A stretch of 49,976 nucleotides of DNA from Melioribacteraceae bacterium (GTDB lineage Bacteria; Bacteroidota; Ignavibacteria; Ignavibacteriales; Melioribacteraceae). Positions 1-49,976 of the stretch are shown one piece after another. How positions within the stretch are numbered: position 1 is the stretch's first letter; the number at the start of each line of letters is the position of its first letter. The notes under the pieces are model-generated. The model saw only the letters and a list, made by a program, of their open reading frames with translations, did no database searches and was not told where the DNA came from. Position numbers and translations under genes: made by a program. The stretch covers positions 1 to 49,976 of the forward strand of contig JALSTI010000175.1 in NCBI GenBank assembly GCA_026983795.1. The letters are read 5' to 3'.

Positions 1-68
1 AAGGAATCAACATAATGTAAAAATTAATGTTATGTGTTATCCGTTTTTTATTTGCAACCGCAGGGAAT

Positions 69-944
69 TTATTTTTTATTCGAATTTTTATTTTCCGGAT
101 GAATTATATTATAAAGCGCCGAATAATCTTTATCTCCCAAACCGGTTTCAATTGCTTTTTGCAAAATTGGTTTTTCCGCTTCAAGAATCAGATTGTTAAT
201 TTGTTCGGCGTAGAAATTTTCCGAAATCAAGTTTAGATCTTTTAACAAATGCTTCACCGGAAAATTAGGGTTTTCAAAATCCCTTTTCATATACCTATCT
301 AATTTCTTATCAAACGTTGGAGCATAAAGTGCGCTTTCACGAAGAATATCCATAAAAATATTTACGCTCACGCCGGTTTGTCTAACATAACCAAGACTCA
401 TTGCAAAAGCCGCCGTTTCGGTAACTATCAATTGATTTAATGCAAGTTTAATTGCCGCACCTTTGGGCGTTTCACCTATGCGCAATACTTTATTTCCTAA
501 AACATCCAATAAATTTTTAAATGATTTAAATTGCCCGGTTGAACTTCCCACTAAAATTATTAATTCGCCATTTGTCGCTTGGGGAATACTTCCGAGCACA
601 GGGGCTTCAAAGTAATTGCCGCCCAGCTTTTTTATTTTTTGTTTTAATTGAAGGCTTTCAGCCGGAGATATTGTGCTCATTTGAATTACCGTTTTACCTT
701 TAAAACCGGTTTCTTCCCTAAACAGCGCTTCGGAAATTGCCCGGAAATGAGCCAACATTAAAATTACCGTATCGGAATTCTTAATTAATCCGGCAGGTGA
801 ATCATAAACAACTGCTCCTTTTTCAGCAAGAGGAATAGTTTTTTCTTTTGTTCTATTATAAACCGATAACTCATAATTACTCTCCAGCAAACGCAAACCC
901 ATTGGTCTGCCCATTAAGCCCGTTCCGATTAATCCGAGTTTCAT
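69..944 (-). CDS. NAD(P)-dependent beta-hydroxyacid dehydrogenase (3-hydroxyisobutyrate dehydrogenase / GLYR family)
   Basis: This 291-residue protein belongs to the cytosolic family that oxidises 3-hydroxy acids or reduces small semialdehydes with NAD(P). The N-terminal Rossmann motif GLIGTGLMG (residues 4-12) is intact. The family catalytic lysine is Lys166, in the pattern G162-xxx-K166-xxx-N170. The substrate loop reads EAPVLGS (113-119), where relatives usually have EAPVSGS or DAPVSGG, so Leu replaces the Ser that contacts the substrate carboxylate. The length is normal for the family. The start is supported by GAGG five bases before the ATG. The next gene upstream lies 49 bases away on the same strand and is unrelated. 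The substrate cannot be assigned from sequence; glyoxylate/succinic-semialdehyde reductase is the nearest guess because of the EAPVxGS form. Confidence 0.85.
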   Translation of the reverse strand: MKLGLIGTGLMGRPMGLRLLESNYELSVYNRTKEKTIPLAEKGAVVYDSPAGLIKNSDTVILMLAHFRAISEALFREETGFKGKTVIQMSTISPAESLQLKQKIKKLGGNYFEAPVLGSIPQATNGELIILVGSSTGQFKSFKNLLDVLGNKVLRIGETPKGAAIKLALNQLIVTETAAFAMSLGYVRQTGVSVNIFMDILRESALYAPTFDKKLDRYMKRDFENPNFPVKHLLKDLNLISENFYAEQINNLILEAEKPILQKAIETGLGDKDYSALYNIIHPENKNSNKK

Positions 945-993
945 ATTGACCTCAAAAATTTTTGATTTTAATATCTAATCATAAAAAATAAAA

Positions 994-2067
994 TTATTTT
1001 GTGCCGAAAGCTATTCCGGGAGTCCAAATTGTATTAATACCGAATAAAATATTTCCGTTAGTTTGATAAACACACCAAATGCCGGGTGAAAAACTTCCAA
1101 TTTTTAACAAGCCGGGATAAATATTCAATTGCACTCTGTAATCTGTAAGTCCGCTTAAAAACAAAGAACTCATTAATGAATTATTTATATCATAAAACAA
1201 TCCTATGTTCCAAGTTGTTTTCAAATAATCGACACGGGCTCCGCTTTTTGATGTTATTATTTTTTTTGCCCTCAAACCAAATCCTACAGATATTGATTTA
1301 CCGTCTACAAATTTATAAGATAAACCTGTTAAACCATTCATTCCAAAATAATAGAATAAATACCAATCGTTGACAAAAGGAATTTTGTATTTAATAGAAA
1401 AATACTGTCCGTTGTTATGAAGAAATCCATTACGTAATAAAAACGAAGGTTGAAGAGACCAGTCGGTTAGATTAAGTTTTTCGGAAAAGAACTTTTTGAC
1501 ATTATCGAAACTAAATAAAATAATTCCGCCAATATCGAAAACATAAATATCGGCAATAGGATCTACATTAGGACCTTGATACTTTCCGTTTTCGACAATT
1601 TCATTCAATAAATGATAAACAGCCATTGTAGCCAAAGAAAATAATTTGGGATTGGGAAAGTGATGATACGAATACCATTCCGTCATGGCTGCATAAGTCA
1701 TACCTCCGCCTATCAGATGTAATTGATAATTGGGCCACCATTGGGCTCCTTTGGTTTTTAGATTTAACGGAAATATTTCGCTCGTAAAAAATTTTCCCCA
1801 ACCGTATTCGGAAATTTGTTTAAAGGGATTTAATAAATTGTTGAATACGTTTCTGGAAGATTCCGCATAAGGAAAACCCCAAATGTTTCTGTCGTGGTTC
1901 TGCAATTGAATTATATCATAACTTCCGTTCAATACCAGATTTACCGGGTTAAAAAGTGATTGACTGCCGTATTTTTTCCCGGAATAGAAAAAATAATTTT
2001 GAGAGAAGATATTTGAAGTTAAAGCCATTAATATGACTAACAGAAAGGTTTTTATTTTACGCCGCAT
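994..2067 (-). CDS. secreted or outer-membrane protein of unknown function
   Basis: I do not recognise this 357-residue protein with certainty. It begins with a classical signal peptide (residues 1-22, hydrophobic core LLVILMALTSNIFS, then Q). A central region (about 100-185) contains HLIGGGMTYAAMTEWY, a later NEIVENG, then PNVDPIADIYVFDIGG. This alternation of Gly-rich hydrophobic stretches with His, Glu and Asp resembles the layout of DUF3943-type envelope proteins, but only loosely. The C-terminal 150 residues are rich in aromatic and glycine residues in alternating patterns that fit beta strands of a small outer-membrane barrel. It stands alone, with 263 bases upstream. Export is well supported; function and family are not. 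Confidence 0.7.
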   Translation of the reverse strand: MRRKIKTFLLVILMALTSNIFSQNYFFYSGKKYGSQSLFNPVNLVLNGSYDIIQLQNHDRNIWGFPYAESSRNVFNNLLNPFKQISEYGWGKFFTSEIFPLNLKTKGAQWWPNYQLHLIGGGMTYAAMTEWYSYHHFPNPKLFSLATMAVYHLLNEIVENGKYQGPNVDPIADIYVFDIGGIILFSFDNVKKFFSEKLNLTDWSLQPSFLLRNGFLHNNGQYFSIKYKIPFVNDWYLFYYFGMNGLTGLSYKFVDGKSISVGFGLRAKKIITSKSGARVDYLKTTWNIGLFYDINNSLMSSLFLSGLTDYRVQLNIYPGLLKIGSFSPGIWCVYQTNGNILFGINTIWTPGIAFGTK

Positions 2068-2330
2068 AATTAAATATGGAAAAATGAACTCAAAATATAC
2101 CCATAATTACTACTTAATTAAAATTAATTTAAATTTCATTTACTCGTCAGCAATAATTCCAAATGAGCCGTTAATGTTGTTAAGAATTCTATCCGGTAAG
2201 GAATGAAATGGGTGAAATTTATAACTTTGGAATAAGAGCAAAATTATAAGCAAGAAGTTTAAAAACTTTCCGGATGAAAATTAAACAATATAAATAGAGT
2301 TGCAAGGTTTTAATCCGACAGGTCACTTAG

Positions 2331-3050
2331 TTAATCGTTAAGCATCCAAGAAAAATCAAGCTCAATTTTCTCTTCGGAATAAAACGGCTCGCCGTATTCT
2401 TTTCGGATTTCGAAACCATAAATTTTTGCCCGTGCTTCAATGTTTCTTAAAAAATCCGGTTTACTGATAAATGTTTCGGGTGCGTTAGTATCCGGATCGT
2501 AAAATTGGGTTTTAAACGCTTTTATTGCTTTTATTTTGGTTTCCAACGTATCGCTAATATCAACAATAAAAGTCGGATCGAATTCGTATGTCATCATAAA
2601 ATAAAAAAGTTTTTCCGGTCTGTATGCTTCCTGAGTTATTCCATTATCGGTAGTTTCAATTTTCGGCAGACCGGATAAAAACATAGCTTCTTTTACAATT
2701 TGTCCCGCGCCAATATGATCGGGATGCCGGTCGTTAAAATACGGTGCGCAAATTATTTTAGGGCGGTATTTTCTAATTTTAACAATAACCTTGTCAACAT
2801 ATTCTTTACAAGGGCGCACTTTTCCGTCGGGAATATTCAAATTTTCCCTTATTTCGATTCCCAATATTTTAGAAGCTTCTTCAGCTTCCGATTTTCTGGT
2901 TTCCGCTGTTCCTCTTGTACCCAATTCACCTTTAGTCAGATCAACAATTCCAACTTTTAAATTTTGCTTAACTAATTTTGCAATAGTTCCGCCGATACTA
3001 ATCTCCGCATCGTCCGGATGAGCGGTAAAAACTAAAAAATCAAGATTCAT
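2331..3050 (-). CDS. bshB1: bacillithiol biosynthesis deacetylase BshB1
   Basis: This 239-residue zinc-dependent LmbE/PIG-L-type deacetylase should remove the acetyl group from GlcNAc-malate, the second step of bacillithiol synthesis in the cytosol. The metal and catalytic motif AHPDDAE lies at residues 10-16, and the second metal-site motif RHPDHIGA lies around residues 104-111. Length and motif spacing match the BshB1 subfamily rather than mycothiol enzymes. The start is supported by GAGGAA just before the ATG. Partners BshA and BshC are not in the window, so the assignment rests on the protein alone. A related LmbE-type deacetylase with another amino-sugar substrate remains possible. Confidence 0.85.
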   Translation of the reverse strand: MNLDFLVFTAHPDDAEISIGGTIAKLVKQNLKVGIVDLTKGELGTRGTAETRKSEAEEASKILGIEIRENLNIPDGKVRPCKEYVDKVIVKIRKYRPKIICAPYFNDRHPDHIGAGQIVKEAMFLSGLPKIETTDNGITQEAYRPEKLFYFMMTYEFDPTFIVDISDTLETKIKAIKAFKTQFYDPDTNAPETFISKPDFLRNIEARAKIYGFEIRKEYGEPFYSEEKIELDFSWMLND

Positions 3051-3159
3051 AATTCCTCAATTATTTTTAACAAACAGATTTTTTGGTTAAATAATGTTGT
3101 ATAAAATTACTTATATTTTGCAACTTTATAATATAGTTAAATAATTTTATTTGATAAAA

Positions 3160-4608
3160 ATGAATTCCGATTTTGAAGCAGTTATAGGACTTGAAGTTCA
3201 CGCGCAGTTATTAACCGATACAAAAATATTCTGCGGATGTTCTACACAATTCGGCAATCCGCCTAACACAAATGTTTGTCCCGTTTGTTTAGGGCATCCC
3301 GGTGTGCTGCCCGTACTAAATAAAAAAGTAGTTGAATACAGTGTTTTAATGGGTTTGGCAACGGATTGTACTATTAATGAAGAATCTATTTTCGCCCGGA
3401 AAAACTATTTTTATCCTGATCTGCCAAAAGGATATCAAATTTCACAATTCGAAAAACCGATATGTGAACATGGTTTTGTTAATTTAGAACTGGACAATGG
3501 TAAAACCAAAAAGGTAAGAATAAAAAGAATTCACATGGAGGAAGATGCGGGAAAATCCATTCATGACCAAGGCGATACCACATTAATAGATTTAAATAGA
3601 ACAGGCGTACCGTTAATAGAAATAGTAAGCGAGCCTGATATAAATTCACCCGAAGAAGCATCGGCATACATGAAGAAATTACATCAACTGGTTACGTTTT
3701 TAGGAATTTGCGACGGGAACATGGAACAAGGCTCGTTGCGATGCGATGCTAATATTTCCGTTAGAAAAAAAGGCGCAAGCAAATTAGGAACCAGAACCGA
3801 AGTTAAAAATATGAATTCGTTCCGAAATGTTGAAAGGGCAATCAAATTTGAAATAGAAAGACAAATTGATATTCTTGAAGACGGCGGGGAAATAATCCAA
3901 CAAACATTATTATGGAACGCCGATTTAGGAAAAGCTGCTCCGATGCGGGGAAAAGAAGAAGCCCATGATTACAGATATTTTCCCGATCCCGACCTCGTAC
4001 CCGTTATTATACCGGATGATTGGAAAACGGATATTAAAAATAAAATGCCGGAATTACCCGAAAGTATTAAACACCGGTTTATTAACGAATATGGTTTACC
4101 GGTTTATGATGCCGAAGTACTTACTACAAATAAAGAAACGGCAAAATACTTCGAAGAAGTTTTGCAAGAGACAAACGAGTATAAATTGGTTAGCAATTGG
4201 GTTATGGGGGAAATTTTGGCATATGTAAACGATAAAAAAATAAATATTTCGGATTTCCCGGTTTCGCCCGTTAATTTGGGAAAATTGATAAATCTTATTA
4301 AATCAGGTAAAATCAGCGGAAAAATAGCTAAGAAAATATTTCCCTTAATGTTGGAAAACAATGAAGATCCTATTAAAATTGTTGAAGAAAAAAAATTGCT
4401 CCAGATAACCGATAACACAGAAATTGAAAATGTAATAGATAAAGTTCTGAAAGAAAATAAAAATCAAGTTGAGCAATATTTATCGGGCAAAGAAAAAGTA
4501 TTCGGATTTTTGGTAGGACAAATAATGCGTATTACAAAAGGTAAGGCAAACCCTAAAATTGTTAATAATATATTAATGAAAAAGCTATCCGCGTTGAAAA
4601 ATAAGTAA
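3160..4608 (+). CDS. gatB: Asp-tRNA(Asn)/Glu-tRNA(Gln) amidotransferase subunit B
   Basis: GatB binds misacylated Glu-tRNA(Gln) or Asp-tRNA(Asn) and, with GatA and GatC, converts it to the correct amidated tRNA. The protein opens with the family signature (V)IGLEVHAQL. It carries a zinc-binding cysteine set, CGC followed by CPVC about 15 residues later, and the metal-site loop HMEEDAGKS. The C-terminal third has the helical YqeY-like tail that binds tRNA. At 482 residues it is full length. I chose the ATG at 3160. A TTG at 3151 is in frame but would add only three residues ahead of the family's usual start. No clear ribosome binding site is visible. gatA and gatC are not nearby, so the subunits are encoded apart. 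Confidence 0.97.
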   Translation: MNSDFEAVIGLEVHAQLLTDTKIFCGCSTQFGNPPNTNVCPVCLGHPGVLPVLNKKVVEYSVLMGLATDCTINEESIFARKNYFYPDLPKGYQISQFEKPICEHGFVNLELDNGKTKKVRIKRIHMEEDAGKSIHDQGDTTLIDLNRTGVPLIEIVSEPDINSPEEASAYMKKLHQLVTFLGICDGNMEQGSLRCDANISVRKKGASKLGTRTEVKNMNSFRNVERAIKFEIERQIDILEDGGEIIQQTLLWNADLGKAAPMRGKEEAHDYRYFPDPDLVPVIIPDDWKTDIKNKMPELPESIKHRFINEYGLPVYDAEVLTTNKETAKYFEEVLQETNEYKLVSNWVMGEILAYVNDKKINISDFPVSPVNLGKLINLIKSGKISGKIAKKIFPLMLENNEDPIKIVEEKKLLQITDNTEIENVIDKVLKENKNQVEQYLSGKEKVFGFLVGQIMRITKGKANPKIVNNILMKKLSALKNK

Positions 4609-4617
4609 TAACTTGTA

Positions 4618-5505
4618 TTAGTTTATGTGTGGTTTTAAAACTTCTCTAATTGAATCTTCAATATTCATCGGCGCAATACCGTATGACCTTAATTTTTCAA
4701 TATTCATAGAAACATCTTTAACTTTATAATTTATGTTAACATCATTCATGGAAACGGGAATTAATAAACTTTGATTGAAGCCGGCAGACTTACATAATTC
4801 GGAAATTAAATCGAATCTCGACATACGCTCACCTCCACCAAAATTAATTATTTCCCCTTTTATGCCCAACGGAATTAATCCGGATATCATCCTAGCCGCG
4901 TCATGTAAAGCCAAAGGCGATCTAAACTGATCGTAAAACAGTTTGACCGGTTCCCTTTTGCTTAATTTTTCAAAAACTTCAGTAAAATGATTTTTGGAAC
5001 TATTCAATCCTATTCCATACATTAAGGCAGTTCTAAGAATTAAATAATTATCAAATAATCCGGATATTTTCAGTTCACCCATTAATTTGGTTTCGGCATA
5101 AAGTGAAACAGGATTTAATTTTGAATTTTCCTTTAAATTTCCACCTTCGCTTCCGTCATAAACCAAGTCGGTAGATAAATAAATTAGTTTACAATTATAA
5201 CTTGCACATAACTTTGCCAAATGACCGGTTGCTTTTACATTTATTTCGTAAACTTTTGCCGGAGGAAGTTTACCGGCTAATTTAGGATTTGACACTGCCG
5301 CTGTGTGTACAACAACATTAGGTTTAAAACTTTCGAACAACTCATCAACGGATTTAAATTCCGTAAGGTCAACAGACTTGGAAAAGAAATTTTTGCAATT
5401 TCCCGGATTAGTATTATAAAGACTTAAAATATCATAATTATTACTAAGGATTTCATTTAAATACTGTCCCAGCAAACCGCTGCCGCCTGTAATTAAAATT
5501 TTCAT
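4618..5505 (-). CDS. RmlD-like sugar-nucleotide reductase / SDR family oxidoreductase
   Basis: This 295-residue extended short-chain dehydrogenase resembles dTDP-4-dehydrorhamnose reductase (RmlD). The NAD(P)-binding motif ITGGSGLLG sits at the N terminus (about residues 4-12). A STDLVYDG segment follows, then the catalytic YAETK (Tyr-xxx-Lys). The ATG at 5505 overlaps the anmK stop as ATGA, which argues for translational coupling and against the in-frame TTG nine bases upstream. No rhamnose genes (rmlA, rmlB, rmlC) are present, so the substrate may differ. Other SDR roles, such as the MAT2B-like branch of this family, cannot be excluded. Confidence 0.85.
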   Translation of the reverse strand: MKILITGGSGLLGQYLNEILSNNYDILSLYNTNPGNCKNFFSKSVDLTEFKSVDELFESFKPNVVVHTAAVSNPKLAGKLPPAKVYEINVKATGHLAKLCASYNCKLIYLSTDLVYDGSEGGNLKENSKLNPVSLYAETKLMGELKISGLFDNYLILRTALMYGIGLNSSKNHFTEVFEKLSKREPVKLFYDQFRSPLALHDAARMISGLIPLGIKGEIINFGGGERMSRFDLISELCKSAGFNQSLLIPVSMNDVNINYKVKDVSMNIEKLRSYGIAPMNIEDSIREVLKPHIN

Positions 5506-6689
5506 GGCAGACAAATTTTTCCCAGAACAGTTGGTCTTGAAGCTCCGGTAACTTTGGGAATATTTGTCGGGACTCCGTTAATCGTCTCGTTAGCTAATAC
5601 GGCAAAGCAAATTGCTTCTTTAGCGTCAGCCGATACGCCGATTTGATCTATAATTTTTGTATCTACATCATCTTCAAAATACTCGTGAATACATTTATAC
5701 AAAAATTTATTTTTTGCGCCGCCTCCGCTTATTATAAGTTCATCAATGCCTGTATTGGGTTTTATAAATAATTCGTAATTTCTGTAAACACCGTAAGCTG
5801 TAAATTTTGTAATTGTATGAAGCCAATCCTCGGGCGGAACATTTTCATATTCTCCCAACAAATCCATTAAAAATTCATCCCCGTAATATTCCCGTCCCGT
5901 AGATTTAGGCGGTCTCTTTTCGATAAATGCATCTTTTTTAATTAAAGCATCAAATAATTTTTCATTCATTTTTCCCGATTCTGCAATTTCACCGTCTTCA
6001 TCAAAATTTTTATTGAAAAATCTTTTGGTTAAAGTGTCAATCATCATATTTCCCGGACCCGTATCAAATGCAATAACATCATCTTTCGTCCCGTTTTTTT
6101 TGAGCACCGTAATATTCGATATACCGCCGATGTTCAGCAAAGCCCTGTTCAATTCGTTTGAATGAAAAATTATATAATCGAAATAAGGAACTAAGGGCGC
6201 GCCTTGACCGCCAAGCGCAACATCACCTGTTCTAAAATTGCCGACGGTAATTGTACCGGTAAGCTTTGCCAATACAGAAGGGTCCCCTATTTGAAGCGTA
6301 GACGATAATTCATGTCCAAACCACTCGGTTTTTTCCGGAAGATGATGAATAGTTTGTCCGTGACTTCCGATTAGGTCGAGATCTTCGACCGGAAAGTTTA
6401 ATTCTTCGCATAAAGATCCTATAGCTTCGGCATAAATTTTAGGCAATAAAAAATTCAACTGCGATATTTCTTCTACATTGCTGGTTTCTCTAACGGAATT
6501 TTTTAGAATTGTTCTGTCCAAGCCCTCCGGAAATTTGTATTCCAAAAATCCGAGCATATTAATTTTTGTATTTACTCCGCTTCCTTCTATTTCTAGCAAG
6601 GCAACATCAACACCGTTTAATGATGTTCCTGACATTATTCCAATAACGTTTCTCTTCTCTTTATTGTGCAGCCGGATTAACTTTTCCAT
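5502..6689 (-). CDS. anmK: anhydro-N-acetylmuramic acid kinase
   Basis: AnmK cleaves the 1,6-anhydro ring of anhydroMurNAc released during wall turnover and phosphorylates it to MurNAc-6-phosphate, recycling peptidoglycan in the cytosol. The N-terminal phosphate-binding signature GIMSGTSLNGVD is clear. GSHGQTIHHLP, LNIGGISNIT, FDTGPGNMMID and ISGGGAKNK follow in the family order. I chose the ATG at 6689 because GGAG lies six bases upstream and the resulting 395 residues fit the family. A GTG at 6740 would add 17 charged residues with no homology-like features. The downstream RmlD-like gene overlaps by four bases. murQ and other recycling genes are not in view. Confidence 0.95.
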   Translation of the reverse strand: MEKLIRLHNKEKRNVIGIMSGTSLNGVDVALLEIEGSGVNTKINMLGFLEYKFPEGLDRTILKNSVRETSNVEEISQLNFLLPKIYAEAIGSLCEELNFPVEDLDLIGSHGQTIHHLPEKTEWFGHELSSTLQIGDPSVLAKLTGTITVGNFRTGDVALGGQGAPLVPYFDYIIFHSNELNRALLNIGGISNITVLKKNGTKDDVIAFDTGPGNMMIDTLTKRFFNKNFDEDGEIAESGKMNEKLFDALIKKDAFIEKRPPKSTGREYYGDEFLMDLLGEYENVPPEDWLHTITKFTAYGVYRNYELFIKPNTGIDELIISGGGAKNKFLYKCIHEYFEDDVDTKIIDQIGVSADAKEAICFAVLANETINGVPTNIPKVTGASRPTVLGKICLP

Positions 6690-6808
6690 AACGCTCTCCG
6701 ATATCTTTTTTCTAACATAAAATTTACGAAAATATTTCACTTATAAAAAAATTATAAATTCTAAACGGTAAATTAGTTCCTTCCGGTAAATCTTTCGCGG
6801 ATAATCAT

Positions 6809-6876
6809 AAAGCGGTTCTTTTAGTACATACTACCTGTTTATAAACATAATTAACGTCTACCGGTAAAACCGCTTT
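6809..6876. promoter_or_regulatory. inverted repeat between divergent anmK and nfo
   Basis: AAAGCGGTT (6809-6817) and its exact reverse complement AACCGCTTT (6868-6876) are 50 bases apart in the 229-base gap between the divergently transcribed anmK and nfo. The arms could be paired operator half-sites or a long-loop stem in a leader RNA. The second arm lies about 42 bases before the nfo ATG. Function is unproven. Confidence 0.3.
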
Positions 6877-6918
6877 AATAATTATTTTTAACTATCTTTC
6901 ACAAAAAGGATTTTATTT

Positions 6919-7770
6919 ATGAAACAACTTCTCGGCGCTCATACTTCAATATCCGGCGGTGTATCTACTGCAATAGACAGAGCGGAAAAACTTGGATTTA
7001 CCGCAATTCAAATTTTTACAAAAAACAACAACAGATGGTTTGCCAAACCGCTCGATAAAAATGAGATTTCTTTATTCAAAGAAAAACAACGGGATTCGAA
7101 TATCCGGTTTATTGTATCTCACGACTCTTATTTAATAAATCTTTGTGCAAAAGATAAAACGATTTTAGAAAAATCGCGTAAGGCTTTTATAGACGAATTG
7201 GAAAGATGCGAAGCGCTCGGCATTCCGTATCTTAATTTTCATCCCGGGTCACACGGCGGACAGGGAGAAAAAGAAGGATTGAAAATTATTGCCGAATCAA
7301 TCAATATTGCACACGCCAAAACTAAAAATTTTAAAGTGAGCAGTATGATAGAATTAACCGCCGGACAGGGAACAGCTTTGGGTTACAAGTTTGAACATAT
7401 TGCGGAAATTTTGGAAAACGTGGAAGAAAAAAACAGAATGAGTGTTTGTATAGATACGGCGCATATTTTTGCCGCCGGTTATGATTTGCGATCCTCCAAA
7501 GTATATAAGAAAACAATGAATGAATTCGATGAAATTATTGGGCTCGACAAATTGCATTGTTTTCACATGAACGACAGTAAAAAAGAATTGGGAAGCCGCG
7601 TGGACAGGCACGAACATATCGGGAAAGGATTTATAGGATTAGACGGATTTAGAAATATTATGAATGACAAAAGACTTATTAAGATTCCCAAAATACTTGA
7701 AACGCCAAAAGGCAAGGAACAACTGGAAGATTTGGAAAATCTGAAAATTTTACGAAGCTTAATTAAGTAA
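6919..7770 (+). CDS. nfo: deoxyribonuclease IV (AP endonuclease IV)
   Basis: Endonuclease IV cuts DNA 5' to abasic sites in base-excision repair using a three-zinc cluster in a TIM barrel. All nine metal ligands of the Escherichia coli enzyme have counterparts at nearly the same numbering: His68, His108 (NFHPGSH), Glu145 (IELTAGQG), Asp179 and His182 (CIDTAHIFAAGYD), His216 (HMND), Asp229 and His231 (VDRHEH), and Glu261 (ETPKG). At 283 residues it is full length. AAAGGA lies about ten bases upstream of the ATG. It is monocistronic and is followed by a large palindromic element. A family 4 uracil-DNA glycosylase, which would generate its substrate, is encoded at 11.6-12.3 kb. Confidence 0.96.
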   Translation: MKQLLGAHTSISGGVSTAIDRAEKLGFTAIQIFTKNNNRWFAKPLDKNEISLFKEKQRDSNIRFIVSHDSYLINLCAKDKTILEKSRKAFIDELERCEALGIPYLNFHPGSHGGQGEKEGLKIIAESINIAHAKTKNFKVSSMIELTAGQGTALGYKFEHIAEILENVEEKNRMSVCIDTAHIFAAGYDLRSSKVYKKTMNEFDEIIGLDKLHCFHMNDSKKELGSRVDRHEHIGKGFIGLDGFRNIMNDKRLIKIPKILETPKGKEQLEDLENLKILRSLIK

Positions 7771-7937
7771 CTCAAATTGACCGTTTCAAAATTTAGTTAT
7801 TAAAAAAACCGTTGAAACGGTTATTGTTTATTAGTTTTGCTTATTAACCCACGAATTCAGTCGTAGGTTTAGGACGCCGGAAATCTTAATTTCATAACCG
7901 TTTTAACGGTTTATAAAATTCAGCGGTCAACTTGAGT
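7770..7937. repeat. 168-base nested palindromic element (REP-like or structured RNA)
   Basis: The outer arms ACTCAAnTTGACCG (7770-7783) and CGGTCAAnTTGAGT (7924-7937) are reverse complements at 13 of 14 positions and begin at the nfo stop codon. Inside lie three further dyads. CCGTTTCAA (7781-7789) can pair with TTGAAACGG (7812-7820), competing with a local AACCGT/ACGGTT hairpin. AACCCACGA (7846-7854) pairs with TCGTAGGTT (7861-7869) at 8 of 9 positions. AACCGTT (7896-7902) pairs with AACGGTT (7905-7911). The central dyad resembles the REP hairpins mobilised by RAYT (IS200-like) transposases, from memory of such sequences. It may instead act as the nfo terminator or as a structured RNA. Confidence 0.55.
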
Positions 7938-8154
7938 AAGTAATTTATTGGATTTCAAGTTTCATTGAATTTCTTCTTTTTATATTTAAATATCACCTAT
8001 TTAATGTTATAAAAAGTTCCTTCCGAAATCATTCGCAATATTTTTTGAACATAAAATAATTATTTGGCAGCTTTTGCTAAATAAAAAAATTACCGGTGCA
8101 ACTAATCTAAATCCAAAAAAATCCGATAATTAATGAAAAAAGAGAAAAATACCC
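7938..8154. other. non-coding leader upstream of the four-repeat lipoprotein gene
   Basis: Together with the palindromic element this makes a 384-base gap without a gene. This part is AT-rich and has no open frame of note. A string resembling a sigma-54 site occurs at 8064-8077, but its GG-to-GC spacing is two bases too short. I see no other structure. Confidence 0.4.
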
Positions 8155-9294
8155 ATGAAAAAAATTATAATATCTGTATTAGCGCCTTTTATTTTATTAA
8201 CCACAATGGCGTTATCATGCAAAAAGGACGAAGGGACACCGGTAGAACCGGAACCAGCAACTCACGGTTCAATAAAAGGAAGCGTCGTTGAATTCGGTTC
8301 CACAAATCCTTTGGCAATGGTGAATGTTTATTCGGTTCCGCCGACAAGCTTCGTAAAAACGGACAGTTCCGGAAAATACATAATCAATACCGTTGAACCG
8401 GGGGAATATCAGGTGGTTGCCGCTAAAATAGGTTTCGATACTATTTCCGTTAATGTAAACGTTACGGCGGGAGCGGTGACGGTTGCCGATTTTATATTAG
8501 TTAATAACGGTTCGAAAGGCGGAGTACAATTCGGACAAATATCCGGCACGGTTTTTAATTCGGCATCTTTCTTACCTATCGGTAAGGTTAATTTAATTAC
8601 TTTGCCCGCTACCGGTTCAATCACTACCGATGATTCTGGTAAATTCAATTTTGGCAATGTCCCGGCAGGTCAATATAAACTTAAAGCCGAAAAAAAGGGT
8701 TACGATACAACATCGGTAACCGTAACAGTTTACGGCGGAAATACTTCCGAAGCGGATATTTACATGGACAAAAGCGACACAAGCAACTCTTTTAATACAG
8801 GAACAATAATCGGTAATGTAAAAGATTCACAATCTTTGCTGGCAATTAACGGTGCATTAGTAAGCACAAACCCGGCTACAAGCTCCGTTTTCAGTAAAAA
8901 CGACGGATCGTACAGATTCGAAAATATTGAACCGGGAAGTTATACGATACAAGTTTCCAAATCCGGTTATCAAGATGCAAGCGCACAAATAACTGTATCG
9001 GCCGGTAAAATAACACAAGCTGATTTCACATTAATATCAAAATCTGGAAGAGTAACCGGAACGGTTACCGATGCCGCAACTTTACAACCGGTTCCGGGAG
9101 TAAATATTCAAACACAACCGGCAACGGTTTCAATAACTACCGATACTTCGGGTAAATTTACATTGGAAAATATTTCTCCCGCCACTTATACAATAAAAGC
9201 AAATGTAGCCGGATATTTAACGGCATCTTTAAGTGTGGTTGTTACGGCGGGAAACGTTACGCAGGCAGATATTTCTTTAACAAAAATAAATTAA
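8155..9294 (+). CDS. lipoprotein with four carboxypeptidase-regulatory-like repeats
   Basis: This 379-residue protein has a lipoprotein signal peptide ending ALSC, with the lipidated Cys at residue 22, followed by an acidic, proline-rich linker. Four tandem domains of about 80 residues fill the rest: 38-118, 127-206, 216-296 and 298-379. Each follows the plan G-x-I/V-x-G-x-V, a variable loop, T-x-(D/S)-x-G-K/S-(Y/F), then PG-x-Y, a GY/GF segment and a closing ADF/ADI strand. This is the CarboxypepD_reg (transthyretin-like, Ig-fold) pattern common on Bacteroidota-type cell surfaces. No enzymatic domain is present, so a structural or binding role at the outer membrane is likely. It converges on the amidase gene and shares a TTAA with it at the stop codons. 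Confidence 0.85.
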   Translation: MKKIIISVLAPFILLTTMALSCKKDEGTPVEPEPATHGSIKGSVVEFGSTNPLAMVNVYSVPPTSFVKTDSSGKYIINTVEPGEYQVVAAKIGFDTISVNVNVTAGAVTVADFILVNNGSKGGVQFGQISGTVFNSASFLPIGKVNLITLPATGSITTDDSGKFNFGNVPAGQYKLKAEKKGYDTTSVTVTVYGGNTSEADIYMDKSDTSNSFNTGTIIGNVKDSQSLLAINGALVSTNPATSSVFSKNDGSYRFENIEPGSYTIQVSKSGYQDASAQITVSAGKITQADFTLISKSGRVTGTVTDAATLQPVPGVNIQTQPATVSITTDTSGKFTLENISPATYTIKANVAGYLTASLSVVVTAGNVTQADISLTKIN

Positions 9295-10169
9295 TGTTTT
9301 TCATTAACTGTTTTACTCAGCGGTTCCAAAGGCCGCGCCACCATTATTCCCGTATGATTTTTTATATTTTTAATATAATCGGAAAGTGGTACGGCAGTTA
9401 CTTGTACTTTTTTGCCAACGTTAGGCGCGTGCAAAAAGTGAATTCTACCGTCGTTTAATCTTATTGCCATTCCTGTATGTGAAATATCGAGTCCTTTTGT
9501 TCCGGCAGTAATTAGAATTATATCGCCCGTTTTAATTTTATTCTCAACTTTTTCTATCGAATCTTGCGGAATATAATAATACTTCCGTTGGTTGATATTA
9601 TCTTCAATTTTTTTCATCGAATCAACAAATCCGGGATGTACTGAAAGTTGCTTGTAATATTTTATATGAGTTGACATGAAGTCGATTTTTTTCTTATACG
9701 GAATTCCGCCAATTTCTTTGGTCACATCTTTAACAATTCCGCGTTTTGCATTATCGTAAAGCCAATCGGATGCGTAATGCAGCCTCGAAGTATAACCGTT
9801 GATTTTACCGTTCCGGTATCTAATTTTAGTAAGCTCCTTTTCAAAATTTTCGAATGAAGTTTTATCTTCCTTAACACATCGAGCTAAAGCTAAAGTCGCT
9901 TCAAAAAACGTATAGCAATCAAGTCCGCTTAAATGAATTACCAAATGTTCGTTTTCACCTTTTTCCAATGTATGAGCGGCATAATCCGTTCCCAAAAAGG
10001 TTTTACCAATTTCAACCATAACCCGGTTTATAGGCAAAGACTTTAACCTATTATTTGCCGCAAACTCAAACTTTGATTTGCAAATTTTAACATCTTGGGG
10101 TGAATAAGATACATTTTGAGCATTAACTATAAATACCGAAAGAAATAAAATTAAAATTATCTTTTTCAA
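9291..10169 (-). CDS. secreted DUF1460 N-acetylmuramoyl-L-alanine amidase-like protein
   Basis: This 292-residue protein has a signal peptide (residues 1-17, ending NAQ) and then a DUF1460 domain (PF07313), an NlpC/P60-like cysteine fold described as cutting the amide bond between muramic acid and the stem peptide. The likely nucleophile is the Cys in LDCYTFFE, near residue 84. The partner histidine is in ISHTGMAIR, in the C-terminal third. The start is TTG, overlapping the dnaB stop as TTGA, with GAGG twelve bases upstream; no in-frame ATG gives a better start. It is the last gene of a udg-dnaB-amidase unit. Its expected place of action is the periplasm, so coupling to dnaB is probably positional. 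Confidence 0.85.
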   Translation of the reverse strand: MKKIILILFLSVFIVNAQNVSYSPQDVKICKSKFEFAANNRLKSLPINRVMVEIGKTFLGTDYAAHTLEKGENEHLVIHLSGLDCYTFFEATLALARCVKEDKTSFENFEKELTKIRYRNGKINGYTSRLHYASDWLYDNAKRGIVKDVTKEIGGIPYKKKIDFMSTHIKYYKQLSVHPGFVDSMKKIEDNINQRKYYYIPQDSIEKVENKIKTGDIILITAGTKGLDISHTGMAIRLNDGRIHFLHAPNVGKKVQVTAVPLSDYIKNIKNHTGIMVARPLEPLSKTVNEKH

Positions 10170-11590
10170 ATCGGCATATCCTCGTCATTTAAACTTTCAA
10201 CTTCTTGAGAAGGTTGGAATGGTGAATGCACAAGTTCGAGATTTTCAAATCTTGCATATTCCTTTACAAACAATAATTTTATTTCTCCTACCGGTCCGTT
10301 TCTTTGTTTACCTACAATAACTTCTGCAATACCTTCCGTTGAATTACCTTCCGAATCTTGCATAATTTGATAAACTTCGGGACGGTTTAAAAAGATAACA
10401 ACATCGGCATCCTGTTCTATTGAACCCGATTCACGAAGATCGGACAACATAGGACGTTTATCGCTTCTCGATTCTACGGCTCTATTCAACTGCGAAAGTG
10501 CAATAACAGGAATATTTAGCTCTTTTGCAAGGGCTTTTAACGAGCGCGATATTGTAGAAATTTCACGTTCGCGGCTTTCCATTCTTGCGCTTGAACTCAT
10601 AAGCTGAAGATAATCGATAATAATTAAACCGATATTCTTTTCGGCTTTTAATCTTCTTGCTTTAGCTCTAATTTCCAGAACCGTTTGAGCCGGTGTATCG
10701 TCAATATAAATAGGTGCTTTGCTTAACTTATGCGCAGTTCTGCTAATTTTTGGTCCGTCTTCTGCTTTAAATTTTCCGGTTCTCACGCTGTGCGCGTTTA
10801 TTCTTGCTTCGGCACAAATTAAGCGCGTTACCAATTGATTAGTTGACATTTCCAAGCTAAAAATTGCAATCGGTACGCCGTGTTCTACAGCGGCATTCCT
10901 GGCGGCGGAAAGTGCAAAAGCAGTCTTACCCATCGAAGGACGTGCCGCAACAATAATCAAATCGGATTTTTGGAAACCGCCAAGCATATCATCCAAGGCA
11001 AAAAAGCCGGACGGTGTTGAAATTTTAGAAATACTTTTCGAATGAATTGCTTCTATATGTTCGATTGCTTCTTTAACTGCTTTATCCATCGATTTATACG
11101 ATTCTCTTAATCCAGCTTCGGTAATTTGAAATATTCTGGTTTCCGCGGAATCCAAAATATCAAATACGTCTTCGTTAGCTTGATAAGCTTCGCTTGCAAT
11201 TTCAACCGAAGAAGTTATTAATTTTCTGAGAATCCACTTTTCCAAAACTATTCGCGCATGGTATTCTATATTTGCAGCCGATGAAATATTTTGAGTTAGT
11301 TTACTTATGTAAGCAGCTCCCCCAACGGAATTCAATTTATTTTCCTTTCTCAATTCTTCAAACAGCGAAACCGTATCGATCGGTTCGTTGGCTTCAAACA
11401 GAGAAATCATAGCATCGAAAATAATGCTGTTTTTCTTATCGTAAAAATGTTCCGGTCTAAGAATTTCCAAAGCTTTGGGAACGGCTTCGGGTTCCAAAAG
11501 CATGGCGCCGAGTACAGACTCCTCAACTTCCACAGCCGCCGGCGGTTTATTTCCGCCGTTTTTCAAGTTATTCAAATTATTTGATTCCAT
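10166..11590 (-). CDS. dnaB: replicative DNA helicase DnaB
   Basis: This 474-residue hexameric 5'-to-3' helicase unwinds DNA at the replication fork. The N-terminal collar domain (about 20-120) contains EESVLGAMLLEPEA. The RecA-like domain has Walker A ARPSMGKT (216-223) and ISFSLEMS-type sequence (IFSLEMS, about 243-249). Walker B is IIIDYLQLM, and a QLNRAVE segment and LSDLRESGSIEQDAD follow. No intein or insertion is visible. It begins two bases after the udg stop and overlaps the amidase gene by four bases, so the three genes form one transcription unit. Confidence 0.98.
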   Translation of the reverse strand: MESNNLNNLKNGGNKPPAAVEVEESVLGAMLLEPEAVPKALEILRPEHFYDKKNSIIFDAMISLFEANEPIDTVSLFEELRKENKLNSVGGAAYISKLTQNISSAANIEYHARIVLEKWILRKLITSSVEIASEAYQANEDVFDILDSAETRIFQITEAGLRESYKSMDKAVKEAIEHIEAIHSKSISKISTPSGFFALDDMLGGFQKSDLIIVAARPSMGKTAFALSAARNAAVEHGVPIAIFSLEMSTNQLVTRLICAEARINAHSVRTGKFKAEDGPKISRTAHKLSKAPIYIDDTPAQTVLEIRAKARRLKAEKNIGLIIIDYLQLMSSSARMESREREISTISRSLKALAKELNIPVIALSQLNRAVESRSDKRPMLSDLRESGSIEQDADVVIFLNRPEVYQIMQDSEGNSTEGIAEVIVGKQRNGPVGEIKLLFVKEYARFENLELVHSPFQPSQEVESLNDEDMPI

Positions 11591-11592
11591 TC

Positions 11593-12333
11593 CTAATTAT
11601 TCTCCGTTAAACCATCATAAATTGATCTGAATTTTTTAACGTCCTCCCAACAACCCCTTTTCCAATTTGGATTTCTGAGTAATGCCGCAGGATGATATGT
11701 TACCATTGTTTTAATTCCTTGAACATCATAAACATTTCCGCGCATTTGCGTAAGAGTGGATTTTTTACCGAATAAAGAATTTGCGGCAACAAGACCCAAG
11801 CACAAGATTAATTTAGGTTTTATTAATTCAATTTGTTTATAAAGATACGGAATACAAGTCTCAACTTCCGATGGTAAAGGATTTCTGTTGTTAGGTGGGC
11901 GGCATTTTAAGATATTTGCAATATAAACGTCTTCCCTTTCAAAATTGATTGCTTTTAAAATATCGGTCAATAGTTTTCCTGCCCGACCCACAAAAGGTAT
12001 GCCTTGTTTGTCTTCTTCGGCTCCGGGCGCTTCGCCAATCAGCATAATATCTGCATCCGGGTTTCCTACACCGAAAACGAAATTGATTCTGGTATTTCCC
12101 AAAGCACATTTTTTGCAATTGTGAATAGTATCGTAAAGTTCGTTTAAAGATTCCGCTTTTTGAAAATCATCGAAAAGGAGAGATTCCCCTATTGGTATAT
12201 TTATTTTTTCGCTCACTTTTAATTTGTTTTCGTTTTTGGTTTTGTAATCGTTATTCAGTGTAATTTTCTCGAAAAGCAAATCTCCGAAAATTTGTTGTTG
12301 ATCTTTTAACGCTTCTAAAATTTCTTTCTTCAT
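11593..12333 (-). CDS. uracil-DNA glycosylase, family 4 (iron-sulfur type)
   Basis: This enzyme removes uracil from DNA in base-excision repair. Motif 1 is GEAPGAEED (100-108) and motif 2 is the YHPAALLR segment (213-220), the family 4 signatures. Four cysteines are placed as 4Fe-4S ligands: Cys73, Cys76, Cys144 and Cys160. I chose the ATG at 12333, giving 246 residues. A TTG at 12357 is in frame but only adds a hydrophobic stub. The first 65 residues form a charged extension beyond the core, as seen in bacterial family 4 enzymes. Co-transcription with dnaB, two bases downstream, places uracil repair next to the replicative helicase. Confidence 0.93.
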   Translation of the reverse strand: MKKEILEALKDQQQIFGDLLFEKITLNNDYKTKNENKLKVSEKINIPIGESLLFDDFQKAESLNELYDTIHNCKKCALGNTRINFVFGVGNPDADIMLIGEAPGAEEDKQGIPFVGRAGKLLTDILKAINFEREDVYIANILKCRPPNNRNPLPSEVETCIPYLYKQIELIKPKLILCLGLVAANSLFGKKSTLTQMRGNVYDVQGIKTMVTYHPAALLRNPNWKRGCWEDVKKFRSIYDGLTENN

Positions 12334-12449
12334 GAAAATAAGTGTTAAACAATTCAAAAAATTGTAAACTATAATAAAAATAATTTATGATAGAGACAAT
12401 AGTTAAAAAGAGTCAAATAGAAATAATTATTTAACAGAAGATTAAATAA

Positions 12450-12483
12450 AAAGCGGAAATCCAAAAGGATGGATTTCCGCTTT
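12450..12483 (-). terminator. Rho-independent terminator of the yicC-gmk-rpoZ operon
   Basis: A perfect 13-base-pair stem, AAAGCGGAAATCC (12450-12462) with GGATTTCCGCTTT (12471-12483), encloses an eight-base loop. On the minus strand the stem ends in a run of Ts (CTTTTTATTT). It lies 17 bases beyond the rpoZ stop codon. This is the clearest terminator in the window. Confidence 0.88.
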
Positions 12484-12499
12484 AAAATGTTTTATTGTT

Positions 12500-12802
12500 T
12501 TAATTAAGTGAACTTTCTTCCTTATATCTGTATTTTAACTCGCCGTTCAGCAGTTTTTGGAGAGCAATCATATGCGGTTTAGGACGTTTTTCGAACTCAA
12601 TGGAAATTTTTTGCAATTCCGTATTATCTCTGTCGTCAAATTCGTCTTCAAGTCCAACTATTAAATTATCGACTTTGGTTTTATACTCAAGTCTGTTTTC
12701 GTCATTTATTCTGCGTGCTTCAAGCGCTGCTACAATTACTGCTTCGTAAACGTTTGCAGCTTTTTCGTTTAGTTTTTTTAAGTCAATTGGTCGTAATGGC
12801 AT
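12500..12802 (-). CDS. rpoZ: RNA polymerase omega subunit (RpoZ/Rpb6 family)
   Basis: This 100-residue acidic and basic helical protein follows gmk, the classical position of rpoZ. The segment NVYEAVIVAALEARRIND (about residues 17-34) matches the omega core, in which A-R-R-I-N/A packs against the beta-prime subunit. A middle part and a KRPKPHMIALQKLL-like stretch (KRPKPHMIAL, about 72-81) follow. Omega helps assemble and stabilise RNA polymerase and can form the ppGpp site in some bacteria. AAAGGAG lies inside the end of gmk, seven bases before the ATG, and the gap to the gmk stop is one base, so the genes are tightly coupled. A strong terminator follows. Confidence 0.88.
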   Translation of the reverse strand: MPLRPIDLKKLNEKAANVYEAVIVAALEARRINDENRLEYKTKVDNLIVGLEDEFDDRDNTELQKISIEFEKRPKPHMIALQKLLNGELKYRYKEESSLN

Positions 12803-12803
12803 T

Positions 12804-13376
12804 TTATAGCTCCTTTAATTCATTTTTTATTATTTCAAAAACTTGTTTTTCAGCATCTTTTAAATTTTCATTAACCACATTATAATCAAATTTATCTTTA
12901 AAACTCAACTCCATTTTTGCTCTTTCTATCCGTTTTTTAAAATCTTCGTCTGTTTCCGTTTTTCTATTTTTTAATCTTATTTTCAGTTCTTCTATACTAG
13001 GCGGAGTAATAAAAATCAAAACCGCATCGGGATAAGCAGATTTTATTTTAAGAGCACCTTTAACATCAACTTCCAAAACAACGGATTTTCCGTTTTCCAC
13101 ATTATCCTTCACGAAACTTTTAAGTGTTCCGTAATAATAATCGTAAGTTTTTTCCCATTCAATAAACTCGTTTTGTTCAATTTTCTTTTTAAATTCTTCT
13201 TCCGTTAAAAAGAAGTAATCTTTCCCGTCAATTTCGTAATGTCTCTTTTTTCTTGTAGTAGCGGAAACGGAAAAAATAAATTCGGGAAATTTCTTAAGTA
13301 CATTTTTAATTATTGTTGTTTTACCTGAACCGCTCGGCGCCGAAAAAACAAATAATTTACCTCTTTTCTTTTTCAA
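12804..13376 (-). CDS. gmk: guanylate kinase
   Basis: Gmk phosphorylates GMP to GDP with ATP. The P-loop APSGSGKT is at residues 13-20. The GMP-binding region follows with STTRKKRHYEIDGKDYFF-type sequence (SATTRKKR, then DGKDYFFL), and VLEVDVKGAL carries the catalytic acidic strand. At 190 residues it is normal length. The start is TTG at 13376, because no ATG precedes the P-loop in frame. It begins three bases after the yicC stop and ends one base before rpoZ. The order yicC-gmk-rpoZ is widely conserved in bacteria. Confidence 0.96.
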   Translation of the reverse strand: MKKKRGKLFVFSAPSGSGKTTIIKNVLKKFPEFIFSVSATTRKKRHYEIDGKDYFFLTEEEFKKKIEQNEFIEWEKTYDYYYGTLKSFVKDNVENGKSVVLEVDVKGALKIKSAYPDAVLIFITPPSIEELKIRLKNRKTETDEDFKKRIERAKMELSFKDKFDYNVVNENLKDAEKQVFEIIKNELKEL

Positions 13377-13379
13377 CTA

Positions 13380-14252
13380 TCACTCAATATTTTGGATTTG
13401 TTCGCGAATTTTTTCAACTTCCTCTTTAATGTGAATTCCTTTATGCAGAATTTCAGAAGAAACGGCTTTGCTGTTAATGGTATTAGCTTCCCTGTTCATT
13501 TCTTGCACAATAAAGTTAAGTTTTCTTCCGACCGCTTCTCCGGTAGAAATTGCATCGGAAAACATTTTTAAATGACTTTTCAACCTGACGCATTCTTCGG
13601 TAACATCATATTTTTCAACTAAAACTGCCAATTCCATTTTAAGTCTGTCGTCATACTCGCCAATATCTTTAATTAATTGTTTGGCGCGGGTTTTAAATTT
13701 CCCGAAGTTTTCTTCAACGGAGCTTCTGTTCAGTTTTATAATTTCATCTGTTTCTTTTTGTATACTTTCAAGTCTTTGCGTTAAATCTTTTTCTAATTCC
13801 GCTCCTTCTTTTTTACGCATTGAAATCAACTCTTCCAGCGCATTTTCAACTGAATTTATAATTACGGAAATATCAACTTCGGTTGTTACACCGGAATCGA
13901 TTAAAAAAAGATGTTGCATCGAAAGTAAATCCGTTAACGTAAGTTGATTTTCAATACCGGCTTTTTCCTTTATATTTTGCAAAAGTTTTACGGTAGAATT
14001 CAATTTCTCTTCGTCGAATTTGGTATTAGCCGACGATTCTGTAAATTCGATTTGAACGTTTACACTAACTTTACCGCGAGTAATACGTTTTTTTATTACA
14101 TCCCTAAGTTCAAACTCATTAATAGCAATGTCTTTCGGCAATCTAAAAGAGACATCAAGATATCTGCTATTTAGACTTTTAACCTCACTTTCAACTATAT
14201 AATCGCCGGTTTTGGCAACCCCTCTGCCAACGCCCGTCATACTGGATAACAT
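13380..14252 (-). CDS. yicC: YicC/YloC family endoribonuclease
   Basis: This 290-residue protein begins with the family signature SMTGVGRG and continues with VESEVKSLNSRYLDVSFRLP-like sequence (SLNSRYLDV). It ends with the conserved DUF1732 region: GRKLNFIVQEMNREANTINSKA, read here in two parts as GRKLNFIVQEMNRE then ANTINSKA. YicC proteins are reported to act as endoribonucleases that shape sRNA and mRNA turnover. It is first in the operon with gmk and rpoZ. GGAG lies five bases before the ATG, and a good Bacteroidota-type promoter lies upstream at 14277-14309. Confidence 0.93.
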   Translation of the reverse strand: MLSSMTGVGRGVAKTGDYIVESEVKSLNSRYLDVSFRLPKDIAINEFELRDVIKKRITRGKVSVNVQIEFTESSANTKFDEEKLNSTVKLLQNIKEKAGIENQLTLTDLLSMQHLFLIDSGVTTEVDISVIINSVENALEELISMRKKEGAELEKDLTQRLESIQKETDEIIKLNRSSVEENFGKFKTRAKQLIKDIGEYDDRLKMELAVLVEKYDVTEECVRLKSHLKMFSDAISTGEAVGRKLNFIVQEMNREANTINSKAVSSEILHKGIHIKEEVEKIREQIQNIE

Positions 14253-14276
14253 CTAAACTCCAAAAAATTTTAGCTT

Positions 14277-14309
14277 TAAATTTACGTAAATAAAAGTTTG
14301 CAATCAAAA
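14277..14309 (-). promoter_or_regulatory. Bacteroidota-type promoter of yicC-gmk-rpoZ
   Basis: On the minus strand TTTTG (-33 box, 14305-14309) is followed after exactly 20 bases by TAAATTTA (14277-14284), one mismatch from the -7 consensus TAnnTTTG. It lies about 25 bases from the ATG, leaving a short leader with GGAG. The match is by eye. Confidence 0.5.
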
Positions 14310-14584
14310 CGTGCGTCACACTATGCAATTTGCAGATAAAGTATCATTTTTTTTTGAAAACCATTTACATGTCGAATTGTTAAAGTTATTATTAATTACT
14401 TTTTAACCAAAGACTTCGGCATAGCAATTCCCTTTGAGAAAAGCATTAGTTAACAGCAAAACAAATATAAATTTAACCGGTTTACCGGTTATTATTTTTG
14501 TCGACCCCGAATATATTTTTTAATTTATTATTAATACACAGTTATTAGCAATTTCATTTTTTCGCTTAACCGCTGCAAGCTTAA
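14310..14584. other. non-coding gap between the yicC promoter and the Omp85 gene
   Basis: The full gap without a gene is 14253-14584. Beyond the promoter it contains a GC-rich hairpin in an otherwise AT-rich stretch: TAACCGGT (14474-14481) and ACCGGTTA (14484-14491). It lies about 95 bases past the stop of the Omp85 gene on the minus strand and lacks a strong T run, so it is at best a weak terminator. I see nothing else. Confidence 0.4.
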
Positions 14585-16717
14585 TTAAAACGCTTCGCCA
14601 ATTCCAATTTGAATTTCCGTTGTATTCCAAAAACCGCGTGAATCTTTCAGACGCGTAAAATAACTTCTTTGGTCGTACGGATCATACATTTTAACGCCTA
14701 TATCCAATCTTATTGGCGCAAAAGTAGAGTAATACCGGAAGCCCAAACCGAAAGCCACGGCTAAAGCATCGAACCTAAAATTTTTATACTCGTTAAACGT
14801 ATTACCGTAATCGATAAACACAGCCGAACCGAATTTACCGAAAAGATGCGTTCTAACTTCCATGGAACCTTCGAAGAGAAAAAACCCTCCTGGAATAATA
14901 CCTCTTAACAAAACGCTTTCCAATTCTTCGTTGGTAGGATTTTCGGGCAATGTATTGGCATTTGTAATCGGGTTAAGCTCCGCAGTTTTCCAGCCTCTTA
15001 CCGAGTTACTTCCTCCCGCGGTAAACCTTTGATTAAGCGGTATTCCCGATTTATTTCCTTTGTAAACGCGAATATAACCGGTTTTAAATTTTATACCGAA
15101 TGCTGATTTAGAGTTATTAAACAGATGGGGGAAAAATGAGGAATTAATTAATATTTTATAATATAACGGACTATTGAAATTATATCCGCCAATTTTACTT
15201 GCCAAATAAGCAAGGGAATTTCCGTCTTCCAAAGTGATTGATAAACTGTATCCTTTAGTCGGGAATAAAAAGTCGTCGGTTTTATTTGCTCCCAAATACA
15301 TACCTAAAATTACATTTGTACTTTTACTTTTAATAGGTCCGATTATAAGGGAATCGATTTTGCTTGTGGCGAAAGAATCTATTTCCGGTTGAGTTAATAT
15401 TCTATTTAAGTATCCCGAAAAAACATTTTCTATATAAGATTTTTGGTATCTGTATTCGGCGGATTCTATTGTAAGGTAGGTTGAAAATGCCGATAAGTAA
15501 GTATATTGCGGTAATTCGAAGTTTAAGTTTAGTCTTGATCCAATCAATCTAGCATTATATTGATCTTTCTTTTTCTGAAGTGTGTAATAAGTTTCAAGCT
15601 TTGTAAAAATAGGATCGCCAAACAAAAAGGGCTGTTCAAAACTAATACGTGCATCGGCATAGCCAAATATTTTATTTTCGGTTAAAGAGGGTTTCGAAAT
15701 AAAATCGGCTATATTTTGAGCCGCCGCAGATATTCTTGTAGTAAATTTTCGCGCATCGCCTAAAAAATTTTTTTTAGTAAAACTTAGACCCAAACCAAGT
15801 TTAAATGTGTTGTCTTCGTTAATTCCGATAATTTCGGGAGAGAGTTCGTGAAGCAAGCCGACATCGGCGCTAACTTTAATGGGAACAACATTCCCAACCG
15901 TATCCCCCACCACACCGCTAACTAAAGCCGATGTAAAAAGATTGGTCCGGTAAAGACGTATTTGCGCTCTTTTTAAGTCGTATAAACTGTAATAATTACC
16001 GGGAGTCAGGTCTGCAATTTCCCGTATTAAGTCATTTGTAACAAGTTGTTTTCCTTTTCCGGTTTTATCAATAATTATTTTGCCAATTTTGTAACGTTTG
16101 CCCGTTAAAAATTTATAATTAACGGCAACTTTATTTTTCATTGTATCGATGTCCACTACCGGTGTTTTGGATTCGGCTAACATATACCCGTGATCGTGTA
16201 AAAAATTTAATATGAATGCCCTGTTTTCATCGACCAACTTGTCGGAATACTGAACATTTGTATCGATTGTTAAAGACGAATAAATCATTTTATGAAATTC
16301 GCCCGGAATTTTTTTAATACCTTGAATTTTAATTTTGTTAATAAAAGCGGGTTCTCCTTCGTTAATATAATAAGTCAGTTCGGCGGTTTTATCTTCTTTA
16401 TCCAAAATATATTTACTTTTAATACGGGTATGGAAAAATCCATTTGACATATAAAGGTTTGTAATTGCATCAAGATCAATGGGGATTAAAGTAGAATCAA
16501 AGTACACGGCGCTGTTGCCAATTGGACTAAAGCTATTGAAAAATTTAGAAATCCAACCGGGAGATTCCCTTGAAGTAATAATAAGTCGTAATTGCGACGA
16601 AGAGATATAGTTATTTCCTTCAAAGTCAATTGATTTAAGTTCGTAATTTAATTCCTGTGCAGAATAAATTTTAGTGAACAGAGTTAAAACCAGTATTGAT
16701 TTAAATAAAAACTTCAC
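14585..16717 (-). CDS. BamA/TamA family (Omp85) outer-membrane assembly protein
   Basis: This 710-residue protein has a signal peptide (residues 1-20), then POTRA-like repeats to about residue 290 (beta-alpha-alpha-beta-beta units such as KSIDFEGNNYISSSQLR). A C-terminal 16-strand barrel follows. The conserved L6 loop motif is present as RFTAGGSNSVRGW, with Arg574-Gly575-Trp576, and the chain ends in the expected hydrophobic last strand. Omp85 proteins insert beta-barrel proteins into the outer membrane. With few POTRA units it looks more like a TamA or BamA paralogue than the main BamA, which usually has five. The start is GTG. The transpeptidase-fold gene lies 31 bases upstream on the same strand. 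Confidence 0.88.
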   Translation of the reverse strand: MKFLFKSILVLTLFTKIYSAQELNYELKSIDFEGNNYISSSQLRLIITSRESPGWISKFFNSFSPIGNSAVYFDSTLIPIDLDAITNLYMSNGFFHTRIKSKYILDKEDKTAELTYYINEGEPAFINKIKIQGIKKIPGEFHKMIYSSLTIDTNVQYSDKLVDENRAFILNFLHDHGYMLAESKTPVVDIDTMKNKVAVNYKFLTGKRYKIGKIIIDKTGKGKQLVTNDLIREIADLTPGNYYSLYDLKRAQIRLYRTNLFTSALVSGVVGDTVGNVVPIKVSADVGLLHELSPEIIGINEDNTFKLGLGLSFTKKNFLGDARKFTTRISAAAQNIADFISKPSLTENKIFGYADARISFEQPFLFGDPIFTKLETYYTLQKKKDQYNARLIGSRLNLNFELPQYTYLSAFSTYLTIESAEYRYQKSYIENVFSGYLNRILTQPEIDSFATSKIDSLIIGPIKSKSTNVILGMYLGANKTDDFLFPTKGYSLSITLEDGNSLAYLASKIGGYNFNSPLYYKILINSSFFPHLFNNSKSAFGIKFKTGYIRVYKGNKSGIPLNQRFTAGGSNSVRGWKTAELNPITNANTLPENPTNEELESVLLRGIIPGGFFLFEGSMEVRTHLFGKFGSAVFIDYGNTFNEYKNFRFDALAVAFGLGFRYYSTFAPIRLDIGVKMYDPYDQRSYFTRLKDSRGFWNTTEIQIGIGEAF

Positions 16718-16748
16718 CAGTTATTTAGTTTATGAGTACAAAACAATA

Positions 16749-17375
16749 TTAATTATGAATTTCCACTTCGGTTCCTACCTGCGTAACCGAAAACAGTTCA
16801 TCTATGCTTTCATTACTTACGGCTATAGAACCGTCTGTCCAATTAAATACAAACGGAAGATTTTTAAAAATAAAATTATATTTCCCAATACCGTGAATTC
16901 CGATATTGGCACCTAAAGGCGTATCGCCGGGCGGACAATTACCGGTTTCGATTTCATTTTTAATTTTTAAATAATCTTTTCTTTTTATCAAGCCATTTTT
17001 TAATGCTTCGGCTGCATCTTTAATTCTTGGATAATTTAATTTCATATTTTTATAATACTTAGTATTGGTGTCTTTTTCGCAAATTTTAAATTTTCCCAAC
17101 GGTGTTACATAATCGTTTGCGGAAGTTTTGATTGAAGCGTTATTTCTTCCGAATACGGCTTTATAACTTTTAACTTTAATTTTGCCAGAATATAAAATTA
17201 AATGATAATTTTTTCTGTCAACAACCAAATGAACATTTTCCAATTTCGATATTCCTTTTTCCATCATGGATTCACGCAATGTAGCTTCACGGATATTTAA
17301 AATAATACCGTAAATAATCATTCCCGTGAAAAACACTAAAATACTAAGTACAACGTAAATTATATTTCTTAACAT
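16749..17375 (-). CDS. membrane-anchored L,D-transpeptidase-fold protein with Ser in place of catalytic Cys
   Basis: This 208-residue YkuD-domain protein has an N-terminal membrane anchor (residues 4-26) and a periplasmic domain from about residue 47. The family pieces are TPLGKFKI (91-98), GIHGIG (159-164, with the conserved His161-Gly162) and NWTDGSIAVSN (178-188). Relatives have NWT-x-GCIA(L/V)-(S/T)N, and that Cys is the nucleophile for 3-3 cross-linking or for attaching proteins to peptidoglycan. Here the position is Ser183, codon TCT at 16827-16829, one base from the Cys codon TGT. The rest of the domain looks intact. It is either an inactive or re-purposed homologue, a recent mutation, or a base error. 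It probably shares a transcript with the Omp85 gene. Confidence 0.85.
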   Translation of the reverse strand: MLRNIIYVVLSILVFFTGMIIYGIILNIREATLRESMMEKGISKLENVHLVVDRKNYHLILYSGKIKVKSYKAVFGRNNASIKTSANDYVTPLGKFKICEKDTNTKYYKNMKLNYPRIKDAAEALKNGLIKRKDYLKIKNEIETGNCPPGDTPLGANIGIHGIGKYNFIFKNLPFVFNWTDGSIAVSNESIDELFSVTQVGTEVEIHN

Positions 17376-17493
17376 ATTACATCAATATCCGAAATTTTCT
17401 ATAACAATAAAATAAGAATTCAAAAAAAAAGAAATTATAAGGTAATAAAAAATAAATTTCTTATACATGAAGTAGTAGTTGCGGGTAATAATT

Positions 17494-17566
17494 GAGGTTG
17501 TTCCAAAAGTTAAAATTATTAATATCGATAGTTTAAAAACCCGTAATTTACTATTGAAACAACCTC
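17494..17566 (-). terminator. long-loop inverted repeat after maeB
   Basis: GAGGTTGTT (17494-17502) and AACAACCTC (17558-17566) are exact reverse complements 55 bases apart, and the right arm lies 12 bases past the maeB stop on the minus strand. The loop has smaller complementary patches (ACGGG...CCCG-like). No clear T run follows, so it may be a structured 3' end rather than an intrinsic terminator. Confidence 0.35.
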
Positions 17567-17578
17567 TTAAAGATTCTA

Positions 17579-19834
17579 TTATTTTTTAGATGCTTCTACA
17601 ACTGCAATTGCCGTCATATTAATTATATCGTCTACACTGGAATTTCTTTGCAGCACATGAATCGGTTTTTTCATTCCCATTAAAATAGGACCGATAACTT
17701 GCGCATCGGTAAGTCTTGCAAACAATTTATAAGCAATATTACCGGAATTCAAATCCGGGAAAACAAGAACATTAGCGCCGCCTTGTATTTTAGCAAAGGG
17801 AAATTCATTTTTCAAAATTTCCGGTACAACCGCAGTATCTGCTTGCATTTCACCGTCGGCAATAATATCAGGTCTTAATTTATTTATTATTTCAACCGCT
17901 CCTCTTACTTTAGCAACTTCGGGATGATCTTTTACGCTGCCAAAATTACTGAACGAAAGGAATGCAACTTTAGGCGTTATGTCAAATTGTTTTACCATAT
18001 CGGCGGAGCTAATAGCTATTTTTGCCAATTCTTCGGAATTCGGATTTATGTTTACTGTGGTATCGGCAAAGAAATAAACTTTCCGGTTAGATATTACAAT
18101 ATACAATCCGGAAACCAGACCGATATTTTCATCGGGTCCTACACATTGTAAAGCCGGACGTATTGTATAAGGATAGTGCCTGGAAATTCCGCCGATAAGC
18201 GCATCGGCATCGCCGTTTCTTATCATCATTGAAGCAAAGTAATTTACTCTTCTTATTAATTTAGTCGCTTCGTTTTTAGTTACACCTTTTCTTTGCCTCA
18301 GTTCGTAAAATTCTTTATAATATTGATCTGTTTTTTCAGAAGTAAACGGATCGATAATTGTAAAATATTTTTTATCGAGATTCAGTTCTTCAATTTTATT
18401 TTCTATTATTTCTTTATTACCCAATAATATAGGTTCGGCAAATTTTTCGTGAACGGCAACGTGGTAAGCGGCTCGAATTATTCTGTCGTCTTCTCCGTCT
18501 GGATAAACAATTTTCTTCGGATTCTTTTGCGCTTTGTGAATCATAACCCTTATAATTTCTTGAGAATAACCCAAACGTTCTTTTAATTCTTCTTCGTAAT
18601 CCAGCCAATTATCAATTTGTCTGCGGGCAACTCCGGTTTCGATGGCGGCTTTTGCTACAGCCGGAGCAACTTTCCATAGCACGCGCGGATCGAACGGTTT
18701 TGGAATAATGTAATCGCTTCCGAACGAAAATTCTTCTCCGCCGTAAGCTTGAATTACAATATCCGGGACTTTTTCTTTAGCAAGATTGGCCAAAGCACGG
18801 ACAGCGGCTAATTTCATTTCATCATTTATTGCCGTTGCCCGCACATCCAAAGCTCCTCTAAATATAAAAGGGAATCCCAGAACATTATTCACTTGATTAG
18901 GATAATCGCTTCTACCGGTAGCCATAATCAAATCGTCTCTTACCGCTTTTGCATCTTCGTAGGTAATTTCGGGATCAGGATTAGCGAGAGCAAAAATAAT
19001 AGGATGGTGATTCATACTTTTAACCATATCTTGACTTACCAAGTTGGGTTTTGACAATCCGACAAAAACATCGGCTCCCGTCATGGCTTCTTCTAAAGAC
19101 GAATACGCTTTTTCGGTAGCAAATTCCCGTTTATACGGATTAAGGTTATCTCTTCCGGAATGAATGTGTCCTTTTGAATCGAACATTGCAATATTTTCTT
19201 TACGGATGCCTGCTTTAACATATAATTTAGAACAAGCAATACCGGCGGCGCCTGCGCCTACAACAACAACACGCAGGTCTTCAAGTTTTTTGTTCGCAAT
19301 TTCTGCAGCGTTAATTAAAGCCGCGCAAGAAATTATTGCAGTGCCATGTTGATCATCGTGAAAAACCGGGATGTTCATTATTTTTTTTAATTCTTCTTCA
19401 ATTTTAAAACATTCCGGAGCTTTAATATCTTCCAAATTAATTCCGCCAAAAGTCGGTTCAAGAACTTTTACGGTATTAATTATTTCATCGGGATCTTTCG
19501 AATCAAGCTCGATGTCGAATACATCAATATCGGCAAATCTTTTAAAGAGTACTCCTTTGCCTTCCATAACGGGTTTTCCGGCAAGGGGTCCAATATCTCC
19601 CAAGCCAAGCACTGCGGTTCCGTTTGAAACCACGCCAACTAAATTTCCTTTGGCGGTATATTTGAAAACATCATCTTCGTTTTTTTCAATTTCCCTGCAC
19701 GGTTCCGCCACGCCGGGAGTATAAGCCAAAGATAATTCTCTGGAAGTAAAACAAGGTTTTGTTGCTTTTACTTCAATTTTTCCAGGTCTTCCTAAACTAT
19801 GATACTCGAGGGCTTCCTTATTGCGAATAGCCAT
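17579..19834 (-). CDS. maeB: malic enzyme with C-terminal phosphotransacetylase-like domain
   Basis: This 751-residue two-domain enzyme is of the MaeB type. It decarboxylates malate to pyruvate with NADP (less often NAD), supplying pyruvate and reductant. The malic domain (about 1-430) has [39 protein letters not shown] and the Rossmann motif [11 protein letters not shown]. The phosphotransacetylase-like domain (about 430-751) has [10 protein letters not shown] and the tail [18 protein letters not shown]. In this fused family that domain is regulatory and not a working PTA, sensing acetyl-CoA. AGAGGA precedes the ATG and a Bacteroidota-type promoter lies at 19894-19926. The gene appears monocistronic. 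Pyruvate would feed the 2-oxoacid dehydrogenase encoded at the right end. Confidence 0.96.
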
Positions 19835-19893
19835 TTAATTTTCCTCTTTAATTACTTTTTAACTCAATTAGTTAATAAGACATTTTTATCTTA

Positions 19894-19926
19894 CAAAACT
19901 AAATATAATTTGTGAAACCACAAAAA
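19894..19926 (-). promoter_or_regulatory. Bacteroidota-type promoter of maeB
   Basis: On the minus strand TTTTTG (19921-19926) is followed after 19 bases by TAGTTTTG (19894-19901). This is a full match to the Bacteroidota -33/-7 consensus TTTG-N19-TAnnTTTG. Transcription would start about 50 bases before the maeB ATG. It is the best promoter match I found in the window and supports the taxonomic guess. Confidence 0.6.
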
Positions 19927-20050
19927 GATATAGCGGATTAATTTTATTTATCAACTCAAATTCCTTAAAACAGCTCTTTTTTGTTTTAGATATTTTACTC
20001 AATTAAAAGAAGTAATATTGGAATGAAAATAAATTTTAGAAAATAAAAAA

Positions 20051-20068
20051 GCCCCTTTGGAAAGGGGC
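20051..20068 (-). terminator. Rho-independent terminator of the redox cluster
   Basis: GCCCCTTT (20051-20058) pairs with AAAGGGGC (20061-20068). On the minus strand the stem is followed by TTTTTTATTT, and it lies 23 bases past the stop of the TlpA-like gene. It closes the cluster 20092-21854. Confidence 0.85.
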
Positions 20069-20091
20069 AGGAATTTATAATTAAAATTAAC

Positions 20092-20709
20092 TTATTTTGC
20101 TTCGGCAAGGGAAAGAGTAAAATTAGGTGCTTTAACCGAAAAATCGAATTTTCCTTTTCCCGTAAGGGCTTTGTTGATGGTTTCTTCCAAAGTACTTTTT
20201 GGTACTAAACCTTCGTATTTAGCAACCACATTGCCCTTTTTATCGATAACAAAAGAAGTAGGAATTGACCGGATTCCGCCGTATTGCTGTATTACATTCA
20301 TATCGGCATAAACTATAGGATAATTGATACCGTATTCTTTTATAAAAGGAACAACTCTGGCTTTAGTATTTCTAGACATTTCATCAACGGAAATTCCGAT
20401 AATTTCAATTTTGTCTTTATATTTCTTTTTAAGTTCTATTAAATCCGGAATACCTTTTCTACATGGCGGGCACCATGTAGCCCAAAAGTCCAATATAACT
20501 ACTTTACCAGTAAAGTTTGAAAGCGTAAGAGTTTTGCCGGAAGTTTCAACATAATTAGGAGGTAGCGGACCTTCTTTCGGTGTTCCGTTTGTATTATTCA
20601 TAATAAATAAAATTATTACAACAAGTAAAAACGCTCCCGTATATATGTAACTTCTATGTTTTTTATTGGCTAAAAAACTTTCTTTTTGATTATTTTTTTT
20701 ATTGCTCAT
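20092..20709 (-). CDS. membrane-anchored TlpA-like thiol-disulfide oxidoreductase
   Basis: This 205-residue protein has a charged N terminus, one membrane segment (about 21-38) and a periplasmic thioredoxin fold with the active site WCPPC (Cys80, Cys83). The cis-proline loop IPTSFVID and the strand KVVILDFWATWC are typical of the TlpA/ResA group, which reduce disulfides in exported proteins, often apocytochromes. The last 20 residues (KFDFSVKAPNFTLSLAEAK-like end) extend past the fold and look like the start of another AhpC/TSA-type domain, possibly a relic. GGGAG precedes the ATG. It follows DUF1858 by 59 bases and is the last gene before a strong terminator. Confidence 0.92.
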   Translation of the reverse strand: MSNKKNNQKESFLANKKHRSYIYTGAFLLVVIILFIMNNTNGTPKEGPLPPNYVETSGKTLTLSNFTGKVVILDFWATWCPPCRKGIPDLIELKKKYKDKIEIIGISVDEMSRNTKARVVPFIKEYGINYPIVYADMNVIQQYGGIRSIPTSFVIDKKGNVVAKYEGLVPKSTLEETINKALTGKGKFDFSVKAPNFTLSLAEAK

Positions 20710-20768
20710 CTATTCTCCCAATGGTTTTTACAATTATAGGTTAAGAAAAATTAAATTGCAATACTAAT

Positions 20769-20990
20769 TTAATTCCCGTTAGTCATTTTATTTAAATCAT
20801 CTACAAATTTTTGAATGTCTTCGTCGCTAAAACCTTTTTCCTTTGCGGCGCTTTCCAAAGTTCCCCAAATAGGTTCGCCGCATCTTAAACATCTTATTCC
20901 ATGTTCCATTAAATAAACCACGGAATCGGGTACTAAATTCACCAAATCTTCAATCTCAATATCTTTAGTTATTTTCTTTTGATCTATCAT
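20769..20990 (-). CDS. DUF1858 small protein with CxxC
   Basis: This 73-residue soluble protein matches the DUF1858 pattern. It has an N-terminal helix region ITKDIEIEDLVNLVPDSV, then YLMEHGIRCLRCGEPIWGTL with Cys34 and Cys37, then a helical tail AAKEKGFSDEDIQKF. Members of this family are small and often occur next to hybrid-cluster, sulfur or redox genes; no reaction is established to my knowledge. The start ATG has GAGGT upstream and lies within the end of the DUF6132 gene (26-base overlap), which implies coupled translation. The CxxC suggests a thiol or metal relay with the neighbouring oxidoreductases. Confidence 0.8.
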   Translation of the reverse strand: MIDQKKITKDIEIEDLVNLVPDSVVYLMEHGIRCLRCGEPIWGTLESAAKEKGFSDEDIQKFVDDLNKMTNGN

Positions 20991-21195
20991 TGTTTACCTC
21001 TGATTTTTTCTTTTTAGCAGGAAACGCAAAAATCAATCCGATTACGGATCCGTATGCTGTGGAAATGTAAGGATTACTTGTAATTGCACAAGTTCCCGAA
21101 GCGCAGCCGATAAAATAATAATAGGCATATCCTATTACACCGCCGGCAACCACGGGAAGAATGCGTTTTAGTACAAAAGATTTATTAAATTTCAT
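20965..21195 (-). CDS. DUF6132 small membrane protein
   Basis: This 76-residue protein has a hydrophobic segment (about 10-30), the signature GCASGTCAITSNP (30-42) with Cys31 and Cys36, a second hydrophobic segment (about 45-60) and a lysine-rich cytosolic tail. The GC-x-x-G-x-C-x-ITSNP motif is characteristic of DUF6132. The two cysteines sit at or near the membrane surface between two membrane helices. Its ATG overlaps the stop of the oxidoreductase gene (TAATG), and its end overlaps DUF1858. The family has no established function. The context suggests passing thiols, sulfur or a metal between the cytosolic and periplasmic redox proteins of this cluster. Confidence 0.8.
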   Translation of the reverse strand: MKFNKSFVLKRILPVVAGGVIGYAYYYFIGCASGTCAITSNPYISTAYGSVIGLIFAFPAKKKKSEVNNDRSKENN

Positions 21196-21854
21196 TAATT
21201 AGCTCCGATTTTGGATAATGACTCGTTTATTTTATCTAAAAACATATTTTCTGGCACGGCGCCTTCAACAAAATCGGATTCGTTAATTACCGAACGCGGA
21301 ACGCCGCGAACGTTGTATTTATTTGATAAGTGAGGAAATTCAGTAGCTTCTATCATATCCGATTTAATATTTTGATTAAGATACGCAAATTTATGCGCAG
21401 TTAAAACCGCTTTGGGACAGTATGGACAAGTAGGCGTTACGAAAACTTGGATATGAACCGGCGAATTAATTTCTTTGACTTTTTGTTCAATATCTGCCGG
21501 AAGATTTGTTTTTCCGGTGCTTAGCATAATTATATCTTCTAATAAGGAAGAGAATTCATAACCGCTCGGAATTCCGAAATATCTTATTCCATAATCGGTG
21601 CCGTTTTTATCCAATAAAACTATTGCGGGAATTTTATCTATATTATATTTTTCCGATACTTCTTTATCGGTGACAAAATTATAAACTTCTAATTCCAGTT
21701 TATCTGACAGTTCCGTAATTTCCGTTACCAATTGTCTTGTTTCCCGGCAAAACTGGCATTCAATTTCTTGAGTAAAATTTATAATTTTTACTTTTTCGTC
21801 CAATACCGATAAATGTTGTTTAACATCTTCTCTTATTTTACCGTCTAAAATCAT
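21195..21854 (-). CDS. two-domain protein disulfide oxidoreductase (PDO/glutaredoxin-like)
   Basis: This 219-residue protein has no signal peptide and has two thioredoxin folds. The first carries ECQFCRE (Cys33, Cys36) with the cis-proline at IPAIV. The second carries TPTCPYCPKA (Cys143, Cys146) with its cis-proline loop at GVPRSV. The arrangement matches the PDO family known from archaea and thermophiles and found in Bacteroidota-type bacteria, with roles in cytosolic disulfide exchange and as a thioredoxin-like reductant. GGAG precedes the ATG. A possible -7 box, TATATTTA, lies about 30 bases upstream. It heads a four-gene unit with DUF6132, DUF1858 and TlpA. Confidence 0.88.
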   Translation of the reverse strand: MILDGKIREDVKQHLSVLDEKVKIINFTQEIECQFCRETRQLVTEITELSDKLELEVYNFVTDKEVSEKYNIDKIPAIVLLDKNGTDYGIRYFGIPSGYEFSSLLEDIIMLSTGKTNLPADIEQKVKEINSPVHIQVFVTPTCPYCPKAVLTAHKFAYLNQNIKSDMIEATEFPHLSNKYNVRGVPRSVINESDFVEGAVPENMFLDKINESLSKIGAN

Positions 21855-21998
21855 TGTTACTCCATTTATTATTTCGTAAATATAATATGATGAACAGGCT
21901 ATTAAAAAGATTCTAACGAAATACCGGAATAAAATTTGCTATTGAAAAATAATAAATTTTACCCTATAAAAATCCGGGAAATTATTAAAAACAATTCT

Positions 21999-22478
21999 TC
22001 ACTTTTTATTTCCCCATTTCAAAATTTCGAGCCTTACTTTCACAATTCCGTCGTTTATCATATCCAGCTTTTTTGCGGCACCGAGTGACAAATCTATTAT
22101 TCTTTTATGATTGTATGGCATTCGGTCGTTTACTTTTACTATACAACTCTTATGGTTTTTTAAATTCACAACTCTTATAATTGTTCCGAAAGGAAATGTA
22201 GGATGCGCCGCCGAGAGTCCGTACATATTATAAATCTCGCCGTTTGCTGTTTTTCTGCCATGATATTTATAAGCGTAAAAAGATGCAACTCCTTCAAACG
22301 TTTTTACCGGAGCGTAGTCTTTATACAAAACCGATTCTTTTCCTTCAACAACTTTGAAATCCGTCTCCGCAGCATCATCTTTTGTAAAACGCGGCGAAGA
22401 ACTGCAAGAAACCAAAGTGAAAGAAGTATAAACTAAAATAAATAACTGCAAGTATTTTATTAAATATCTAAATTGCAT
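21999..22478 (-). CDS. rlpA: RlpA family septal ring lytic transglycosylase-like lipoprotein
   Basis: This 159-residue protein has a lipoprotein signal peptide ending LVSC, with the lipidated Cys at residue 25, and a double-psi beta-barrel. The DPBB motifs are GVASFYAYKYHGRKTANGE (63-81), AHPTFPFGT (91-99) and VKVNDRMPY (114-122), where Asp118 is the catalytic-type acid. RlpA proteins cut glycan strands lacking stem peptides during cell separation. There is no C-terminal SPOR domain, as in many Bacteroidota homologues, so septal targeting must differ. I preferred the ATG at 22478 over an in-frame TTG at 22487. The glycosyltransferase gene is divergent, 47 bases away. Confidence 0.9.
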   Translation of the reverse strand: MQFRYLIKYLQLFILVYTSFTLVSCSSSPRFTKDDAAETDFKVVEGKESVLYKDYAPVKTFEGVASFYAYKYHGRKTANGEIYNMYGLSAAHPTFPFGTIIRVVNLKNHKSCIVKVNDRMPYNHKRIIDLSLGAAKKLDMINDGIVKVRLEILKWGNKK

Positions 22479-22525
22479 AGCAAACAAATTAACATTTTAA
22501 TTTTTCAATTAAAACAGCAAAACAA

Positions 22526-23875
22526 TTGGAAACAACAAAGAAAAAATCTTATAGAAAATCTAATCTTCTTTTAATTATTACCGGGTCTATAATTGAACTT
22601 TGTTTTTTAGTCTTTACAGTTTTTCAAAAATCGGAACGGAATATTGTTTTATATATGATTGTTTTCGGAGTATCTTTTCTTTTTTATCTAATTGCGCAGG
22701 CAATTTATAAAAATAATCCGGAAGAAAATTCAAAATACCAATGGTTAAACAAATTAAGCAGGTTAACAGGACTGAGTCCGGGAGTTTTAATTATTTTATT
22801 GTTTGCAATTTTATTCAGAATAACATTAATTCCCACCGTCCCATCTACTTCAGACGATGTTTACCGTTATATTTGGGAAGGTAAAATTTTGTTAAACGGA
22901 CACAATCCCTTTGAGGTTGCACCGGACGACGAAAGTTTGAATTATCTTCACACTAAGAAATACCCCGGTTTAGTTACTTACCCACATATGACAACAATAT
23001 ACCCTGCAACGGCTCAAGCGGTTTTTGTGCTGGGTTATTTGATTTCGGGCGAATCGGATAAGGGACTGAAATTAATTTATCTGATTGCCGAAATTATTAC
23101 ACTAATATTTATAGTAAAAATTTTAAGACTGAGGAACCAGTATGAAAATCAAGTAATACTTTATGCATGGTTGCCTTTACCTATAATGGAATTTTTCGTT
23201 AATTCTCATGTTGATGCGGTTGGTATTACATTTTTAATGATTTTTATTTATTTCATTTTGGCAAATAAATATTTATACTCGGTTATACCTTTTGTTTTAA
23301 GCTTTTTAACAAAATTATATCCCGCAATGTTGTTTCCGCTTTTAATAAAACAAATAGGATGGAAAAAATCGCTTAACTTCGGAATGTTATTTGCCTTACT
23401 TGCAATTGTATTAATGTACCCTTTCATCCCTGCCGAACGGTCTGTAAATGCTTCGTTGTTCACATATTTGCAAAATTGGAGTTTCAACGGATCGGTTTAC
23501 TCGTTATTATCCGGAATACTTAAAAACGGATATTTGGCAAGGGAAATTTGTCTTATTCTTTTCTTAATAGGCGTTATTATTGTTTCGGTAAAATTCAAAG
23601 ATTTTTTAAAAGGCGCATATACAATTTGGATACTTTTCGTTGTTTTTGCCGCAACGCTTTATCCTTGGTATTTAACCTGGATATCAGCGGTCAATCCTTT
23701 TTTCGGTTTTTATTCCGTATTAAGTTTATTCTTTACAAGTAATTTTACTAATTTAACGCCGTTGGGAACGGTGTGGAGAGAATATTGGTTTGTATATTTA
23801 ATTGAATACGTTCCGTTTTACTTTTTTCTTGCAATTGAATTAATGTTTCTTAGTAAAAAATTTAATAAAAATTAA
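22526..23875 (+). CDS. polytopic GT-C type glycosyltransferase
   Basis: This 449-residue membrane protein has about eleven hydrophobic helices. The first large loop has STSDDVYRYIWEGK (108-120; acidic Asp110-Asp111 and Glu118) followed by GHNPFEVAP. Such a DD motif in the first extracytoplasmic loop is typical of GT-C enzymes that use polyprenyl-phosphate sugars, for example GT87 or MptB-like mannosyltransferases. YPH and IYPATAQ nearby are also typical. The start is TTG at 22526, because an ATG occurs only after the first membrane helix. The short spacer to divergent rlpA leaves little promoter space. A role in lipid-linked sugar transfer to envelope glycans is inferred; acceptor and sugar are unknown. 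Confidence 0.8.
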   Translation: METTKKKSYRKSNLLLIITGSIIELCFLVFTVFQKSERNIVLYMIVFGVSFLFYLIAQAIYKNNPEENSKYQWLNKLSRLTGLSPGVLIILLFAILFRITLIPTVPSTSDDVYRYIWEGKILLNGHNPFEVAPDDESLNYLHTKKYPGLVTYPHMTTIYPATAQAVFVLGYLISGESDKGLKLIYLIAEIITLIFIVKILRLRNQYENQVILYAWLPLPIMEFFVNSHVDAVGITFLMIFIYFILANKYLYSVIPFVLSFLTKLYPAMLFPLLIKQIGWKKSLNFGMLFALLAIVLMYPFIPAERSVNASLFTYLQNWSFNGSVYSLLSGILKNGYLAREICLILFLIGVIIVSVKFKDFLKGAYTIWILFVVFAATLYPWYLTWISAVNPFFGFYSVLSLFFTSNFTNLTPLGTVWREYWFVYLIEYVPFYFFLAIELMFLSKKFNKN

Positions 23876-23965
23876 TTTGCCTTCAATGAATTTTTATATC
23901 CTTGCATCTACAAATAAAGTTTTCACGGCTTTTCAAACTATAACAAACAACCGAAAGAATAATTA

Positions 23966-25363
23966 ATGAAATTCGAAAAATTAAAAGCGCCGAATACATT
24001 TTTAATAATTTTCAGTCTTATAATTCTAGTTGCCGTTTCCACTTGGATAATTCCTTCGGGCGAATTTAACAAACATAAAGTAAACGGAAAGCAAGTAATT
24101 ATAAATGATTCATTCCATAAAGTGGAACAAAATCCGCAAGGCATTTTCGAAATTTTGATGGCGCCTATTAAAGGAATAAAAAGAGCGGCATTAATCATAG
24201 GATTTGTATTAATAATTGGTGGAGCGTTTTCGGTTTTTCAAAAAACCGGCGCGGTCAATTCAGGTATTTTTGCAATTGTTAAAGCACACTCGGAATATAA
24301 ATTTATAAGAATTTTACTTATTCCAATACTAATGGTTCTTTTTTCTCTTGGCGGAGCGATTTTTGGAATGTCGGAAGAAGTAATACCTTTTATTCTTATT
24401 TTTATTCCAATGTCGCTAATGCTTGGCTACGATTCAATTACGGGAGTTGCAATTCCTTTTGTAGGCGCGGGAGCAGGATTTGCCGGAGCGTTTTTAAATC
24501 CTTTTACGGTTGGAATTGCCCAAGGGATAGCGGAAATTCCAATATTTTCCGGATTGTTTTACCGTTTAATAGTATGGGTAATTGTTACATCCGCTGCTGT
24601 ATTTTTTGTGTTACTTTACGCCGGAAAAATTAAAGCGAATCCCCAGGTTAGCCCGGTTTATACAACGGATTTAGAAAAAAGGAAAAAACTTAAGTTGGAT
24701 GAATTGAACAATCACGTAAAAATGGACGGAAAACATAAAGCCGTACTTATTATTTTTTCTTTGGGTTTGGTTTTACTGGTTGTGGGTGTTATAAAATTAG
24801 GCTGGTACATCGAAGAAATTTGCGCACTTTTTTTGGGAATGGGAATAATTGTAGGAATTGCCGGAAGATTAACCGCGCAGGAAATTACCGATTCGTTTAT
24901 TAACGGTGCAAAAGATTTGGTGGCAACCGCGTTAATAATCGGTTTGGCAAGAGGAATTTTAGTAATTGCGGAAGACGGAAAAATTATTGATACAATACTT
25001 TACACAATTTCTTTTCCGATGAAAAATTTTCATTCGGTTATTTCCGCCCAGTTTATGTTTTTGGTACAAACCGTAATTAACTTTTTCGTACCTTCCGGTA
25101 GCGGTCAAGCTGCCTTAACTATCCCTATTATGGCTCCTTTAAGCGATTTGGTGGGCGTGTCGCGTCAAACGGCAGTGTTGGCATTTCAAATGGGCGACGG
25201 TTTTACTAATTTAATTATTCCAACTTCTGCCGTAACAATGGGAATTTTAACTCTTGCGGATATTCCTTGGAAAAAGTGGGCTAAATGGATTTTTCCATTA
25301 CAAATTATTTTTTTTATTGCGGGACTAATTCTATTAATTCCTCCTTTTTTTATCGGGTGGTAA
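23966..25363 (+). CDS. YfcC family membrane transporter (C4-dicarboxylate carrier-like)
   Basis: This 465-residue polytopic protein begins with TWIIPSGEF (a family signature near residue 46-54) and has two inverted halves with re-entrant loops. These include FGMSEEVIPF and GAGAGFAGAFLNPFTVG in the first half, and VPSGSGQAALTIPIMAPLSDL plus MGDGFTNLIIPTSA in the second. This is the YfcC/AbgT/DcuC-like group (PF03606), secondary transporters for carboxylates, amino acids or peptides. Substrate cannot be read from sequence. It lies 90 bases downstream of the glycosyltransferase with no terminator visible between them, so read-through is possible but a functional link is not obvious. Confidence 0.85.
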   Translation: MKFEKLKAPNTFLIIFSLIILVAVSTWIIPSGEFNKHKVNGKQVIINDSFHKVEQNPQGIFEILMAPIKGIKRAALIIGFVLIIGGAFSVFQKTGAVNSGIFAIVKAHSEYKFIRILLIPILMVLFSLGGAIFGMSEEVIPFILIFIPMSLMLGYDSITGVAIPFVGAGAGFAGAFLNPFTVGIAQGIAEIPIFSGLFYRLIVWVIVTSAAVFFVLLYAGKIKANPQVSPVYTTDLEKRKKLKLDELNNHVKMDGKHKAVLIIFSLGLVLLVVGVIKLGWYIEEICALFLGMGIIVGIAGRLTAQEITDSFINGAKDLVATALIIGLARGILVIAEDGKIIDTILYTISFPMKNFHSVISAQFMFLVQTVINFFVPSGSGQAALTIPIMAPLSDLVGVSRQTAVLAFQMGDGFTNLIIPTSAVTMGILTLADIPWKKWAKWIFPLQIIFFIAGLILLIPPFFIGW

Positions 25364-25709
25364 CAAGGTTAGCAAATTAAAAGAATCGGAAGATTTACAT
25401 ATTGCCATATTTACAAATTGGTAGTTGATTGACTGTTTATCAGTCCGATTATGTTTGCCGGCAAAATAGCGGTTTATACAATTTTCCGCACTTTTCATAA
25501 TAAGAATAGTGGGATTTGGGATTAAGTTTTATTAAATTATGCCGATAATATTGAGGATTACTTTTTAATTATATTTTTTAAGTGGTTATTTTTATTGATT
25601 TTAGGACATTTATCCATTTACTTAGTACCGTTAAATTATTTTTTCATTAAAAAAAATATAATTTTTACGATAATAAAACAGAATAATGAAAACATGAGGT
25701 AATTTTAAT
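25364..25709. other. non-coding gap with small dyads
   Basis: This 346-base AT-rich gap has no convincing gene. GACTG-TTTAT-CAGTC (25431-25445) forms a small hairpin. AATCGGA (25384-25390) is complementary to TCCGATT (25444-25450). TTTGCCGGCAAA (25454-25465) is a perfect palindrome. No T run follows, so they are not clear terminators. GAGG at the right end is the ribosome binding site of the receiver gene. Confidence 0.35.
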
Positions 25710-26114
25710 ATGCAAGATTCAGTTTCTTCAAAGCCGAAATTATTAGTCGTTGAAGACGATTATGAAAATCAAAAATTTTTACAGATTTTCTTAAAACGAA
25801 AATTTGATCTTGAAATTTGCGATTCTGCCGAAACATTTTACGAAAAATTAGATCAGTCAAAATTCGATATAATCCTGATGGATATTTCCTTAAGGGGTAA
25901 AAAAGACGGTTTACAATTAACCCGCGAACTGCGTGCAACCGAAGAGTATAAAAACTTGCCTATAGTTGGTCTTTCCGCCCATGCATTTCAAAAAGATAAA
26001 GATAATGCATACAGCGCCGGAGTAGATGTGTTTTTAACTAAACCTGTCCAAAATGACGTGTTGATGGATACTTTGGTAAAAACGCTCGAGGAAAAGTCTG
26101 GCATTAAAGCTTAA
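25710..26114 (+). CDS. stand-alone CheY-like response regulator receiver
   Basis: This 134-residue single-domain receiver has acidic Asp16 and Asp17 (VVEDD), phospho-acceptor Asp58 (ILMDISL), Ser89 (GLSA) and Lys111 (LTKPV), all in the expected places. No output domain follows. GAGG lies nine bases before the ATG. No histidine kinase is in the window, so it is an orphan regulator that probably acts by protein-protein contact. A hairpin terminator follows within 60 bases, indicating a monocistronic gene. The LRGKKDGLQL segment after Asp58 is typical of receivers found in multi-step relays. Confidence 0.93.
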   Translation: MQDSVSSKPKLLVVEDDYENQKFLQIFLKRKFDLEICDSAETFYEKLDQSKFDIILMDISLRGKKDGLQLTRELRATEEYKNLPIVGLSAHAFQKDKDNAYSAGVDVFLTKPVQNDVLMDTLVKTLEEKSGIKA

Positions 26115-26141
26115 TCAACTTCCCTCCTCAATTTTGTATTC

Positions 26142-26181
26142 GACTTTTGTAATTTTTTTAAAAGTCCGGCTTTTTCTATTT
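26142..26181 (+). terminator. probable terminator of the receiver gene
   Basis: GACTTTT (26142-26148) pairs with AAAAGTC (26160-26166), followed by CGGCTTTTTCTATTT. It lies about 30 bases past the stop codon. The stem is AT-rich, so the strength is uncertain. Confidence 0.4.
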
Positions 26182-26342
26182 AAACAAAATCTATCCGCCT
26201 CCGCGGTAAACAAGTTTCTTTTTCCTGCAAAAATACTTTCCCGGATAATTTACTTTTCAAGGAAATAGTGATAAGTTTAATTATATAAAATGTAACTTAT
26301 TATGCTAATCTTGCGTCTAAAACTTAAAAAAACAGGTGCAAT

Positions 26343-27212
26343 ATGAAAAAAGTTATTCTTCTTTTAGTTTTATGTTTAACAATAGGAACAACGGCACAAG
26401 ACAAAAAACAAGACGGTTACTTCGGACCTTCGGATTACTCGGAAAATTCCCGTCCTTTTATTCAATTGGATTATGGAATCAGTTTCTTCAGACATAAAAA
26501 ATTTCCGCCCGAATTTAATTACCCCGGCATTGGCGAAATAAAAGTGGGATATACACATTTAAGCGAGCATAAATCCAAAACAATTATGGAAATGCGGGAT
26601 AATTTCCTCTTTGCCGGAAATCAATCGACTGATTTAAGCATTAAAACCGTAAATGGATTGAAAGTAAAACCGGAAGGATGGCGTTTTGGCGTTGGATTTA
26701 AAGACGCACTGGGATACAGAATAAATAATTTTTATATTCTTCCTTACACACAAATGTCATTATTCTGGACGAACGCAAAAATTAAATTACCGGATATCGT
26801 TCAATATTCTAACGATCCGGTTATCACAAAATCGGTAAACGATATAGCCGGCAGATACAACGGCGATTTTAAATTCGGCACAATTGCAGAAGGCGGTATA
26901 GATTTCAGATTCGGATCAATGGTTTCAATTATTCCTTCCTTTGAAACAGGAGTAATTTTTCCTAAACACCTTGTATGGAAACAAATGGGAAGTTTTATGA
27001 TGGAAGAAATGGGAGTTGTGGCAATTGATTATTTTGTGGAAGAGGTGGTTTCCTCTTCACCCATCGCCGCACCTATTGTTAACTTTTTACTTAAAAACGG
27101 TTTTACGTACGCATTTTACCAGCTAAAAAGAGATAAGATGAATTGGCCGTTCGAATCGGAAGCTCCGCTGACATACGAATCATTTAAAATAGGACTAAAA
27201 TTCTCTTTTTAA
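26343..27212 (+). CDS. secreted beta-barrel-like protein of unknown function
   Basis: This 289-residue protein has a signal peptide (1-18, ending TTAQ) and a charged linker (DKKQDG). Alternating hydrophobic strands follow, such as FIQLDYGISFF, EIKVGYTHL, WRFGVGFKDALGYRI and FKFGTIAEGGIDFRFG. The chain ends SFKIGLKFSF, with a terminal Phe as in outer-membrane barrels recognised by BAM. AGGTG precedes the ATG closely. I do not recognise a named family. It sits alone between a receiver gene and a broken lipoprotein gene, and a terminator follows. Confidence 0.72.
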   Translation: MKKVILLLVLCLTIGTTAQDKKQDGYFGPSDYSENSRPFIQLDYGISFFRHKKFPPEFNYPGIGEIKVGYTHLSEHKSKTIMEMRDNFLFAGNQSTDLSIKTVNGLKVKPEGWRFGVGFKDALGYRINNFYILPYTQMSLFWTNAKIKLPDIVQYSNDPVITKSVNDIAGRYNGDFKFGTIAEGGIDFRFGSMVSIIPSFETGVIFPKHLVWKQMGSFMMEEMGVVAIDYFVEEVVSSSPIAAPIVNFLLKNGFTYAFYQLKRDKMNWPFESEAPLTYESFKIGLKFSF

Positions 27213-27524
27213 TAGAAAACGCAAACATAAACTGGCGGATCAATCTTTAATCTTTAATATTATTTTTTAAACGGAACTATCTTTTAAGTCCGGATGGTTC
27301 CTTAAGTTTTTTTTAATTGTTTTAAAATACTTTATAACTTTCCTTAATTGCTAACGCTGCACCGGGGGAAATCCAACATACACTTAATCAACCTTTTACA
27401 TTTCCATTGCTTTTTTATTATTAAGTATTTACATTATTCATAGGTTTCGGCATTGTATGATATTCTATGGATACAACTACAAGTTATTCATTACAATGCT
27501 AACATTACAAAAGGAGAAAATAAG
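27213..27524. other. non-coding gap between the barrel gene and the Asp-box lipoprotein gene
   Basis: Apart from the terminator at 27273-27320 and the ribosome binding site AAGGAG at 27511-27516, this 312-base gap shows no gene or repeat. A frame continues upstream of the lipoprotein ATG, but its extra residues lack a plausible start signal and would mask the lipoprotein signal. Confidence 0.4.
27273..27320 (+). terminator. Rho-independent terminator after the barrel gene
   Basis: GGAACTATC (27273-27281) pairs with GATGGTTCC (27293-27301) at 8 of 9 positions plus a G-T pair, followed by TTAAGTTTTTTTTAATTG. It lies about 60 bases after the stop codon. Confidence 0.55.
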
Positions 27525-28517
27525 ATGAAATACTTCTTCTTTCCGATTCTTCTTTTATATTTAGCCGGCTGCACCACACAAACTAATCCGGTTCGGTACG
27601 AAACCGTAAAAAGCAATATTGATTTCAATACTTATAATTGGAATTCTCTGAATTTTCCCAATAACGATATTGCCGGTAAGTATTCCAATATTGTCTTACA
27701 TATTTTTGTTAATTCCTTCAACGATATTTAGGCAAGTGATAATTCAAGCACGGTTTATTTGCGCACACATAACGACGGATATTGGAGAGTTGTTAAAAAA
27801 TATTATAACCTGGTTGGATTTATTTTTGTTGACAATTCCGGCAAAATACTTATAGGTGTTAACAGCGTTGAAGGAATGTTTGGTAGTTATATAGAAAGTC
27901 CAGACAATACGGCTAATATTTGGTCGGATGATTATACATCGCAAAACCGCATCAATAACTTAAAAATGTATAACGATACTTTATATTTAGCGAAATACGG
28001 AGGAGTAGCCGTATCGGGCGACGAAGGAAAAAATTGGGATGAACTTAGCAACTTTACAAATACCGATGTTACCGATTTTGCAATTAACAAAAATACCGGA
28101 AGCTTTTTTATTTCTACAATCAGTAAAGGTATTTTAAAATCCGGCGATAAAGGAAAAACATGGAAGCAAACCGGTTTTAAAAACCGGCCGTTTTATTCAC
28201 TTTCCTCCAGCAATAACGAATATATCTGCGCTTTGTCCGGTAAATTATTTATTACAAAAGACGACGGAAATAGCTGGAATGAATTACAAATTGGAGAACC
28301 GGCAACCTTAATTTTGAGTTTTACTTTTACTTCAAAAGATTATTTGGTTGCAGGAACAGAGAATGACGGGATTTTTGTATCTGAAAATTATGGAAATATT
28401 TGGGAAAACAAGGGATTGAAAAATTATAAAATATATTCTTTACGCGTTGATTCTGACAATTATATTTATGCCGGAACCGAATCCCATGGGATTTTAAAAA
28501 GTAAAAACCCGTTATAA
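27525..28517 (+). pseudogene. Asp-box (BNR-like) beta-propeller lipoprotein interrupted by one in-frame TAG
   Basis: Reading starts at an ATG with AAGGAG eight bases upstream and gives a lipoprotein signal ending LAGC (Cys16). After residue 68 the frame meets TAG (27729-27731). It then continues in the same frame for 261 more codons to TAA at 28515-28517. The downstream part has Asp-box motifs S-x-D-x-G-x-T-W in four forms: SGDEGKNW, SGDKGKTW, TKDDGNSW and SENYGNIW. The TAG falls inside a VNSFNDI-x-AS segment where relatives have NGDIFAGT-like text, so one residue was replaced by a stop. The downstream piece has only a TTG start without a ribosome binding site, so re-initiation is unlikely. 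Secreted Asp-box proteins are common in this lineage; the ligand is unknown. Confidence 0.75.
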
Positions 28518-28852
28518 AAACAAATCATATAATAATAATGTAAAAAATCGCTGTAACTTTAAGTTATAAATATTATATTTTTAATTTTTTCGATCAATAA
28601 CTTTTCCGTTATTTCATTTCCAATTTCAATGAAATTAAGATATTTAAATTTACACCGTCCTTTACTTGCTACTAAGCAAAGTTATAATCCGCAAAAAAAA
28701 AGACATTATAACTTATTTTGATAAAATTAATTCTATAAATATCAACTTAAAATTTTTCTTGTTTGGAACGGTATTTTTCATAATATTTCGAGAGAATTTA
28801 ATAACCAATCAACAAAGTTGGTTTAAACAAATAATTCAGGGGGATGATAACC
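28518..28852. other. non-coding gap before the HEGFH protein gene
   Basis: This is a 335-base, very AT-rich gap. A short open frame that begins here (28666) runs into the next gene in another phase and has no coding features. I see no repeats or strong hairpins. AGGGGG at 28838-28843 is the ribosome binding site of the next gene. Confidence 0.4.
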
Positions 28853-30430
28853 ATGAAGAAAATAATATCGTTAAACAAAGTTTTCCTTCCCTTAATAATT
28901 TCTATATTTTTCTTTACCAATATTTTATGCCAGACGAAACTTTCCACGGAAAAACTTACACTACTTAAAGTAGTAGCAGGAATCAATTTTACTTTTAAAA
29001 ACTATGCTGATGAAATTTGGCCCGGTTATAACTTGTCAAAAGAACCTTACATAGCTTATATGCCAAACGATTTCGTACTTTTTGTAAACGGGAAAAATGC
29101 TCCGGACGGATTTGAACCTTATCCTTCCGGTTGGCCGGATCTTGGCGCCAAAGCTTTTATCCATTATGGAGTTTACCGTAATCTTATTGGGCAATTTACA
29201 TTTAATTTTCAGATCGATTCAATAAAAACTTTTGCCATGGGAATGCCGGAAAATCTGCTCTTCTCCTTTAAAAATCCTTCGTACACTTTACTAAGTACAA
29301 CAATTCACGAGGGATTTCATCAATATCAACATAATCATTTCGGTGAAATTCCTTGGGCAAGGGAAGAATTGTATCCTATCCTCGATACGGAAAATACCGC
29401 TCTTGCATCTTTGGAAATGCTGATTTTAAAAGACGCTTTGAATGCTATGTTCAACAATAATACAGGCAAGATGGAAAAACTGGTTAAAGAATTTGCAGCG
29501 GTAAGAAATTTCCGTTGGAAGCATGCCGATAAATACGTGCGTAAATATGAGCAAGGGCAGGAAATAAACGAAGGAACTGCAAGGTATGTGGAAATGAAAG
29601 CAATGGATTGTTTTTTAAAATTGGATACCGTTAAAATTCATAATCAATTACTTAGAAAAATTAAAGCGGATATGTTTGGAATGACCATAAAACATTTATT
29701 GTTTAACGATATGGATGCCAGATTAACCGGATTAGCCGTAGCGCCGGAAGATATGCTGCGAAACAGGATATATCCTGTAGGCGCCGCTCTCGGCTTTCTT
29801 CTCGACCGTTTAAATATCGATTGGAAAATGAAATTTCAAGCCGCAGGTTCCGGAATTTCGTTCCCAGATTTGTTAATCAAGTATTTTAAACCCGATTCAG
29901 CGCAACTTTCATCTCTTCTTGAAAAAGCGAAAACCGATTATCATTATCCGGATATTGTATCATCCGCAAAAAATTTAATCAATGAATATTTTGCCGGTTA
30001 CCAAAACGCTCTCAAAAAATTTAATCGTCAAAAAGGAATTAGAATTGAAATAAATTTATCCAATAACGGACTTCAAAGATTCCGTTCTACAAAAAATAAA
30101 AAGTGGACTGTCGATAACGGTAAAAAATTACTTTGTTTGCACTTTAATCTTTATTCACTTAAGTCATTAAATAAGAAAAAGTTATCATTAGAAACACACG
30201 ACAAAGCAATCTTAGACGAAAACGATTGGGTAAAAAGAAGAAAGAAAGTCGTATTTTTTGCAAACCATGTATCATCATTGTTAATTGATAATACACCGGT
30301 AGAATTGACAAACCAGATTAACCGTAAGTTCAACAAAATAAAAATTGAGGGTGATAAGTTTAAATTTGAATCGGAATACGCCGGCACTTTTTCATTTAAG
30401 AAAAATATTTTAGTAATTAATTTGAATTAG
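28853..30430 (+). CDS. secreted putative zinc metallopeptidase (HEGFH) of unrecognised family
   Basis: This 525-residue protein has a signal peptide (1-26, ending ILCQ). STTIHEGFHQYQ (148-159) contains a metal-binding HExxH motif, His152-Glu153-Gly-Phe-His156. About 85 residues later NEGTARYVEMKA (239-250) offers Glu240 or Glu247 as the third, gluzincin-style ligand. YPVGAALGFLLDRL (308-321) is another helix of the kind that packs behind such sites. The last 120 residues look like beta strands and may form a separate domain. I chose the ATG at 28853, nine bases after AGGGGG; an ATG at 28844 directly abuts that site. I cannot name a family. Activity is inferred from motif geometry only. Confidence 0.75.
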   Translation: MKKIISLNKVFLPLIISIFFFTNILCQTKLSTEKLTLLKVVAGINFTFKNYADEIWPGYNLSKEPYIAYMPNDFVLFVNGKNAPDGFEPYPSGWPDLGAKAFIHYGVYRNLIGQFTFNFQIDSIKTFAMGMPENLLFSFKNPSYTLLSTTIHEGFHQYQHNHFGEIPWAREELYPILDTENTALASLEMLILKDALNAMFNNNTGKMEKLVKEFAAVRNFRWKHADKYVRKYEQGQEINEGTARYVEMKAMDCFLKLDTVKIHNQLLRKIKADMFGMTIKHLLFNDMDARLTGLAVAPEDMLRNRIYPVGAALGFLLDRLNIDWKMKFQAAGSGISFPDLLIKYFKPDSAQLSSLLEKAKTDYHYPDIVSSAKNLINEYFAGYQNALKKFNRQKGIRIEINLSNNGLQRFRSTKNKKWTVDNGKKLLCLHFNLYSLKSLNKKKLSLETHDKAILDENDWVKRRKKVVFFANHVSSLLIDNTPVELTNQINRKFNKIKIEGDKFKFESEYAGTFSFKKNILVINLN

Positions 30431-30564
30431 TACAACATATTTACCATAAAATAAACGGTTGATAGTTTTTCTACGACGGTATTTACGAAAATAATCAGGA
30501 CTGCAATAAAACTTTAGAACGGAATTAATAAATTGTTATAATTTTTATTCACGGTTATTTTTAT

Positions 30565-31647
30565 TTAATCCGAAGCTCTGTGCGCTACTCTAAACTTTTT
30601 AGTTTTAATAATTTTCACCACTTCCCATTTTGCTTGTGGATTTATACAATTCCTGTTTTCATCTATACATTTTAAGTAATATAAAACCTTCCGTTCATAT
30701 TTTTTAAGCCAACCTTTTTGCCATGCAATACGGCAAAAATCCGCTGTTTTGTAGGGAGCGCCGCTTGCGCCGTGAAAATAAAATATTCTTTTTACATTAA
30801 ACGGAAAATTCTTTTGATCCAAAAGAGTTGAATACTGGCTCGAATCATTTTTGGAATGTATAAAATGACCGAAAATTTTTTGCGTTCCGTAACTTTCCAA
30901 AAATTTCCGCCAATCCGATGTTTGATTGCCGTCATATTGATCGCACATTATTTGAACGTTTTTCGTATTTTTCAAAACTTTGCTGTAAGCAGAGCCATAA
31001 GTAACAGGAGGTAAAAAAGAATAAAACCAGCTCGGGCTATGGTAACTTGCCATTATTAAAAACGAATTTTTTCGTTTAAATTTAAGATATTTTGAAATCT
31101 TTATTAATTCACCGGGCGTAAAAACGTCATCTTCCAACGGTTCGTCTATATAATAAAATTTAACATCAACAACATCAATAATTTTTTTAATTTCCTCAAC
31201 AGATTTATCTTTTGGAAGAGCCGCTAATATTCCATCTTTTGTAAATCCGTTTCTCAACGCCATATCAACCGATTGTTTTTTTGCAAGCACAACAATTCCG
31301 TTGAAACCCCATTTTTTATTATACTCGTTAATGAATGCAAACTTTTTATTTCCACAACATTCAGGCCAAAATCCTATTACTTTACCGGCTTCATTCTCAT
31401 ATTTTTCAAATTCCCAGCGGCTCAATATTTTAATATTATCAGTCAAGTTTTTGTCTTTATCAAGAACAGATAAAAATTCTCCGGTTCTCAGTGTATCCTT
31501 CTTTTTGATTGGATAAGGTAAATTATTAGCAGCTATTCCACTTCTTTGCGCGGATTTATTCTGCATATCCATATTTTTACAATAATCCAACAGGAACATG
31601 GAAATTAGAATTATAATAACTATAAGTATTCGTTTGAACAGTGCCAT
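30565..31647 (-). CDS. exported protein of unknown function, possible TIM-barrel fold
   Basis: This 360-residue protein has an N-terminal hydrophobic segment (6-20) followed by Cys23. The lipobox-like LDYC is atypical, so lipidation is uncertain. The mature part alternates strands and helices: GFNGIVVLAKKQSVDMA, DVKFYYIDEPLED, FLIMASYHSPSWF, VQIMCDQYDG and RIFYFHGASGAP. The acidic pair in YYIDEPLED and the aromatic strand ends resemble glycoside-hydrolase-like TIM barrels, but no family signature is recognised. It is monocistronic, flanked by 134 bases on the left and 463 bases on the right. Export is fairly sure; enzymatic function is a guess. Confidence 0.65.
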   Translation of the reverse strand: MALFKRILIVIIILISMFLLDYCKNMDMQNKSAQRSGIAANNLPYPIKKKDTLRTGEFLSVLDKDKNLTDNIKILSRWEFEKYENEAGKVIGFWPECCGNKKFAFINEYNKKWGFNGIVVLAKKQSVDMALRNGFTKDGILAALPKDKSVEEIKKIIDVVDVKFYYIDEPLEDDVFTPGELIKISKYLKFKRKNSFLIMASYHSPSWFYSFLPPVTYGSAYSKVLKNTKNVQIMCDQYDGNQTSDWRKFLESYGTQKIFGHFIHSKNDSSQYSTLLDQKNFPFNVKRIFYFHGASGAPYKTADFCRIAWQKGWLKKYERKVLYYLKCIDENRNCINPQAKWEVVKIIKTKKFRVAHRASD

Positions 31648-32110
31648 AAACTAATTAAATGATTTGAAAAGTTTATTTTATAAATATAAGAATTAAAAAC
31701 AATAAAATGCTTAAAACAACCGGGCAATTTCCAATTAGTTTTTATATTTCCGGTGCAGTAAAACGTAACATTTAAAACATACTCAGATTACAAACAATCC
31801 TAACCAGGTTTATACAAAGAGTAATCAGAGTTTTGTAACAAAACGGATTACATAAAAGTTTTTTTTTGTTACATAAAAAACGCAGATTATGTTATAACTA
31901 TTTTCCAAAAAACTTACTATTATGAATTTGGAAATCAAAATTTTCATACCATATAAAATGTGTTCCGGAAATTTCTAATTAGGTGTTTGCTCACTCAAAT
32001 ATTTGGTCCAGGAATTCTCCCTTCCAACCATTACGGAAATTGCTAAGGAACACATTTTTTTATTTCTTTTAATTTATTTATATTAACGTTCGTTCACAAT
32101 TTGTTTTTTT
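31648..32110. other. 463-base divergent intergenic region with regulatory-looking dyads
   Basis: No gene is present. The region lies between the divergent exported-protein and tetR genes. It contains a nested dyad at 31821-31851: outer arms GTAATC and GATTAC, inner palindrome TTTTGT-A-ACAAAA at 31831-31843. TTACATAAAA is directly repeated at 31848-31857 and 31869-31878, 21 bases apart (two helical turns). GATTAC or GATTAT recurs at 31786, 31846 and 31885. The right end holds the possible tetR promoter and operator. Confidence 0.4.
32079..32097 (+). promoter_or_regulatory. possible tetR promoter/operator
   Basis: TATATT (32079-32084) could be a -10 element and is abutted by AACGTTCGTTCAC (32085-32097), which contains the CGTTC repeats often seen in operators of FadR-like TetR proteins. 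It lies 13 bases before the tetR ATG. Autoregulation is inferred; there is no second perfect half-site. Confidence 0.3.
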
Positions 32111-32704
32111 ATGCCCGAAAAGAAAAACACAAAAGAGCTAATATTAAAAGCTGCATTAATGCAAATACAGGAAGCCGGTTATAACGGGACTTCTATCCGC
32201 GACATCGCAAAAAAGGTGGGAGTTCGGGAAAGTGCTATTTATAATCATTTCAAATCGAAAAGTGAAATTTTCGAGGAGATTATAAACAAACTAAAACCGG
32301 ATTCGGTAGCAAAAAAACTTTTAACCGACGCTTTGTTAGAAAAGCTGAATAATCCCGAATTATTCTTAAAGGAATTCGCGTTTAAAATTTTTACTTTTTG
32401 GCAATCGGAAAATGAACAATCGTTCATAAAGATAATTTTAATCGAGCAATCCCGAACTGTTAAAGAAATTGATTTATCATTAAAAAGTTACGTTGCTGAA
32501 TACATTGACTTGATAAAACTAATTTTTACTGAAATGATAAAACATAATTTTATAAAAAAAGAAGATCCGGAACTTTTAGCTATTTCTTTTTTTTCACCTT
32601 TGTTTTTTTACAGAATTACAAATAACAATGAATTGCTATCCCGAAAAGCAAAAAAATTTTTAGATAACCATGTGGCGTTTTTCTGGAGTTCGGTTAAAAA
32701 ATGA
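32111..32704 (+). CDS. TetR/AcrR family transcriptional regulator
   Basis: This 197-residue dimeric repressor-type protein has an N-terminal helix-turn-helix: GYNGTSIRDIAKKVGVRESAIYNHF spans about residues 20-44, with TSIRDIAKKVGV and ESAIYNHFKSK as its two halves. The C-terminal ligand domain is diverse and gives no ligand hint; its helix lengths resemble acyl-CoA-responsive members. Its TGA stop overlaps the ATG of the next gene (ATGA), so it is translationally coupled to a PLP-dependent dehydratase. No ribosome binding site is evident before the ATG; the leader is T-rich. Candidate operator elements lie immediately upstream. Confidence 0.9.
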   Translation: MPEKKNTKELILKAALMQIQEAGYNGTSIRDIAKKVGVRESAIYNHFKSKSEIFEEIINKLKPDSVAKKLLTDALLEKLNNPELFLKEFAFKIFTFWQSENEQSFIKIILIEQSRTVKEIDLSLKSYVAEYIDLIKLIFTEMIKHNFIKKEDPELLAISFFSPLFFYRITNNNELLSRKAKKFLDNHVAFFWSSVKK

Positions 32705-33648
32705 TTGAAATTCCATCGTCAATGGATATTCAAATTGCTTCGGAAAAAATTAAACCGTTCGTACACAGAACGCCCGTTTTTACTTCTCAATCAATTAACC
32801 GGATGTTTAAAACTCGATTATTTTTCAAATGCGAAAATTTTCAAAAAGTTGGAGCTTTTAAGTTCAGAGGAGCCATAAATTCCATTCTATCTTTAAATAA
32901 AAATGAATTAAAAAACGGGGTTGCCACTCATTCGTCGGGTAACCATGCCGCGGCTTTATCCTTAGCTGCAAGCGTTAAAAATTCTAAAGCATTTATAGTA
33001 ATGCCTAATAATGCACCTAAAATAAAAATAAATGCTGTAAAGGATTACGGCGCTGAAATAATTTTTTGCGAACCAACTCTGAAAGCAAGGGAAAGCGCTT
33101 TGGAAAAAGTAGTAAAGGATACCGGCGCAACTTTTATTCATCCTTATAATAATCTGAAAGTAATTGCAGGTCAAGCAACAGCTGCAAAGGAATTATTGGA
33201 AGAAACCGGTAATTTGGATTATCTGATGGCGCCGGTCGGCGGAGGCGGACTTTTAAGCGGAACAGCTCTTTCCGTTCATTATTTTTCCGGGAAAACGAAG
33301 GTCATAGGAGCAGAACCCAAAGGAGCCGACGATGCTTTCCGTTCGTTAAAAGCCGGAAAAATTATTCCATCCGTTAATCCGCAAACTATAGCCGACGGAC
33401 TTTTAACATCATTGGGAAATATAACTTTTCCGATTATTCAAAAATATGTTTCCGGAATAATAACGGTTAAAGAAAAAAGCATTATTCAAGCAATGAAATT
33501 GGTTTGGGAAAGGATGAAAATAATAATAGAACCTTCGGCTGCAGTTCCGCTTGCGGTTGTATTGGAAAATCAATCAGAATTTGAAAACCGGAATACCGGA
33601 ATTATTCTTTCCGGAGGGAATGTTGATTTGGAAAAACTTCCATGGTAA
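32701..33648 (+). CDS. PLP-dependent threonine/serine dehydratase (or serine racemase)
   Basis: This 315-residue fold-type II PLP enzyme carries the Schiff-base lysine Lys54 in GAFKFRGA and the substrate loop SSGNHAA (78-84). The phosphate-binding loop GGGGLLSG is at 181-188. There is no C-terminal ACT regulatory domain, so it belongs with catabolic threonine dehydratases or serine racemases, which make 2-oxobutyrate or pyruvate plus ammonia, or D-serine. Catabolic and racemase activities cannot be separated from sequence alone. It overlaps tetR by four bases, which suggests that the regulator senses a related metabolite. It ends seven bases before the convergent porV-like gene. Confidence 0.92.
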   Translation: MIEIPSSMDIQIASEKIKPFVHRTPVFTSQSINRMFKTRLFFKCENFQKVGAFKFRGAINSILSLNKNELKNGVATHSSGNHAAALSLAASVKNSKAFIVMPNNAPKIKINAVKDYGAEIIFCEPTLKARESALEKVVKDTGATFIHPYNNLKVIAGQATAAKELLEETGNLDYLMAPVGGGGLLSGTALSVHYFSGKTKVIGAEPKGADDAFRSLKAGKIIPSVNPQTIADGLLTSLGNITFPIIQKYVSGIITVKEKSIIQAMKLVWERMKIIIEPSAAVPLAVVLENQSEFENRNTGIILSGGNVDLEKLPW

Positions 33649-33655
33649 AACTTAC

Positions 33656-34696
33656 TTAACTTCCCCGTAAAAATTTGGGTTCTTCTAAAGTAAGAATCAA
33701 TGAAATTCTATGCGTGTCGGGTAATCTGTCAACTTCGCTTCTGTTAAACCGCGCAAACGAATAATCGATATTTAATTTCGGGAGTTTTATTCCGGCACCA
33801 ATTGTAAACTGTTTAACATCGTTATAACCGCCGCGTATTGAAAATAAATTTTTGTATTTATACTCCAATCCGGCTCGCATATCAACGCTAACGGGACCGA
33901 TATTAAAATTAGAAGCAAATTTTCTATTTTCAAATCTGATATCAAAATCGAGCGCCGGAGTAATTGTTCCGCCTAAAATATTCAGTGCATACGCTGCGCC
34001 TATTTTAGCCGTGGGAGAAATTAATTCGTTTCTACCGGTACTCCATGCAACTAAGGTTGTTGTTACATCCATAATGTTTGCGCCCAAAGAGAGGTTCTTA
34101 AAAGGCATATACAAAGCGCCAATATCAAAACCAATTCCCGTTGCTCCTTCTTCGGCAATATCTCTTCTTATTATTTTTACATTTGCGCCCCAATAAAACT
34201 TATCGGAATGGCGTTTTGCGAAGGTTAAAAACACAGCCCAATCGGTATTGCTGAATTCCGTAATTTTAGAATAATCCAACGCCCAATTAACATTCGTCGG
34301 ATCGCTAATTTGCTCTCCCGTGGCTCTATCGATTAAAGCGTTTCTCGTATCGGGAATTCCGTCTACGCTAAGCCTAATAACGCTAAGACCGAAACTCATA
34401 TCGTTACCGTAAGGGATAGCAACGGCGGCATAATTATAATTTACCAAATCGCCGAAATGTTCCTCGTGCATTAAAGCTATTTGCGGATAGTCCATTCTGG
34501 CTAAACCGGCAGGATTCCAGTAACCGGCGGTCACATCCGATACAACTCCCACTTGCGCTCCGCCCATTCCAAGCGCTCTTCCACCCACGCCCAGCGTCAA
34601 AAATTCGCCCGCATATTTTGCTACGGCAGTTTGGGCATTTATTTCAATAACAGAAAAAAAAGTCAGAAATAAAACAACTAATATTTTGTTCAACAT
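33656..34696 (-). CDS. PorV/PorQ family outer-membrane protein
   Basis: This 346-residue protein has a signal peptide (1-21, ending INAQ), then the family opening FLTLGVGGRALGMGGAQVG, with AGYWNPAGLARM shortly after. These are hallmarks of the PorV/PorQ barrel family related to FadL. PorV is the shuttle that helps the type IX secretion system pass cargo to the attachment complex; other members have unknown roles. The C-terminal strands (IGAGIKLPKLNIDYSFARF) are barrel-like. I chose the ATG at 34696 with AAAGGAAA before it; a start further upstream would precede the signal peptide with charged residues. No other T9SS genes are in the window. Confidence 0.85.
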   Translation of the reverse strand: MLNKILVVLFLTFFSVIEINAQTAVAKYAGEFLTLGVGGRALGMGGAQVGVVSDVTAGYWNPAGLARMDYPQIALMHEEHFGDLVNYNYAAVAIPYGNDMSFGLSVIRLSVDGIPDTRNALIDRATGEQISDPTNVNWALDYSKITEFSNTDWAVFLTFAKRHSDKFYWGANVKIIRRDIAEEGATGIGFDIGALYMPFKNLSLGANIMDVTTTLVAWSTGRNELISPTAKIGAAYALNILGGTITPALDFDIRFENRKFASNFNIGPVSVDMRAGLEYKYKNLFSIRGGYNDVKQFTIGAGIKLPKLNIDYSFARFNRSEVDRLPDTHRISLILTLEEPKFLRGS

Positions 34697-34780
34697 AAAA
34701 TTTCCTTTTAACCACTTTAATTCCAATAAAGTAAACGGAATTTGAAGAAAAAAGCTAAAAAAATCAAGGGCATTTAAATG

Positions 34781-34798
34781 TGCCGGTACTATCCGGCA
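34781..34798 (-). terminator. small GC-rich hairpin after gpmA
   Basis: TGCCGG (34781-34786) pairs with CCGGCA (34793-34798) around TACTAT, four bases past the gpmA stop on the minus strand. A T run follows only after about 18 bases, so it is a weak terminator or a 3'-end-protecting stem. Confidence 0.35.
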
Positions 34799-34801
34799 GC
34801 T

Positions 34802-35548
34802 TTATTTTGCTTTGGTTTGATTAGCCACGGCATTTATAGATTTTGCAATTGCTTCTTGATCTCCCAAATAATAATGTTTTAGAGGTTTCAAATTTTCATC
34901 CAATTCGTAAACCAAAGGCACACCCGTAGGAATATTTAATTTTACAATTGCATCTTCGCTCATTTCATCCAAATATTTAACCAGTGCACGCAAACTATTG
35001 CCATGCGCCGCAATTATTACTTTTTTGCCGGTTTTAACCATAGGAGCAATTGTTCCATGCCAATAAGGAATAAACCGCGCTACGGTATCTTTCAAACTTT
35101 CCGTTAAAGGTAACTCATCTTTCGATAAGTCCGCATACCTTGGATCTTTGCCGGGATATCTATCGTCATCTTCGTTCAATGCCGGCGGCGGAACGTCATA
35201 ACTTCTCCTCCAAAGTAAAACTTGTTCATCACCGTATTTTTTTGCGGTTTCCGCTTTGTTTAACCCTTGTAAAGCGCCGTAATGCCTTTCGTTAAGTCGC
35301 CACGACTTAATCACCGGTATCCACATTAAATCCATTACATCAAGCACAATATTCAATGTTCTAATTGCTCTTTTTAAAACGGATGTGTAAGCAATATCGA
35401 AATTATAACCTCCTTCTTTTAGCAGCTTACCGGCTTCGTTTGCTTCTTCAATTCCTTTTTCGGTCAAATCTACATCCGTCCATCCTGTAAAAAGATTTAA
35501 CTTATTCCACTCGCTTTCACCATGCCGGAGTAAAACTATTTTATACAT
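34802..35548 (-). CDS. gpmA: 2,3-bisphosphoglycerate-dependent phosphoglycerate mutase
   Basis: This 248-residue glycolytic enzyme interconverts 3- and 2-phosphoglycerate through a phosphohistidine. The catalytic motif [10 protein letters not shown] has the phospho-acceptor His9, and [13 protein letters not shown] follows at once. Further along are [23 protein letters not shown] and the second catalytic His in [15 protein letters not shown]. Length is typical for the dPGM class. AGAGG precedes the ATG, and a perfect -7 box TATTTTTG lies about 50 bases upstream. Monocistronic by appearance. Confidence 0.97.
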
Positions 35549-35596
35549 TTAAAACCTCTTGATGTGAATTGATTTCTAATTTTTCATTCAAAATTA

Positions 35597-35604
35597 CAAA
35601 AATA
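35597..35604 (-). promoter_or_regulatory. -7 promoter box of gpmA
   Basis: TATTTTTG on the minus strand matches TAnnTTTG exactly and lies 49 bases before the gpmA ATG. No good -33 TTTG is found at 19-21 bases, so confidence is limited. Confidence 0.35.
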
Positions 35605-35693
35605 TTTTTTAGTTTATTAAAATTTATGTTAATTTGTGAAATAATTAGGAAAAATTAACCGTTAATATTCATAAATTTTATTTGCAAACGGGA

Positions 35694-36149
35694 ATGGAAA
35701 ATTTAATATACCATTTTTTTTCGGATGATGATTTTTTAAGAATCTCGAATAAAATTAAAGAGACGGAAAAAATAACTTCGGGTGAAATCAGAGTTAGAAT
35801 AAAGGATAAACTTTCCTGTTTAAAATCAAAAAATTCCATTAAAGAACTTGCCAAAGAGGAATTTTACAAATTGGGCATGGATAAAACAAGGGATAAAACC
35901 GGAATTTTAATTTATGTTTTACTTTCACGAAGGGAATTTTATATTTTAGCCGACGAAGGAATAAACGCAAAAGTTGCGCCCGAAACTTGGGGAAAAATTA
36001 GAGATGAAATGGAGAAAGAATTCAGAAACGGCAAATTTACCCGTGGTATAATAATTGGAATTAATTTAATTGGAAAAGTTTTAAGTAAATATTTTCCTAT
36101 AAAACCGGACGATACAAACGAATTATCGAACGAAGTCGTTATTGATTAA
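35694..36149 (+). CDS. TPM-domain protein (TLP18.3/Psb32/MOLO-1 family)
   Basis: This 151-residue protein consists almost wholly of a TPM domain. It has EKITSGEIRVRI near the N terminus, LGMDKTRDKTGILIYVLLSRREFYILADEGINAKV in the middle (seen as DKTGILIYV and FYILADEGI), and FRNGKFTRGIIIGI near the end. TPM proteins bind metal and have been linked to phosphatase-like and membrane-complex repair roles. It has no signal peptide or obvious membrane segment, unlike many relatives. I chose the ATG at 35694; a TTG at 35682 is also in frame. Its stop shares TTAA with the convergent phosphatase gene. Confidence 0.83.
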   Translation: MENLIYHFFSDDDFLRISNKIKETEKITSGEIRVRIKDKLSCLKSKNSIKELAKEEFYKLGMDKTRDKTGILIYVLLSRREFYILADEGINAKVAPETWGKIRDEMEKEFRNGKFTRGIIIGINLIGKVLSKYFPIKPDDTNELSNEVVID

Positions 36150-36793
36150 TCTTTTAAAATGTATAAATAATTTGGAATTTTAATTTTCATTCCTGTAAAC
36201 TTTCCTTCCAAATCGCTGTTTTGATCGCCGATAGATGCAATTATGTTATAACCCATATCTGTAAATTTTTTTCTCTCGTTTTCCTTAAAAACCGAAACCG
36301 GAATTTTTTTAGAATTACTCGAACAAACCAACGTATCGAATTTGGTGTATCCTGCTTTTAGTAAATTTTGTTTTGTAGCGTTACACTGTTCTAAAGTTCT
36401 TCCTGTAAGAAACAGTACTTTAATATTCCGGGAAATTAAAAAGTCATAAAATCTTTTCACCGGTATGATTGGTTTTGCTTTTGTTTCAAGAACCCATTTG
36501 TTCCAACTTTGCCAAGTATAGCCGAACCCAAGCTGTTTTGTATAATCGTATCCGGAAAGAGCGGTATCGTCAACGTCAAAAACAACTGCGGCTTTATCGG
36601 GTAAAGATAAAGCGTTAACTTCGTTTATTGCCTTGTCAATTATTGAATTCAGCTCATTGTAGAACCCGCCGGATTCGTAATAATTTTGAACCTCAGCTTT
36701 AGCAACCGACAAATTAACAATTTTGGGCGAGCAACTTGTAGCAGTTAAAATTAAAAAAACTAAAGCGAATTTTAGCAACAGCGTTTTATACAT
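36146..36793 (-). CDS. HAD-family class B acid phosphatase lipoprotein (e(P4)-like)
   Basis: This 215-residue protein has a lipoprotein signal peptide ending ATSC (Cys21) and a HAD domain. The nucleophile motif is VVFDVDDTALS with Asp73 and Asp75. FLTGRTLEQ carries motif II (Thr/Ser), and IGDQNSDLEG provides the late acidic motif. It matches the PF03767 acid phosphatase group that includes Haemophilus lipoprotein e(P4), a nucleotide phosphatase at the cell surface. Likely substrates are nucleoside monophosphates or other phosphomonoesters outside the cytoplasm. It is slightly short for e(P4), nearer the trimmed Bacteroidota forms. Confidence 0.87.
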   Translation of the reverse strand: MYKTLLLKFALVFLILTATSCSPKIVNLSVAKAEVQNYYESGGFYNELNSIIDKAINEVNALSLPDKAAVVFDVDDTALSGYDYTKQLGFGYTWQSWNKWVLETKAKPIIPVKRFYDFLISRNIKVLFLTGRTLEQCNATKQNLLKAGYTKFDTLVCSSNSKKIPVSVFKENERKKFTDMGYNIIASIGDQNSDLEGKFTGMKIKIPNYLYILKD

Positions 36794-36822
36794 AATTTTA
36801 AGATGAATTTAATGAATAGTAA

Positions 36823-36846
36823 AAGCCCTCAAATTAATGAGGGCTT
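36823..36846 (-). terminator. Rho-independent terminator of pruA
   Basis: AAGCCCTC (36823-36830) pairs with GAGGGCTT (36839-36846) around an eight-base loop, followed by TTACT on the minus strand. It starts 11 bases past the pruA stop codon. Confidence 0.75.
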
Positions 36847-36857
36847 AATTATGAATA

Positions 36858-38489
36858 TTATTCTTCTTCCATAAACGGATAAGTCCAAGTTTTAGGCGGA
36901 TTAAATGTTTCTTTCATTGTTCGTGCAGACATCCAACGCAGCAAGTTCATCGAACTGCCTGCTTTATCGTTTGTGCCCGAAGCTCTGCCTCCGCCAAATG
37001 GTTGTTGACCCACAACCGCGGCAGTCGGTTTATCGTTAATATAGAAATTACCGGCTGCATTCCTAAGTTTTTGTTCCATATAAATCAAAGCATTTCTATC
37101 TTGCGACCAAATTGCACCGGTTAGTGCATACGGAGAAGTTTCGTTACATAACTCAACAGTTTCTTCAAATTTTTCGTCTTCATAAACGTAAATTGTTAAA
37201 ACAGGTCCAAATATTTCTTCTTCCATGGTTTTGAATTTAGGATTCGTTGTAACTATGGTTGTAGGTTCGATAAAATATCCTTTTGAATTATCAAAGTTCC
37301 CGCCGGTTAAAATTTCGGCTTCGTCCGAATCTTTTGCATATTTAATATATTCGGTTATACTTTCGAATGCGCCTTGATCAATAACGGAAGACATAAAATT
37401 GGTAAAGTTTTCAACATCTCCCATTTTTATTTTTGATACTTCGGCCGTATATTTTTCTTTGAATTCATCCCATCTGGATTTTGGAATATACATTCGCGAA
37501 GCCGCGGAACATTTTTGTCCTTGATATTCAAACGCTCCTCTTATTGCAGCGGTAATTAGCGCGTCAACATCAGCGTCTTTGTGAGCGAAAATAAAATCCT
37601 TGCCGCCGGTTTCACCCACAATTCTGGGATAAGCTTTATAATTTGTTATGTTATCTCCAACGGTTTTCCACATATTTTGGAAAGTTGCGGTAGAACCGGT
37701 AAAATGAATTCCGGCTAAATAAGGACTAAGCATCGCCGGTCTGCCAACGCTTCCTCCGGAACCGGGCACAAAATTAATAACCCCGTCGGGTAAGCCTGCT
37801 GCTTTCCACAAAAGCATCAAATGATATGCGGAATAAACAGCGCTCGATGCCGGTTTCCACAAAACAACATTACCAACCAAAGCCGGAGCCGTTGGTAAAT
37901 TTCCTGCGATTGATGTAAAATTAAATGGGGTAACTGCAAAAACAAATCCTTCCAAAGGACGGTATTCAACCCTGTTCCACATTCCTTTGGGCGAAAATGG
38001 TTGTTCGCTCATTAATTGAGCCATATAATACGAATTGAATCTCCAAAAATCTATTAACTCGCAAGCGGAATCAATTTCTGCTTGATGAGCAACTTTGGAT
38101 TGCCCTAACATTGTAGCTGCATTTAACGTAGCTCTCCAAGGGCCCGATAAAAGATCCGCAGCTTTTAAGAATATGGCAACTCGTTGTTCCCAAGGCATTT
38201 CAGCCCAAGTTTTTCGGGCTTCCAAAGCCGCTTCAATTGCCATTTGCACCTCTTCTTTTCCCGCTTTATGATATCTCCCCAAAATTTTCGAATGATTATG
38301 CGGGACTCTCATCTCTCCAAAATTTCCGGTTTTTACTTCTTTTCCACCTATAATCAAAGGAACTTCAATTTCTTGTTCCTGTAAACTTTTTAATTTCGCT
38401 TTTAATTCCGCCCTTTCCTTGCTTCCCGGGGTGTAAGTTAAAATCGGTTCGTTAATTGGAGTCGGTACCTTAAAAATTGCGTTTGCCAT
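36858..38489 (-). CDS. pruA: L-glutamate gamma-semialdehyde dehydrogenase (1-pyrroline-5-carboxylate dehydrogenase)
   Basis: This 543-residue ALDH-superfamily enzyme oxidises glutamate gamma-semialdehyde to glutamate with NAD in proline degradation. The catalytic residues are present: Glu293 in GETGGKDF and Cys327 in GQKCSAAS. The cofactor segments FTSIAGNLPTAPALVGN and HFTGSTATF are typical, and FGGGRASGTNDKAGS near the C terminus is a P5CDH signature. The length and opening (PTPINEPILTY-like) match the stand-alone, eukaryote-like P5CDH group. GGAGGTG lies just before the ATG, the best ribosome binding site in the window. No proline dehydrogenase is nearby, so it acts in trans. Confidence 0.96.
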   Translation of the reverse strand: MANAIFKVPTPINEPILTYTPGSKERAELKAKLKSLQEQEIEVPLIIGGKEVKTGNFGEMRVPHNHSKILGRYHKAGKEEVQMAIEAALEARKTWAEMPWEQRVAIFLKAADLLSGPWRATLNAATMLGQSKVAHQAEIDSACELIDFWRFNSYYMAQLMSEQPFSPKGMWNRVEYRPLEGFVFAVTPFNFTSIAGNLPTAPALVGNVVLWKPASSAVYSAYHLMLLWKAAGLPDGVINFVPGSGGSVGRPAMLSPYLAGIHFTGSTATFQNMWKTVGDNITNYKAYPRIVGETGGKDFIFAHKDADVDALITAAIRGAFEYQGQKCSAASRMYIPKSRWDEFKEKYTAEVSKIKMGDVENFTNFMSSVIDQGAFESITEYIKYAKDSDEAEILTGGNFDNSKGYFIEPTTIVTTNPKFKTMEEEIFGPVLTIYVYEDEKFEETVELCNETSPYALTGAIWSQDRNALIYMEQKLRNAAGNFYINDKPTAAVVGQQPFGGGRASGTNDKAGSSMNLLRWMSARTMKETFNPPKTWTYPFMEEE

Positions 38490-38567
38490 AATTCACCTCC
38501 GTTTTAATTGCTTTATAACAATAAATTAATTTTTGTAATAATAACTTATTCTTTTTCTTTCCGATCA

Positions 38568-38575
38568 CAAAAATA
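38568..38575 (-). promoter_or_regulatory. -7 promoter box of pruA
   Basis: TATTTTTG on the minus strand exactly matches TAnnTTTG, about 79 bases before the pruA ATG. The -33 region has only a T run without TTTG, so the call is tentative. It implies a leader of about 70 bases. Confidence 0.35.
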
Positions 38576-38751
38576 GTACATTTTTGTCTGCTAAAAAAAT
38601 TCAGAATAATAAAAATCATAATTTAAGTTTTTTTGCTTCTAAAAATTCATCTTAACAAATCTTGGTTTGTGCTGCAGCGCAATAATTTAATTTTTATTTT
38701 CAATTTCTTGTGAATATAAACTAAATGTAAGAGAAGTTAGAAGGTGTAATT

Positions 38752-39648
38752 ATGAGAAGTAAATACCGGGTATTTTATTTGTTGATTTTATTAATTTTCA
38801 CGTCTTTAGTTGAAGCTCAACAGAGTGAAATATTTATATTTCCGCATACAATCGGCAGATTATTTAATTTTCCTACTTCACGTACTTTACGCTCAGGGGA
38901 TATTCAAGCAAATTTGGGAAGTAATTTTAACGATGCGGGAATCGAAAATTTTTCCGGTAATATAACCGCAGGATTATTCAATTTTTCAGAATTACAACTT
39001 TCCTCGTCAAATTCGGACATTTCTATATTCGACTATAAAAACGAATTATTTCAAGCCGGAATTAAGTTTTCGGTTTTAGCCGAGAGTGTAAATTTTCCGG
39101 GACTGGCGGTCGGCGCAAAAATTCAACTCGGGTGGAATAAAAATATTTTTGACGCCTCATTTTTAAATAACAATGCAGGCGATAAATTCAATTCGGGATT
39201 ACGGGAGGTTCAATTTAAACAACGAAAAAATTTATTTTATACCGTTTTAAGCAAAAGATTATTTTCAACTTTTAATTTGCATATTGGATTCCGTTTATAT
39301 CAATTATTTATAGATGAATTTACAACAGCTTTCGATTACGGTAAAAATACTTATTACAACGGCAAAATAAAAAATAATTTAACTGAATTTGCCGGTGGAT
39401 TTAATTTCGTTTTGAATGGCAGAACCAAATTTATGATAGAAATATTTTCAGCACCAAATTTTAATATTAATACAGAAACCGGAATGTTATCGATCAACCG
39501 AAAAACATTGATCAACGCGGGAATGAGAACATTTATGAACGAATGGTTTGTAATAGATTACGGATTACACTACGACGATCAGTACAACAAACTTGAAAAC
39601 ATACAATTAAGAGTTGGACTTTCGGCTTTTTGGAATGTGAAAAATTAA
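38752..39648 (+). CDS. outer-membrane beta-barrel-like protein of unknown function
   Basis: This 298-residue protein has a signal peptide (1-22, ending VEAQ) and an opening HTIGRLFNFPTSRTLRSGDIQANLG. Openings of the form PT-x-R-TL-x-x-G are common in DUF5777-type and related barrel proteins of this lineage. Alternating strands follow (LAVGAKIQLGWN, FNLHIGFRLYQLF, NLTEFAGGFNFVLNG), ending in IQLRVGLSAFWNV. I cannot place it firmly in a family. GAAGG precedes the ATG. It is monocistronic, with 132 bases on its right before the end of hslU. Confidence 0.68.
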   Translation: MRSKYRVFYLLILLIFTSLVEAQQSEIFIFPHTIGRLFNFPTSRTLRSGDIQANLGSNFNDAGIENFSGNITAGLFNFSELQLSSSNSDISIFDYKNELFQAGIKFSVLAESVNFPGLAVGAKIQLGWNKNIFDASFLNNNAGDKFNSGLREVQFKQRKNLFYTVLSKRLFSTFNLHIGFRLYQLFIDEFTTAFDYGKNTYYNGKIKNNLTEFAGGFNFVLNGRTKFMIEIFSAPNFNINTETGMLSINRKTLINAGMRTFMNEWFVIDYGLHYDDQYNKLENIQLRVGLSAFWNVKN

Positions 39649-39780
39649 AAACAGGTTGTATCTATAGTAAAAAGATATTGAAAAACCAAACTCGGAAAAG
39701 AAACCATTTACTTGGATTTTCAACAAATTTTATTCTTATTTATTCTTTTTTGATACAACAATGACTAAAAATATTAACAG

Positions 39781-41145
39781 CTACAAAATATATTTACTCA
39801 AATCTCTATTCTTCACAATCTTATCCAATTTTTCATTTACCATTTTACCCGTTATTTCGATAACATCTTCGGGCATTTTGTCGGGAACGTCAAACAAAAT
39901 ATCTTCCAAAAGAGTTGTTAAAATTGTATGAAGCCTTCTGGCTCCTATGTTTTCAACTTCTTCATTAACGGCTGCGGCTGTTTTTGCAACTTCACGAATT
40001 GCGTCATCGGAAAATTTGATATCAACACCTTCGGTCTTCAACAAAGCTGAGTATTGTTTTAACAAAGCATTTTCGGGCAAAGTTAAGATTTTTATAAAAT
40101 CCTCTTCGGTCAAACTATTAAGTTCAACTCTAATAGGAAAGCGGCCTTGAAGCTCGGGTATCAAATCCGACGGTTTTGCAACATGAAAAGCTCCGGAAGC
40201 GAGAAAAAGAATATGATCGGTTTTAACCGGACCGTACTTTGTATTTACCGTTGAGCCTTCAACAATCGGCAGAAGATCCCGTTGAACTCCCTCCCGCGAA
40301 ACATCGGGTCCAGATTTTGATTTATTTGATCCTGCAACTTTATCGATCTCATCAATAAAAACAATACCGGTGTTTTGAACTCTTTGTATCGCTTCTTTTT
40401 GAACTTGCTCCATATCTATTAATTTTTGAGCTTCTTCTTGAGAAAGAATTCTGCGAGCTTCTTTAATAGAAGTTTTTCTTTTCTTTCTTTTTTTCGGCAT
40501 CATACTACCGACAATTTCTTGGATATTGATTCCCATATCGTCCATTCCAAAAGGGCCGAGAACTTGCATTCCGATTCCGCTTGCCACGGTATCGAATTCA
40601 ATCATTTTATCATCGAGTTCGCCTTTTCTCAATTTTTCCCTCATCCATTCCCGGGTTTTTTCATTTTGGAATGCTTCGTCGTGTTCTTCTTGAGTACTTG
40701 TTACGGTCTTTTTAATTGGCGGAATAAGAATATCTAAAATTCTTTCCTCGGCAAGATGATCTGCTTTTTCTTTAACGAGTTCGGTTTTTTCTGCTCTAAC
40801 CATATTAACGGCAAGATCCGTTAAATCGCGAATCATTGATTCCACATCTCTGCCTACATAGCCGACTTCGGTAAATTTAGAAGCTTCAACTTTATAAAAC
40901 GGAGCGCCGGTTAATTTTGCAAGTCTGCGCGCAATTTCAGTTTTTCCAACGCCGGTAGGACCAATTAAAATAATATTATTCGGCATTATTTCTTCGCGAA
41001 TTGATTCATCAACCATTTGTCTGCGCCATCTGTTTCTTAAAGCAATAGCAACCGCTCTTTTGGCTTCGTCTTGACCAATAATATACTTATTTAACTCATT
41101 AACAATTTGAGTTGGAGTTAAATTTTTCATTTCAAATTTTTTCAT
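39781..41145 (-). CDS. hslU: ATP-dependent protease ATPase subunit HslU
   Basis: HslU is the AAA+ unfoldase of the HslUV protease and feeds substrates to the HslV peptidase ring in the cytosol. The 454-residue protein opens with [34 protein letters not shown]-type sequence ([20 protein letters not shown] at 21-40). Walker A is GPTGVGKT (62-69) and Walker B is [10 protein letters not shown] charged I-domain is inserted between them, and [11 protein letters not shown] carries the arginine finger. The C terminus ends DLSKYIL, as in HslU proteins that dock into HslV. It follows hslV by 12 bases, the conserved order. Confidence 0.98.
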
Positions 41146-41157
41146 AATAAATCCGGT

Positions 41158-41700
41158 TTATTTTTCAATTTTTTCTATGTTAATTTTATTGTTTGTATAA
41201 ATACAAATTTCCGAAGCGGTAGTAAGCGCTTCTTTCACAATTTCTTCTGCGGAAAGGTTACTATATTTTACAAGCATTTTAGCTGCGGCAAGCGCGTACA
41301 TTCCGCCCGAACCGATTGCAATAATATTATCGTCGGGTTCAATTACATCGCCGTTACCGGAAACGACGAATGTTTTATCGACTGAAACAACAGCCAGCAT
41401 TGCTTCCAATCTTCTTAAGTATTTATCCGTCCGCCAGTCTTTAGCCAATTCAACTACGGCTCTACTAACATTTCCGCTGTATTGTTCCAGTTTTTCTTCA
41501 AATCTGCCCAAAAGCGTAAATGCGTCGGCTGCCGATCCGGCAAATCCAACTAATACTTGATCATTATACAATTTTCTAATTTTAACGGAATTATGTTTCA
41601 TTACGGTATTACCCAAAGTTACCTGTCCGTCTCCTCCAATAGCCGCAACACCTTTATGAATTAGTCCTAATATTGTTGTGGATTTTACTTTTTCTTTCAA
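41158..41700 (-). CDS. hslV: ATP-dependent protease peptidase subunit HslV
   Basis: HslV is the proteasome-like threonine peptidase of HslUV. The 180-residue protein has a short propeptide and then the catalytic N-terminal threonine at Thr8 in STTILGLIHKG. GDGQVTLGNTVMK and VGFAGSAADAFTLL follow, both family signatures, and IGSGGMYALAAA completes the fold. The start is TTG with AGAGG five bases upstream; no in-frame ATG precedes the catalytic threonine. A stem-loop lies between it and the upstream parvulin gene, so hslVU may be partly separate from that operon. Confidence 0.97.
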   Translation of the reverse strand: MKEKVKSTTILGLIHKGVAAIGGDGQVTLGNTVMKHNSVKIRKLYNDQVLVGFAGSAADAFTLLGRFEEKLEQYSGNVSRAVVELAKDWRTDKYLRRLEAMLAVVSVDKTFVVSGNGDVIEPDDNIIAIGSGGMYALAAAKMLVKYSNLSAEEIVKEALTTASEICIYTNNKINIEKIEK

Positions 41701-41769
41701 TTTATCCTCTAATTTTTTTTTGAATAGTAAACTTAGTTAATTCCTGTAAAATAATGTTAGCGAAATTAA

Positions 41770-41795
41770 ATTACCTTATAAATTATTAAGGTAAT
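41770..41795 (-). terminator. stem-loop at the end of the parvulin gene
   Basis: ATTACCTTA (41770-41778) and TAAGGTAAT (41787-41795) are exact reverse complements with an eight-base loop. The repeat spans the stop codon of the parvulin gene on the minus strand, 70 bases before hslV. The T run is poor, so it may attenuate transcription rather than end it. Confidence 0.35.
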
Positions 41796-43633
41796 ACGTT
41801 ACCGGTTTTTTCCCATTTTTTATACCATTGGTAAAAAGGCGGGGTAACAGGGAAAGCCAAAATTCTACCTCCGAATCCCATATATCTATAAACCAGCATA
41901 TTCAGGTTTGTAACTTTTACATCATTCAATAGCTTATTGTTTATGGAAACACCGTATTTATTAGCCAGTTCCACGGTTTTATCAATTAATTTATTTTTCA
42001 ATTTTTCAAATTTCAATTGTGATTTTATCTCATTTTTAATTTCATCAAAAGACTTATTCTTCTTCATTTCCGGTTTTTTCTTACCAATTACTTTAAAAAT
42101 AGAATAACCGTTTTCAACTTTAAGCGGACCATAAACTTCGCCGATTTTTAACTGACCGGCAATTTTTCCTATATCGCCGTACATTGAAACGGGAAAATAT
42201 CCAAACTCGCCGCCTTTATTTTTCGTCCATTTTCTTTTGGTATGAATGCGCGCTAATTTTCTAAAATCGGTTCCTTGGTTTAATTCCTTTAACACTTCGT
42301 TAATTACGTCAAGACTGTCGGTTAATATTTCCAAAATATTTACTTGTTCAACTGGAGTAAAGTTTTTATTTTTTTTGTTATAATATTTCAAAGCTTCTTC
42401 GTCTGTAACTTTAACCGAATTAAGCAAACTGTTTTTATATAATTGGGCCAAATAATTATCTTTCCACATTTCGGTAAAATGTTTTACGTCCGGCAGGTTT
42501 TCCAAACCTTCTTTGTAAGCTTGGTCCGAAAGGAATTGCATTTCAATAAATCTTCGAACCCGTGAATTGAGCTGCGATGCAATAATTTTCGGATCGGTTG
42601 AATTAGTGTAAAAACCTTCAAAAATAAATTCCCTCAAAAACTTTTTTAATGTAACGGGTTTGTTATTTATTTTCATAAAGGTCATGGCAAGCGTATCTTT
42701 TCCCAGTTGTTTTTCAAGCTCCGTTAAATTATTATCGTCAAAAACCACTTTTCCGCCGTTGGGAATTTTATTTTTTATTTTATCCTGTAAAATTAATTTG
42801 GAAATTTTATCTGCAACGCTCCAAAAAAGAGCGCCGTTTGTAGTAACTTGCTTGTTTCCAAAAAAGTCGCCGTAAAATTTACGGTACACTCTGTCTTCTG
42901 CTCTGTCTTTTGCAATTTCGTAAATATCTTTTTGGACACCTTCCATAGTTTTGCCGGACGGGAGTTGCCTTGTTTGTTTATTAACAAGCTTAAAAATATA
43001 AAATCCGTTAGGAGCTTTAATAGGCGCCGTAAAATTCCCTACTTTCAGATTGTATAACGAATCTTCCACCGACGCTTCCATTTTACCGTAAACTACAGTG
43101 TAAGGATTTTGTTTGTCGTGAAATTCCGGTCTGCTTTTAAGTAGAACATCAAAAGGGGTTCCGGATTTTAATTTCCGGTATAAATCTTCAATTTCGTTCC
43201 GGTCGGTTGAATACAAATAACTTACAACAAGTGAAGTATTATATCTTTTTTTCCCTTTTAATAGATCTTTATTATCAACGACCGTTTTATTTTTAATTTT
43301 TTCCGTATATAAAGCATCGCGCACATACATTTCTTCCAATGCTTTATAAGTATGCTGCATTATATCGGTAGTATCATAATGGAGTCTTTGCGCTTCGAGG
43401 GAAAATAATTTTTCGGCTATTAATGTATAAAGCAATTCTTTTTTAGATTTTTCTACGTCCTTTTTGATCCGGTTTAACTGCGGTACAAACTCGTATCTTT
43501 CTTTAAATTCTTCGTCCGTAATTTTTTTATTACCGATTTTAGCAATCACCTTTTCTTTATTATTATTCTGCGGATAAATTACAGATACGGAAATCAATAA
43601 GAAGAAACAGAGTAAATATTTAGTTGTTTTCAT
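41786..43633 (-). CDS. periplasmic parvulin-type peptidyl-prolyl isomerase (SurA/PpiD-like)
   Basis: This 615-residue protein has a signal peptide (1-21, ending IYPQ), an N-terminal SurA-like helical domain (EKVIAKIGNKKITDEEFKERY region) and two parvulin domains. The first, about 125-225, includes KSGTPFDVLL and PNGFYIFKLV. The second, about 405-500, includes EQVNILEIL, LNQGTDFRKLARIHTKRKW, then GGEFGYF and VENGYSIFKV. Such proteins escort outer-membrane proteins and catalyse prolyl isomerisation in the periplasm, handing clients to BamA-type machines such as that encoded at 14.6-16.7 kb. It starts two bases after the methyltransferase-like gene ends. Confidence 0.88.
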   Translation of the reverse strand: MKTTKYLLCFFLLISVSVIYPQNNNKEKVIAKIGNKKITDEEFKERYEFVPQLNRIKKDVEKSKKELLYTLIAEKLFSLEAQRLHYDTTDIMQHTYKALEEMYVRDALYTEKIKNKTVVDNKDLLKGKKRYNTSLVVSYLYSTDRNEIEDLYRKLKSGTPFDVLLKSRPEFHDKQNPYTVVYGKMEASVEDSLYNLKVGNFTAPIKAPNGFYIFKLVNKQTRQLPSGKTMEGVQKDIYEIAKDRAEDRVYRKFYGDFFGNKQVTTNGALFWSVADKISKLILQDKIKNKIPNGGKVVFDDNNLTELEKQLGKDTLAMTFMKINNKPVTLKKFLREFIFEGFYTNSTDPKIIASQLNSRVRRFIEMQFLSDQAYKEGLENLPDVKHFTEMWKDNYLAQLYKNSLLNSVKVTDEEALKYYNKKNKNFTPVEQVNILEILTDSLDVINEVLKELNQGTDFRKLARIHTKRKWTKNKGGEFGYFPVSMYGDIGKIAGQLKIGEVYGPLKVENGYSIFKVIGKKKPEMKKNKSFDEIKNEIKSQLKFEKLKNKLIDKTVELANKYGVSINNKLLNDVKVTNLNMLVYRYMGFGGRILAFPVTPPFYQWYKKWEKTGNVLP

Positions 43634-43635
43634 AT

Positions 43636-44274
43636 TTATTTATTAAAATCGTTAATAAAAATTTTGTAAGGAATAAAACGCGGAACGTTTTTTTGATATT
43701 CCAAATATCTTACACCCAATCGTTCAATAAGTTTCTTTTCTTCATAATAAGAACCGACAATAAAATAAATTATGGAAAGAATAAAAAACTCCAAGTAAAA
43801 GAAATCCATCGACGGCCGCAGCCCCAAAAAAAGCATTGAAAAGAAGTAAATAGGATGCCGGCTGTATTTAAACATTCCATCGGCAATAAATTCCACATCT
43901 TCGTCCAACTCTTCTATTTTGTAAGTGCCGTTAAAAAATCTTTTAATTTGGTTAATTCCCAGAAATTCTTTTACGTCAATTTTTGAAGATGCCCACAGAA
44001 GTCCAAACAGACTAAATATTTGCAGAACCAGGATTATCAAATCGAAAGGGTAGTGTAAATCGTAAATTATAACATAAGGTTTTGGCGCTGTAAACCAAAA
44101 TAAAAAGAAAATTAAAACCGAAGAAATGTTATAAAACAAACGGTAAAAAGCAATTTTATTTCCTAAACGTTTAATTATCCATAATTTTATTTTATGCGAT
44201 GCAAGAACAGAATGCGATGCTCCGAACAACAAAAACAGGATAAAAATAATCAGTCCGTCTTTTACTAAACTCAT
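43636..44274 (-). CDS. membrane NnrU/isoprenylcysteine methyltransferase-like protein
   Basis: This 212-residue integral membrane protein has about five hydrophobic helices. The C-terminal part contains FKYSRHPIYFFSM, then YYEEKKLIERLGVRYLEYQ (seen as YEEKKLIERLG and YLEYQKNVPRFIP). The R-H-P-x-Y and E-E-x-x-L...Y-x-x-Y elements are the signature of ICMT/PEMT-type S-adenosylmethionine methyltransferases, and the N-terminal half looks NnrU-like. The substrate, a lipid or a small isoprenoid, is unknown. Its ATG overlaps the rpoN stop as ATGA, and the parvulin gene follows after two bases, so it sits in the middle of a tight operon. Confidence 0.75.
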   Translation of the reverse strand: MSLVKDGLIIFILFLLFGASHSVLASHKIKLWIIKRLGNKIAFYRLFYNISSVLIFFLFWFTAPKPYVIIYDLHYPFDLIILVLQIFSLFGLLWASSKIDVKEFLGINQIKRFFNGTYKIEELDEDVEFIADGMFKYSRHPIYFFSMLFLGLRPSMDFFYLEFFILSIIYFIVGSYYEEKKLIERLGVRYLEYQKNVPRFIPYKIFINDFNK

Positions 44275-45731
44275 AATTCCTTTCTAAGTCGGGCAACAGG
44301 AATTTGCATTTGTTCCCTGTATTTTGCCACGGTTCTCCGTGCAATGTGAATTCCTTTTTCCTTTAACATTTTAGCAATTTTATCGTCGCTGTACGGCATA
44401 TTTTTAGGCTCGCTGTCAATTATTTCTTTAATTAATTCTTTAATATGTTTATTTGATATTTCATTTCCGGAATCTGTTGAAAGACCTTCGCTAAAAAAGT
44501 ATTTCAATTCATGTATTCCAACAGGGCTTTGAACGTATTTGCCGTTTACAACTCTGCTTATAGTTGAAATATCCATTCCGATCTCTTCTGCTATATCTTT
44601 ATAAATCATTGGTTTCAAAGCTTTCGGACCGTATTCGAAAAAGTCGTATTGTTTTTCTACAATAGCGCGCATTATTTTCATCAATGTTTCCCTTCTTTGC
44701 TGAATAGAAGCAATAAACCATTTAGCCGATTCGAATTTTTCGCGTAAAAACTTATGGGTTTCTTTTTCGCGCTTTGTTATTTTTCTTTTTCTTTTTTTAC
44801 TTTCCAACATTTCCAAATAAGTTTTACTTATAGTTACAGAAGGAACGCTTCTGTCGTTAAGTGTAATTATAAAATTATCGTCTACCTTTTCTATTATAAA
44901 ATCCGGTGTAATTTGATTTGCCTCGGTAGATTCAATTGTTCCTTCTCCCGGTTTTGGATTTAACTTTTGAATAAGATCCAATGTGGCTTTTAATGTTTCC
45001 TTGCTTAAATTCATTTTTTCTTGAATTACGTTATATCTTTTATTCACAAAATCGTCATAATATTCCGAAAGAATTTTTTCTGCTAAATAAGAATAATAAG
45101 GATCGAAGGAAGAATTTTTTATTTGAACAAGCAGGCATTCCTGTAAATTTCTTGAAGCGATTCCAACCGGATCCAAGGTTTGGATTTTTTTAAGCACTTT
45201 TTCTGCGTCTTCCATCGAAACATTCACATTTTCAAAAAGTTTTAAATCCTCTACAATTTTTTCCAAATCCTCTCTAAAATAACCGTCCTTATCCAAACTG
45301 CTAATAATAACTTCACCAAGGATAATTTGTTCTTCCGGCAAATCAAGCATATGCAGTTGATCCAATAAAGCTTCTTGCGGTGAAACTCTAAGCGGGGCAA
45401 CAGGTTGGGTTTTATCGTCATCGGGAGATTTATTTATTCTGTTTTCTTCTATATCGCTATCGTTCATAAAATCCTCAACGTCAAACTCATCTTCCGTTTG
45501 CTCGGTTGCTTCTTCAACTTCTTCAGTTTTTTCAGCCGGTTCTTCTTCTTTTTGTTCAAGTACTTCTTCAAGCTCTTCGTTCATTGTTTCTTCAAGAATA
45601 GGATTCAATTCCAATTCCGTTTTTATTCGTTGTTCTAATGCCATGGTGTTTAACTGCAACAATTTTTGATATTGTATTTGTTGCGGTGATAATTTTTGAG
45701 TTTGCAGCAGCTTTTGGTGTAACGATAACAT
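44271..45731 (-). CDS. rpoN: RNA polymerase sigma-54 factor RpoN
   Basis: This 486-residue sigma factor directs polymerase to -24/-12 promoters that need an AAA+ activator. Region I is glutamine-rich with leucines (LSPQQIQYQKLLQL, then TELELNPILEE). An acidic region II follows (about 55-110). The core-binding domain contains DPVGIASRNLQECL, the helix-turn-helix contains ISTISRVVNGKYVQSP, and the C-terminal RpoN box reads ARRTVAKYRE. All parts are present at normal length. It lies five bases after the DUF3109 gene and overlaps the methyltransferase-like gene. I see no sigma-54 activator and no good -24/-12 site in the window. Confidence 0.97.
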   Translation of the reverse strand: MLSLHQKLLQTQKLSPQQIQYQKLLQLNTMALEQRIKTELELNPILEETMNEELEEVLEQKEEEPAEKTEEVEEATEQTEDEFDVEDFMNDSDIEENRINKSPDDDKTQPVAPLRVSPQEALLDQLHMLDLPEEQIILGEVIISSLDKDGYFREDLEKIVEDLKLFENVNVSMEDAEKVLKKIQTLDPVGIASRNLQECLLVQIKNSSFDPYYSYLAEKILSEYYDDFVNKRYNVIQEKMNLSKETLKATLDLIQKLNPKPGEGTIESTEANQITPDFIIEKVDDNFIITLNDRSVPSVTISKTYLEMLESKKRKRKITKREKETHKFLREKFESAKWFIASIQQRRETLMKIMRAIVEKQYDFFEYGPKALKPMIYKDIAEEIGMDISTISRVVNGKYVQSPVGIHELKYFFSEGLSTDSGNEISNKHIKELIKEIIDSEPKNMPYSDDKIAKMLKEKGIHIARRTVAKYREQMQIPVARLRKEL

Positions 45732-45736
45732 ATTTT

Positions 45737-46303
45737 TTATTTCCCGTTAATTTTTTGCAATTGTTTATAAAATTGTTTTCCTAATCCGCGAGTAAGTGAA
45801 TCCTTGCAGAATTCTATAACGTTAGTATTTTCTTTTTTACCTTTTTTCAGTGCCGGTTTACATTCTTGATATTCCTCGAATTTTAATGTAGGTCCGCCGA
45901 AATTAGTTATTCTAATAGGAAAAAGATGACAAGAAATCGGTTTACGGAATTTTATTTTTTTATCGAAATAAGCTTTTTCAATTGCACATTTTGCTATATC
46001 TCCATCCCAATAAACAAATACACAATCTCTTTTTCTTATAGATTTTGTCAACAACATTCCTTCTTTCTCTTCCCAAAACCCGTTTTTCTCAATTTCTTTT
46101 ATGCTATGTTCCGGCAGATAATTTTTAACAATATCGTAAATTTTCTTAATTTCTTCAATTTCCGGTTCCAGTAATGGAGCACCGTAATCACTTTTCATCG
46201 TACAGCAAGCGCCTTTGCATTTTTCAAGATCGCAAGAAAATTTTTTTGTAAACAAATTTTTGCTTACTAATATGTTATCAATATTGTAAAATTTGGGTTT
46301 CAT
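45737..46303 (-). CDS. DUF3109 family cysteine-rich protein
   Basis: This 188-residue soluble protein has the DUF3109 pattern. A Cys cluster near the N terminus reads FSCDLEKCKGACCTMKSDYGAP. Further on are RDCVFVYWDGDIAKCAIEKA, seen here as DCVFVYW and KCAIEKA, then SCHLFPIRI. These six or more cysteines resemble the YkgJ-type CxxCxxxCC zinc or iron-sulfur site. No biochemical role is established to my knowledge. It heads the operon with rpoN at 5-base spacing, so it is expressed with the sigma factor. The upstream region is a 616-base repeat-rich gap; no promoter is clear. Confidence 0.87.
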   Translation of the reverse strand: MKPKFYNIDNILVSKNLFTKKFSCDLEKCKGACCTMKSDYGAPLLEPEIEEIKKIYDIVKNYLPEHSIKEIEKNGFWEEKEGMLLTKSIRKRDCVFVYWDGDIAKCAIEKAYFDKKIKFRKPISCHLFPIRITNFGGPTLKFEEYQECKPALKKGKKENTNVIEFCKDSLTRGLGKQFYKQLQKINGK

Positions 46304-46545
46304 TAAACTTGGAATAATTTTTGTGGAAAAATAATGATTTTAAAAGTAGTAGGAAAGATGAAAGATAAAAATATGCAGAAACTTTATAGTGATATAACAC
46401 AAATGAACCCAGAAAAACAAGATGTGCAAGGATTAAAAATGATTATCTGAAAATCGGAAGTTAGAAACCGGAATTCAGCAGTTAAAAATATTATGTAATA
46501 CAGATGAACTTATTTAAGCTCTACACTTCAAACCGTAAGAAACTT

Positions 46546-46587
46546 GAAGTTAGAAATTAGAAGTTAGAAGTTAGAAATTAGAAGTTT
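46546..46587. repeat. tandem heptamer tract GAAGTTA/GAAATTA
   Basis: Six head-to-tail 7-base units occur: GAAGTTA, GAAATTA, GAAGTTA, GAAGTTA, GAAATTA, GAAGTTT. A related degenerate piece starts at 46458. Seven-base repeats of this kind are common between genes in this bacterial group, from memory. Confidence 0.85.
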
Positions 46588-46642
46588 TAAGAAATAGATA
46601 TAAATTTATTTGAGAAACCTCAAGGAATGCAAAGTTATTTTT

Positions 46643-46669
46643 CTTTGCGTCATTGCGCCTTGGCGGTTA
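46643..46669. repeat. degenerate nonamer tract CTTTGCGTC/ATTGCGCCT/TGGCGGTTA
   Basis: Three 9-base units built on a (C/A)TTTGCGnC-like theme lie end to end. The motif recalls the TTTGCGTCTTTGCG repeats dispersed in Bacteroidota-type genomes. The next 20 bases of note, 46691-46710, carry a repeated CGGAT theme. Confidence 0.6.
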
Positions 46670-46919
46670 AAGAAATATGATACACATACAGCGGATTTTC
46701 ACGGATAAATATTAATATAAAATTTTAATATTTAATTGTTAAATAGTATTTATAGGCTTACTGCCCGTTAAAATTTACACTTATACTAAGTTTATTGAAG
46801 ATAATAATAAGAAATCAAGCAAATAACGGAAGCCGTAATGGTTGAAGTTTTTGGCATGGAATTTACACGGGTTCAACCTTTATTAATCTTTTCATAATCT
46901 GCACCGGTTTTACAATAGA

Positions 46920-48332
46920 TTATCTTTTGGGTTTATACAGATGTGTTGTATGACCGAAAAACAAATCCGCAGATTCCATAATTGTTTCTGACAAAGTTGG
47001 ATGCGGATGAATTGTTAGCGAAACATCTTTAGCCAATGCAGCCATTTCAACAGCCAAGGTTCCCTCGGCAATTAATTCGCCCGCACCGGGTCCTACAATT
47101 CCCATTCCTAAAACGCGACCGGTACTCTGATCGAAAATGAGTTTAGTTAATCCGTCGAAACAGTCTAAAGTTGTAGCCCTTCCGCTTGCCGCCCATGGGA
47201 AACGCGTAACTTCAAATTCAATCCCTTTTTTGTTCGCTTCGTTTTCCGTCAGTCCGGTCCATGCAAGTTCGGGATCTGTGAATACAACGGCCGGAATAGC
47301 GGCAGGTTCAAAAGCAACTTTGTTACCAAGAATTGCCTCAACAGCAACTTTTCCTTCCGCCGAAGCTTTATGCGCAAGCATTGCTCCGCCTACAATATCT
47401 CCAATTGAATAAATTACCGGATCGTCTGTTTGCATTTTTTCGTTTACTCTAACAAAACCGCGTTCGTTTATTTTTATATTTGTATTTTCAATTCCCAATC
47501 CTTCGGTTTTTACTCTTCTCCCGACCGATACCAAAACCTTATCAAAAATTTGTTCGTTGTCTTTAACCTCTTCGCTTTCGAGTTTTACTTTAATTCCGTT
47601 TTTAATTTCTTTTAATGACGTAACTTTGGTATTTAATAAAATCGAATCGAATCTTTTTTTCAGGGTTTTTGTCAGTACGTCAACCAAATCTTTATCGGCG
47701 CCGGGTAAAAGAGACGGCATCATTTCAACAACCGTAACTTTACTTCCGAGTGCAGAATAGACCGACCCCATTTCAAGACCGATATAACCGCCGCCCAAAA
47801 CTAAAAGCTTTTCCGGGATGTCTTCCAATTCCAATGCTTCGCGGGAAGTCATAACTTTTGGCGACTCAATGGAAATGCCCGGGATTTTAGTCGGAACCGA
47901 ACCTGTAGCCAATATTGCATTTTCAAACGAAAGCTCTTCCATGTTTCCATCGGATTTATTTATTACGATGGTGTTCGAATTAACAAAAGACGCTTTGCCT
48001 TGAATATAATTTATTTTTCTTTGTTTAGTTAACTGACCCAAACCGCCGGTTAATTTAGTTACAACCTTTTTTTTGAACCTTCTAAGTTTATCGAGATCGA
48101 TTTCAGGCGTGCCAAAGTTTACGCCCCATTTTTTTGCTTCTTCGGCTTCGCCAATTAATTTTGCAACATGAAGAAGTGCTTTAGAAGGAATACAACCGCG
48201 GTAAAGGCAAACGCCGCCGGGATTTTTTTCCAAATCGATAAGCGTCACCTGCATTCCTAAATCTGCTGCATGAAAAGCCGCAGCGTAACCGCCGGGTCCG
48301 CCGCCAATAACCGCAAGTTGTGTTTTACTCAT
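46920..48332 (-). CDS. lpdA: dihydrolipoyl dehydrogenase (E3)
   Basis: E3 reoxidises the dihydrolipoamide arms of 2-oxoacid dehydrogenase complexes and reduces NAD. The 470-residue flavoprotein has the FAD motif VIGGGPGGYAAA (8-19), the redox disulfide GGVCLYRGCIPSK (Cys42, Cys47), the NAD-binding VLGGGYIGLEMGS, YSIGDIVGG, and the C-terminal His-Glu pair in HPHPTLSE. GGAG lies eight bases before the ATG. It follows the E2 gene by 17 bases on the same strand, so E2 and E3 are co-transcribed. Confidence 0.97.
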   Translation of the reverse strand: MSKTQLAVIGGGPGGYAAAFHAADLGMQVTLIDLEKNPGGVCLYRGCIPSKALLHVAKLIGEAEEAKKWGVNFGTPEIDLDKLRRFKKKVVTKLTGGLGQLTKQRKINYIQGKASFVNSNTIVINKSDGNMEELSFENAILATGSVPTKIPGISIESPKVMTSREALELEDIPEKLLVLGGGYIGLEMGSVYSALGSKVTVVEMMPSLLPGADKDLVDVLTKTLKKRFDSILLNTKVTSLKEIKNGIKVKLESEEVKDNEQIFDKVLVSVGRRVKTEGLGIENTNIKINERGFVRVNEKMQTDDPVIYSIGDIVGGAMLAHKASAEGKVAVEAILGNKVAFEPAAIPAVVFTDPELAWTGLTENEANKKGIEFEVTRFPWAASGRATTLDCFDGLTKLIFDQSTGRVLGMGIVGPGAGELIAEGTLAVEMAALAKDVSLTIHPHPTLSETIMESADLFFGHTTHLYKPKR

Positions 48333-48349
48333 TTTTGATTCTCCAGTTT

Positions 48350-49976
48350 TTAATCCAGTATTAACAACATTGGTTGTTCAAGCACCGCACAAATCCAACG
48401 TAAAAATCTTGCAGCATCGGCTCCGTCAATAATTCTGTGGTCATAAGATAAAGATAATGGTAAAATTAATCTCGGTTTAAACTCCCCATCGATAAAAACC
48501 GGTTCAAAGCTACCGCGGGAAACGCCAAGAATAGCAACTTCGGGGGAGTTAACAATGGGAGTAAATGCCGTTCCGCCGATTCCACCCAAATTACTTATTG
48601 TGAAATTTCCGCCTTGCATTTCTTCTATTGTAGTTTTTTTATTTCTAGCCTTCTCGGATATCTCACTCAATTCCACCGAAAGTTGAAAAATGCTTTTTTT
48701 GTCAACATCTTTTACGACGGGAACAATTAATCCCCGATCCGTATCAACGGCAACGCCGACGTTAAAATATTTTTTATAAATAATTTCGTTGTTGGCTAAA
48801 TCGATGCTCGTATTAAATTGAGGAAATTTTTTGAGTGCGGATGCAACAATTTTCAATAAGATTGAGGTTATTGTAAGTCTGCCGCCCAATGCTTCAACTT
48901 TTTTAGAGTATTGCTTCCTTAATTTTTCGAGTTCTGTAATATCGGCTTTATCAAATTGGGTTACGTGTGGAACAGTTGTCCAAGCGTATGATAAATGTTC
49001 GGCAGTTTTTCTCCTCACATTACTCATTGGTTCTTTCGAAATTTCGCCCCACTTGGTAAAGTCGGGTAATTTTTCTTGTTTTATTCCAATACCGGTTGCA
49101 AGCGTTCCTTTTTTTATTGATTCATTTAATCTCTTGGCAAAAGTTTTTACGTCATTTATGGAAATTCTTCCTCCGGGACCGGAACCTTTTACTTGATTAA
49201 TATCAATTCCAATTTCCCTCGCAAACCTTCTTACCGAAGGAGCTGCCGGAGCAATTACATCGGGCATATTAATTCTTTGAGGTGTAATAACCGGTTCTTC
49301 CATTTTCTTAATTTCAGGTTGTCCAGAAATTTGGCGAGTTGTAACGGACCGGGTTTCAGGCTCGGGGGCAGCGGCTTCTGTTTTTTCCTCTTTAACATTA
49401 ATAGGAGCCGTAGTTTCTATAATTAAAACCACATCACCTACTTTAGCGGTTTCGCCTTCGTTAATTTTAACTTCTTTTACAATTCCGTTTATATCGGAGG
49501 GCACTTCTATGGTTGCTTTATCCGTTTCTATTTCAAAAAGTATTTGGTCTTTTTTAATTTGAGTGCCGGGTTTTACCAATACGCCTACAACTTGGGCGCT
49601 TTCAATATTTTCTCCAAGTTCGGGAAGTTTAAATTCTATTGTGTTCGAAAAATTTTTATTTTCTGCAGGCGAAGGTTGCTCAACTTTTTCTTCTTTTGGG
49701 GTAATTTGTTTTTCCTTAACAGATTCTTTTTTTTCTGATTTTTCAGAAATTTCTCCGGTCGTATTTGAATCCTGAGTGTCAACGCTTAGAATAGCTTGTC
49801 CAACCTTTGCCGTATCGCCTTCTTTTACAAATACATCTTTCACTGTTCCGGAAAAATCGGAAGGCACTTCTATAGTAGCTTTATCCGTTTCTATTTCCAA
49901 AATAATTTGATTTTCTTCAATTTTATCTCCGGGAGAGACCGTCACCTTAACAATATCGGCAGAATCTATATTTTCT
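48350..49976 (-). CDS. dihydrolipoamide acetyltransferase (E2), 5' end cut by the window
   Basis: At least 541 residues of an E2 subunit are present. The frame stays open to the window edge, reading ENIDSADIVKVTVSPG before the first lipoyl lysine, so the true start lies just outside. Two lipoyl domains each carry EIETDKATIEVPSD, with the lipoylated Lys in TDKAT. A Glu/Lys/Pro-rich linker follows, then the E3/E1-binding domain (RRFAREIGIDINQVKGSGPGGRI region, seen as FAREIGIDI and GSGPGGRI). The catalytic domain ends in SYDHRIIDGADAARFL, with the active-site His and Asp. The pyruvate complex is most likely, given two lipoyl domains, but 2-oxoglutarate or branched-chain complexes are not excluded. 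lpdA follows by 17 bases. Confidence 0.93.
   Translation of the reverse strand, partial: ENIDSADIVKVTVSPGDKIEENQIILEIETDKATIEVPSDFSGTVKDVFVKEGDTAKVGQAILSVDTQDSNTTGEISEKSEKKESVKEKQITPKEEKVEQPSPAENKNFSNTIEFKLPELGENIESAQVVGVLVKPGTQIKKDQILFEIETDKATIEVPSDINGIVKEVKINEGETAKVGDVVLIIETTAPINVKEEKTEAAAPEPETRSVTTRQISGQPEIKKMEEPVITPQRINMPDVIAPAAPSVRRFAREIGIDINQVKGSGPGGRISINDVKTFAKRLNESIKKGTLATGIGIKQEKLPDFTKWGEISKEPMSNVRRKTAEHLSYAWTTVPHVTQFDKADITELEKLRKQYSKKVEALGGRLTITSILLKIVASALKKFPQFNTSIDLANNEIIYKKYFNVGVAVDTDRGLIVPVVKDVDKKSIFQLSVELSEISEKARNKKTTIEEMQGGNFTISNLGGIGGTAFTPIVNSPEVAILGVSRGSFEPVFIDGEFKPRLILPLSLSYDHRIIDGADAARFLRWICAVLEQPMLLILD
49500..49534. repeat. 35-base internal repeat, copy in lipoyl domain 2
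   Basis: This stretch is identical at 33 of 35 positions to 49863-49897 in lipoyl domain 1. It encodes the lipoyl-lysine loop IETDKATIEVP in both. Surrounding codons have diverged more, so the block is unusually well kept at the DNA level. Confidence 0.8.
49863..49897. repeat. 35-base internal repeat, copy in lipoyl domain 1
   Basis: This is the partner of 49500-49534, with 33 of 35 bases identical, encoding the lipoylation loop of the first lipoyl domain of E2. Confidence 0.8.

Follow-up and report, generated by a model that had tools for sequence, protein, structure and literature searches.

Serine at the catalytic cysteine position throughout a clade of YkuD-fold proteins from the Ignavibacteria: a probable envelope pseudoenzyme

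The YkuD-fold gene and its neighbors

Cysteine catalysis is what YkuD proteins are known for. The DNA analyzed here (the window, 49,976 nucleotides of contig JALSTI010000175.1 from the Melioribacteraceae assembly GCA_026983795.1) encodes a protein whose residues 49–206 match the YkuD domain PF03734 at 60.6 bits (cut-off 23.4) and which lacks the nucleophilic Cys of the [ST]xGC motif; the bases at this site read AGA on the forward strand and TCT on the reverse strand, making codon 183 a serine codon (Table 1). The catalytic histidine of the HG strand is present. The original prediction had placed Ser183 at the YkuD cysteine position and called His161-Gly162 intact; the ORF sequence and its alignment to relatives with cysteine bear out the first point, and both residues of the second are there. 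The Omp85 neighbor that it named is also real, with Pfam matches to Omp85 and POTRA.

Table 1. Features of the YkuD-fold gene and the adjacent Omp85 gene in the window
Feature	Position	Strand	Basis or remark
YkuD-fold protein, 208 aa, Ser replacing catalytic Cys	16749..17375	-	ORF, Pfam, AlphaFold2, VIA
Ser183 codon TCT, nucleophilic Cys site	16827..16829	-	sequence; Ser in clade, Cys outside
His161 codon, catalytic His	16893..16895	-	kept here; Gln/Glu/Ile in 13/97 clade members
Clade signature LPFxFNWT(D/N)GS, residues 173-183	16827..16859	-	near-invariant across Ser clade
N-terminal hydrophobic helix, residues 2-27, predicted membrane anchor	17295..17372	-	model helix and hydropathy
Residues 118-157, two helices and loop preceding HG strand	16905..17024	-	alignment; secondary structure
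Cys99, near-invariant in Ser clade, probable disulfide partner of Cys147	17079..17081	-	co-occurrence
Cys147, probable disulfide partner of Cys99	16935..16937	-	co-occurrence
Omp85-family outer-membrane protein, POTRA and barrel	14585..16717	-	Pfam; 31 bp downstream of YkuD ORF

An Omp85 gene follows on the same strand in 54 of 55 loci that carry the serine form (Ser-YkuD), in many cases with yicC and gmk further along, and none of these neighbors is found at the 13 loci of the class's Cys-type relatives. The linkage on which the original prediction based a possible envelope-anchoring role is conserved, but an obligate partnership is ruled out by Omp85 orthologs that persist in eight genomes without a Ser-YkuD gene (G001, G002, G003, G005, G076, G077, G213 and G273). 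In one further genome (G220) the two genes sit apart. The other families inspected have a conserved gene between Ser-YkuD and Omp85 for a lipoprotein of about 215 aa without Pfam matches; a search of 12 genomes of the window's own family found no copy of it. This lipoprotein carries a YYxSxxYFxGSGGGEV-like motif (L118:4596-5253; also at loci L034, L033, L049, L101 and L102), and one match to it (L251, G184:C1:3646594-3647184) was reported with one in-frame TAG. The window's assembly (G000) has seven PF01103 (Omp85) matches, on contigs C146, C175, C265, C198, C197 and C24. Elsewhere in the window, on the reverse strand, are an AmiA-like gene (PF07313, 183.6 bits; 9291-10169), which is another possible cell-wall enzyme, and an RlpA-like double-psi beta-barrel gene (PF03330; 21999-22487).

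Distribution of the serine form

In the 3.35 Mb assembly to which the window belongs, this is the sole PF03734 protein found. There was also no PF04294 (VanW) match in that assembly, in a search whose controls worked, and no match in a PF13645 profile search, where the control genomes were likewise without any, which makes this second negative uninformative. Of the 79 genomes of the window's family, 69 have a homolog; homologs also occur in two more families of the order and, elsewhere in the class, in family f13. A PF03734 search of the same 79 genomes found Ser-YkuD as the single YkuD gene in 57 (two YkuD gene pieces in G072 were counted as one gene) and together with one or more further YkuD genes in 12; G002 carries only another YkuD gene. 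In genus g17 the serine form is accompanied by long YkuD proteins, about 630 aa in size (loci L054 = G040:C17 and L055 = G039:C122). A named collection yielded 22 homolog contigs, the closest at 71% identity, with titles reading Ignavibacteria, Ignavibacteriales, Ignavibacteriaceae or Ignavibacterium (19), Bacteroidetes bacterium (2) and Bacterium BMS3Abin04 (1). Forty pattern matches were considered as possible viral copies, and none was confirmed. Within the searches made, the Ser clade is restricted to the class Ignavibacteria.

A single replacement of cysteine by serine

Among the 103 distinct sequences first aligned, all 97 of the group that includes the window protein have serine at position 183, and the other six, which are outside relatives, have cysteine. 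A wider search of the phylum and the fetched loci gave the same picture, with Ser183 aligned to cysteine in every outside-clade relative whose site could be aligned. The serine homologs do form a clade, as the original prediction had asked, and the finding that it said would count against it, close relatives that all have cysteine, is the reverse of what is seen, as the close relatives all have serine. With columns 161 and 183 left out of the tree, the serine sequences make up one side of one branch (support 100/99; 200 of 200 bootstrap trees), and a quick tree gives the same single Cys/Ser split. Since every outside relative and the superfamily have cysteine, cysteine is taken as ancestral, and the trees indicate one replacement by serine at the base of the clade, retained ever since.

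Codons for this serine are TCA (48), TCT (20), TCG (16), TCC (10), AGT (2) and AGC (1); the use of all six indicates that the residue is old and strongly held. For all 17 closest pairs (those with dS between 0.1 and 1), dN/dS lies between 0.03 and 0.24 with a median of 0.10, and one His-less pair gives 0.13, values which point to purifying selection on the gene in close pairs.

Repeated loss of the catalytic histidine

The window protein keeps both Ser183 and His161, as do 84 of the 97 clade members; the other 13 have glutamine (9), glutamate (3) or isoleucine (1) in place of the histidine. Parsimony counts nine changes, of which at least five are forced by supported branches. None of the 39 Cys rows of the tree has lost the histidine, and a branch-length-weighted test of nine losses confined to the serine part gives p ∼0.016 on the quick tree, a moderate and not overwhelming value. 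The NWT.GS signature is kept in the His-less members, and no new histidine that might compensate was found in their sequences.

Fold, pocket and extra segment

An AlphaFold2 model made from a 91-sequence alignment contains a confident YkuD domain (pLDDT 93.5). VIA-align 2 superimposes 110 residues of it on Bacillus subtilis YkuD (1y7m) with Z 17.7 and rmsd 2.5; the Z scores for Csd6 and LdtMt2 are 16.5 and about 15.5. Single-sequence phmmer against the PDB returned chance matches only, so that profile and fold searches were required; the best sequence-profile match there is DpaA/YafK (8ikr, E 3e-11), and by profile the solved structures nearest to the window protein are those of DpaA, Bd1075, Csd6 and Pgp2. 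By sequence and fold the protein is thus a member of the YkuD superfamily that fails the defining feature of its enzymes, the cysteine. The profile-nearest proteins are hydrolases and not classical cross-linkers, and so "L,D-transpeptidase" is probably the wrong label for the ancestry of the clade as well. The model has a helix at residues 2–27, with a hydropathy peak of 2.65 at residues 8–26; as a predicted inner-membrane anchor it would place the YkuD domain on the periplasmic side.

The most conserved region of the Ser clade is the rim of the old pocket. Charged residues that the Cys relatives have are lost in the clade. Glu86 is found in 12 of 12 Cys rows from the class and in 1 of 91 Ser clade sequences, and Lys/Arg90 in 31 of 39 Cys rows and none of 91; Glu93 is also lost, and Gly164 and Leu173-Pro174-Phe175 are newly fixed. 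Counted along the printed alignment, the Glu86 site corresponds to Glu107 of Pgp2, a residue linked to the D-Ala bound in Csd6 (PMC8038945). Loss of Glu93 (in TPEG) was dropped as proof of inactivity because the active Csd6 and Pgp2 have isoleucine or valine there.

About 24 residues within the segment 118–157 are missing from the class's Cys relatives. Cys99 and a cysteine in the stretch 140–156 are both present in 89 clade members and both absent from four, and another four have Cys99 only; none has the segment cysteine only. This co-occurrence suggests that Cys99 and Cys147 probably form a disulfide. Neither can be a stand-in nucleophile for the whole clade, as they co-occur in the manner of a disulfide and four members lack both.

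Comparison with known YkuD-superfamily proteins

The YkuD-type L,D-transpeptidases (1y7m, LdtMt2) share the fold with the window protein, and their His-Gly strand and G-[CS] turn occupy equivalent positions, but the window protein is without their Cys nucleophile, their SHGC motif and the arginine of GCIR (here GSIAV). The L,D-carboxypeptidases Csd6, Pgp2 and Bd1075 rank among the top matches to the window protein by fold and by profile, and Csd6 and Pgp2 have a GCIA-type motif that likewise lacks the arginine; they differ in having cysteine where the clade has serine, in the Pgp2 Glu107 equivalent, which is gone in 90 of 91 clade sequences, and, for Csd6 and Pgp2, in a C-terminal NTF2 domain, whereas the window protein ends with its YkuD domain. 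DpaA also lacks the conserved arginine and needs its Cys143 (PMC8263019), where the window protein has serine; the profile alignment sets its "gsiAv" on DpaA "GCYAM". Serine-dependent beta-lactam turnover has been reported for Lpg1514, a YafK-family protein of Legionella pneumophila (PMC13400389), and there too serine chemistry was argued for a YkuD-superfamily scaffold; in that protein, however, the serine concerned, Ser132, is not at the Cys site and Cys174 is still present, whereas here serine replaces the cysteine itself.

The same swap in the same fold exists in the laboratory-made LdtMt2 C354S (8pxy) and Enterococcus faecium Ldt C442S (2hkl), whereas that of the Ser clade is natural, old and fixed. 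LdtMt2 C354S formed no product (PMC11410929); LdtJ C390S was inactive, and a non-enzymatic role for LdtJ was suggested (PMC12548408); and the C174S and H157A variants of Pgp2 were both inactive (PMC8038945). A literature search with most subscription journals outside its scope found no report of a Ser clade of this kind, and none that joined YkuD with "pseudoenzyme" or "inactive homolog".

A maintained pseudoenzyme as the favored reading

The original prediction had offered two functions, a serine nucleophile with changed chemistry or a peptidoglycan-binding pseudoenzyme. The evidence makes the former less likely, also for the 84 members that keep their histidine, and supports a pseudoenzyme, which may or may not bind peptidoglycan: the serine is fixed, the histidine is repeatedly lost and YkuD enzymes engineered from Cys to Ser have no activity (PMC11410929, PMC12548408, PMC8038945). 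A pseudoenzyme is expected to have lost catalytic residues in a gene under purifying selection, and the Cys and His losses together with the dN/dS values fit this description. The best-supported reading, to which we assign a probability of roughly 0.68, is that of an ancient, maintained YkuD-superfamily pseudoenzyme whose role in the envelope would be to bind some ligand or partner without processing it; a non-catalytic binder or scaffold is favored because of the repeated His loss and the inactive mutants. Cysteine was replaced once, at the base of the clade, and the histidine has been lost several times since. Presumably held at the inner membrane by its first helix and located in the periplasm, the YkuD domain would no longer form an acyl-enzyme. 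Its retained pocket (Lys69, Thr91-Pro92-x-Gly94, Gly162-x-Gly164 and LPFxFNWTxGS) may be a binding site with Ser183 as a hydrogen-bonding residue of the floor, and the probable disulfide may hold the extra segment. Whatever occupies the pocket, conceivably the stem of a peptidoglycan or the end of a protein, could be bound and left unprocessed, so that the YkuD protein might act as a tether, sensor or competitor in envelope upkeep. Retained substrate binding cannot be assumed, since Pgp2 C174S and H157A bound peptidoglycan poorly (PMC8038945).

Two features weigh against the pseudoenzyme reading: most members, the window protein included, keep the Ser and His pair, and it is serine itself and not any small residue that is fixed, a constraint not necessarily expected of a spent active site. 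Both would suit a working hydrolase or transferase with Ser183 as nucleophile, His161 as base and a changed response to inhibitors, and Lpg1514 lends such chemistry some precedent in spite of its different serine and retained cysteine (PMC13400389). The nine parsimony losses of the histidine while the serine stays, the inactivation of three studied YkuD enzymes by the same exchange (PMC11410929, PMC12548408, PMC8038945) and the loss of the Glu86 and Lys/Arg90 of the Cys relatives make this unlikely. No better odds are given to a natural serine-nucleophile lineage in which members with both Ser and His use Ser183 to attack an amide or ester in peptidoglycan or protein and the His-less members are secondary losses of activity; were it true, this branch of the superfamily would respond differently to carbapenems. 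Improbable to a further degree is reuse of the fold in an envelope complex, in a structural or regulatory capacity, with for example Omp85 or the lipoprotein as partner and the old pocket free of ligand. The same-strand Omp85 linkage, the conserved lipoprotein between the two genes in other families and newly fixed surface such as LPF and Asn172 would fit such a part, but Omp85 orthologs persist without the YkuD gene, the genes are apart in G220, and conservation is strongest at the pocket rim. A sequencing or assembly error, or a gene decaying in one strain, for which only the 312-contig state of the window's assembly could speak, is ruled out by serine in all 97 distinct clade homologs from independent genomes and records, intact ORFs and low dN/dS.

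Implications for annotation and for the YkuD fold

Pfam-based annotation labels the window protein an L,D-transpeptidase. In the 57 family genomes where it is the only PF03734 gene, an annotator would credit the organism with 3-3 cross-linking or stem trimming that Ser-YkuD probably does not carry out. A natural, clade-wide Cys-to-Ser exchange, in which some members have also lost the histidine, is in addition a ready set for studying what the YkuD fold does without catalysis.
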